This document shows positions 1 through 41,664 of a stretch of 41,664 nt of DNA, piece after piece; positions within the stretch are counted from its first letter, which is position 1, and every line of letters starts with the position of its first letter. Position numbers and translations under genes: made by a program. This stretch comes from Thermoplasmata archaeon (GTDB lineage: Archaea > Thermoplasmatota > Thermoplasmata > Thermoplasmatales > GCA-001856825), in assembly GCA_023256615.1 (NCBI GenBank), contig JAGDXO010000037.1:1-41664 (forward strand), in the 5' to 3' direction. The notes beneath the pieces are model-generated. The model was not told where the DNA came from. It saw only the letters and a program-made list of their open reading frames with translations, and ran no database searches.

Positions 1-54
1 GGGCTAAGTCATAACAAGGTATCCGTAGGGGAACCTGCGGATGGATCACCTCCT
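1..54 (+). rRNA. rrs: 16S ribosomal RNA, 3' end (partial)
   Basis: The window opens in the last part of a small-subunit rRNA gene. The segment with GTCATAACAAGGT followed by GTAGGGGAACCTGCGG and the terminal GGATCACCTCCT is the universally conserved 3' end of archaeal 16S rRNA, including helix 45 and the anti-Shine-Dalgarno sequence CCTCC. The mature end is placed at the final T of CCTCCT. No tRNA-Ala and no 23S gene follows; a protein gene begins 84 bases later. This agrees with the scattered single-copy rRNA genes known in Thermoplasmatales. A T-rich stretch at about 86-92 may mark the transcript end. Confidence 0.97.
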
Positions 55-100
55 AAGTTGGAATATTTCTCTTCCCATCGAAATTCTTTTTTGAAGAAAC

Positions 101-138
101 TGTTTTAAGCTTATTGTTATTTAACAATTGATGTTCAA
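101..138 (+). promoter_or_regulatory. Putative promoter of the GAPDH gene
   Basis: A TATA-like stretch TTTTAAGCTTA at 103-113 is centred about 30 bases before the ATG at 139. With the usual archaeal spacing of roughly 26 bases from TATA centre to start site, transcription would begin a few bases before the ATG, giving a nearly leaderless mRNA. No ribosome binding site is visible. This suggests the gene is transcribed independently of the upstream 16S gene. Confidence 0.4.
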
Positions 139-1158
139 ATGGTAAAGGTTGGCATTAATGGTTATGGAACAATAGGAAAAAGAGTAGCCGATGCTGTTAA
201 TTTACAGGATGATATGAAGGTTTCGGGTATTGTGAAAACGAGACCTGACTACATGGCATTTGTTGCAAGTAGAAAATATAAGATATTCGTACCAGATGCA
301 AAGTCAAAGAAATTATTTGATGATGCAGGAATAAAGGTGGAAGGATATATAGATAATCTGATTGATGATTCAGAAATTATTGTGGATGCAACACCCGATG
401 ATGTTGGAAAGGAGAACAAACCTATTTATGAGAGTCATAAAATTAAAGCAATATTTCAAGGGGGTGAAGATCACGAACTTACAAATCTTTCATTTAACGC
501 GTATGCTAATTTCAATGAGGCATGGGGTAAGGATTATGTAAGAGTGGTTTCGTGCAATACAACCGGATTAATAAGAACAATATACCCTCTAACTGCCCTC
601 GGAAATTTCAAGGTCAGAGCTAACCTTGTAAGAAGGGCAACAGATCCCAATGATCATAAAAAGGGGCCAATAAACTCAATTGAACCTGATCTAAAGATAC
701 CGAGTCATCATGGCCCTGATGTTGCTTCTGTATTGAAGGGTCTTGATATCCAGACAATGGCAGTTAAGGTGCCGACAACATTAATGCACGTGCATTTCGT
801 AAACATAATATTTGATAGGGACCAGGACAGGGAAAAAATTATGAGTGAATGGAAAAAATACAGAAGAATTGTATTTGTCTCAGGAAAGGATGATGTTAAA
901 AGTACTGGTCAACTGATGGAAATAGCTAGAGAGACCGGGAGGAGCAGATCCGACCTTTACGAAATAGTTCTCTGGAAAGATGCGGTCAGTGTGAAAGGGA
1001 ACGAACTATTCTATTATCAGGGCATACATCAGGAGAGCGATGTGGTGCCAGAAAACATAGATGCAATAAGATCAATGCTTCAGTTAAAGGGGAAGGAGGA
1101 TAGTATAAATCAAACCGATAAATCTCTTAAAATAGGAGAGCTTGTATATGGCAGATAA
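139..1158 (+). CDS. gap: Glyceraldehyde-3-phosphate dehydrogenase, archaeal type (phosphorylating)
   Basis: This 339-residue protein is an archaeal type II GAPDH, a homotetrameric cytosolic enzyme that interconverts glyceraldehyde 3-phosphate and 1,3-bisphosphoglycerate with NAD(P). The N-terminal Rossmann motif is [13 protein letters not shown] (residues 4-16), and the catalytic cysteine is C139 in VVSCNTTGL. Length and motifs match the archaeal family, with no sign of truncation. In archaea the enzyme often serves mainly gluconeogenesis; that role is inferred here. Its stop overlaps the start of radA by 11 bases, so the two are probably co-transcribed, although they have no known functional link. 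Confidence 0.95.
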
Positions 1159-2107
1159 AGGTAAGAAAATCAAGGAGATAGAGGATCTTCCTGGGGTAGG
1201 AGACTCAATAGCAGAAAAATTGAAAGAAGCTGGATTCAATGATATTATGAGTCTTGCTGTGGCATCACCAAAGGATGTTTCTGATGCTGCTGAAATAGGA
1301 GAAAATGTGGCAGCCAAAATAATTATTGCAGCTAGAAAGGCCGCAGATATAGGAAATTTTGAGTCAGGAGACGTTCTGTTGGAAAAGAGGAAAGAGATAA
1401 AGAGACTCACAACAGGCTCTAAGGCTCTTGATGACCTGCTTGGAGGTGGTATTGAAACCAGTGCTATAACAGAATTTTTTGGAGAATTTGCCTCAGGAAA
1501 GACACAGGTAATGCATCAGCTTGCCGTCAACGCAACCTTACCACTTGATAAGATGGGCCTTGACGGTCACGTGCTTTTCATAGATACTGAAAACACATTC
1601 AGACCAGAGAGGGTAGTTCAGATGTCAAAACATCTTGAACTGGATCCAACTGAAGTATTGAAGAAAATTCACGTTGCAAGGGCTTACAATTCAAGTCACC
1701 AGATTCTACTTGTAGAAAAGGCCTATGAGCTGACAGAGAAATTCCCGGTAAAGTTACTGATTGTTGACTCCCTCACAGCTCATTTCAGGGCTGAATATAC
1801 AGGCAGAGGAACACTCGCTGAAAGGCAGCAGCTGCTTAACAAACATATGCATGACCTTTTGAGATTCGGCGACATTTACAATGCCGCCATAGCAGTCACG
1901 AATCAGGTGGCAGCCAGACCAGATGTTTTCTTTGGAGACCCAACTACCTCCGTTGGAGGGAATATAGTTGGACACGCATCCACATACAGAGTTTATCTGA
2001 GGAAATCCAAGGGAGGAAAGAGAATCGCCAGGCTTATAGATTCTCCTCATCTACCGGAAGGGGAGGCTGTCATTATGGTGACCCAGGATGGAATATCTGA
2101 TGGTTAA
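1148..2107 (+). CDS. radA: DNA repair and recombination protein RadA
   Basis: RadA is the archaeal RecA/Rad51 recombinase that forms filaments on single-stranded DNA and carries out strand exchange. The protein has an N-terminal helix-hairpin-helix domain ([17 protein letters not shown]), a linker, and the ATPase core with Walker A GEFASGKT at about residues 112-119 and Walker [12 protein letters not shown]. The C-terminal part carries the loop region [19 protein letters not shown] and ends normally. Length is 319 residues, as usual for the family. I chose the ATG at 1148 because it gives MADKGKK, preferable to a TTG two codons upstream. The gene overlaps gap by 11 bases and its stop overlaps the convergent pcm stop. 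Confidence 0.97.
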
Positions 2108-2673
2108 TCTATAATATTCACAAATGCAACAGTTCCAGCCCTTCTCTCCTTTCCATTTTTGTAAATCATAAGGGATTGCGGGATGTAACTGCCTAGAGGA
2201 TAAACCATCCTACCATTTTCTTTCAATTTTTCGTATAAAAAAATGGGTTTATAACTGAAACTGGCTGCAGAAATTATGAGAGAGAATTTATTCTTAAGGC
2301 ATATCCTGTTGATATTCGCATTCACTATTTCGACATTTTTCAGATTGTATTTCTTTATGTTAGATCTGGCAAAATGTGCCAGATCTTTTATTATCTCTAT
2401 TGAGAGAACTGATCTTGCCAAGGATGCTATCAAAGCGGTCAGATATCCTGTACCTGTTCCTATCTCAAGTACTTCATCCTCCTCTGTTATCCCAGAAATC
2501 TCAAGGAAAATTCCATTCATATGAGGTGCCGATTGAGTCTGGCCGTAGGAAATATCAAGCGGTTCATCAATATCTGCATACCTTTCAATATTTTCAGGAA
2601 GAAAGTCACTCCTGTCTATACGGTTCATTATTTCTATTACCCTATTATTCTTCAATAGACCTTCATCTTTCAA
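2104..2673 (-). CDS. pcm: Protein-L-isoaspartate O-methyltransferase
   Basis: The enzyme repairs damaged proteins by methylating abnormal L-isoaspartyl residues with S-adenosylmethionine. The 189-residue protein has the family signature GQTQSAPHM at residues 44-52 (usually GQTISAPHM) and the SAM-binding motif [11 protein letters not shown] at 68-77. It is slightly shorter than typical bacterial Pcm (about 205-215 residues) but appears complete. It is convergent with radA, the two stops overlapping by four bases. Upstream on the same strand is DP1, 17 bases away, so co-transcription from the DP1 promoter is likely. A perfect 10-base inverted repeat lies inside the gene at 2362-2386. Confidence 0.93.
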
Positions 2674-2690
2674 TCTGTCCCCCCATCTTG

Positions 2691-4064
2691 TCAGAATTTC
2701 ACCAGCCTGTAACTCAGATCAGAAGTATTTATCAAGGTACCTATCCCTGGCTTTGGATTAAAATTCATCATCTTCTGATAATCTGTCTGTTCCTGGAACG
2801 TAGAGGCATTTACAGCAAGAATCCCCCTATATGAGGTAATTGAATGGTCATGTATATGCCCCGTAATGAAAACATCTGGTACAGGATCTATGACGTAATA
2901 ATCCTCCTTCAATGGTATGAATGAAAGATTCTTTCCATAAATTGGAGCTAAATGACCTCTCCTCAACATCTCCTTCATTACCTTGTCAGAGTCATTTAAT
3001 GAAGTTCCAGGCATAGATTCCACAAAGTCCATGATTGAAGTTCCGTGGTAGAGTAGAAATATTCTCCTACCTATTTCTACCCACACAGGATTTGAAAGAG
3101 ATATGACATTTGGGGGGAAGAGTTCATTTATCTCCCTGGGTAAAGGATTCTGTGGTTCTGTAGGATATACCATATCATGGTTCCCAGGAATGAGAATGAC
3201 CTTTATATTTCCGTTAATCTTCGAAATTAACTCTGCAAGTCTCTTGTATTGCTTTATTATATCTGGAATTTCGAGATCTTTTTCCTGGTCAGGATAAACT
3301 CCTATCCCATCAACCAGGTCTCCGTTCATTATGATATATGATACATTACTATTGTTCACATAATCTATTAAATTCAGGAAATTGTCATTCATGAAATTTT
3401 TTGAACCTACGTGTATGTCTGAAATAACCAAAACATCCTGTCCATTTTCATAAATTTCCTTTCTCTTTTCCAGCTCAGGTCTAACAATTGACTCAGCAAA
3501 TATTGCAGTTCTATCCTTACTGATTCTACCGGATACTCCAATCACTTCATCGTGAAATACCAGATCATTGAATTTCTGACCAAGTATTACCTTGATAGAA
3601 TCCTCCTGGTCCTCTATTTCAATTATCTTATATCCCTTTTTAGATACAGAGGAATCAACTACAAGGCCTATAGTATCCACATTATCTCCTGAAATCTTTG
3701 CCTTCCTTATGGAAACAAAATGGTGTGAAAGTGATCTGGACTTTATTTTCTTTGAAAGAACATTGAACCTGTTCTGAAAAATATCAACAAATGATCCGCT
3801 TATTCCAGGGAAACCATTGAGGTGAAACTCCTTCACTATTGAAAACTCATTATCAGCAGGCAGATCTTTGAATGTAAAAACAGGACTCTGGAAATTAAGC
3901 TTGCCCTGGATCTTATCAAGGTAAACCAAACCTCCTCTTTTCTCAATTTCCTTTATCACCCTCTCTTCAACCAGTATCCCCCTTTCAAGAAAGAATTTTT
4001 CAATATCTTGTATCATTAAATCATCAATTAAAAGAACCTTAAATTTTTTCCTAACGTGGTTCAA
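2691..4064 (-). CDS. polB: DNA polymerase D small subunit DP1 (exonuclease subunit)
   Basis: DP1 is the small, 3'-5' proofreading nuclease subunit of the euryarchaeal replicative DNA polymerase D. Residues about 125-200 fit the OB-fold region. The calcineurin-like phosphoesterase domain follows, with metal-binding motifs DIH at 216-218, GD at 248-249, GNHD at 294-297 and GHIHDHS near residue 405. The usual long low-complexity N-terminal extension is short: the protein is 457 residues, at the small end of the family. The catalytic motifs are intact, so nuclease activity is expected. The large subunit DP2 is not in the window. The gene sits upstream of pcm on the same strand. Confidence 0.93.
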   Translation of the reverse strand: MNHVRKKFKVLLIDDLMIQDIEKFFLERGILVEERVIKEIEKRGGLVYLDKIQGKLNFQSPVFTFKDLPADNEFSIVKEFHLNGFPGISGSFVDIFQNRFNVLSKKIKSRSLSHHFVSIRKAKISGDNVDTIGLVVDSSVSKKGYKIIEIEDQEDSIKVILGQKFNDLVFHDEVIGVSGRISKDRTAIFAESIVRPELEKRKEIYENGQDVLVISDIHVGSKNFMNDNFLNLIDYVNNSNVSYIIMNGDLVDGIGVYPDQEKDLEIPDIIKQYKRLAELISKINGNIKVILIPGNHDMVYPTEPQNPLPREINELFPPNVISLSNPVWVEIGRRIFLLYHGTSIMDFVESMPGTSLNDSDKVMKEMLRRGHLAPIYGKNLSFIPLKEDYYVIDPVPDVFITGHIHDHSITSYRGILAVNASTFQEQTDYQKMMNFNPKPGIGTLINTSDLSYRLVKF

Positions 4065-4150
4065 TGTAAATCAGAGAAATGAATCCTGAATGAATGTGAT
4101 GGTTTATGGGAAAATATTATTTCCGCATTATCTATATAATTGAGAAGGCA

Positions 4151-4693
4151 ATGGACCAGAATCTCTTATTCAATAAGAATACAAGAATACTTGCAATCGA
4201 CGACTCGCCATTCAGGAGGGGGGATTCCTTCACGAACATTATTGGCATTATAATTAGAAAGGACCTCTATTTAGAAAGTATTCTCAAGAAAACTATTCAG
4301 GTCGATGGAATGGATGTCACTGAGAGGATAATGGAAATGTTGGAGGAGAAAGGGGAGGGAATAAGGATAATAATGATAAAGGGCATAACTTTTGGGGGGT
4401 TCAATGTTCTCGACCTTGGAAAATTGTATGATTCTTACAAAATACCGATCATAAATTTTATGGATCACCCTCCTGATAAAGATGCAATAGAAGCCGCTCT
4501 GAAAAAGCACTTCAGGGATTGGGAAATTAGACTGTCACTGATGAACAGTTACAGCAAAGTCGACGATTCATCGTTTATAAAAACAATTGGAATAGACTTG
4601 AGATCTGCAGTAAAATTCTCATCCGATCTTATGAAGAATGGCAAGATTCCTGAACCATTAAGGATAGTAGACTTGATTGCATCTGTATGTTAG
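4151..4693 (+). CDS. DUF99 family protein (endonuclease V-like fold), function unknown
   Basis: This 180-residue protein carries the DUF99 hallmark near its N-terminus, TRILAIDDSPF, followed by a conserved RRGDSFTNIIGIIIR-type strand pair. DUF99 proteins are widespread in archaea and are predicted to have an RNase H/endonuclease V-like fold; the function is not established. The acidic pair in AIDDSPF may be metal ligands (inference). I preferred the ATG at 4151 to one at 4106 because the family usually starts close to the IDDSPF motif and because the only AT-rich promoter-like DNA (about 4102-4122) lies over the upstream start. The stop overlaps the convergent KH gene by four bases. Confidence 0.8.
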   Translation: MDQNLLFNKNTRILAIDDSPFRRGDSFTNIIGIIIRKDLYLESILKKTIQVDGMDVTERIMEMLEEKGEGIRIIMIKGITFGGFNVLDLGKLYDSYKIPIINFMDHPPDKDAIEAALKKHFRDWEIRLSLMNSYSKVDDSSFIKTIGIDLRSAVKFSSDLMKNGKIPEPLRIVDLIASVC

Positions 4694-5232
4694 ACCGAAT
4701 CCAGTTTTGCAAGCCTTATATCTTTTCTCTTTCTTTCTAAATATTTATAAACAGTACCGTGCTGGTTTCCACGTAATATCATCATGATGCTCTCTCTCGA
4801 TACCTCCATCTGTATGTAATCTCCAATAATAGAAACAGTATTTCCATATATAGAAACATAAGATTCAGAGAGCTCCTCTATAAGCCTTCTAGTTTTACCC
4901 CTTGTGCCAATAAGCCTAGATCTGACTGTTTTAACTCTTTTAGAATTTTTACCAGTGTAATCCTTAAGGTCTATTATCTCAAGATATACACCCGTGTCAA
5001 AAAGCCTGAACGCTCTCTCCGGTGAAAAACCTCTACCAATAGCTCTTACAACCTCTCTCACCTTAAGTGGCATCTCGGGATCCTTAGGGCTATTATCAAC
5101 AAGATTTACATCCCCTGTCTCGGAATCTATTTCCAGTTTTACTCCAGAAATTTTCTCGATCTGACTTCTCGTTTCCCCGTTCTTACCTATCAATACACCA
5201 ATTCTGTCCTGTGGTATCCTAATAGAAATCAT
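4690..5232 (-). CDS. KH-domain rRNA-processing protein (Dim2/Krr1-like)
   Basis: The protein has 180 residues and two KH RNA-binding domains. The first has the GxxG loop GKNG at residues 16-19, in IGVLIGKNGETRSQIEK. The second, divergent, has GTRG at 109-112, in RLIGTRGKTRRLIEEL. This arrangement matches archaeal homologues of eukaryotic Dim2/Pno1, which bind the 3' end of pre-16S rRNA and work with Rio kinases. It is the last gene of an operon with rio1 and aIF1A, a conserved archaeal arrangement, and overlaps rio1 by 14 bases. The role in small-subunit maturation is inferred from family and context. Confidence 0.88.
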   Translation of the reverse strand: MISIRIPQDRIGVLIGKNGETRSQIEKISGVKLEIDSETGDVNLVDNSPKDPEMPLKVREVVRAIGRGFSPERAFRLFDTGVYLEIIDLKDYTGKNSKRVKTVRSRLIGTRGKTRRLIEELSESYVSIYGNTVSIIGDYIQMEVSRESIMMILRGNQHGTVYKYLERKRKDIRLAKLDSV

Positions 5233-5968
5233 TTATCTCTCCCACCGTGTATCGTAATATTTTATTTTCATCTATATCGAATCCAAATTTATTAAAAAAT
5301 TTTACCATATTATTTACGTCTCTTTTCAGCAGTATCATTGATGCCGGATCCTTTATATCCAATGCCTGAGCTATATCTATCATATAGGCCTTTTTCCTAT
5401 GTAGGAGGAAATTATATTCACTCAGGTCCCCATGAACAAGCTTTCCCTTTAAGTATAGGTTTCTGATATCGCCAAAAATTTGCTTCATCAATGAATCATC
5501 AATCTCAATATCCTTTATCTGTGGAGCGGGTCTTCTTCTTGTCCCAAGATACTGCATAAGAAGTACATTGCCTATTACCTTGATTGGCTTTGGTGCAAAT
5601 ACCCCGGCCTGATTTGCAATGCCAAGATTCCTAAACTCTCTGTAAGCCCATTGAACCACAAATTTCCTCTTGTTAGATGAATTTTCTATCCCCCATCTAT
5701 CACCTGCATATCTCTCTATATTTTTGAAGGTAGATGCTACAGTTTTGTATATTTTTACAGCATAAAATTTTCCTTCTCCGGATGCTGCAAATACTATGCT
5801 TTCCTTTCCAGAGGAGATCGGAAATTCAAATCTTTCTATATATTTTCCAGAAAACATCTTATAAATATTGAGCAAAGTGAACTTATCAAAAACATACCCG
5901 AAAACTTTTTCAGTCTCTTTCAGACGTTCTTCAGTTTTTCTTATTTTTTCATCATTTGAATACATCAA
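5219..5968 (-). CDS. rio1: Serine/threonine protein kinase Rio1
   Basis: Rio1 is an atypical protein kinase/ATPase needed for late 40S/30S subunit maturation. In the 249-residue protein the Rio-specific nucleotide loop SSGKES is at 52-57 (STGKEA in many homologues). The ATP-anchoring lysine is K72 in YAVKIYK, the catalytic loop is HGDLSEYN with D181 and N186, and the metal-binding aspartate is D198 in MIDIAQAL. All key residues are present. It lies between aIF1A (17-base overlap) and the KH protein (14-base overlap). A second possible start one codon later (5965) cannot be excluded. Confidence 0.94.
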   Translation of the reverse strand: MMYSNDEKIRKTEERLKETEKVFGYVFDKFTLLNIYKMFSGKYIERFEFPISSGKESIVFAASGEGKFYAVKIYKTVASTFKNIERYAGDRWGIENSSNKRKFVVQWAYREFRNLGIANQAGVFAPKPIKVIGNVLLMQYLGTRRRPAPQIKDIEIDDSLMKQIFGDIRNLYLKGKLVHGDLSEYNFLLHRKKAYMIDIAQALDIKDPASMILLKRDVNNMVKFFNKFGFDIDENKILRYTVGEINDFY

Positions 5969-6278
5969 GAATCTCCGGTAAAATTTTATTCCTTGATAAA
6001 TATGAGGCCTGTGTCTTTGTATATCTGAAAGTCACATCTGCCCTTTCATCCTGAAAGCTCCACGGCTTAACAATAACCAAATCTCCCTCTCTCATCCACA
6101 TTCTTTTCCTGATTTTCCCGGGAATCCTGCCTGTTCTTGTTTTTCCGTCCGCGCACATAACTATTAATCTTGAACTGCCGAGTAATTTCTCAACTATCCC
6201 AAACATCTCTCCCTTATTAACATTGGGTAAAATAACTCTTGAAATTTCCTCATTATAGTCCTTATCATCACTTGTCAT
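5952..6278 (-). CDS. eif1A: Translation initiation factor aIF1A
   Basis: This 108-residue protein is the archaeal homologue of eIF1A/IF1. It binds the decoding site of the 30S subunit during initiation. An S1-like OB fold is visible across about residues 22-90, with the characteristic segments GEMFGIVEKLLGSSRLIV and IPGKIRKRMWMREGDLVIV. Length and core motifs are normal. It heads the aIF1A-rio1-KH operon; the intergenic A/T-rich stretch upstream (6279-6321) probably holds the promoter. Confidence 0.95.
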   Translation of the reverse strand: MTSDDKDYNEEISRVILPNVNKGEMFGIVEKLLGSSRLIVMCADGKTRTGRIPGKIRKRMWMREGDLVIVKPWSFQDERADVTFRYTKTQASYLSRNKILPEILDVFK

Positions 6279-6321
6279 TTCAACACATATAAAAAGAATT
6301 TATAAAAATTTAACTAAATTT

Positions 6322-6753
6322 TTATTTTCTCATTGCTACTGATATTGCTCCAACTGGGCAAGCAGTAACGCAGGCATTGCAGAATATGCAATCTGATTCC
6401 CTTACAGGATCTGCCTTATCTGTTCTATATTTATTCCATAAGTCTGAACCTTCTGGAATAACCTTGTCGTTACCGGACCCTTTATTTCCGGGGTTAAGGA
6501 ACCATTCATAAACGTTTACTGGACAAACATCCATGCATGCTCCATCTGCAGTACATGTCTCCCAATCCACTGCCACATTAGTCCCGTGTATTCCGAGTTT
6601 TGTTGGATATGGTTTTCCATCCTTATCCATCCTTTGCTTTCCCTCAGCTCTAACTTCGTGTCCATTGTGAGTTCCTGTTACTGGATATTCGTCAGGCTTA
6701 TCAAAGAAATTATCATCTATCGGTTTCGGATTATAATCAACCTTTCTGGTCAT
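6322..6753 (-). CDS. zfx: Zinc-containing 7Fe ferredoxin
   Basis: The 143-residue protein has an N-terminal extension with H29, H32 and H56, probably the three histidine ligands of the structural zinc, and D75 as the likely fourth ligand. The ferredoxin core has C67, C73 and C77 in CTADGACMDVCP, where an aspartate (D70) replaces the second cysteine; this predicts a [3Fe-4S] cluster. C122, C125, C128 and C132 support a normal [4Fe-4S] cluster together with the cross-over cysteines. It matches the zinc ferredoxins of Sulfolobus and Thermoplasma, which accept electrons from 2-oxoacid:ferredoxin oxidoreductases such as the one at 13595-16421. It is a single-gene unit, divergent from elp3. Confidence 0.95.
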   Translation of the reverse strand: MTRKVDYNPKPIDDNFFDKPDEYPVTGTHNGHEVRAEGKQRMDKDGKPYPTKLGIHGTNVAVDWETCTADGACMDVCPVNVYEWFLNPGNKGSGNDKVIPEGSDLWNKYRTDKADPVRESDCIFCNACVTACPVGAISVAMRK

Positions 6754-6841
6754 GATTAGTGAACTACTTTACCATTAATAAATATAACGTTCATTTTGAG
6801 CTGCATCTGAATTAAATACTATTTTGCAATAAGAGTGGACA

Positions 6842-8386
6842 ATGAATAGTGCACTTTCAGAATACCTTCTGGATCAATTGCAGAGAGTTTCATCCCAGGA
6901 TGATCTTGAAAAAGTCAGGATGAACACCACCAGAAAGTTTGGTTTACTGAAAGTAATAAGCAATACTGATATTCTGAACATGATCCCGCCTGAATACAGG
7001 GAAAAATATGGGAAATTGTTATCAAGAAAGCCGACACGCACCTTATCCGGAGTATCTGTTGTTGCAATAATGACATCTCCATATTCATGCCCACATGGAA
7101 GGTGCACATACTGTCCAGGGGGAGTTGAATATTCATCTCCGCAGTCTTACACAGGTCTGGAGCCTGCAGCAATGAGAGGCAAACAGAACAATTATGATCC
7201 TTATCTCCAGACCAGGAACAGGATAGATCAGCTTGAAAGGATTGGGCATCCAACAGACAAGATTGATCTTATAGTAATGGGAGGAACTTTTACAGCCAGG
7301 CCAAAGGATTATCAGATTCAATTCGTAAAAGGTGCACTAGATGCTATGAATGGCGTTGCTTCTAAAAATCTGGAAGAGGCAATTATGATCAATGAGACTT
7401 CAAAGAACAGATGCATAGGATTGACCATTGAGACGCGCCCGGACTGGTTCTTTGAAAAGGAAATAGATCTGTCACTGAGTTACGGGGCAACAAAAGTTGA
7501 GCTGGGAGTACAAACGGTATTCAACGATATTCACAGGTCGACAAAACGTGCTCACAGAATTTATGATGTCATAAGATCGACGGCCCTCTCAAAGGATTCA
7601 GGATTCAAGGTGTTGTACCATATAATGCCAGGAATCGGAGGCGTTGATTATGATGGTGACATATCAACAGTTAAAAGATTATTTCAGGACGACAAGCTGA
7701 GGCCGGATATGTTAAAGATATATCCAGCCCTCATAGTTGAGGGAACAAAATTTTTCGAGGAATATAAAGCGGGGAAATTTAGGTCTTATGAGAGTGAAGA
7801 GGCAACTGACCTTATAGCGGATTTCTTCAAATATATACCTAACTATGTGAGAGTTCACAGAATTCAGCGTGATATTCCTGTCTATAAAATAGTTCAGGGT
7901 GTCAAAAGAAGCGACATACACAACCTTGCAATTAAGAGGGCGCTTGAAAGGGGAATAAAGATCAACGAGATAAGATACCGTGAAATAGGAAGAACAAATT
8001 CTGCAAGAGGTAAAATTGAACTTAGGATAACAAGTTATTATGCCTCGGGTGGATTGGAGAAGTTTCTGGAATTCGTTGATGAAGACGATAAAATAATTGC
8101 ATTTCTGAGGCTGAGATTTCCAGGAGATAATGTATTCAGACAGGAAATAGAGGGAAGATCGATAATCAGGGAAATCAAGACCTTTGGAAAGGAAGCCAGG
8201 ATTAACGAAGCAGGAGAATTTCAGCATAAGGGTTATGGCAGGAGATTGCTCATAGAAGCAGAAGAAATATCAAAGGAAGCTGGATACAGCGGAATACTCG
8301 TAATTTCAGGAATTGGTGTAAGGGAATATTTCAGGAAAAACGGTTATGAAAGAGTTGGCCCATATATGGGAAAGAATCTGAAATAA
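6842..8386 (+). CDS. elp3: tRNA uridine(34) carboxymethyl-synthesis enzyme Elp3
   Basis: Archaeal Elp3 modifies the wobble uridine of tRNAs by a radical SAM/acetyl-CoA reaction. The 514-residue protein has the radical SAM cluster motif CPHGRCTYCPGG with C83, C88 and C91. The core segments METRPDWF-like (TIETRPDWF), VELGVQT and KIYPALIVEGT follow. The C-terminal third is a GNAT acetyltransferase domain, ending with HKGYGRRLLIEAE and GYERVGPYMGK. All domains are intact and the length is normal. The ATG at 6842 follows an A/T-rich promoter shared with the divergent ferredoxin gene. Confidence 0.95.
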   Translation: MNSALSEYLLDQLQRVSSQDDLEKVRMNTTRKFGLLKVISNTDILNMIPPEYREKYGKLLSRKPTRTLSGVSVVAIMTSPYSCPHGRCTYCPGGVEYSSPQSYTGLEPAAMRGKQNNYDPYLQTRNRIDQLERIGHPTDKIDLIVMGGTFTARPKDYQIQFVKGALDAMNGVASKNLEEAIMINETSKNRCIGLTIETRPDWFFEKEIDLSLSYGATKVELGVQTVFNDIHRSTKRAHRIYDVIRSTALSKDSGFKVLYHIMPGIGGVDYDGDISTVKRLFQDDKLRPDMLKIYPALIVEGTKFFEEYKAGKFRSYESEEATDLIADFFKYIPNYVRVHRIQRDIPVYKIVQGVKRSDIHNLAIKRALERGIKINEIRYREIGRTNSARGKIELRITSYYASGGLEKFLEFVDEDDKIIAFLRLRFPGDNVFRQEIEGRSIIREIKTFGKEARINEAGEFQHKGYGRRLLIEAEEISKEAGYSGILVISGIGVREYFRKNGYERVGPYMGKNLK

Positions 8387-8418
8387 TTAATTTAAATAAT
8401 CAAAAATAATAGACATCC

Positions 8419-8673
8419 ATGAATTTACTATTGATCCTCAGTGTTATTGTACTGGCACTATCGTTATTGTTCCTTTCAATATCCATATTGCTTATACTGA
8501 GAAAGTACACCGCGAAGGGTGCAATACTTTCGATATTTTTCCTGATCATGTCAGTAAACTATCTTCTGATAATATATGAAGAAATTCAGAATCAGTCTGT
8601 TAATCTCTACATTTTTGTCATATCAGATCTACTGATAGTATTATCACTCCTGGCACTAACCATTACAAGGTGA
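8419..8673 (+). CDS. Small integral membrane protein, function unknown
   Basis: The 84-residue protein is almost entirely hydrophobic, with three predicted transmembrane helices (about residues 3-26, 33-52 and 60-82) separated by short polar turns such as LRKYTAKG and YEEIQNQSVN. No family is recognised. The gene lies 32 bases after elp3 and seven bases before the winged-helix regulator, so the two small genes probably form a unit. The pairing suggests a membrane partner for the regulator, but this is only inference. Confidence 0.65.
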   Translation: MNLLLILSVIVLALSLLFLSISILLILRKYTAKGAILSIFFLIMSVNYLLIIYEEIQNQSVNLYIFVISDLLIVLSLLALTITR

Positions 8674-8680
8674 CCATCGG

Positions 8681-9184
8681 TTGGAACCGGACAGGAGAAA
8701 TGAGATATTAAATTTCGTGAAGGCAAACCCCGGGTATTACTTCAGGGAATTGCAAAGGTCTCTAAAACTGCCTACCGGTGTCCTACAGTATCATCTCAAC
8801 AACCTGATTAAGGATGGAGAAATTATATACGAAGAACTGAACGGAACAAAATGTTATTTCCCTGCCAAATCATTTTCCAGACAGCAGATAATAATACTTA
8901 GCCATCTCAGGAATCATATAAGAAATAAAATTATGAGAATGCTACTTTCTGGCAATGCAATGAGCCCTTCCGAACTGATAAAGAATCTCAAGATAAGTGC
9001 GCCGACATTAAGCTATCATCTATCCCTCCTAACTCAGGACAATGTACTTGAAAGGGTCCAGATGGAAAAAGGAATAGGCTACAGGATAAAGGATATGGAA
9101 TCGATGAAGGGTCTCATAATAGAATACAGGGAATCATTCATTGACAAACTTGTCCAGGACTTTATAGAAATATGGACGAAATGA
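8681..9184 (+). CDS. Double winged-helix transcriptional regulator
   Basis: This 167-residue protein contains two winged helix-turn-helix domains in tandem. The first (about 5-60) has FRELQRSLKLPTGVLQYHLN. The second (about 75-135) has MSPSELIKNLKISAPTLSYH. Both have the YHL recognition-helix pattern of ArsR/MarR-like archaeal regulators. The start is a TTG at 8681, seven bases after the preceding stop; I see no in-frame ATG giving a complete first domain. It is probably co-expressed with the membrane protein at 8419-8673. Target and signal are unknown. Confidence 0.75.
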   Translation: MEPDRRNEILNFVKANPGYYFRELQRSLKLPTGVLQYHLNNLIKDGEIIYEELNGTKCYFPAKSFSRQQIIILSHLRNHIRNKIMRMLLSGNAMSPSELIKNLKISAPTLSYHLSLLTQDNVLERVQMEKGIGYRIKDMESMKGLIIEYRESFIDKLVQDFIEIWTK

Positions 9185-9187
9185 AAA

Positions 9188-10024
9188 TTATTTTTTTCTG
9201 TAAATAGCATATATCATGAAAAATATTGCAGCGAAAATAATTATTCCTATGATGATGGAATAATAATTTTCCATAATAGTGGGATATATGCTGAAATATT
9301 GACCTTGTTCATTAAGGAGGCTCATATACTCGTTTGCATAATTTCCATAAGAAGAGGATATAACTGAAGAGAACAAGGTCTGGAAATAACCGTCTTTAAT
9401 ATTGAATGATATCTCCAAAATTAAATTGTTTAGTTGCTCAAAAGATCTCAAGAAAATTGTAACTGCATTTCCATTAACCTTTAAAAAACCGGGTATATAG
9501 ATATGATAGCTCTGGTTACTTACTGAAAGGGATACATTATACATAGGGTATCCACTCATATCGTTGACGCCGCTTATATTGATTCCGTTAACGCTTGCTC
9601 CCCTGAAATTATCTATAACATACACTAAAGTCATATATTTGAATGATGAATATCCGGAAAAATATAGGGAACCCTGCACCGTTTTCTGCCCCGAAAAATA
9701 CATTGGAGTATATCCATTTGGCTGAAGGAAATCTACAGTGAAAGGAGATCTGTGAATTGTTACTGAATAATTCACCATTATATGGTCACCAAGGGGGGAG
9801 TCCAGATTGTAGGAAGAATAACCCGTAGTGATTCCTGATTGTTTGTAAATTTTGAAATGATTATTGCCTAGATTGAAAGATTCCACATTTGAAAAAGGTC
9901 TATCCCCTAATCCAATCATTTTAATATGCGGTGAAAGAATCATATCCGGGGTATTCATACCATAAACTAATCCTGCCGGAATAATAAGTAAAAGGGCAAT
10001 CAACATTACTGGGATTACTTTCAA
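9188..10024 (-). CDS. Secreted, C-terminally anchored protein of unknown function
   Basis: The 278-residue product begins with a clear signal peptide (MKVIPVMLIALLLIIPAGLV, with probable cleavage near residue 22). The extracellular part is rich in Ser, Asn, Tyr and Gly with several N-glycosylation sequons (for example NYS, NVS, NQS). It ends with a transmembrane helix around residues 254-274 and a short RKK tail. This is an anchored cell-surface topology. No domain family is recognised. It is convergent with the regulator at 8681-9184, only three bases apart. Confidence 0.7.
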   Translation of the reverse strand: MKVIPVMLIALLLIIPAGLVYGMNTPDMILSPHIKMIGLGDRPFSNVESFNLGNNHFKIYKQSGITTGYSSYNLDSPLGDHIMVNYSVTIHRSPFTVDFLQPNGYTPMYFSGQKTVQGSLYFSGYSSFKYMTLVYVIDNFRGASVNGINISGVNDMSGYPMYNVSLSVSNQSYHIYIPGFLKVNGNAVTIFLRSFEQLNNLILEISFNIKDGYFQTLFSSVISSSYGNYANEYMSLLNEQGQYFSIYPTIMENYYSIIIGIIIFAAIFFMIYAIYRKK

Positions 10025-10080
10025 TTCAACATGCGATCACATTCTTAATAAAAATAAATTTGGTACAAATTTTTAAATTA

Positions 10081-11856
10081 CTATAATACTGAAAATCTAA
10101 TCTTTGCACCCTCAGATATTGCCTTCCTCAAAGCTCTCCCCTGAACAGAATTTGATCTAATCTGTATTATCCCATTCTTGGAAACTCTGGCTATGAAGAG
10201 AGGAGAATCATTTACAAGTATTTCCACTTCCTTATCCCTGAAATCTTCTCCCACATAGAGATTAATCTTGTTTGTTCTCACTTCAGTTGTCACTTCTCCA
10301 GGATTATCGAATTTCATTTCTTCTATGTCTATCTTCATCCCAACATCTTCCTCAAGTTTCTTGACCCTTCTTCCCCCCTTTCCTATAAGTTCTCCTATGT
10401 ACTGTTCGGGAACAAATAATTTGATCTTTCCAGAGGAAGTGATATCTATTTTATGTGGAATTTCTTCAAGCTCCTTATCAATATTCTTGATTATCGCCTT
10501 GAGGTCCCTTTCATTCTCAACTTTCACTGGGACAACAACAACCTGTTCTCCAAAGGTATAAATTTCGTGCAATAACCTTCCGGTGAAAAAATCTTTTATC
10601 TCGATCACAGGGCGAGCCAGGTCCTCCTCATTCATACCACTAGGGATCTTCACAGAATAGCTTATATCCAAAACATTCTTGATGGCACCATTTTCCACGA
10701 ATATAACAGTATCCATAATCTGAGGTATCACCCCCAGATCTATTTTACCGACGAATCTCTGTATGGAATCTACTGGTCTTGAGGCGTGTATGACTCCGAT
10801 CATACCAACTCCTGCCAGTCTCAGATCTGTAAAAACTATGAAATCTCCGGTAGTCCTGATCTCATCGAAGACTGTGTAATCTGGTCTTTCAAGCAGCAAT
10901 AAATCCCCTGTCTTTTCCATCGATCCCTCAATTTGCGTAAGCTGGGTTATATCTTCTGATACCTGAAGGTCCCTTGGCTTTTCAAGTGTTTTGACTATTT
11001 TTCCTTGGGAATTGTAGAATTCTGCAAGGGCCTGAACGAATGTACTCTTTCCTGCACCTGGTCTACCAGAGACAATTATACCTTCAGCCCTTTCCCTGAA
11101 TCTTAACATCAGGGAATCAGGAAGGTTGTAATCATCTATGGATAATTTTTTTGTTGGCTTCACTGCGGTTATCTCAATCCCATTGCTGATCGGAGGTCTG
11201 GTAATAACTACTCTTACACTTCCAAGCTGTACTACAGTCGCTCCTCTTATATCCATTTCAACAAGACTCCTATCGTCATTTCTTGCCCTTTCCACAATAT
11301 CATTAGCTATTACACTAACCTGATCACTGCTAATTATTTCATCACCATATACAATTCTCCAGTTGCCAGGTCTTCCTACCTTCATCCTCGGCTTGGTATT
11401 GGCCTTTAGATGGACGGACATAGTATCTTCAGTAAAGTAACTTTCAATTTTCTTAGACTCAACTGCAATAGGTTCAAGAAACATAACTCTTATCCCCTTT
11501 ATTTCTGCAATTGATTTTTGAATGTAATCCCCGGTTACAAGAATTGAATTTGTGTCAAGGGCTGCCTGGCGTATCAATTCGTCAACTTCACCGCTTTTTG
11601 CTCTCTTTATCTGCCACTCATTTGGTCTTCTGCCATAGAACTGTAAATTTATCTCTCCTGTCTCCTTCATCTTTCTCAATTTCTGCAGCTCTTCCAGTCC
11701 CGTAAATCCTATACTTCTTCCCTCGTTAGCCTGATGTTCTATTTCTGATATGAGAGCCTCCGATATGATAACATCACTTGGAATATTCTGCAAAATAAAC
11801 CTGGTAAACCTCCCATCAACTATCACAGATGTGTCAGGCAAATAAGTTTCTTGCAT
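10081..11856 (-). CDS. PIN domain-ATPase-KH domain protein (COG1855-like)
   Basis: The 591-residue protein fuses three modules. Residues 1-130 form a PIN nuclease-like domain with D8 in PDTSVIVDG, and D92, D101 and D110 as likely metal ligands. Residues about 235-400 form a PilT/VirB11-like ATPase with Walker A GRPGAGKST at 264-272 and a Walker B-like segment DYTVFDE at 326-332. Residues about 478-535 form a KH RNA-binding domain with the loop GKGG at 492-495. Such proteins are conserved in euryarchaea and are thought to act in RNA metabolism, but no reaction has been proven as far as I know. It appears to be a single-gene unit. Confidence 0.88.
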   Translation of the reverse strand: MQETYLPDTSVIVDGRFTRFILQNIPSDVIISEALISEIEHQANEGRSIGFTGLEELQKLRKMKETGEINLQFYGRRPNEWQIKRAKSGEVDELIRQAALDTNSILVTGDYIQKSIAEIKGIRVMFLEPIAVESKKIESYFTEDTMSVHLKANTKPRMKVGRPGNWRIVYGDEIISSDQVSVIANDIVERARNDDRSLVEMDIRGATVVQLGSVRVVITRPPISNGIEITAVKPTKKLSIDDYNLPDSLMLRFRERAEGIIVSGRPGAGKSTFVQALAEFYNSQGKIVKTLEKPRDLQVSEDITQLTQIEGSMEKTGDLLLLERPDYTVFDEIRTTGDFIVFTDLRLAGVGMIGVIHASRPVDSIQRFVGKIDLGVIPQIMDTVIFVENGAIKNVLDISYSVKIPSGMNEEDLARPVIEIKDFFTGRLLHEIYTFGEQVVVVPVKVENERDLKAIIKNIDKELEEIPHKIDITSSGKIKLFVPEQYIGELIGKGGRRVKKLEEDVGMKIDIEEMKFDNPGEVTTEVRTNKINLYVGEDFRDKEVEILVNDSPLFIARVSKNGIIQIRSNSVQGRALRKAISEGAKIRFSVL

Positions 11857-11936
11857 ACTTACTCATGCTTATTAGATATATATTCTTGATATTCTCATCA
11901 CCCATGATAAAAATAACACTTGAAATTAAAAGGGGA

Positions 11937-12863
11937 TCATTCCCATTCTATGGTGGCAGGAGGTTTATCAGTAATATCGTATACGACCCTGTTAATCTCG
12001 GGAATCTTGTTTGTTATTTCCCTCGAGATACCTGCAATTATATCCCATGGGATTTGAGTAAAATTGGCGGTCATACCATCAATGGAGTCAACACACCTTA
12101 TTGCCACAGTATTCCCGTATACTCTTCTGTCCCCATGTACGCCTGTTGACCTGTCAGAAAGGAGAACTACAAAATATTGCCAGGGGATTATACCCTCTCT
12201 TTCAAGACCTCTCTCTAGAATATCCGTCGCTCTTTTTAGCAAATCGAGTCTCTCTCTTGTAATTCTACCCATTATTCTTACCGCAAGACCTGGTCCGGGG
12301 AAAGGTTGCCTCTTGCTAGGTATTTCGTAGAATTCTGCAAGTTTTCTAACCTCATCCTTGTAGAGATCCCTCAAAGGCTCATATATTTTTATTCCCATTT
12401 TTTCCGGAAGACCACCAACGTTATGATGGCTCTTTATGGTATCTCTTAATCCACCTCCTGACTCAATCCAGTCAGGGGCAATTGTACCCTGAATGAGAAA
12501 TTTAGCACCAAATTTCCTGGCTTCTATCTCGAACAGCTCAATGAAAGTTTTTCCAATAACCTTCCTCTTTATTTCTGGGTCTTCGATATCCTTTAAATTT
12601 GAGAGAAATGTTTCCTGACCATCAACAATTTTATAATTAATTCCAAGTTTATCCAATATTGCCCTTACATTTTCAGTTTCATTGAGGCGCATCAGGCCGG
12701 TATCAACGTATATAGCCAAACTTTCATCCTTTAAGGCGTCATATGTGATTTTAGCTGCTACTGTGCTGTCGACCCCTCCAGAAACAGCTATGATAGCTTT
12801 TCCATTAACCTCTTTTTTCATTTTATTTATTGCTTCATTAATAAAAATAGTAGGGTTAAACAA
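11937..12863 (-). CDS. guaAb: GMP synthase subunit B (ATP pyrophosphatase subunit)
   Basis: This 308-residue protein is the ATP-pyrophosphatase and dimerisation part of GMP synthase, converting XMP to GMP with ammonia. The PP-loop SGGVDST is at 28-34. The C-terminal part has KRQPFPGPGLAVR and ends with DKPPATIEWE, the typical GMP synthase terminus. In many archaea the glutaminase is a separate protein (subunit A); it is not encoded in this window. The upstream gene on the same strand, a small membrane protein, is 11 bases away, so shared transcription is possible. Confidence 0.95.
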   Translation of the reverse strand: MFNPTIFINEAINKMKKEVNGKAIIAVSGGVDSTVAAKITYDALKDESLAIYVDTGLMRLNETENVRAILDKLGINYKIVDGQETFLSNLKDIEDPEIKRKVIGKTFIELFEIEARKFGAKFLIQGTIAPDWIESGGGLRDTIKSHHNVGGLPEKMGIKIYEPLRDLYKDEVRKLAEFYEIPSKRQPFPGPGLAVRIMGRITRERLDLLKRATDILERGLEREGIIPWQYFVVLLSDRSTGVHGDRRVYGNTVAIRCVDSIDGMTANFTQIPWDIIAGISREITNKIPEINRVVYDITDKPPATIEWE

Positions 12864-12874
12864 AAAATCTACCC

Positions 12875-13162
12875 TCAGGATTTCAACAAAACTGCCAAGA
12901 ATATCAGCAGGGCAATAACTGCTCCGACAATTGCGGATACAAGGTAAAGGAGGCCATTATATATTACTGAGGTAACCTGGATTCCCAGAGGTACCCTTAG
13001 AAGATATGTTAAGAAGCCTACTATAATCCCAAGAACCGCTAGAACTCCTCCGAATGTTCTTACCTTACCTGAACCAAAATAAGCAGCGAATATTCCCAAT
13101 ATTAGCAGAACCAGACCCATCACTAATAGCATCATTGCTACAAATATTCCCCATGTTGTCAT
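12875..13162 (-). CDS. Small membrane protein, function unknown
   Basis: The 95-residue protein is very hydrophobic, with three to four predicted membrane helices (about 5-29, 36-54, 62-92) and glycines spaced along them. No family is recognised. It sits between a stand-alone RAM domain gene (8 bases upstream) and guaAb (11 bases downstream), suggesting one transcript starting before 13416. Confidence 0.6.
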   Translation of the reverse strand: MTTWGIFVAMMLLVMGLVLLILGIFAAYFGSGKVRTFGGVLAVLGIIVGFLTYLLRVPLGIQVTSVIYNGLLYLVSAIVGAVIALLIFLAVLLKS

Positions 13163-13170
13163 TTTTTCAC

Positions 13171-13416
13171 CTACATCTTAATTCCCGTAAGTGTCTTCGT
13201 ATCTAAAATACCATCGATCATCCTGATTTTATCAATGACTATCTGACCAAGCTCGGTGAAATCCTTGGTTTCGAGCTTAGCAATCAGATCAAACTCGCCA
13301 AACAAAGGATGTAGTTCAACTATTTCCTTAATTTTCAATAGCTCATTATATACCTGATGTTCTTTTCCGGGAACTGTGCTGATGAGAACAAATCCTACTG
13401 CCAGATTTATCACCAC
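13171..13416 (-). CDS. Stand-alone RAM (Lrp/AsnC ligand-binding) domain protein
   Basis: The 81-residue protein corresponds to the C-terminal ligand-binding domain of Lrp/AsnC regulators without the DNA-binding part: beta-strand AVGFVLISTVPGKEHQVY, helix, then HPLFGEFDLIAKLE and a C-terminal strand TKTLTGIKM. Stand-alone RAM proteins are common in archaea; they form rings and may bind amino acids or modulate full-length Lrp proteins. It is the first gene of a leftward group and is divergent from the oxidoreductase operon at 13595. Confidence 0.88.
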   Translation of the reverse strand: MVINLAVGFVLISTVPGKEHQVYNELLKIKEIVELHPLFGEFDLIAKLETKDFTELGQIVIDKIRMIDGILDTKTLTGIKM

Positions 13417-13545
13417 TCATTAATATGAAGATGTTATTTATTTTTTTCCTAAAAGAATAGTCAAAGTGATAGTGGTAAAGCTATTTATCAAGGATAATGT
13501 TAAACCATTGTTGACTCTTTAACTTTCATTTAAGTTGATTAATAA

Positions 13546-13594
13546 GCACCAAAGTTTAAATAAAATATTTTAACTAATAATAACTGTCGAAGAT
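13546..13594 (+). promoter_or_regulatory. Putative promoter of the 2-oxoacid:ferredoxin oxidoreductase operon
   Basis: The A/T-rich stretch AAAGTTTAAATAAAATATT (about 13549-13567) contains a TATA-like element 32-45 bases upstream of the ATG at 13595. It lies in the 178-base divergent gap shared with the RAM-domain gene. No strong ribosome binding site precedes the ATG, so a very short leader is likely. Confidence 0.35.
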
Positions 13595-16421
<2,827 letters not shown>

Positions 16422-16425
16422 ATAT

Positions 16426-17265
16426 ATGATACTCGGCGGTCATCTATCAACTAAGGACGGTTTTGGGAAACTCCCAGAAAATGCGACTAAGATAGGTTTT
16501 AAAACCTATCAATTTTTTTCAAAAAATCAGATGCAGTGGAAAGCTAAACCCATCCCTGAACAGGAAGCAAACCTTCACAGGGATAATATTAAGAAATTCA
16601 ATATTCAGAAACCGGCAATTCATGCTTCATATCTCCTAAATCTTGGAAGTCCGGAGAAGGACAAACTGGAGAAATCATATGAAGCCTTCGTAGATGAAAT
16701 AAAAAGGGCTGAGGAGCTCGGAATAGAATTACTGATTTTTCATCCGGGAGCACATATGGGTTCTGGAGAAAAGAAAGCTCTTGATAACATTGTGGAATCA
16801 ATGAACAGGGCAATAGAGGAAACTAAAGGTTTCAAGGTTAATCTTGTTGTAGAGAATACTGCAGGCCAAGGGACTGTCGTAGGTTATTCAATGGATCATC
16901 TATCATTCATAAGAGATAACATTGAGGATAGGTCGAGAGTTGGATTCTGCATAGATACCTGCCATATTTATCAGGCCGGGTATGATATCAGCAATAATTT
17001 TGAAGGGGTAATGGATGAAATTAAGTCAAAGATTGGTTCAGATTACATCAAGGCTATACATCTAAACGATTCAAAACCCCCGTTTAATAAACATCTCGAC
17101 AGGCATGAAATGCTTGGAAAGGGAACAATAGACAGATCGTTTTTCAGGAAAATATTTGAAGTGAAGGAATTCAGCAAGATCCCCGCATTCCTGGAAACTC
17201 CAGAAGGGGAGGAAGGGTATCCAAAAGATATTGAATTTTTGAAATCTCTTGGTCTGGAATTATAG
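16426..17265 (+). CDS. nfo: Endonuclease IV (AP endonuclease)
   Basis: The 279-residue protein is a Nfo-type AP endonuclease that cleaves abasic sites in base-excision repair, using a three-metal TIM-barrel site. Visible family segments include GGHLSTKDGF near the start, the IHASYLLNL strand, FHPGAHMG, ENTAGQG, GFCIDTCHIY and HLNDSKPP, each containing expected metal ligands (His, Glu, Asp). The gene starts four bases after the oxidoreductase beta stop. Its end overlaps the convergent helicase stop by six bases. A perfect 20-base palindrome lies within its first 90 bases. Confidence 0.95.
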   Translation: MILGGHLSTKDGFGKLPENATKIGFKTYQFFSKNQMQWKAKPIPEQEANLHRDNIKKFNIQKPAIHASYLLNLGSPEKDKLEKSYEAFVDEIKRAEELGIELLIFHPGAHMGSGEKKALDNIVESMNRAIEETKGFKVNLVVENTAGQGTVVGYSMDHLSFIRDNIEDRSRVGFCIDTCHIYQAGYDISNNFEGVMDEIKSKIGSDYIKAIHLNDSKPPFNKHLDRHEMLGKGTIDRSFFRKIFEVKEFSKIPAFLETPEGEEGYPKDIEFLKSLGLEL

Positions 17266-19290
17266 GCCGAAAGTTACACCTTTATCAAGTATCCTCTTTG
17301 CATCCCTGATTATATTTTCCGATATCTTCTCTCCAAAGCCGGGTATTTTCCCGATATCTGCAGGATTTGCATTTGCAAGTTTTGATAAATCATATCCGTT
17401 AACCATCAATCTTCTTGCTCTCACCCTGCCAACGTTTGGAACGAATGTCAGCGGGATTATATCCTCCCTGACACCATTTGATATCCTGTAATTCAATACC
17501 CTGAGATCAGTCCTAGCCTTTCCAAAGACTTTTGATATTTCATACAGACTGTGGGAAAGCCAGTCTGCTATTTCGACCCTATTCCTGATATCTGCGGGCC
17601 ATATGTTATATTTCTCAACGATTGAATCCTCAGGAACTTCATTTATCCAATCCCTTAAAACTAACGCCACCTTTATTTGCCCCTCCTCTGCGTTTATGTT
17701 TGCAGAAAGTAGATTCCTGAAGACCTCTGCATCATTTTCTCCAACATACATCTGAGGCATGTCAGGTGTTACTGATATTCCGAGTAATATGTTATCAATA
17801 TCTGCCTCATCAATTAGCCTCCTGAGAATTACTCCTGATACAGGGTCAATATAGAGCTCTGAAACTCTCTTGCCGAAAGGAGTTGCCCTCAACCTTTCAT
17901 TATCCTTTATCATCTCATTCTTGCTCAGGAAATCTATTGCCTCCTCAATCCATGAATCAAGCTCTCTTCCCTGTTTAAACGCCAGTGTGAGGTCAAAGAA
18001 ATTTTTCAGCGACACTTTATCCCTGCACAGGTTTGATGAGATCAAGCCGAGGACATGCATTCTCAGCTTTCTTTCATCTATTTTTGACTCTATATTCTCC
18101 AATTCCCCATTTATATAATAATTAAATACATCCCTGATTCTTGTTTTAGAAGAATAGATATATCCATTGCCTATCCTATCATATTTAACCCTTCCAGCTC
18201 TCCCCAGCATCTGCTGTATTTCGAAATTGGGTATCATATCGCTGGAAAAACCATTGTATCTGAAAATATCCTTTATTATTACTGATCTTGCCGGAAGGTT
18301 CATTCCCGCAGCCAGAGTTGTAGTGGCAACAACAAGCTTCAGATGACCTTCCCTGAAAAGTTTTTCAACGAGCCTGCGTTGCTCACTCAGCATTCCAGCA
18401 TGATGGTAACCCACTCCCTTCCTCAACGTTGAATATAATTTATGATTAAGAGAGCCTTCATCTCCCAAATCCAATTCCGATAGCAACAGCCTATCTTTAT
18501 CGGATAGGTATCTGTTCACTTCGTATGAAATTTTCTCCGCATATTTTTCCGTTGCTTTTCTTGAATTAACGAATATGAGAGTCTGTCCTCCGTCCTCAAG
18601 GGTTTGAGGTATAAATTTTTCCAGGCTTTCAATTTCATCAACCTTCCTTCCATTCTCATCATATACATAATCTCCTGCAATTATGAATTTTGATAGCGGT
18701 ACAGGTCTGAAGTCACTTATAACAGATGAGGAATTTAGCCATTCCGAAATTTCACTGATATTATTCACTGTTGCGGACATTGCGAGGAACTGGATGTTCT
18801 CGAACATGTACCTCATTTTAGTTATAACTATCTCCAAGGTATGACCCCTTGTTTCATCCATTATGTTATGTATTTCATCGAAAACCACGAATCCTAAACC
18901 TTCGAAGACTTGAGGATTGTTTCTCAGTATGGAATCAATTTTTTCTGATGTAGAGATTACAACATCATAATTTTTCAAATAGGTTGATGTTTCATCATAA
19001 TCCCCTGTACTAATCATTATTTTCATCCCGTATCGAGAAAAGAAGCGTAGTTCATTCCACTTCTCCTCGGCAAGGGCACGAAGAGGGACAGAATAGAGCG
19101 ATTTCATGCCTTTTTTCCAGGCCCTGATTATACCATAATAAGCAACAATGGATTTTCCAGATGAAGTCGGTGTGGAAAGGATAACTGACTTTCCCTCATC
19201 AAGAAGTCTTATACTCTCCTTCTGGTGGTTGTAAAGTTTTTCTATACCCTCTTCTTTGAGAAAACTCAGGAACTCATCAAAATATTCCAT
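17260..19290 (-). CDS. hel308: Ski2-like DNA helicase Hel308
   Basis: Hel308 is a superfamily 2 3'-5' DNA helicase thought to act at stalled replication forks. The 676-residue protein has Walker A TPTSSGKS at 40-47, the DEIH box at 138-141, SATVNN-type motif III, and motif VI QMLGRAGRVKYD. The C-terminus ends with a helix-hairpin-helix (VPNVGRVRARRLM, IPGFGEKISENI), as expected for Hel308. It is a little shorter than the usual 700-720 residues but complete. It lies 16 bases downstream of serS on the same strand. Another archaeal Ski2-family helicase cannot be fully excluded, but the C-terminal domain favours Hel308. Confidence 0.88.
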   Translation of the reverse strand: MEYFDEFLSFLKEEGIEKLYNHQKESIRLLDEGKSVILSTPTSSGKSIVAYYGIIRAWKKGMKSLYSVPLRALAEEKWNELRFFSRYGMKIMISTGDYDETSTYLKNYDVVISTSEKIDSILRNNPQVFEGLGFVVFDEIHNIMDETRGHTLEIVITKMRYMFENIQFLAMSATVNNISEISEWLNSSSVISDFRPVPLSKFIIAGDYVYDENGRKVDEIESLEKFIPQTLEDGGQTLIFVNSRKATEKYAEKISYEVNRYLSDKDRLLLSELDLGDEGSLNHKLYSTLRKGVGYHHAGMLSEQRRLVEKLFREGHLKLVVATTTLAAGMNLPARSVIIKDIFRYNGFSSDMIPNFEIQQMLGRAGRVKYDRIGNGYIYSSKTRIRDVFNYYINGELENIESKIDERKLRMHVLGLISSNLCRDKVSLKNFFDLTLAFKQGRELDSWIEEAIDFLSKNEMIKDNERLRATPFGKRVSELYIDPVSGVILRRLIDEADIDNILLGISVTPDMPQMYVGENDAEVFRNLLSANINAEEGQIKVALVLRDWINEVPEDSIVEKYNIWPADIRNRVEIADWLSHSLYEISKVFGKARTDLRVLNYRISNGVREDIIPLTFVPNVGRVRARRLMVNGYDLSKLANANPADIGKIPGFGEKISENIIRDAKRILDKGVTFGL

Positions 19291-19306
19291 TTACCGATAC
19301 CACTGA

Positions 19307-20626
19307 TTATATTACATCCTTCCCCATTAAATCTCTGAGGGCCTTAGGAATCAGAATGGTTCCGTCCTCCTGCTGGTAATTCTCAACTATTGCAACAAGT
19401 GTTCTGGTAGTCGCAACTAAAGTGGAGTTGAGGGTATGAACATATTTGTTACCATCCTTGGTCCTGTATCTTATTTTCAGTCTTCTTGCCTGATAATCAA
19501 GAACATTGGAAGCGCTTACCACTTCCCTGAACTGGCCCTGTGCGGGATACCAGGCCTCAATGTCAAATTTCCTGCTAGCAACATTACCAAGATCCCCTGT
19601 TGCTATATCTATAACCCTGTAAGGTATTTCGAGAAGATTGAAAAATTCCTTTGCATTTTCAAGAAGCATTTTGTGGATTCTCTTTGAATCTTCTGGTAAT
19701 GTGTAAGCGAACTGTTCAATTTTGTTGAATTGATGAACCCTGAATATTCCTTTGGTATCTTTTCCATGGGCTCCAGCTTCTCTTCTGAAACACGGAGAGA
19801 TGCCAGCATAAAAAAGAGGTAGCATTTCTTCCTCCAGAATCTCATCTGAGTGGTATGAGGCAAGAGGATGCTCGGATGTTGCTATCATATAAAGATCTTC
19901 ACCCTCTATTTTGTATAGAGTATCTTCAAATGCAGTAAAATCGGTAGCTCCATTTGTTGCCTCCCTGTTCAACATAAAAGGCGGTTCTACAAGCTTGAAA
20001 CCCTTATTATTCAGCATTTTAAGGGCAAGAAGCTCTATGGAGTTCTCAAGTAAAACGAGATCACCGAGCAGGTAGTAAAATCTAGATCCTGCCACTTTAG
20101 CCGCAGTTTCAAGGTTTATCAATCCCCTTTCAAGCAGAAGATCCACGTGACTAACCCTTTTTCTATCAATTAACCTGTATTCCATCTTGTTTAAACTGCC
20201 CCTGATAAAATTTTCCAGATCATCCCTATAGACATCTGCTCTCCCGTGAAAATAGAAAGGTGCGCTTCCACTCTCATCAGGTGCAACCGGGGCGTCATTA
20301 TCAACTATGTTAGGTATCCTCTTTAAAATAGCATCCCTCTTTTCTTCTATATCATTAAGCTCTTTATTCATTGTTTCAATTTCCTTATCTATTTCCTCTG
20401 CTTTCTTTTTGTAAGGGGAAATGTCTTCACCTTTCTTAGCTATGGTACTTATTTCCTTTACAAGCCTGTTCTTCTCTGCCTTAAGATCATTAACCTTCCT
20501 TAGTATTTCTCTCCATTTATTATCATATTCTATTGCAGCCTTCACAATGTCGTCACTCTGGAATCTTCTCCTCTGGCTCTCAAAGAGTATTTCCGGATTT
20601 TTCCTGATGATGTTAATGTCAATCAT
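19307..20626 (-). CDS. serS: Seryl-tRNA synthetase (standard class II type)
   Basis: The 439-residue enzyme charges tRNA-Ser. An N-terminal antiparallel coiled coil (about 28-105, Lys/Glu rich) binds the long variable arm of the tRNA. The catalytic core carries motif 2, ISPCFRREAGAHGKDTKG, and a motif 3 segment, TRTLVAIVENYQ. It is the common bacterial/eukaryotic type rather than the rare methanogen type. The gene lies between gatE (33 bases upstream) and hel308 (16 bases downstream), suggesting a long leftward transcription unit from gatD. Confidence 0.95.
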   Translation of the reverse strand: MIDINIIRKNPEILFESQRRRFQSDDIVKAAIEYDNKWREILRKVNDLKAEKNRLVKEISTIAKKGEDISPYKKKAEEIDKEIETMNKELNDIEEKRDAILKRIPNIVDNDAPVAPDESGSAPFYFHGRADVYRDDLENFIRGSLNKMEYRLIDRKRVSHVDLLLERGLINLETAAKVAGSRFYYLLGDLVLLENSIELLALKMLNNKGFKLVEPPFMLNREATNGATDFTAFEDTLYKIEGEDLYMIATSEHPLASYHSDEILEEEMLPLFYAGISPCFRREAGAHGKDTKGIFRVHQFNKIEQFAYTLPEDSKRIHKMLLENAKEFFNLLEIPYRVIDIATGDLGNVASRKFDIEAWYPAQGQFREVVSASNVLDYQARRLKIRYRTKDGNKYVHTLNSTLVATTRTLVAIVENYQQEDGTILIPKALRDLMGKDVI

Positions 20627-20659
20627 TATTTTATGGAATCAAGCCTGACTTATATATTT

Positions 20660-22486
20660 TTATTTATTGGATTCCATCCCCCTAATTCTTGATTCTATTT
20701 CTTTCTTTAACGCCTCTGAAACTTTGCTACCATCAACCTTACCCCTGAGTTTTTTCATTGCCTCCCCCATTAGTGGCTTGAATGAATCATTTCCCCTTTC
20801 CCTGACAAGTTCAATATTTGAATCAACTATTTCCTTTATTACTGATTCAAGAGACTCCTCTTTGCTTTTGGAAATTCCGGATAAATTCTTGTCTGATTCA
20901 TTGTAAAGATCTTCAAGGACATCCTTAGTTATAAGACCCTCTTTGAGGAGACTCAGTATCCTTGCTGCCTTATCCAGGTCTTTCTCCTGTTTTGAGAAAA
21001 CTACAGCCAGAAGTTTTGCAACTGATTTTGGATTTCCGAATTCTCTTATGAAATTTTCAAGAATATCATCGTACTCTTTCCAGATAGCATTCATAGCTTC
21101 CTGCTCGGATACCCCTAAGTTCATCAGATGGGAAGCTCTCTCCTTAACTGTGGGTGGAATTTTTTTCTTTATCTCGTCGAGAAAATTATGGTCTACCTTT
21201 ATAATGGGTATGTCAGTTTCTGGATACATTCTGGATTTTCCAGGGAGTGGCCTTAGGAATTTGGTTCCATCTGGTGTGGCTGCTCTTGTTTCAGCTGGCA
21301 CTCCTATGAGGGCTTCATTGAGTCTTTCCTCTATAATCTTCAAAGCATTTGCCTTGGAATCTTTATCGACAATAATGAAGGCAAAAGCATCTTCCTCACC
21401 ACAACTTAAATATTCCTTAAGTTTGACTATGTTCTCGGATGTTATGCCATAATTGGGCAGCTCATCTGAATGTATTATTCCTCCTATACCTGAAACTCTG
21501 AGCCTCTCGGCAATCTCTCTTCCGAGCCTGTATTTTCCATTATTAAGGAATCCTGACAACCCCTCCAACCTGAAGGCAATTACTTCCTTCTTTTCCGAAA
21601 TAGCTTTAATTACAATATTCGATTTCCAAGAGTTTGCAATTTCATTAATACTCAATGGCTTTAAACGGAATGATCTAACTCCCTTTCCTCTAAGTTTGGC
21701 AGCAATCTCATTGAGAATTGTCTGCCTTTCTATCTCATATTCCAGGACTTCCTGAATCTGTGAAAGGGACTGGACACCTTTTATCTCTACCCTGTTCCCG
21801 GAATCTAAAGAAATATTAACATCCTGTCTTATACTGCTCACTTCCCTTCTTATGTAACCACTTCTCCTGACAGCTATTCCAAGAGCTTCAGCGATTTCCC
21901 TTGCCTCCCTTGGAGAGCGAATATCAGGTTCAGTAGAGACTTCTATAAGTGGGATACCCAATCTGTCAAGAGAATAGGTAACTACATTCCCTTTCTGTTC
22001 TATCTTCTTGCAGGCTTCTTCCTCAAGTGTAACAGAAGCTATTCCTATTTTCCTATCATTGTGATGGAATACGCCATTAATCCCTATTATACCAGTTCTC
22101 TGGAATCCAGATGTATTTGACCCATCAATTACCATCTTTCTCATGAAATCAATATTATCTACAGGAGTGCATCCAAGAATGAAGGAAACAATAAACGCAC
22201 CACTAATAGCATCCTGTGAAGGAGAGTGGGGCGGTTCTTCATCCATCTCCACAAGACAGGAATTATCCGTAATCAAATATTCAAATTCATTTCTCTTCCT
22301 CTCCTCCTGGATAGCGGCGAGATCGGTATTTGAAAATTCTCCAGCCGAAGCCCTAAGTCTCCTGACTATTTTTCCCCTATAATTATCACTTTCCTCACCC
22401 TCACAGCTGCAGAATAATTTTCTACCTTTAACTTGAAAATGTATTTCGAGGCCTATCTTTATATTCTTATTCTTTTCTTCGTTCAT
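20660..22486 (-). CDS. gatE: Glutamyl-tRNA(Gln) amidotransferase subunit E
   Basis: GatE is the tRNA-binding kinase/amidotransferase subunit of the archaea-specific GatDE complex, which converts Glu-tRNA(Gln) to Gln-tRNA(Gln). The 608-residue protein has the GatB/GatE N-terminal signature GLEIHFQV, the core segment PLIEVSTEPDIRSPREA, a GatE-specific AspRS-like insertion in the middle, and the C-terminal YqeY-like tail with KPLMGEAMKKLRGKVDGSKV. The start overlaps gatD by 20 bases, indicating translational coupling. Presence of GatDE implies that Gln-tRNA is made indirectly. Confidence 0.96.
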   Translation of the reverse strand: MNEEKNKNIKIGLEIHFQVKGRKLFCSCEGEESDNYRGKIVRRLRASAGEFSNTDLAAIQEERKRNEFEYLITDNSCLVEMDEEPPHSPSQDAISGAFIVSFILGCTPVDNIDFMRKMVIDGSNTSGFQRTGIIGINGVFHHNDRKIGIASVTLEEEACKKIEQKGNVVTYSLDRLGIPLIEVSTEPDIRSPREAREIAEALGIAVRRSGYIRREVSSIRQDVNISLDSGNRVEIKGVQSLSQIQEVLEYEIERQTILNEIAAKLRGKGVRSFRLKPLSINEIANSWKSNIVIKAISEKKEVIAFRLEGLSGFLNNGKYRLGREIAERLRVSGIGGIIHSDELPNYGITSENIVKLKEYLSCGEEDAFAFIIVDKDSKANALKIIEERLNEALIGVPAETRAATPDGTKFLRPLPGKSRMYPETDIPIIKVDHNFLDEIKKKIPPTVKERASHLMNLGVSEQEAMNAIWKEYDDILENFIREFGNPKSVAKLLAVVFSKQEKDLDKAARILSLLKEGLITKDVLEDLYNESDKNLSGISKSKEESLESVIKEIVDSNIELVRERGNDSFKPLMGEAMKKLRGKVDGSKVSEALKKEIESRIRGMESNK

Positions 22487-23696
22487 TTAATTCCCCTCTC
22501 AGATTCTTTGCTAAAAGGACCTTTGCATCATCTTGGCCAAAATTTCCAAGCAAAAATGAAAGTTTGATATAGGCCACTTCCGGGAGCATATCGCCAAGGG
22601 GTATCACTCCAGCTTCTATCAGTCTTCTTCCGGTACTATATACATTGAGATTCACAGACCCATACAGACACTGAGAAGTCATGGCAATTATCTTACCCTC
22701 ATCTATTATATTCTTAATATCTTCAATGTAATCATTTGAGATATGGCCAAGACCTGTACCTGCAATGATCAGCCCGTCATTTCTATCTAAGAACTTCAGT
22801 AGAAGTTCCTTTTCCATTCCCGGATAATAGTAAACGAGACCAACCTTTTCACTCAGATTTTCATAAAGATGCATTTCATCTTTTTTCACTTTTTTATAAT
22901 CTTGCATATTCACATCTAGATCCTTGGATATTGTTCCAATTATTTCAGCATTTATGGATTTGAAAGCATCCCTACGTGACGTGTGCATCTTCCTAACTTT
23001 GACTGCCCTGTGAATTGAAAGATAGTCATCATTCATACTTGAATGCATTACCACAGCGACCTCTCCTAAATCAGACTGTGCCACTTTTACTGCTCCCAAA
23101 AGGTTAAAGTAAGCATCTGAACTTGGCCTGTCAGATGATCTCTGCGATCCAGTAAAAATTATGGGTGCGGATGGATTCTCAATCAAAAAAGACAGTGCAG
23201 AAGCAGAAAAAGACATGGTATCAGTTCCGTGGGCCACTACCACCCCGTTGCCTTCAGATATTTTCTCATACACCTTTTTAGCCAAAATCTTCCAGTATTT
23301 CTGGTTCATATCCTCGGAGAATATGTTGAAAAGAACCTCTGCATCAATATCTCCAAGCTTCAATAGATCGGGTTCTGCATAAAGAACGTCTTGTGCATTT
23401 TCAAGAGGTTTTACAGCCCCTGTTGAATAATCAACGTAACTTGCAATAGTTCCACCTGTCCCAATGATCGTGACTTTCTTTCCACTCCCTCTAATCTCCT
23501 CCCTGGTCAGCTTCAATGGCTTGTTTTCAGAAATGACATTTAGTGATTGTATATGGGAGTAATCTATAGCCAGATTATAACCATTCTTAAGTTTAATTAT
23601 CATAAAATCGTGATTTTTTGAGATTAAAATACCATTCAGCAGCTGATATTTCCATCTGACTTCAATTTCGTCACCCGGCTTGATATTCTCAAACAC
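22467..23696 (-). CDS. gatD: Glutamyl-tRNA(Gln) amidotransferase subunit D
   Basis: GatD is the asparaginase-like subunit that releases ammonia from glutamine or asparagine for GatE. The 409-residue protein has a small N-terminal barrel (1-65) and the asparaginase core. The first catalytic threonine is T83 in GTGGTIASYVD, and the second catalytic group is HGTDT at 156-160, with the later lysine in the expected region. It is the first gene of the leftward gatD-gatE-serS-hel308 series. Its promoter lies in the 130-base gap shared with nadM. Confidence 0.96.
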   Translation of the reverse strand: MFENIKPGDEIEVRWKYQLLNGILISKNHDFMIIKLKNGYNLAIDYSHIQSLNVISENKPLKLTREEIRGSGKKVTIIGTGGTIASYVDYSTGAVKPLENAQDVLYAEPDLLKLGDIDAEVLFNIFSEDMNQKYWKILAKKVYEKISEGNGVVVAHGTDTMSFSASALSFLIENPSAPIIFTGSQRSSDRPSSDAYFNLLGAVKVAQSDLGEVAVVMHSSMNDDYLSIHRAVKVRKMHTSRRDAFKSINAEIIGTISKDLDVNMQDYKKVKKDEMHLYENLSEKVGLVYYYPGMEKELLLKFLDRNDGLIIAGTGLGHISNDYIEDIKNIIDEGKIIAMTSQCLYGSVNLNVYSTGRRLIEAGVIPLGDMLPEVAYIKLSFLLGNFGQDDAKVLLAKNLRGELNERRKE

Positions 23697-23731
23697 TATT
23701 CTGAATGCCTAAGACGTAAAAAAATTTACTC

Positions 23732-23798
23732 ATATGATATAAGAAATCATATTTTCATGAACTTGCAATATTTCCATTTCAAAAAAATCATGGAAATA
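23732..23798. promoter_or_regulatory. Two inverted repeats in the gatD/nadM divergent promoter region
   Basis: The gap between the divergent genes holds ATATGAT at 23732-23738 matched by ATCATAT at 23746-23752 (7-base arms, 7-base spacer). It also holds TATTTCCAT at 23769-23777 matched by ATGGAAATA at 23790-23798 (9-base arms, 12-base spacer). The second repeat ends next to an AT-rich TATA candidate (about 23795-23803) for nadM. They could be operators or RNA hairpins; in AT-rich DNA chance is not excluded. Confidence 0.35.
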
Positions 23799-23826
23799 AT
23801 ATTATCAAAGTTTATAATGAGTAATC

Positions 23827-24345
23827 ATGAGACCTTTGCTCATCGGACGTTTTCAGCCTTTCCACAACGGTCATATGTGGTTGGTAAGCAGAATTGTACG
23901 GGAGTATGGGAGCATAATAATAGGTATTGGAAGCGCACAGGAATCGCACTCGCTAGTGAACCCATTCACTGCAGGAGAGAGACATTACATGATTCAGAGA
24001 GCACTGGAAAGCAGCGGAATACACGATTTTTATCTTGTACCTATTGAGGACATATACAGGAACAGTCTCTGGGTTAGTCACATACTTTCACTTGCCCCTC
24101 CTTTTGACGTTGCAATATCAGGAAATCCTCTGGTTAAAAGACTATTCAGGGAAGCTGGTAAAAAGGTTATAGAACCAGAAATGCACGGAAGAGAAAAATA
24201 TTCAGGCAAGGAAATAAGAAAGAGAATAATAAATGGAGAGGAATGGTCTGATCTTGTTCCTCCTGAGGTCTATAAGGTCATAAATGAAATAGATGGGGTC
24301 AACAGGCTCAGGGACCTTTCCAAAACCGATGAGGTTAATAAGTGA
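23827..24345 (+). CDS. nadM: Nicotinamide-nucleotide adenylyltransferase (archaeal NadM type)
   Basis: The enzyme makes NAD from NMN and ATP. The 172-residue protein starts with the nucleotidyltransferase motif GRFQPFHNGH (residues 7-16), continues with IIIGIGSAQESHS, and has the C-terminal loop YSGKEIRKRI, a variant of the usual ISGTxIR motif. Length matches archaeal NadM. It is followed after 18 bases by rpoL. The mRNA is probably leaderless or has a very short leader. Confidence 0.94.
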   Translation: MRPLLIGRFQPFHNGHMWLVSRIVREYGSIIIGIGSAQESHSLVNPFTAGERHYMIQRALESSGIHDFYLVPIEDIYRNSLWVSHILSLAPPFDVAISGNPLVKRLFREAGKKVIEPEMHGREKYSGKEIRKRIINGEEWSDLVPPEVYKVINEIDGVNRLRDLSKTDEVNK

Positions 24346-24363
24346 AATTAGATATCGCTTAAA

Positions 24364-24642
24364 ATGAAAGAAATGGAGTTTATTGTATCGGAAAAAGGAA
24401 AGGACTACATAGTATATGAAGTTCTTAACAATGATAATACCATTTTGAGACCCCTAATGGAAGAGATCGAAAGGGATGAGATGGTGGAAAGTGCCAGATA
24501 TTATTTCGAGCACCCGTACCTATCAAATCCTAAGATACATATAAAGGTCAAGCAGGGCAAACCTCAGGCTGCTTTAAAGAGAAGTCTGAGAAGAATGGAA
24601 AAAGTTTTTGAAAATATAAACAATCAATATAAAAAATTATAA
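24364..24642 (+). CDS. rpoL: DNA-directed RNA polymerase subunit L (Rpb11-like)
   Basis: RpoL pairs with RpoD to form the alpha-like assembly platform of archaeal RNA polymerase. The 92-residue protein has the family pattern of strands around YIVYEVLNNDNTILRPLM and SARYYFEHPYLSNPKIHIKV, then a C-terminal helix. Length is typical (about 90 residues). It lies 18 bases downstream of nadM and is convergent with the membrane protein gene, four bases apart. A start three codons later (24373) is possible. Confidence 0.92.
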   Translation: MKEMEFIVSEKGKDYIVYEVLNNDNTILRPLMEEIERDEMVESARYYFEHPYLSNPKIHIKVKQGKPQAALKRSLRRMEKVFENINNQYKKL

Positions 24643-24646
24643 AAAA

Positions 24647-26011
24647 TTAAATTACGTTGTATTCAACATTTTTTGTGCTGACTATAGACCATGTTAGATA
24701 AGCCATGGATATGAACAGGAGCCATAATCCTATCGCTTCTACAATCCAGGAGAGCGTCATCACGTATACAAGCAGACCTTCGAATCCCATTACAATACCT
24801 GCTATTGCAAAATAGGAGGGTGCTCTCAGCTTCTTCTCACTATTTTTTGCGAAATAATATGCTATTGCAAAGAATGCTGCTACTATTACAAGCATAAAGA
24901 ATGTGTAGAGAAGATGCCCATTTGTAAAAGCCATGTCATACTGGTATCCAGGACCTCCGCTTGGAGGCGTTCCAGGACTGCCAAATCCGTAGTATGCTTC
25001 ATTGAATTCCATCACATATCCAATTCCAACCATCGCAGCCATTGCACCTATCCATGTTCCAATGGATGTGATCTGGGCAAGTTTAGATCCCTTCTGTGTG
25101 TCGAATGTTTTGATCAGACCAATTATGGCAATTAAAGCACCTATTCCAACAATTCCTGTTTGAGAATCGTCTAGCGCTAGACCATTCATTCCAGCCGGTC
25201 CAGATGTAAATATTGCAGGTATCACGTAAGTACCGAAGGAGGAAATCCAGTATAGATAGCTCATTGAAATGATCCCTATGAACGACACTATTAATCCTAA
25301 GCTGACGACCATTTTATATCTTGAACCAAGTTTATGGTATCCAAATAATACTGCTGTCAGTCCCACTATTCCACCCATTACTGCAGGAAGCATCTGGTGT
25401 GAATGTGAAGTTATCAAGTTCCCAAGGAATGTTGATATTCCGCCGATTGAATTGACATAGGAGTTGAAGAATGGGATTGATGAATACGTGAACAGATTGC
25501 CATACTCATAAACCATCCCCATAACTGCCGCTATGGTAGCAGAAATAGCTGCTATTATCACAACGAGATAACCTGCTAACACATTCTTGAATTCATTCCT
25601 GTTTTTAAACGGGAAAATTAAAAGGCCTAATATAAGCAGAACAGCGTCAAGGACCATTAGGACATCTCTTAGAGTTTGAGCTCCTTCATCAGCTAGGGCG
25701 GCCCAGGAAGGATAAAAGAGCACAAGACCAATGAATGAAAGTATAAGCACAGGATAATTGGTCAGCACAATGAATTTATAGAGCTTTTCGGGGATTTTGA
25801 ACACCTTGGCTGTCACTATTATTATCATAAGTGTAAGAGGAATCATGACACCGTGATAGTAGTTAACAACATCCAGTGTAAAATCACCAAGATTGAACCA
25901 TGTCACACCTGGAAACAACGGGCTTATAAGAAGCAAGAAAACTATGTATATCATTATTGCTGCTACATTGGTTTTTAGGTCAAATAAAAAACTTTTACGT
26001 TCTGAAGTCAT
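24647..26011 (-). CDS. Polytopic membrane protein with histidine motifs, possibly distantly related to heme-copper oxidase subunit I
   Basis: The 454-residue protein has about 12 predicted transmembrane helices. Conserved-looking histidines occur near helix ends: YYHGVMIP in the second helix region, TSHSHQMLPAVMGG in the middle, and TNGHLLYTFF near the C-terminus. These resemble the placement of heme-ligand histidines in helices II and X of heme-copper oxidases and NorB-like proteins. However, the diagnostic HPEVY motif and the HH pair of the copper site are absent, so it is not a canonical oxidase. A quinone- or heme-binding membrane protein is one possibility. It is next to, and divergent from, YceI, with no respiratory partners nearby. 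Confidence 0.5.
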   Translation of the reverse strand: MTSERKSFLFDLKTNVAAIMIYIVFLLLISPLFPGVTWFNLGDFTLDVVNYYHGVMIPLTLMIIIVTAKVFKIPEKLYKFIVLTNYPVLILSFIGLVLFYPSWAALADEGAQTLRDVLMVLDAVLLILGLLIFPFKNRNEFKNVLAGYLVVIIAAISATIAAVMGMVYEYGNLFTYSSIPFFNSYVNSIGGISTFLGNLITSHSHQMLPAVMGGIVGLTAVLFGYHKLGSRYKMVVSLGLIVSFIGIISMSYLYWISSFGTYVIPAIFTSGPAGMNGLALDDSQTGIVGIGALIAIIGLIKTFDTQKGSKLAQITSIGTWIGAMAAMVGIGYVMEFNEAYYGFGSPGTPPSGGPGYQYDMAFTNGHLLYTFFMLVIVAAFFAIAYYFAKNSEKKLRAPSYFAIAGIVMGFEGLLVYVMTLSWIVEAIGLWLLFISMAYLTWSIVSTKNVEYNVI

Positions 26012-26116
26012 TTTAGGTCACTTTACTGTATCGCATAGCCCATTAAAAAACTTAAGTTATTTTTAATTTCCTTGTAATATTGATTAACTAAATTGCCTAT
26101 ATTTTTTTATTTCAAA

Positions 26117-26171
26117 AGGGTTTTATAAGTTATCATAATATACTTAGTAGATAAAATATAGGTGATAAAAA
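26117..26171 (+). promoter_or_regulatory. Promoter and ribosome binding site of the YceI gene
   Basis: TTTTATAAG at 26121-26129 is a good TATA candidate. With normal spacing the start would be near 26151, leaving a leader of about 20 bases that contains the ribosome binding site GGTGA at 26161-26165, seven bases before the ATG at 26172. The string GGTGATAAAAAATG is repeated before the PRC-barrel gene at 37012. This gene is therefore leadered, unlike several neighbours. Confidence 0.5.
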
Positions 26172-26708
26172 ATGGAAGAACAAAATTTGAAGAATTGGAC
26201 TCTTGACAAAGCCCATAGCTCAATAGAATTCAGTGTTAGGCATATGATGATATCTTCGGTAAAAGGTGGATTCAAGGATTTTGATGCTGAGATTAAACTT
26301 GATCCTGAGAATCTCGAAAAAGCCGATGTAAAATTTACTGTAAATGCAGCTAGTTTGGACACAAACCAGTCCGATAGGGATGTGCATCTAAAATCTCCGG
26401 ATTTCTTTGACGTTGCTAAATTCCCATTCATAACGTTCACCACAAAGTCGGTGGTTAAGAATGGTGATAATCTCACAGTTAAGGGAGACCTGACAATTAA
26501 AGGTGTTTCCAGAGAAATTGCTGTTAAAGGAGAAATACAGGGGCCAATAAAAGATCCTTATGGCAAGCAAAGAATTGGATTCGATGGGGAATCTACTGTA
26601 AATAGAAAGGAATTTGGCTTGAACTGGAACATGATACTCGAAGGAGGGGGAGTATTGGTAGGAGACACAGTTAAGTTATCAATACATCTTGAGGCTTTTA
26701 CAGATTAA
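26172..26708 (+). CDS. YceI family lipocalin-like protein
   Basis: The 178-residue protein fits the YceI family: WTLDKAHSSIEFSVRHMM near the start, KSPDFFDVAKFPFITF in the middle and RIGFDGESTVNRKEFGLNW near the end. Members form a lipocalin-like barrel; a Thermus homologue binds polyisoprenoid. No signal peptide is present, so it is probably cytoplasmic. A role in quinone or isoprenoid-lipid handling is inference. It has its own promoter with a GGTGA ribosome binding site and is divergent from the membrane protein at 24647-26011. Confidence 0.93.
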   Translation: MEEQNLKNWTLDKAHSSIEFSVRHMMISSVKGGFKDFDAEIKLDPENLEKADVKFTVNAASLDTNQSDRDVHLKSPDFFDVAKFPFITFTTKSVVKNGDNLTVKGDLTIKGVSREIAVKGEIQGPIKDPYGKQRIGFDGESTVNRKEFGLNWNMILEGGGVLVGDTVKLSIHLEAFTD

Positions 26709-26720
26709 GTTAATAAAAAC

Positions 26721-26749
26721 TTTTTATCCTTTTTTATGTTATTCATAGC
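26721..26749 (+). promoter_or_regulatory. Promoter of the PAC2-family gene (probably leaderless)
   Basis: TTTTTATCC at 26721-26729 is centred 25-26 bases before the ATG at 26750. This places the transcription start on the first base of the start codon. No ribosome binding site is visible. Confidence 0.45.
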
Positions 26750-27490
26750 ATGGATAATGATGCGCAAGTTTTAGAAATTGATAATTTTGTTTCAGAAGAT
26801 ACCGTTGCAATTCTTGGATTTGTAGAAGCAACTACATTGGGTTTACTAACATCTTCATTTCTTATAGAACAGGAGAAATTGCATCAAGTAGCTCAGTTGA
26901 AATCTGTGCATATACCACCCGTGACTGTATTCATAGGTGGGAAGCTCAGATCTCCTTTCAGGATATATACAAGAAAGGACGGGAAGCTTATGGTAATTAC
27001 CTGTGAGGTACCAATTGATGATACAGGTCTGTATGAAATATCATCAGCTCTTCTAGACTGGTTGCAGAAAAAGAAGGTCAGGGAGATAGTGGTTATAGAT
27101 GGAATACCAGTAAAGGGAATACCAACTGAGAGGCCAGTGTACGTAGCAGCAGAGGCAAATAATATCAAGAAATTCTCAGATATTGGAGTGAGCAATGCTG
27201 AATCTGCAATAATTGCCGGGATGGGTGGTGCAATAATAAATGAATCTCTCGGAAAGAAGATGACAGCACTGTCCCTTATGACACTATCTTCAGCGGATAT
27301 TCCGGACCCGGGAGCTGTGCTCTCGATCGTCGATGTTTTAAATAAAGTGTATGGATTTAAAGTGGACACCAAGATACTTGAGGAATCCGTAAAGAAGCTT
27401 CATGAAGAAATGAACAAGGTGATAGACCAGTATAACAAGATACAGGAAACAAAATCAGGAAAGGTGCCCGAACCATCAATCTACGGATAG
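26750..27490 (+). CDS. PAC2 family protein (proteasome assembly chaperone-like)
   Basis: The 246-residue protein belongs to the PAC2 family, related to archaeal PbaA/PbaB and eukaryotic Pac1/Pac2. Characteristic segments are VAILGFVEATTLGLLTSSFL, the central VREIVVIDGIPV, and AESAIIAGMGGAIINESLG-like (NAESAIIAGMGGAIINESL), followed by the helical C-terminus. The C-terminus lacks an HbYX-like motif (it ends PEPSIYG), which some PbaA-type chaperones use to dock to the proteasome. A general chaperone or nucleotide-related role is thus uncertain. It is monocistronic by context. Confidence 0.82.
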   Translation: MDNDAQVLEIDNFVSEDTVAILGFVEATTLGLLTSSFLIEQEKLHQVAQLKSVHIPPVTVFIGGKLRSPFRIYTRKDGKLMVITCEVPIDDTGLYEISSALLDWLQKKKVREIVVIDGIPVKGIPTERPVYVAAEANNIKKFSDIGVSNAESAIIAGMGGAIINESLGKKMTALSLMTLSSADIPDPGAVLSIVDVLNKVYGFKVDTKILEESVKKLHEEMNKVIDQYNKIQETKSGKVPEPSIYG

Positions 27491-27504
27491 ATCTATTGCA
27501 GTAC

Positions 27505-27533
27505 TTTTAAATCCTAATATCTAATTTCAAGGG
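27505..27533 (+). promoter_or_regulatory. Promoter of the LOG-like gene (probably leaderless)
   Basis: TTTTAAATC at 27505-27513 is centred 25 bases before the ATG at 27534, so transcription is predicted to begin at or within a base or two of the start codon. No ribosome binding site is visible. Confidence 0.45.
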
Positions 27534-28004
27534 ATGGTCAATGTTTCGGTAATAGGCGGAAGTCAGGTCTCGGATGAGATTTGCGATATTGCAATCGAAG
27601 TTGGCAGATTACTTGCAAAGAGAGGTGTAACAGTATTCTGCGGGGGGCTGGATGGCGTAATGAAATGTGTATCCAAGGGGGTTAAGATGGAAGGGGGTAT
27701 TTCAGTTGGAATCCTCCCCGGGTATAGTACAGATGAAGGCAATGAATATTTAACAGTTAAAGTTCCAACGGGAATGGGTTATGCAAGAAATTTTCTGGTA
27801 GTGAGAGCTGGTGACGTGGTTATAGCCATAGATGGATCAACTGGAACATTATCAGAAGCTTCCTTCGCAATAGCTGAAGGGAAAGATGTTGTAGCAATAG
27901 GCGACATAGTGATAAATCCGAAGAAGGAAAAGGAAGGAAAATTTTTCAAGGCCAAGACGCCTAAGGAGGCAGTGGACCTTGCTTTTTCAAGATTAGGCAA
28001 GTAG
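27534..28004 (+). CDS. LOG/TIGR00725-like Rossmann-fold protein
   Basis: The 156-residue protein has a Rossmann-like fold with SVIGGSQVSDE at the start, FCGGLDGVMKCVSKG around residue 35-50 and PTGMGYARNFLVV later. The pyrophosphate-type motif is DGSTGTLSE, a variant of the PGGxGTxxE motif of LOG phosphoribohydrolases. The TIGR00725 subfamily is mostly uncharacterised; molybdenum-cofactor carrier or nucleotide hydrolase activity has been proposed for relatives. The MFS transporter follows after four bases, so the two probably form an operon. Confidence 0.82.
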   Translation: MVNVSVIGGSQVSDEICDIAIEVGRLLAKRGVTVFCGGLDGVMKCVSKGVKMEGGISVGILPGYSTDEGNEYLTVKVPTGMGYARNFLVVRAGDVVIAIDGSTGTLSEASFAIAEGKDVVAIGDIVINPKKEKEGKFFKAKTPKEAVDLAFSRLGK

Positions 28005-28008
28005 AAAT

Positions 28009-29235
28009 ATGGCAGAAAGTAGAATTGACAGAAGGGTTTACTTTCTCGGGTTATCAAGGTTCATAAGGGCAATGGGAAGAACATCCTCCTTTATCTTCCT
28101 CCCAGTAATATTATTTGAGCTCTATGGAATGAGCTTGATAGAGATCGGGATATTTTCAGGTACTGCTACCCTTATAATGGCCTTTTTCCAGTATTATTCA
28201 GGCAAGTTAACTGATAAAATTGGAAGAAGGAAATTCCTGATATATATCCCCATTCCTGTTGCAATTTCATATTTCACAATGTTCATTGTTATTTATAGGA
28301 ATATGAGTGCTTATTTTCTGATATTGTTGTGGTATTCCACAGTGGTCCTCAATGCACTGCAGTTCCCCGCTATACAGGCATCTGTTGCTGATGTCACAGA
28401 CCTGAATCAGAGGTTAAAGGGGTTTACAATAGTGAGGTTATTTGTCAATACGGGGGCTGCAGTAGGTCCATTAATTGGTGCATTTGTAGGTTCAATAAAC
28501 TTTTCATATATATACCTGGTAACGAGCGTTGCAAGTGTTGTAGAATTAGTTGTACTATTTTTTGCAATTAACGAAACGTACACTCCTCCCAAGGAGATAA
28601 CAAGAAGAACTATAAGGGGGACATTAAAATCCAGCTATTTTTTATTATTCTTTTCAATCGTGGGATTGATTTTCTCTTTTCTTCTGAGACAGAGGGGGAC
28701 AACATTCACCCTTTTTATATATGGTTTTGAACACATTTCACTCATTGAACTAGGTTTTATATATTCAATCAACGGTATACTCGTAGTGGCACTTCAATAC
28801 CCGATATTTTCATTCATGCAAAAAAAGATGAATTTCCTGTACTGGCGAAGCGTCGGCTCCATGATATATTCTCTGTCTTTCTTTATGATCATATTAATTT
28901 CTGGATTCTATGGATATATGTTTATAATGGGTGTTATGACAGTTGGAGAAGATTTTGTAAGTCCCACTACTGAAACAATAATCACATCAGTTGCTTCTTA
29001 TGATTCAAGGGGCACCTATATAGGGACGTATAACATGATAACAAGTTTCGGAAACTTTCTTGGCTCTGTTTTTGGATTATACTATCTATCCGTTTTTCGA
29101 AAAGTACCAGACATTTTCTGGGAAATAATGGCTGGAGGCCTGTTCATTGTTGCAATAATGTACTTCATGATTTACCCTTATTACAAGAGGGAGATCAATA
29201 TATCAGAAAACAGAAATATCTTGTTGGTAGAATGA
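28009..29235 (+). CDS. Major facilitator superfamily transporter
   Basis: The 408-residue protein has about 12 predicted transmembrane helices and an MFS motif A between helices 2 and 3 (GKLTDKIGRRKFL, about residues 65-77). It has no long extracytoplasmic domain. The substrate is not evident; the closest general type is a drug- or sugar-efflux permease. It starts four bases after the LOG-like gene, so shared expression is likely. Confidence 0.88.
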   Translation: MAESRIDRRVYFLGLSRFIRAMGRTSSFIFLPVILFELYGMSLIEIGIFSGTATLIMAFFQYYSGKLTDKIGRRKFLIYIPIPVAISYFTMFIVIYRNMSAYFLILLWYSTVVLNALQFPAIQASVADVTDLNQRLKGFTIVRLFVNTGAAVGPLIGAFVGSINFSYIYLVTSVASVVELVVLFFAINETYTPPKEITRRTIRGTLKSSYFLLFFSIVGLIFSFLLRQRGTTFTLFIYGFEHISLIELGFIYSINGILVVALQYPIFSFMQKKMNFLYWRSVGSMIYSLSFFMIILISGFYGYMFIMGVMTVGEDFVSPTTETIITSVASYDSRGTYIGTYNMITSFGNFLGSVFGLYYLSVFRKVPDIFWEIMAGGLFIVAIMYFMIYPYYKREINISENRNILLVE

Positions 29236-29258
29236 CTATTCATCCACTGAAAAAATGA

Positions 29259-29288
29259 TATAAACTTTTATTAATTTCAAATGTCTTT
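29259..29288 (+). promoter_or_regulatory. Promoter of glyA (probably leaderless)
   Basis: TATAAACTT at 29259-29267 is centred about 26 bases before the ATG at 29289, placing the transcription start on the start codon. A second in-frame ATG two codons later is less favoured by this spacing. Confidence 0.45.
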
Positions 29289-30566
29289 ATGACTATGGCA
29301 ATCTCAGACGCAAAATGGATAAGAGAAAAGGCAATAGAACACACAGAATTCTTTAGAAACTCAATACCCCTGATAGCAAGTGAGAACCTGATAAGTCCTA
29401 TGACAAAGGAAATGATGATTTCAGACCTTAATAACAGATATGCAGAAGGTCTTCCGGGACATAGGTATTATCAGGGTAATAAAATAGTTGATGAAATAGA
29501 AACAAGGACAGAAGACCTCGTTAAAAGCCTGTTCAGAGCGAAACAGGCCGATGTGAGACCTATATCAGGAACAAATGCCAACCAGGCAATAGTATTTTCC
29601 CTTTCATCACCCGGGGATAAAATCATGTCTCCAAGTCTTGATGACGGTGCACACATATCTTCGGCAGAATTTGGAGCTGTGGGAATGAGAGGTTTGAATA
29701 TAACCCATATGGCTTTCAACAGTGAATACATGAAAATTGATGTTGATGAGACAAAAAAGCTCATCATTAGGGAAAAACCAAAAATATGTCTGTTCGGATT
29801 TTCTGTTTTTCTGTTTCCTGCTCCAATCAAGGAACTTAAAGAAACAATGGACGAAGTTGGTTGTAAAGTATGGTACGATGGTGCACATGTCCTCGGATTA
29901 ATTGCAGGCAAGAGATTTCAAGATCCATTAAGAGAAGGCGCAGATCTTATTACAGGTAGCACACATAAAACTTTCCCAGGTCCACAGCATGGAATTATCT
30001 TGGGGAATACAGATGATGAGACATGGAAGAAAGTCAGGAGAGGTGTATTTCCAGGGGTAATAAGCAATCACCACCTTGGGGCAATGGCTGGTTTAGGAAT
30101 AACATCAGCTGAAATGATGGAGTTTGGAGAGTCCTATGCTGATCAGATAATAAATAACGCAAAAACACTAGCGCAGGAAATGCACTCACTCGGGTTTGAT
30201 GTTATAGCTGAGAAGAACGGATTCACAGAAAGCCATACGATTCTTGTAAACGTCAAGTCGAAGGGTGGAGGAAAATTTGTGGCTGAAACTCTTGAAAGGA
30301 ATAGCATAATTCTCAATAAAAACATGATTCCTGGAGATTCTAACAAGAAATCCCAAGATCCTTCAGGAATAAGAATAGGAACGCAGGAGGTTACTCGTAT
30401 AGGAATGGGGAGAAGTGAAATGATTCAGATAGCGAATCTCATAAATGAAGCATTAAATGGTAAAGACGTAAGAGGTGATGTCAGAGATCTGAAATCTAAC
30501 TTCACGGAAGTTAAATACTGCTACGGAAGAGAAGATGCTTACGAATTCATTTCCCTCTTCAAATAG
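29289..30566 (+). CDS. glyA: Serine hydroxymethyltransferase
   Basis: The 425-residue PLP enzyme interconverts serine and glycine with transfer of a one-carbon unit to a pterin carrier. It has IPLIASENLISP at 26-37, the GHRYYQGN substrate loop at 57-64, and the PLP lysine K227 in TGSTHKTFPGPQHG. Length and motifs are normal. The pterin used (tetrahydrofolate or a tetrahydromethanopterin-like carrier) cannot be told from the sequence. The gene appears monocistronic; the start is discussed with its promoter. Confidence 0.95.
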   Translation: MTMAISDAKWIREKAIEHTEFFRNSIPLIASENLISPMTKEMMISDLNNRYAEGLPGHRYYQGNKIVDEIETRTEDLVKSLFRAKQADVRPISGTNANQAIVFSLSSPGDKIMSPSLDDGAHISSAEFGAVGMRGLNITHMAFNSEYMKIDVDETKKLIIREKPKICLFGFSVFLFPAPIKELKETMDEVGCKVWYDGAHVLGLIAGKRFQDPLREGADLITGSTHKTFPGPQHGIILGNTDDETWKKVRRGVFPGVISNHHLGAMAGLGITSAEMMEFGESYADQIINNAKTLAQEMHSLGFDVIAEKNGFTESHTILVNVKSKGGGKFVAETLERNSIILNKNMIPGDSNKKSQDPSGIRIGTQEVTRIGMGRSEMIQIANLINEALNGKDVRGDVRDLKSNFTEVKYCYGREDAYEFISLFK

Positions 30567-30603
30567 ATTTTTTTAAATTTATCAATTTTTTTATAATTAT
30601 AAA

Positions 30604-30622
30604 TTAATTAGAATCTAATTAA
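30604..30622. repeat. 19-base palindrome upstream of the coiled-coil gene
   Basis: TTAATTAGA and TCTAATTAA form perfect 9-base arms around one central base. It is placed about 20 bases upstream of a TATA-like TATTAAATT (30644-30652), which is itself about 38 bases before the ATG at 30687. The position suits an operator or activator site; it could also be part of the glyA transcript end. The region is very AT rich, so chance is not negligible. Confidence 0.35.
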
Positions 30623-30686
30623 ACTTGTATTTTTTCTCAAAAGTATTAAATTTTTGAATTGTATCAGTCTTGACCCGTGGTTTATA

Positions 30687-31574
30687 ATGACTGATTCACT
30701 TGCAGAACTAGAAAATAAAAGATTGGTAGTTAAAAAGGATCTCGATGAGGCCAAAAACAGAAGGGACGAATTAAGGGATGAGATGGATAGGTACGCAGAA
30801 GAAAGAAACAAGCTCAACAATAAAGTAAAGGAGCTTAAGAAAACCCTTAAGGAAATGAAAGCCCAGAAGGATGAGTTATCGGCCAGGGCATCTGAGTTAA
30901 AAAGTAAAAAGGATAAGCTAACCTATGAATTGAAGAAGGAGCTTGACAGCAGAAAATCCTTAAAAAATTCTATTATTAGAGATCGTGGTAAACAGGTAGA
31001 TATAAAGAGACTTAAAAAGGAAAGGGACGATCTTATAAAGAAACAGATGACTGGTGTTTATAATAAAAAAGAGGAAGAAGAAATAGTCAAGAAGATCAGA
31101 GAAATAGATAGAATTATCAAGGAATATGAAAAGGAAATCGAGAAAATGGCCCTTGATGATGTTGACTATAAAAAACTCGACGAAGATATTAAGATTAAAA
31201 GGGAAGAGGTGCACAGGTTGCAGGAAGAATACCAGAATATAATAAAGGAAGTAATTGCAATGAGAGATGCACAGAATAAAGTCTTTGAGGAAATGATAGA
31301 AACTGGCGGTAAAGCCGATGAAATCCATGAAAAATATCTTCAAGTTCAGGCTGAGTTATTCAAACAGAACCAGAAACTAGATGAGCTTTTTAATACAATT
31401 CGTGAATATGAGAAAATAATAGTAGGGATGAAGCAGAAACAGTCAAAGGAGAAAAAGAAAGTCAAGGAGAACGAGGCCAAAGCCAAAGCCGAAGAAATAT
31501 ATGAAAGATTCAAGAATGGTGAATCGCTCTCCACAGAAGATATTCTTATCCTGCAGAAAGCAGGATTCCTTTAA
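30687..31574 (+). CDS. Long coiled-coil protein (COG1340-like)
   Basis: Almost the entire 295-residue protein is predicted coiled coil, with heptad patterns of Lys, Glu, Leu and Asp from about residue 2 to 275. The C-terminus ends with EIYERFKNGESLSTEDILILQ, a pattern typical of the archaeal COG1340 family of unknown function. I chose the ATG at 30687 rather than a TTG at 30654, because it follows a TATA-like element and gives MTDSLAELENK. It starts a three-gene cluster with a zinc-ribbon membrane protein and a DUF131 protein; the stop is directly adjacent to the next ATG. Confidence 0.85.
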   Translation: MTDSLAELENKRLVVKKDLDEAKNRRDELRDEMDRYAEERNKLNNKVKELKKTLKEMKAQKDELSARASELKSKKDKLTYELKKELDSRKSLKNSIIRDRGKQVDIKRLKKERDDLIKKQMTGVYNKKEEEEIVKKIREIDRIIKEYEKEIEKMALDDVDYKKLDEDIKIKREEVHRLQEEYQNIIKEVIAMRDAQNKVFEEMIETGGKADEIHEKYLQVQAELFKQNQKLDELFNTIREYEKIIVGMKQKQSKEKKKVKENEAKAKAEEIYERFKNGESLSTEDILILQKAGFL

Positions 31575-31966
31575 TGAACACTTTATTTCTTTTTATATTA
31601 GTTATTGTGGTTCTTCTCATCATTTATTTGATTTCATATAGATTTTCAAAGCCAAAAGAATATTCTAAGATCGAAGATGATGCATTTAATAAAATATCTC
31701 TGTCAAGGGAAATCATAAGGAAGATAGCAACATCTGAGGTCAGGGATAAATTCGAGGGGGAATTAAAAGGTTGTGAAGAATTATTCGGGAGAAAGGAATA
31801 TATTGAGGCAGAGAAATGCGCAGAATCAGTCCTCTCAGAACTCAGAAATTTCTCAAACAAAAACAAGGAAATACAGGAAGAGGAACCAGAAATAATCTGC
31901 AAGCACTGTGGCACAAAGTTGGCAAAGAAATATGATTTCTGCCCCATATGTGGAGAGAAATTATGA
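31574..31966 (+). CDS. Membrane-anchored zinc-ribbon protein
   Basis: The 130-residue protein has one N-terminal transmembrane helix (about 3-21), a helical middle region, and a C-terminal zinc ribbon with C109, C112, C123 and C126 in CKHCGTK and CPICGEK. It would sit at the cytoplasmic face of the membrane. No function is known. The start shares a base with the preceding stop (TAATG overlap) and the end overlaps the next gene as ATGA, showing a tightly coupled operon. Confidence 0.8.
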   Translation: MNTLFLFILVIVVLLIIYLISYRFSKPKEYSKIEDDAFNKISLSREIIRKIATSEVRDKFEGELKGCEELFGRKEYIEAEKCAESVLSELRNFSNKNKEIQEEEPEIICKHCGTKLAKKYDFCPICGEKL

Positions 31967-32361
31967 ATCCATTTAGATTCTTTATCATAGGATTTTTACT
32001 GTTCATTTTGTCAGAAATAATCCTGATTTATCTCGGCATAGTAAAAGTTTACTTTTTCCTGTTCGTCCCTATTTTTATTTCCAGTTCCCCGCTTTCAATA
32101 ATCCCTTTCATTTTTTTCATCATACCTTTTATTCTAGTATTCTCAGCAAACTGGAAAGGGTACCAAGCTGAAGATGGAAGCTCGAACGAAGTTAATTATA
32201 CTTATGACGCTAAACCTGAAAAAGAAGTAAACTATGGGGGTTTTCTATTTATTGGTCCTATACCGATCATATTCGGCAAGGGAATGAACAGAAAAACACT
32301 CTACATACTGATAATTGTAATGCTTGTAATGATGATATTATTTATTCTCTTCTCCAGATGA
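31963..32361 (+). CDS. DUF131/TIGR00304 family membrane protein
   Basis: The 132-residue protein has about three to four transmembrane helices (near residues 4-25, 35-60 and 108-130) and the family motif GGFLFIGPIPIIFGKGM. TIGR00304 proteins are small archaeal membrane proteins of unknown function. The ATG at 31963 overlaps the previous stop (ATGA), which favours it over a start five codons earlier. Its end overlaps the convergent nucleotidyltransferase gene by 24 bases. Confidence 0.82.
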   Translation: MNPFRFFIIGFLLFILSEIILIYLGIVKVYFFLFVPIFISSSPLSIIPFIFFIIPFILVFSANWKGYQAEDGSSNEVNYTYDAKPEKEVNYGGFLFIGPIPIIFGKGMNRKTLYILIIVMLVMMILFILFSR

Positions 32362-33351
32362 TAGAATTGATCCTTCTATTTTCCCTCCCTTCCTGAGCAG
32401 AAGACCACCGCCAATAACGGAGTCATCAACATACACACCCTCTCCTAAAATGGAGTTGAAAGAGAGAATTGAATTCCTTATTCTACTGCCCTCTCCAATC
32501 TGGCTGTTATCATAAATTACTGAATTTTCTATGCTAACGTTATCAGATATGCTCACATTATCATAAATCGAGGAGTTCCTTATGATAGCATTCCTGCCAA
32601 TCTTTACCTTCCTCCCAAGATATATATTTCCACTGAATGATGGTGACTTTCCCGTATATTTTTTTGACATCTCTATGTTTGCCCTTATTAGATCACGTGG
32701 CCTGCCTATATCTATCCAAGTACCTTTGATCTCATAACCTCCGATCCTTTTATTATCCCCTTGAAGAGATGGAATCAGATTTTTTGCAATATCACTGACC
32801 TTTCCCTTCTCAATATAATCGAATATTTCTGGTTCCATGATATATATTCCAGCATTGGCAAGATTCGAAATAGGATTTTCCTTTGGTTTCTCCTGGAACT
32901 GAACAATTTTCCCATCCTTTAATTTAACTACTCCAAACTCAGATGGATTATCGACTTTAGTCAAACCAATAGTTATTATATTCTTATTTTTAACATGGAA
33001 TTTCAACAGTTCTTTCATATCTTCCCTGAATACTGTGTCAGCGTTTCCGACAAAGAATGTTTCCTCAAGGAATTTCTCAGTTTTCTTTAGTCCACCTGCC
33101 GTACCCAATGGATCCTTTTCAACTGAAAATAGAAAATTCCCTTTCTTTGATAGTTTCCCCGAGAATAGTTCCACAATTTTTTCATACTTGTAACTAACCG
33201 TAAGAATGTAATCTCTTGAAACAGTTGAAAATGAATCAATTAAGTAAAGAATTACTGGCCTTCCCCCAACCGGAATGAGAGACTTCGGAATATTGTCGGT
33301 CAGAGGGCGTAGCCTAGTACCAAGCCCTCCGGCCATTATTACCGATTTCAA
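32338..33351 (-). CDS. Sugar-1-phosphate nucleotidyltransferase with C-terminal beta-helix
   Basis: The 337-residue protein has the nucleotidyltransferase signature GGLGTRLRPLT at 8-18 and SLIPVGGRPV following. The catalytic domain spans about 1-225. The C-terminal part (about 240-335) shows hexapeptide repeats with isoleucine/valine at every sixth position, typical of a left-handed beta-helix. It activates a sugar phosphate for glycan or S-layer/lipid glycosylation; mannose-1-phosphate guanylyltransferase or glucose-1-phosphate thymidylyl/uridylyltransferase are both possible. It lies nine bases downstream of ftsZ on the same strand. Confidence 0.85.
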   Translation of the reverse strand: MKSVIMAGGLGTRLRPLTDNIPKSLIPVGGRPVILYLIDSFSTVSRDYILTVSYKYEKIVELFSGKLSKKGNFLFSVEKDPLGTAGGLKKTEKFLEETFFVGNADTVFREDMKELLKFHVKNKNIITIGLTKVDNPSEFGVVKLKDGKIVQFQEKPKENPISNLANAGIYIMEPEIFDYIEKGKVSDIAKNLIPSLQGDNKRIGGYEIKGTWIDIGRPRDLIRANIEMSKKYTGKSPSFSGNIYLGRKVKIGRNAIIRNSSIYDNVSISDNVSIENSVIYDNSQIGEGSRIRNSILSFNSILGEGVYVDDSVIGGGLLLRKGGKIEGSILSSGEENK

Positions 33352-33360
33352 GATTAACCC

Positions 33361-34545
33361 TCAGACTGAATCGACGTTCCAGTCTAATCCTTTTAATCCT
33401 GTTGCTTTCGTTATCTGGCCGACACCAGCCTTTGAATCCAGCATATAGGGAGATTTTACCCCTGTCAGTACAACGAGTACTTTTATTGTTCCCTTCAATG
33501 ATGGATCTATTGAAGCTCCCCAGATTATCCTAGCATTCTGGCTTATTCTCTGCTGTACTAGCCTGACTGCTGCTTCAGCCTCTGCAACTGTCATCTGGTC
33601 GTCTCCGATAACTCTTACAAGAGCTCCCTTCGCATCAGATATGTCCGCCTCTATCAGAGGAGAAGATATTGCCTCCTGTACTGCCTGTTCAACCTTATTC
33701 TGGCCTGAGGCATCAGATTCTCCTATCCCTATCATTGCTACTCCTCCGCCAGACATAATTGTTTTGATATCTGCATAATCAAGATTAACGAGTCCCGGTT
33801 TTGTAATTATTTCTGTAAGTCCCTTTAGAGCTTCCATCAGTATCTCATCTGCCACCTTGAAGGCCTGATCTAATGGCAGTCTGGGTACTAGCTGAAGAAG
33901 TTTATCATTTGGAATTACTATGGTAGTATCGGAATTTCTCCTCATTTTTTCAAGACCATATAGTGCATTTTCCATTCTTACTCTTCCCTCTGCTGAGAAT
34001 GGAAGCGTCACTACCGATATTACTAAAGATTTTTGTCTCTTAGCAATTTCTGCTACCACAGGTGCTGAACCAGTTCCTGTCCCTCCACCCATTCCTGCAG
34101 TGACGAAAGCTATATCTATTCTTCCCATTGCATTTACCAATTCTTCCTCTGCTTCTCTTGCTGCCTCTTCCCCCACCTGGGGTAGAGCTCCGGCTCCCAA
34201 CCCTCTTGTGGACCTCTTTCCAAGAAGGACCTTCCTATGAGCCTTTATTGTTAAAAGATGTTTAGCGTCAGTGTTTGCAGCAATCATTTCAGCGCCATAT
34301 ACTCCTTCTTCCATGCACCTATTCACTGTGTTGCTCCCTCCTCCACCACAGCCTATTATCTTGATATTTACTTTTAACTGTTCAACTATTTTGGCCAATT
34401 CCTCATCATCAGGAGAAGCTATTGGCTGTCTGGGAGTTTGGATTCCAATAGGTCCTGGCTGAGATTGCTGAGGAACATTATTTTCCTTATTTTCATCGAC
34501 TGCATCTTCACCCAATGCATTTTTGATCAAGGATTTCATTGGCAT
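33361..34545 (-). CDS. ftsZ: Cell division protein FtsZ
   Basis: FtsZ is the tubulin-like GTPase that forms the division ring. The 394-residue protein has a non-conserved Gln/Pro-rich N-terminal extension (about 1-58). The GTPase follows, with CGGGGSNTVNR at 66-76 and the tubulin signature GGGTGTGS at 153-160; the T7 synergy loop is around NLDYADIKTIM. No long C-terminal tail is visible. Many Thermoplasmatales lack cell walls but keep FtsZ. The start is supported by a ribosome binding site AGGTG at 34552-34556 and a TATA box further upstream. Confidence 0.96.
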   Translation of the reverse strand: MPMKSLIKNALGEDAVDENKENNVPQQSQPGPIGIQTPRQPIASPDDEELAKIVEQLKVNIKIIGCGGGGSNTVNRCMEEGVYGAEMIAANTDAKHLLTIKAHRKVLLGKRSTRGLGAGALPQVGEEAAREAEEELVNAMGRIDIAFVTAGMGGGTGTGSAPVVAEIAKRQKSLVISVVTLPFSAEGRVRMENALYGLEKMRRNSDTTIVIPNDKLLQLVPRLPLDQAFKVADEILMEALKGLTEIITKPGLVNLDYADIKTIMSGGGVAMIGIGESDASGQNKVEQAVQEAISSPLIEADISDAKGALVRVIGDDQMTVAEAEAAVRLVQQRISQNARIIWGASIDPSLKGTIKVLVVLTGVKSPYMLDSKAGVGQITKATGLKGLDWNVDSV

Positions 34546-34592
34546 AATTTACACCTGTGTCATCTATATGTATGACGCTATATATATACTTT
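34546..34592 (-). promoter_or_regulatory. Promoter and ribosome binding site of ftsZ
   Basis: A run of alternating T and A at 34579-34588 is a strong TATA candidate on the minus strand, centred about 38 bases from the ATG. The expected start site near 34556 leaves a short leader that carries AGGTG (34552-34556) six bases before the start codon. The gap is shared with the divergent VAT gene. Confidence 0.45.
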
Positions 34593-34740
34593 GCGAATGG
34601 GAAAAACAATATATTTTTCAGGTAAATTGTTTTGATATTTATTCCTTTTGAAGTATAACTCTAATCATTATTTTTACATTGTATGATATTTGTCAGACAT
34701 AAACAAAGATCAAAATTAGTTAGTACTTAGACTATTTTAG

Positions 34741-34782
34741 AAATATTTATATATGAGTAGTAAATTTTGAAGTAGTGAAATT
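34741..34782 (+). promoter_or_regulatory. Promoter of the VAT gene
   Basis: TTTATATAT at 34746-34754 is the TATA candidate, centred about 33 bases before the ATG at 34783, giving a leader of only several bases. No ribosome binding site is seen. The 237-base gap to ftsZ is the longest between core genes in the window; besides the two promoters I see no further coding or RNA gene in it. Confidence 0.45.
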
Positions 34783-37005
34783 ATGGTTGATTACGTAACT
34801 TTAGTAGTATGGGAGGCCCTCCAGGAAGACGTAGGTCTTATAAGGGCTAGAATAGATCTAGCAACAAGAGAAGCACTGAATGTATCCATAGGGGATATCA
34901 TAAAGATAGAAGGAAAGAAAACTACAGCAGCAAGGGTGTTCAGATTGAGCGAAGAGGAAGAAAATAGAGGGATAATCAGGATAGATCCTCTCGTTAGACA
35001 GAATTCAGGTGTTAAAGTAGGAGACAAAGTGAAGATATCCAAGGCTGACGTTAAACAGGCTGAGGTACTTGTGCTTGCACCCGTTATTGCAGAGAATCAG
35101 AGAATAAGGTTTGCCCCGGGAATTGAGGACTATGTGAGGCGATCACTCCTCAGAAGACCGATTGTGGAGGGGGACGTAATATCTGTGCAAGGACTCGCCC
35201 TTACAGGTAAAGGGGGAGTTTCATTCAAGGTGGCAAAAGTAGGCCCTGGAAGAGGTATATTTGTTGTGACAGAAGAAACAATGATAGAGATGAGGGAGGA
35301 AGCAGTTTCAACAGAGGAAGAAGGGGAAAGGATCACCTACGAGGACATAGGAGGTCTGGGTGAGGAACTAAGAAAGGTCAGAGAGATGATAGAACTTCCT
35401 CTTAAACATCCGGAACTATTTGAGAGATTGGGTATAGATCCTCCGAAAGGTGTTATATTATATGGTCCTCCGGGAACAGGTAAAACGCTCATAGCAAAGG
35501 CGGTAGCAAACGAGTCAGGAGCCAGATTTTTCTCCATTAATGGACCAGAAATCATAAACAAATTTTATGGAGAAAGTGAGAAGGCTCTGAGGGAAACATT
35601 CGATAAAGCCTCGAAAGAATCTCCATCAATAATATTCATAGATGAAATAGATTCAATAGCGCCAAAGAGGGAAGACACTCAGGGAGAGCTTGAGAGAAGA
35701 GTTGTGGCCCAGTTACTGACATTGATGGATGGTCTTAAGAGCAGGGGACAGGTAATTGTAATTGCTGCGACTAACAGGCTGGATGCTGTGGATCCAGCTC
35801 TGAGAAGACCTGGAAGATTTGATAGGGAAATAGAGATAGGAGTTCCAGATAAGAAGGGTAGAAAAGAAATTATGCAAATACATACAAGGGGTATGCCTCT
35901 TGAAGGGAAGCCTGAGGATAGGGAAAAGCTACTAGATGAACTTGCATCAGTCACCCACGGATTTGTTGGTGCAGATCTTGCAGCTTTAGCAAGAGAGGCA
36001 GCAATGAAAGCATTGAGAAGGTATCTTCCAGAGATAGACCTGGATAACCCAATACCTACAGAGGTTTTGGAAAAAATGCAGGTCAACAAGGAAGATTTCA
36101 TGAATGCCCTGAAAGAAATAGAGCCATCATCTTTAAGAGAAGTGACAATAGAAGTTCCAAATGTATCATGGGATGATATAGGGGATTTAGAAGAAGCTAA
36201 GAAAGAGCTTAAAGAGGCTGTAGAACTACCCGTGAAGAACCCAGAAGTATTTGAAAGAATGGGACTCAGACCTCCAAGAGGTATATTATTCTTCGGTCCC
36301 CCAGGAACCGGTAAAACCTTGTTGGCCAAGGCTGTTGCAACAGAAAGTCAATCTAATTTTATATCAATTAAGGGACCAGAGGTAATGAGCAAATGGGTTG
36401 GAGAATCGGAAAAAGCAGTTAGGGAAATATTCAAGAAAGCAAAGCAGAGTGCACCCACAATAGTATTCCTGGATGAACTTGATTCTATTGCGCCTAGACG
36501 GGGATTATACGCATCATCAGGTGTAACTGACAGAATTGTAAATCAGTTACTCACAAGTCTAGACGGAATGGAGGCGATGAAAGGCGTTGTAATACTTGCA
36601 GCCACAAACAGATTGGATATAATAGATCCCGGTCTTCTCAGGCCTGGACGCTTTGACAAAATAATATACATAGGTCCACCAAACAAAGAGGCAAGGCTAA
36701 AGATACTAAAAGTTCACACGAGAAAGATGCCGCTGGACAAGGACGTAAACCTGGAAAGCATAGCAGAAAGAACAACAAATTACTCCGGTGCCGATCTGGA
36801 AAACTTGGTAAGGGAGGCAGGTTTAGAAGCTATAAGGGAAGATATTTCAGCAAACAAGGTAACAATGGCACACTTTGAAAAGGCTTTACAGAGAATAAAA
36901 CCATCCCTAGATGAGGAAACAATAAAATATTACGAAGACGTATCTAAAAACATGGGTAGGGAAACAAAACCTACCAGGAAAGAAGATCTGATATATTACA
37001 GGTGA
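34783..37005 (+). CDS. vat: VCP-like AAA ATPase VAT (CDC48 family)
   Basis: VAT is a hexameric protein-unfolding ATPase that can feed the proteasome in archaea lacking PAN. The 740-residue protein has the N-terminal double-psi barrel and beta-clam domain (about 1-185). Domain D1 has Walker A GPPGTGKT from residue 228 and the DEID box near 287-290. Domain D2 has Walker A GPPGTGKT from residue 505 and DELD near 564. Both second regions of homology ([20 protein letters not shown]) are intact. The C-terminus ends DLIYYR, containing the hydrophobic-Tyr-X ending expected for proteasome docking. It is followed by a PRC-barrel gene seven bases later. Confidence 0.96.
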
Positions 37006-37011
37006 TAAAAA

Positions 37012-37254
37012 ATGAGAAAATTCGTAACAGAATTGAAAGGGAAAACGGTAATGACAAGTGAAGGACTGATACTTGGGACAATATCAAACTTCGTTGTCGA
37101 CACCGAGACAGGGCAGGTTAACCACGTGCTCGTAAATCCAGCAGAAGGTATAGAGAGCGATAAATACGAAAAGGATGCTCAGGGAAGACTTGCCATACCA
37201 TTCAAGACTATGAAATCTGTTAAGGATGTAGTAGTTCTTGAAGTAAAAGACTAA
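37012..37254 (+). CDS. PRC-barrel domain protein
   Basis: The 80-residue protein is one PRC-barrel: FVTELKGKTVMTSEGLILG at the start, FVVDTETGQVNHVLV in the middle and a final strand DVVVLEVKD. Archaeal stand-alone PRC-barrel proteins have been linked to RNA metabolism and, in haloarchaea and others, to cell division as CdpB-type partners of FtsZ and SepF. With ftsZ close by and divergent, a division role is a tempting but unproven inference. It follows VAT after six bases with a clear GGTGA ribosome binding site. Confidence 0.85.
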   Translation: MRKFVTELKGKTVMTSEGLILGTISNFVVDTETGQVNHVLVNPAEGIESDKYEKDAQGRLAIPFKTMKSVKDVVVLEVKD

Positions 37255-37342
37255 AAAATTTATTTTTTATTTTTATCCAAATTCTTAAAAAATACAAACC
37301 CTTAAATTCTTCGTGTAATAAGGGTTAGAAAAAGGTGCTCCA

Positions 37343-37450
37343 ATGAAAAGAAGTTCCAGGGATTGGAAAAAACGTCATAACATGAGATGGAAATGGAGAA
37401 AGAAAAAGATAAGAAGATTAAAGAGAATTAGGAAAGCTTCCAGAAGCTAA
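37343..37450 (+). CDS. rpl41e: Ribosomal protein L41e
   Basis: This tiny gene encodes 35 residues, MKRSSRDWKKRHNMRWKWRK and then a tail rich in Arg, Lys and Ile. The part from MRWKWRKKK to RRLKRIRK matches the ultra-basic single-helix ribosomal protein L41e, which is only about 25 residues in eukaryotes. The start at 37343 is supported by the ribosome binding site GGTG eight bases upstream; an internal ATG at 37382 would give 22 residues, closer to the eukaryotic size. It stops one base before the tRNA-Trp gene, so the two are probably on one transcript. It is too short for most gene finders. Confidence 0.85.
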   Translation: MKRSSRDWKKRHNMRWKWRKKKIRRLKRIRKASRS

Positions 37451-37451
37451 A

Positions 37452-37590
37452 GGGAGCATGGGGTAGTCAGGTATCCTAGCGGGCTCCAGTTAGGGGTTGA
37501 TTAAATGTGGGTCATCTGACCATGATGAGAAACTGGAGCGATGACCCTAAGAGAGACCCGCAGATCTGGGTTCAAATCCCAGTGCTCCCA
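37452..37590 (+). tRNA. tRNA-Trp(CCA) with intron at position 37/38
   Basis: The acceptor stem pairs GGGAGCA (37452-37458) with TGCTCCC (37583-37589), with discriminator A37590. The D arm includes TAGTCAGGTA. The anticodon stem pairs GCGGG (37479-37483) with CCCGC (37557-37561). The loop reads C-T-CCA-G before the intron and A after it, and the T arm is CTGGG-TTCAAAT-CCCAG (37566-37582). The CCA anticodon at 37486-37488 gives tryptophan. The intron occupies 37490-37555 and has a relaxed bulge-helix-bulge at its borders. The 3' CCA is not encoded. It follows L41e and is overlapped on the other strand by the integrase gene. Confidence 0.95.
37490..37555 (+). ncRNA. tRNA-Trp intron forming a box C/D 2'-O-methylation guide
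   Basis: The 66-base intron is closed by TTAGGG (37490-37495) and CCCTAA (37545-37550). Inside are a weak box C TTGATTA (37497-37503), guide 1 (37504-37515), box D' CTGA (37516-37519), a perfect box C' ATGATGA (37522-37528), guide 2 (37529-37540) and a box D variant ATGA (37541-37544). Guide 2 contains AACTGGAG, complementary to CTCCAGTT of the anticodon loop; the fifth base before box D pairs with C34. Guide 1 contains GTGGGTC, pairing (one G-U) with GACCCGC; the fifth base before D' pairs with C39. Methylation of positions 34 and 39 by this intron is established in Haloferax. No known fact conflicts with the same job here. Confidence 0.88.
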
Positions 37591-38506
37591 TCATGTTGGG
37601 TTCGCTCCCATCATTTTTTACGTGAATTTGAACCTCAGGTTCTAATTTCTTATGAAAGGAAAACACGTCTTCCACCTTGTCCCTGACTTTTTCTCCAAGC
37701 TCCTTTTGCGAAATATGAGTGTACCTTGTTGTTGTATCGATGCGGGCATGTCCCACGAGAATTTGAACCTCACGTATATCGACTCCCGCTTTCCAGAGCG
37801 ATGTGGCGTAGTAGTGCCTGAGGCTATGGGGATGAAGTTGAGGGATTCCCACTTTAGTTCCCACGTACTTGACGAGGTTTCTCAGTTTGGTATAATTATA
37901 CCTTCCGGTTCTTGTGGTGAAGAGTGCCTTCGGGTCGCTCTTGTATCTGTAATTCTCGACGTAATCTTTGAGTTCATCTGACATCCATTTGGGTAGAGGC
38001 ACCGTCCTGTCCCTCTCTCCTTTCTCGGATCGTATGTAGATTGAGTCCCCTTTTATATCCTCCAAGTTTACCTTTATGAGTTCCCCAGCTCTCATGCCAG
38101 TTGTCGTAAGAAGATCGATTATGGCAAGGTTCCTTGTCCATGTATACTTATCCCTCCTGGAAAGGCAGAATTCCCTTGCCTTTCTTATCTCCCCGTCTGT
38201 GGGGAGAAATGGATCCGGATCAGGTTCTTTCTTCAGCTTAGGGAGAACGATATTGTATCCAAGGAACTCATACCATCTCTGAAGATCCATCAGTTCAATT
38301 CTCAACGACTTCTTTTTGATTCCCTTTCTCAATCTCTCTTCTACATACTTGAAAATTGATCCGGTATCAACTTTCCACACATCGATGTTCTTTGAAATCG
38401 TCTTTATCCTCCTGGTCCTGCGTTCAGCTGTTGAAACCGAGTCTCCATGCCCTATCCTGTAGGAAATAAATTCCTGCAGCTTCATCTCAAGTCTGTCATC
38501 GCTCAC
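37547..38506 (-). CDS. Tyrosine recombinase / integrase (XerD-like)
   Basis: The 319-residue protein has an N-terminal SAM-like DNA-binding domain (about 5-90) and a catalytic domain with all expected residues: R139 in GMRAGEL, a hairpin lysine near K162, H227 and R230 in HPHSLRHYY, H253 in LVGHARID, and nucleophile Y262 in RYTHIS. It starts with GTG at 38506 overlapping the previous gene's stop. The last 15 codons (about 305-319) are read antisense through the tRNA T arm and acceptor end, giving the tail MGALGFEPRSAGLS, and the stop TAG (37547-37549) lies in the tRNA intron. The natural end of the protein before integration may therefore differ. It is the last gene of the leftward operon. 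Confidence 0.92.
   Translation of the reverse strand: MSDDRLEMKLQEFISYRIGHGDSVSTAERRTRRIKTISKNIDVWKVDTGSIFKYVEERLRKGIKKKSLRIELMDLQRWYEFLGYNIVLPKLKKEPDPDPFLPTDGEIRKAREFCLSRRDKYTWTRNLAIIDLLTTTGMRAGELIKVNLEDIKGDSIYIRSEKGERDRTVPLPKWMSDELKDYVENYRYKSDPKALFTTRTGRYNYTKLRNLVKYVGTKVGIPQLHPHSLRHYYATSLWKAGVDIREVQILVGHARIDTTTRYTHISQKELGEKVRDKVEDVFSFHKKLEPEVQIHVKNDGSEPNMMGALGFEPRSAGLS
37584..37614. repeat. Partial duplication of the tRNA 3' end (probable attachment-site remnant)
   Basis: GCTCCCATCAT occurs at 37584-37594, at the tRNA 3' end, and again at 37604-37614. Each copy is preceded by TGGGTTC, but in the second the ten bases AAATCCCAGT between the two blocks are missing. This looks like a decayed second copy of the T arm and acceptor end. 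It fits repeated or imprecise integration at the tRNA. A T run at 37614-37619 directly after it may terminate the tRNA transcript. Confidence 0.5.
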
Positions 38507-38658
38507 ATTGCCACCCCCTGTCTTACAATCATATTTCTTATTCTTTCATTCATATCCACATCCTCCTCTTCATCATCGCCCAGGAATTCTTCCGGGACGC
38601 TGAACGGAAAATCTAAACAAGGCCCGTCAGGGCCTTCAATAAAATTGAAATCAATCAT
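38503..38658 (-). CDS. Small acidic protein, function unknown
   Basis: This 51-residue open frame begins MIDFNFIEGPDGPCLDFPF, continues with an acidic stretch (GDDEEEDVDMNE) and ends RQGVAM. It is too short for standard cut-offs. It is supported by its place in an operon: its ATG overlaps the stop of the upstream gene (ATGA) and its stop overlaps the GTG start of the integrase. No family is recognised. It may regulate or accompany the integrase. Confidence 0.6.
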   Translation of the reverse strand: MIDFNFIEGPDGPCLDFPFSVPEEFLGDDEEEDVDMNERIRNMIVRQGVAM

Positions 38659-38864
38659 TCCACAGCCTCCGCAAACTTCCTGAACTTGTCTGAGAAATGA
38701 TTGAGCTTCTCCATCTCCTCATCAACCGCCTTCCTTATCGTTTCATCGATGTTCTTTCCCCTGATGTTCCTCATAAGTGTATGACATCCACAATGGCAAT
38801 TCTCAGGATCCTCACAGGATTCATGCATATTTTTCTGACAGGAATCCGAAATCAGAGACTTCAT
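38655..38864 (-). CDS. Small Cys/His-rich protein, possible zinc binding
   Basis: The 69-residue protein has a cysteine/histidine cluster in its first 30 residues (C9, H14, C17, C23, H24, C25, C27 and H28 in the CHESC to CHCGCH region) and a helical C-terminus. The cluster suggests a zinc-binding knuckle, possibly for nucleic acids or protein partners. No named family is recognised. It overlaps both neighbours by four bases (ATGA), in the same leftward operon as the integrase. Confidence 0.65.
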   Translation of the reverse strand: MKSLISDSCQKNMHESCEDPENCHCGCHTLMRNIRGKNIDETIRKAVDEEMEKLNHFSDKFRKFAEAVE

Positions 38865-39097
38865 AATCTTGCCCTCCCTTCCTCAAATACCCTGGCAATT
38901 GCCTTGACCTCGTTCTCAAAATACCTGAATGATGAATCGCTGGGAACTCTGACATCCCTCCTAAATGTTCTGACTATATTCTCCCCGTAGCTTACTTTCT
39001 CTATTAATTCAATTACTATTCTTACCTTAAGCTCGGGGTCTTTTTTATTTTTATTTGCAGGGCTGATGTAATCCATGGAAACTGAAGACAGGGTCAT
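38861..39097 (-). CDS. Hypothetical protein of the integrated element
   Basis: The 78-residue protein has a central beta-rich stretch (LKVRIVIELIEKVSYGENIVRTFRR contains two strands) followed by a helix ending in EVKAIARVFEEG. I recognise no family. It overlaps the upstream recombination-type gene by four bases and the downstream Cys/His-rich gene by four bases, so it is translated as part of the operon. A small DNA-binding accessory of the neighbouring annealing-type protein is conceivable but unproven. Confidence 0.6.
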   Translation of the reverse strand: MTLSSVSMDYISPANKNKKDPELKVRIVIELIEKVSYGENIVRTFRRDVRVPSDSSFRYFENEVKAIARVFEEGRARL

Positions 39098-39762
39098 GCC
39101 TTCGCACCCTCCTTTAATTTGCCTTTCAATTCCTCTATTTTATTATGCGCTGCCTGCTTCGTCATCTTTTTTAGCGAATCAATATCAGGATCAAGATTCA
39201 ATTGTCTCAGTAAATCAGCCATGAATTTAACCTGTCCATCACTTGCAAGTTCTATTCCCCTCTTATCTGCGTCAAAATCAGCGTTTGGGCTTACGACATC
39301 CTGGGCAGGTGTTTCATCATTTCCCTGTGTTATTTCCTCTGCGCTCACTTCTCCACCACCTACTAGATTGGATATTGCTCTGTTGATTGCCCTTGTCGCT
39401 GCTTTTGTCTCAAGGTTATGGACGGAGAACCTGACCCTTGAATCGAATTCTGTTGAATCGCATGATGCAATTTCCTCGCTCACCCTTCCATTCGGAGCCG
39501 TTGCCCTTGCCTTGACATGCACAATTTTCAGGTTTGAGGAATAATCTCTCTCAACAGAGATTATCTCAGTTGAGATATTGAAAGCAAGCGCAATTTTCCT
39601 CCAGCCGGACCTCTTGATGTATTTCTTGCCTGCTATCACCATTGCATCATCTTTCTGCAGAACCTTTTCCTTGAGCTCAAGGAATTTCCCGAGTGCACTG
39701 ATGGTTCCCTCAACATCAGGACTGACTACTGCGATTGATGATATTTCCACATCTGAAGTCAT
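39094..39762 (-). CDS. Probable single-strand annealing/recombination-associated protein
   Basis: The 222-residue protein has a basic core with YIKRSGWRKIALAF, a beta-sheet region, and the segment TKAATRAINRAISNLVG with GGGEVSAEE after it. The C-terminal 45 residues (ASDGQVKFMADLLRQL and the helix after it) resemble the small C-terminal module found after many phage annealing or recombination proteins. The SGW/ATRAxxRA pattern recurs in proteins encoded by archaeal viruses and plasmids. On that basis I suggest a ssDNA-binding or annealing role; I cannot name the family with certainty. It overlaps RHH and hypothetical genes on either side by four bases. Confidence 0.45.
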   Translation of the reverse strand: MTSDVEISSIAVVSPDVEGTISALGKFLELKEKVLQKDDAMVIAGKKYIKRSGWRKIALAFNISTEIISVERDYSSNLKIVHVKARATAPNGRVSEEIASCDSTEFDSRVRFSVHNLETKAATRAINRAISNLVGGGEVSAEEITQGNDETPAQDVVSPNADFDADKRGIELASDGQVKFMADLLRQLNLDPDIDSLKKMTKQAAHNKIEELKGKLKEGAKA

Positions 39763-39893
39763 GCTGTGACCTCCTTTTCAAGTTCCTTTATGGCCTGTCT
39801 AATGGCATGTGATTTGTTGGCTGCTTTGCCTTCTTCCACGAGTTTCTGAAGGAATAAATTTTCATCCTTCGTTATTGAAACGCTTATTTTCAT
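39759..39893 (-). CDS. Ribbon-helix-helix protein, 44 residues
   Basis: The frame reads MKISVSITKDENLFLQKLVE, then a turn and a second helix HAIRQAIKELEKEV. The pattern of one beta-strand with alternating Ile/Val/Ser and two helices is the CopG/Arc (ribbon-helix-helix) fold. The gene is too short for usual cut-offs. Its ATG follows a GGAG-type ribosome binding site and its stop overlaps the next ATG (ATGA). It is the first gene of the leftward operon and is divergent from a second RHH gene at 40003. Autoregulation of the operon is likely by analogy. Confidence 0.75.
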   Translation of the reverse strand: MKISVSITKDENLFLQKLVEEGKAANKSHAIRQAIKELEKEVTA

Positions 39894-39935
39894 TTTCCCA
39901 CTTTCTCCTACCAAGTAATACCACCATCCCATATA

Positions 39936-39974
39936 TACTTTACTACTTTCTCATACTTTTCCTTACTTAACTTT
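39936..39974. promoter_or_regulatory. TACTTT repeat array between divergent RHH genes (probable operator)
   Basis: TACTTT occurs at 39936-39941, 39944-39949 and 39954-39959, with the related TACTT at 39964-39968 and AACTTT at 39969-39974. Spacings of 8, 10 and 10 bases place the copies on about the same DNA face. The array lies between TATA candidates for both divergent genes (about 39930-39938 leftward, 39969-39980 rightward). Small RHH proteins bind short tandem repeats cooperatively, so these are good candidate operators. A related repeat occurs at 40480-40494. Confidence 0.5.
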
Positions 39975-40002
39975 ATAATTCCATTATTCCTACTAGGTAG
40001 CA

Positions 40003-40137
40003 ATGAAGAAAAAAATCTCTGTTTCGATTGATTCTGATCTTCTGGAATGGGCTGAGAATGAAGTGAAGAAGAAACGTTTTGCATCTTTGTCTCACGCCCT
40101 GAATTTTGCACTGAATGAACTGAAACAGAAAAAATAG
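40003..40137 (+). CDS. Ribbon-helix-helix protein, 44 residues
   Basis: The frame reads MKKKISVSIDSDLLEWAENE, then KKKRFASLSHALNFALNELK. The strand KKISVSID and the two helices separated by a short turn fit the CopG/Arc fold. It is below normal length cut-offs and runs against the otherwise leftward operon. The ATG is preceded by AGGTAGCA and a TATA candidate about 28 bases upstream. It is divergent from the RHH gene at 39759-39893 and may compete with it for the shared TACTTT sites (inference). Confidence 0.75.
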   Translation: MKKKISVSIDSDLLEWAENEVKKKRFASLSHALNFALNELKQKK

Positions 40138-40143
40138 GCAACA

Positions 40144-40311
40144 TCATACCAGAACCTCCTCAAACATTATCTTGAAATTTCTTTCTGCGATTTTATTTGC
40201 AATTTTTCCATATTTTATTTTGAAAAATTTAAAATTTTCTCGTAACAGTTTCATCCTTTTTGCGTATTGTTCATCATCTGTCGGAGCAAAGATAAGTTCC
40301 TCGACTGTCAT
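40144..40311 (-). CDS. Small basic protein next to an RHH gene
   Basis: The 55-residue protein starts at the ATG overlapping the RHH stop (40308-40311) and reads MTVEELIFAPTDDEQ, then a Lys/Arg/Phe-rich helix and a hydrophobic end FEEVLV. A longer frame upstream exists, but the ATGA overlap favours 40311. I recognise no family. An RHH gene followed by an overlapping small gene is the layout of some toxin-antitoxin pairs, but the protein has no recognisable toxin motif. Confidence 0.5.
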   Translation of the reverse strand: MTVEELIFAPTDDEQYAKRMKLLRENFKFFKIKYGKIANKIAERNFKIMFEEVLV

Positions 40312-40460
40312 GCTGTGGCCTCCTGCTCTTTCAGTTCTTTCCTTACACATTCCAGAATGAATTCCTGCTTCGATCTGTATCTTCCTTTAGAAACCACTTC
40401 AATTTCCTTATCCAATTCTTTCGGGATCTTCAACATAACTGCTCTAACTTCTCCTGTCAT
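40308..40460 (-). CDS. Ribbon-helix-helix protein, 50 residues
   Basis: The frame reads MTGEVRAVMLKIPKELDKEI, then a turn with GRYRSKQEFILECVRKELKE and a short tail. Strand, helix, Arg-Ser turn and second helix fit CopG-like antitoxins or repressors. It is shorter than usual cut-offs. It is divergent from another RHH gene at 40534, with a 73-base gap that holds AAAGTA repeats and a TATA element usable in both directions. Its stop overlaps the next ATG by four bases. Confidence 0.72.
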   Translation of the reverse strand: MTGEVRAVMLKIPKELDKEIEVVSKGRYRSKQEFILECVRKELKEQEATA

Positions 40461-40479
40461 GTTTATCCTTAGATATCCT

Positions 40480-40505
40480 AAAGTAAAGTAAGTATTTAAA
40501 CTTTA
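40480..40505. promoter_or_regulatory. AAAGTA repeats and shared TATA element between divergent RHH genes
   Basis: AAAGTA occurs at 40480-40485 and 40485-40490, followed by AAGTA at 40490-40494; on the opposite strand this is TACTTT, as in the array at 39936-39974. Next to it TATTTAAACTTTA (about 40493-40505) can serve as TATA box for both divergent genes, 30-45 bases from each start. This suggests one regulatory system acting on both gene pairs. Confidence 0.45.
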
Positions 40506-40533
40506 TGATTGCATGTGTATCTGTAGATTGATC

Positions 40534-40737
40534 ATGGTAAAATATACTGAAACCAAGTCAATAATGTTGAAATTACCAATAGGAACTTATGAAGAAATAC
40601 TGGACATCATGAAGAGAGAAAATAAATGGCTAACTCCTCAGGACTTTATAAAAGGGGCATTGATTAAGGAGATAGAGAAATGGAAAAAAGAAAGAGACGC
40701 ATACGGTCATCCCGACCGCATGGCTCATGATAAGTGA
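40534..40737 (+). CDS. RHH-like small protein of the integrated element
   Basis: From the ATG at 40534 the protein has 67 residues: a first strand VKYTETKSIMLKLPI, helix YEEILDIMKRE, a turn and helix TPQDFIKGALIKEIEKWKKE, and a charged tail. This resembles a ribbon-helix-helix domain with a short extension. The upstream start at 40513 would place the gene nearly on its predicted transcription start, so 40534 is preferred. It is divergent from the RHH gene at 40308-40460 and ends four bases before the convergent gene at 40741. Confidence 0.6.
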   Translation: MVKYTETKSIMLKLPIGTYEEILDIMKRENKWLTPQDFIKGALIKEIEKWKKERDAYGHPDRMAHDK

Positions 40738-40740
40738 AAA

Positions 40741-40923
40741 TCAATACTGCTTCAGGAAACTTCTTATGTCTTCTCCATGCAATTTGAGGACTTTCTCTCG
40801 GACCTCGGATAATTTTTTTATGCACTCTTCGCATCCTGATTTTTCTGATTCTTCCAGTTCTTCCCTCGCTATTTCTATCCCTTTCAGCACTCCATTCCAG
40901 AACTGCACATCGAATTTATTCAT
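40741..40923 (-). CDS. Small helical protein, function unknown
   Basis: The 60-residue protein is largely alpha-helical and charged (EIAREELEESEKSGCEECIK) with cysteines in CEEC that may bind metal or form a disulfide. No family is recognised. It has its own short upstream AT-rich region (40924-41005) and is convergent with the RHH-like gene by four bases. That it is coding is supported by the ATG and the compact spacing only. Confidence 0.45.
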   Translation of the reverse strand: MNKFDVQFWNGVLKGIEIAREELEESEKSGCEECIKKLSEVREKVLKLHGEDIRSFLKQY

Positions 40924-41005
40924 CTTCGATCACAGTGAAAAATTACGAATCAGGTATTTAAATTTTATAATTGTTTTGAAAAATGAATTAAATGAAAAAA
41001 TGAAT

Positions 41006-41533
41006 TTAAGTAGTATAATATAAGACTATAGAATTTGCAATGCTGATGGTGTCCGAGGTTATAAGGTTCGAATTATAGAACACCAACGAATACTGTCCAG
41101 GAGAGAGATTTGCACTTATCGTTGCTCCCTGATTATCTCCAGATGTCCAGACATAGCCGTTTCCTCCTGGATTCTGCGTGAACTGTCCGAACTGGGTAGG
41201 AGTCAGGATGTATGCATTCACATCTGCGGACGAAGTGTATGAACCTGATATTGAGGCCGATGTTGCAGAGCTTGGAACAGTGAAATTCATATAATAATAA
41301 TATCCTGGGGAGAGGCTTTGAACTGTGCCTGAGCTCGAGATTGTTATGCTATATGTATGTGGCGTATTATTTGTATTATTTGAATTATTTTGCGATCCGT
41401 TCATGGATGCGCCGATCGCTATGATCACAATAATGACGAGAACAACTGCGATAGCAACATATATTAGTTTCCTGTTTTTTCCTTTTCCACCCGGGACAGG
41501 TTGAGGAGGTGGAGGCATATTTTGAGATGTCAT
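41006..41533 (-). CDS. Membrane-anchored surface protein with beta-sandwich-like domain
   Basis: The 175-residue protein has a short Pro-rich cytoplasmic start (PPPPQPVPGGKG), one transmembrane helix (about 24-43), an Asn/Ser/Thr-rich linker (45-58) with sequons, and an extracellular domain (about 60-175) rich in Tyr, Ser and Gly with alternating strands, resembling pre-peptidase C-terminal or other beta-sandwich modules. The start is supported by GGTG nine bases upstream. It may be a virion, pilus or cell-surface component of the element, or a chromosomal gene if the element ends earlier. Nothing coding is certain in 41534-41664. Confidence 0.7.
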   Translation of the reverse strand: MTSQNMPPPPQPVPGGKGKNRKLIYVAIAVVLVIIVIIAIGASMNGSQNNSNNTNNTPHTYSITISSSGTVQSLSPGYYYYMNFTVPSSATSASISGSYTSSADVNAYILTPTQFGQFTQNPGGNGYVWTSGDNQGATISANLSPGQYSLVFYNSNLITSDTISIANSIVLYYTT

Positions 41534-41664
41534 GTTTACACCAATATTATAAACTTTACATAATTAAATAGTTTGTGGATAAATACATATCATTGTTATT
41601 CCCGTCTCTCCACCCATTCTCTCATCTCACCTGCTCCATGAACATCCTGGTATCGAGGTCTGAG

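Follow-up and report, generated by a model that had tools for sequence, protein, structure and literature searches.

In phage P22, arc is the first gene of its operon, and Arc and Mnt have separate operators. The tiny repressor CopG likewise stands first in a replication operon, ahead of RepB (pMV158), and ORF56 has the ribbon-helix-helix (RHH) fold. Lysogeny-type decisions in euryarchaeal elements have, to our knowledge, been little studied, the best archaeal case being SSV1 F55. In the P22 immI region, Mnt represses arc and ant, and Arc inhibits mnt (PMC11016777). The specificity of Arc and Mnt is ascribed to the N-terminal strand (Knight and Sauer 1989, as cited in PMC3325190), and RHH proteins read DNA with alternate strand residues, such as Lys18, Val20 and Arg22 of AmrZ (PMC3325190). 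In pRN1 of Sulfolobus, the tiny repressor orf56 is the first gene of the replication operon with orf904 (PMC4234260). F55 of SSV1 is a small archaeal viral RHH protein that occupies tandem repeats over the BRE or start sites of early promoters, and it maintains the carrier state (PMC5569661). In the open literature, as covered in part and mostly through titles and abstracts, no account of divergent RHH pairs from Thermoplasmatales elements was found.

The window (the whole stretch of DNA analysed, 41,664 nucleotides) is an entire contig from the genome assembly of an acid-loving archaeon with near relatives in the Thermoplasmata; the assembly has 1.2 Mb and is 84% complete. Chromosomal genes extend to about 37.25 kb and are followed by an intron-containing tRNA gene and then by an integrase gene (Table 1). 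The integrase frame ends inside the 3' exon of the tRNA gene, and the stretch from there to the contig end at 41664 is therefore an integrated element truncated by the assembly. The tRNA was read by eye as tRNA-Trp (CCA). Its long intron has a C/D-box-like sequence, as is known for archaeal tRNA-Trp, and the gene was missed by ARAGORN. The search for the element's right end, by way of a second copy of the tRNA 3' sequence, was negative: the genome has one copy, and the element is seen only as far as the contig end. The last gene before that end (41006-41533, - strand) encodes a 175-aa protein with one N-terminal membrane helix, a proline-rich start and no clear family. The contigs of both closest relatives (L002 and L031) also stop a short way upstream of the integrase, a pattern suggestive of an element that is variable or multi-copy there. 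In KMA_Bin16, the 91% identical integrase has downstream of it a Cas10/Cmr2-like gene (L002, 5251-8019, - strand; GGDD motif recognised by eye) with type III CRISPR-like neighbours.

Table 1. Positions of genes and predicted regulatory features in the window
Feature	Position	Strand	Basis
tRNA gene with intron; attachment site of the element	37452..37590	+	Rfam tRNA, 48.4 bits
Tyrosine recombinase (integrase), last gene of R1 operon	37547..38506	-	Pfam Phage_integrase, 2e-30
R1-operon gene, 51 aa	38503..38658	-	ORF; 4-base overlap with both neighbours
R1-operon gene, 69 aa	38655..38864	-	ORF; 4-base overlap with both neighbours
R1-operon gene, 78 aa	38861..39097	-	ORF; 4-base overlap with both neighbours
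222-aa protein, first gene after R1	39094..39762	-	PHROG 22961 (unknown function), 7e-9
R1, 44-aa RHH protein, first gene of leftward operon	39759..39893	-	ORF, sub-threshold profile score, conservation
Predicted operator array A, two TACC half-sites (39909, 39919) at 10-bp spacing, close to predicted R1 transcription start	39909..39922	+	
Predicted R1 TATA box (ATATATA), at gap between arrays A and B	39931..39937	-	Read by eye
Predicted operator array B: TACTTT at 39936, 39944 and 39954, TACT at 39964; last three 10 bp apart	39936..39967	+	
Predicted R2 TATA box (TTTATAAT); would give a leaderless R2 transcript	39972..39979	+	Read by eye
Predicted operator C: inverted half-sites TACTAGGTA just before R2 start	39991..39999	.	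Conserved in G058, G039 and G081
R2, 44-aa RHH protein with the highest conservation of the four; apparently monocistronic	40003..40137	+	Conservation, model
55-aa gene after R3, coupled by ATGA overlap	40144..40311	-	ORF; no family match
R3, Arc-like RHH protein of 50 aa; left gene of pair 2	40308..40460	-	PHROG 582, 3e-5; relatives 49-51% identical in G072 and G075
Pair-2 inverted repeat ATCCTAAAGT / ACTTTATGAT around shared TATA-like TATTTAAA; holds both TACTTT copies (40480-40490, -)	40475..40509	.	Operator role is an inference
R4, 67-aa RHH protein, right member of pair 2	40534..40737	+	Conservation, model

The original prediction placed four small RHH-like genes in this element as two divergent pairs, R1/R2 and R3/R4, and all four frames were present. 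Its gene starts agreed with the conserved cores, R1 beginning at M-KISVSI (39893) and R4 at MVKY (40534); the longer mechanical starts at 39932 and 40513 were not favoured. Pfam RHH_1, a model that is weak for such short proteins, narrowly missed R1 (19.3 bits, cut-off 20.5) and did not match R2, R3 or R4. The predicted folds of R2 and R4 (pLDDT 84) have an extended N-terminus followed by two helices, at residues 11-22 and 29-43 in R2 and 18-29 and 35-56 in R4, in the strand-then-two-helices order of RHH proteins; the models are of single chains, and the RHH strand pairs only in the dimer. ParD RHH domains were the top PDB neighbours of the R2 model, weakly (E above 1). Searches of PDB sequences with R2 and with a G074 relative of R4 returned nothing useful, no relatives of R2 were found in phages or plasmids, and a pattern scan of IMG/VR gave no relatives of R2, R4 or the 222-aa protein. 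The CdrS cell-cycle regulator model scored 21.5 bits, far from its cut-off of 100.

The same layout was recovered in related elements, with seven copies of the divergent R1/R2 pair in five other Thermoplasmata genomes among 100 relatives searched (G008, G058 and G081, and two copies each in G039 and G070). Identity to the window proteins was 61-77% for R2 and 48-57% for R1. Within the order, 8 of 117 genomes had R2; within the class, 30 of 400 had more distant relatives. Synonymous differences were saturated and nonsynonymous ones few (R2: pS 0.83, pN 0.18; R1: pS 0.86, pN 0.29), so R1 and R2 are selected proteins, under strong purifying selection. Every R1 found faces a divergent R2, and in the window and all five genomes one of the two divergent RHH genes heads an operon.

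As the original prediction had it, the setting is a mobile element, here found to be integrated. R1 heads an operon that ends in the integrase; R2 appears monocistronic. The R1 stop codon overlaps the next start (ATGA) in the window, G058, G081 and G008, and GGAGG or a similar sequence is encoded in the C-terminus of R1 in most of these cases (GGAGG in the window). The gene directly after R1 differs among elements, being that of the 222-aa protein in the window, an integrase in G008, Prim-Pol in G081 and an MCM helicase in G039; Prim-Pol also follows R1 in G070. The integrase has copies 85-91% identical in two family relatives. The 222-aa protein could not be named: 100 genomes held one relative, the family model had no further match in 400 genomes, and the only PHROG is one of unknown function. 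That relative, in G068, is 42% identical and is encoded close upstream of an integrase. The two share the block TRAINRAISNLVGGGEVSAEE, and by eye the 222-aa protein is reminiscent of Rad52-type annealing proteins.

In G039, pair 1 sits in a stretch of about 19 kb that is present twice at 99.9% identity (L107, G039:C1:1810703-1829678; L108, G039:C1:1840135-1859109). Its products are MCM, a DnaA-like ATPase, numerous small proteins and one of 1602 aa with the look of a secreted protein. The stretch is likely a provirus; no capsid gene was recognised in the two copies.

If the RHH proteins were antitoxins of toxin-antitoxin modules, the weak resemblance of R1 to ParD (21.3 bits, cut-off 46.2) and the nearness of the R2 fold to ParD domains would be accounted for. 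The gene after R1 is, however, Prim-Pol, MCM, an integrase or a protein without a toxin family match, and R2 stands alone. ParD-type identity was rejected for R1, which no toxin family adjoins, and an antitoxin role for these proteins is very improbable.

Tandem short repeats overlapping likely divergent promoters had been noted for these genes, and were borne out for the facing RHH genes of the element. TACTTT, described as the repeat common to both intergenic regions, does occur in both, at 39936, 39944 and 39954 (+) in the pair-1 gap and at 40480 and 40485 (-) in the pair-2 gap. It was not enriched over the whole window (33 copies versus 28.5 expected), although each gap exceeded its own composition. 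Three copies in the 109-bp pair-1 gap were more than in shuffles of that gap (P=0.006), a density found nowhere else in the window; two in the 73-bp pair-2 gap were also more than in shuffles (P=0.003), and that density recurred at two places outside both gaps. Across six R1-R2 gaps, 13 copies of TACTTT were counted versus 2.2 in shuffles.

The signal in the pair-1 gap is better described as a wider half-site, TAC[CT], in a 10-bp register. In the six gaps, TAC[CT] occurred 42 times on one strand versus 9 on the other. Pairs spaced exactly 10 bp numbered 17, versus 2.2 expected (0 of 20000 random placements), a pooled statistic that overstates independence because the six gaps are homologous; tests of each gap alone, which do not pool, gave P from <0.0005 to 0.004. 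The shared geometry is best explained by selection, beyond recent ancestry, because synonymous sites are saturated. From the R1 start, half-sites fall at about 5, 15 and 25 (array A) and about 50, 60 and 70 (array B), with an inverted pair at 97 and 102 just before R2. Array B falls between the TATA boxes predicted for R1 and R2 and covers the predicted BRE of each. A genome-wide count with a 10-bp TAC[CT] triad as the pattern gave two matches in the 1.2-Mb genome of the window, one being the pair-1 gap. Over six genomes, 6 of 10 matches were inside R1-R2 gaps, and the reversed control pattern was commoner overall (30 matches), so that the triad is not a common word.

The predicted DNA-contact residues are K-S-S in both R1 and R2. 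Among eight pair types, partners agreed at 16 of 24 contact positions versus 4.9 expected (P=0.00025), with the RHH strand alignment set by hand and two of the eight types (G067 and G097) not matching; at buried positions of the same types partners were no closer than chance (P=0.17). More distant R2 relatives, which lay outside the definition of the motif, were split by contact residues, and TAC[CT] was counted in the 125 bp upstream. The four with K-S-[SA] had 5, 9, 9 and 10 half-sites, and the 13 with other residues had 0-2. The chance of this ordering among the 17 is 1 in 2380, relatives within groups not being fully independent. Contact residues K-S-[SA] are thus linked by computation to the half-site TAC[CT].

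Two loci carry other contact residues. An R2 relative with Q-S-T contacts (L153, G301:C35:7096-7227, - strand) has upstream tandem TATCCTATG repeats at exactly 10 bp, with the same geometry and a different half-site. At L069 (G074:C24) both RHH partners have Q-N-R contacts, and the gap between them holds CTATCATATGATAG; contacts and repeat presumably resemble the P22 Arc strand and the Arc half-site, a resemblance not used as evidence.

That TACTTT-like words arise from the AT-rich composition of archaeal promoters would agree with the lack of enrichment over the window. Dinucleotide shuffles of the same gaps, the 10-bp phasing, the strand bias, the reappearance of the signal in elements that have diverged and the residue test on out-of-sample relatives all stand against it, and a chance origin of the repeats is largely refuted, with next to no probability left.

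Pair 2 differs from pair 1 in both contacts and operator. R3 and R4 have contact residues A/S-M-K versus K-S-S in R1 and R2, the two TACTTT copies of the pair-2 gap overlap at 5 bp, and the 10-bp array is absent. Relatives of R3 and R4 form a divergent pair in G072 and G075, at sites without pair 1. In G074, and at another place in G072, the genes opposite R4-like proteins are other RHH-like genes; G058 has pair 1 with a different pair 2 next to it. The pair-2 gaps of G058, G072 and G075 have no TACTTT and hold other repeats instead; pair 2 here may use the half-site AGATA, as in G072 and G075. Since TACTTT is missing from the pair-2 gaps of relatives and forms part of an inverted repeat here, pairs 1 and 2 are separate modules. 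The four genes had been taken for one cross-regulating switch, in which all four proteins would act on TACTTT in both gaps. The excess of the word over composition in the pair-2 gap and the stacking of the two pairs in G058 as well would suit that reading; the contact residues, the 5-bp overlap and the gaps of relatives speak against it, and it is improbable. Cross-talk between the pairs through TACTTT is possible but unsupported. Nor was the proposed duplication of one divergent module supported, because other genomes have either pair type on its own, and each type is closer to its counterparts there.

The reading that we favour, and hold to be rather likely, is that R1 and R2 form a two-repressor switch on a shared operator that controls the activity of the element. 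In the mechanism that we infer, with its binding, repression, promoter positions, assignment of states to proteins and bistability, R1 and R2 would both bind TAC[CT] in the gap between their genes, as dimers side by side every 10 bp on one face of the DNA. Array A would cover the R1 transcription start, operator C would cover the start of R2, and the BREs of both promoters would lie under array B; with both promoters covered in this way, it is proposed that each protein can shut its own promoter and that of its partner. Translation of R1 would be coupled to that of the leftward operon, whose last gene in this element is the integrase; R2 would be made alone. With R2 dominant, the operon would be off and the element quiet; with R1 dominant, R2 would be shut off and the operon would run until damped by R1. 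Pair 2 would be another divergent RHH module, of separate specificity. For the proposed R1/R2 switch, neither an inducer nor an antirepressor gene was identified.

The proposed switch resembles P22 immI in layout, not by a sequence family link, in that two small RHH repressors would control each other and a downstream operon; its payload is comparable to that of pRN1 orf56-orf904. From P22 it differs in its archaeal promoters and in an operon with integrase, Prim-Pol or MCM in place of an antirepressor; no product of the R1 operons had a family match to an ant-like antirepressor. R1 and R2 moreover share contact residues and half-site, whereas the operators of Arc and Mnt are separate. With F55 it shares the proposed occlusion of promoters by a small RHH protein at tandem repeats, but F55 is a single protein, its target promoters are several and its repeats are ATAGATAG; here two proposed repressors face each other over one local TAC[CT] array.

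In G070 and G081, R1 comes before Prim-Pol, the arrangement of pRN1 and CopG, and a small RHH gene lies upstream of a replication gene in G039, G070 and G081, directly so in G039 and G081. R1 could then be an autorepressor of the CopG/ORF56 type that keeps the level of a replication or integration operon constant, with R2 as a second, perhaps constitutive, brake on the same operator and no bistable decision. The 44-aa R1 directly before Prim-Pol (G081) or MCM (G039) is placed like orf56 before orf904 in pRN1 (PMC4234260), and an operator common to both proteins does not alone give bistability, as two adjacent autorepressors could lack two stable states. In the window and G008, however, an integrase is present in the operon and the visible part has no replication gene that was recognised, which makes copy number a less than obvious target. 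Mutual control is suggested by the divergent R2 and by the operator at the R2 start. This account is rather doubtful, though it deserves more weight than the four-gene and antitoxin readings. The locus also departs from pRN1 and CopG in having a second, divergent RHH gene on the same predicted operator, opposite every R1 found in place of a single regulator, and in that the operon may carry an integrase only. R1/R2 was filed under none of P22, pRN1 and F55, because it lacks ant and has a second regulator, and because F55 is a single repressor.

As a two-repressor switch, R1/R2 would comprise two 44-residue proteins and about 110 bp, a complete candidate switch. Three strand residues are readably linked to the half-site, K-S-[SA] with TAC[CT], so that protein-DNA specificity, co-evolution of partners and immunity to superinfection can be tested on very small parts. 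More tentatively, mobile elements of Thermoplasmata may use a modular family of two-RHH switches, in which partners share and jointly change their contact residues and each element has a private operator code. If so, immunity groups would follow from the operator codes, much as they follow from repressor specificity in temperate phages, and some elements (this one and that of G058) would stack two modules with different codes.
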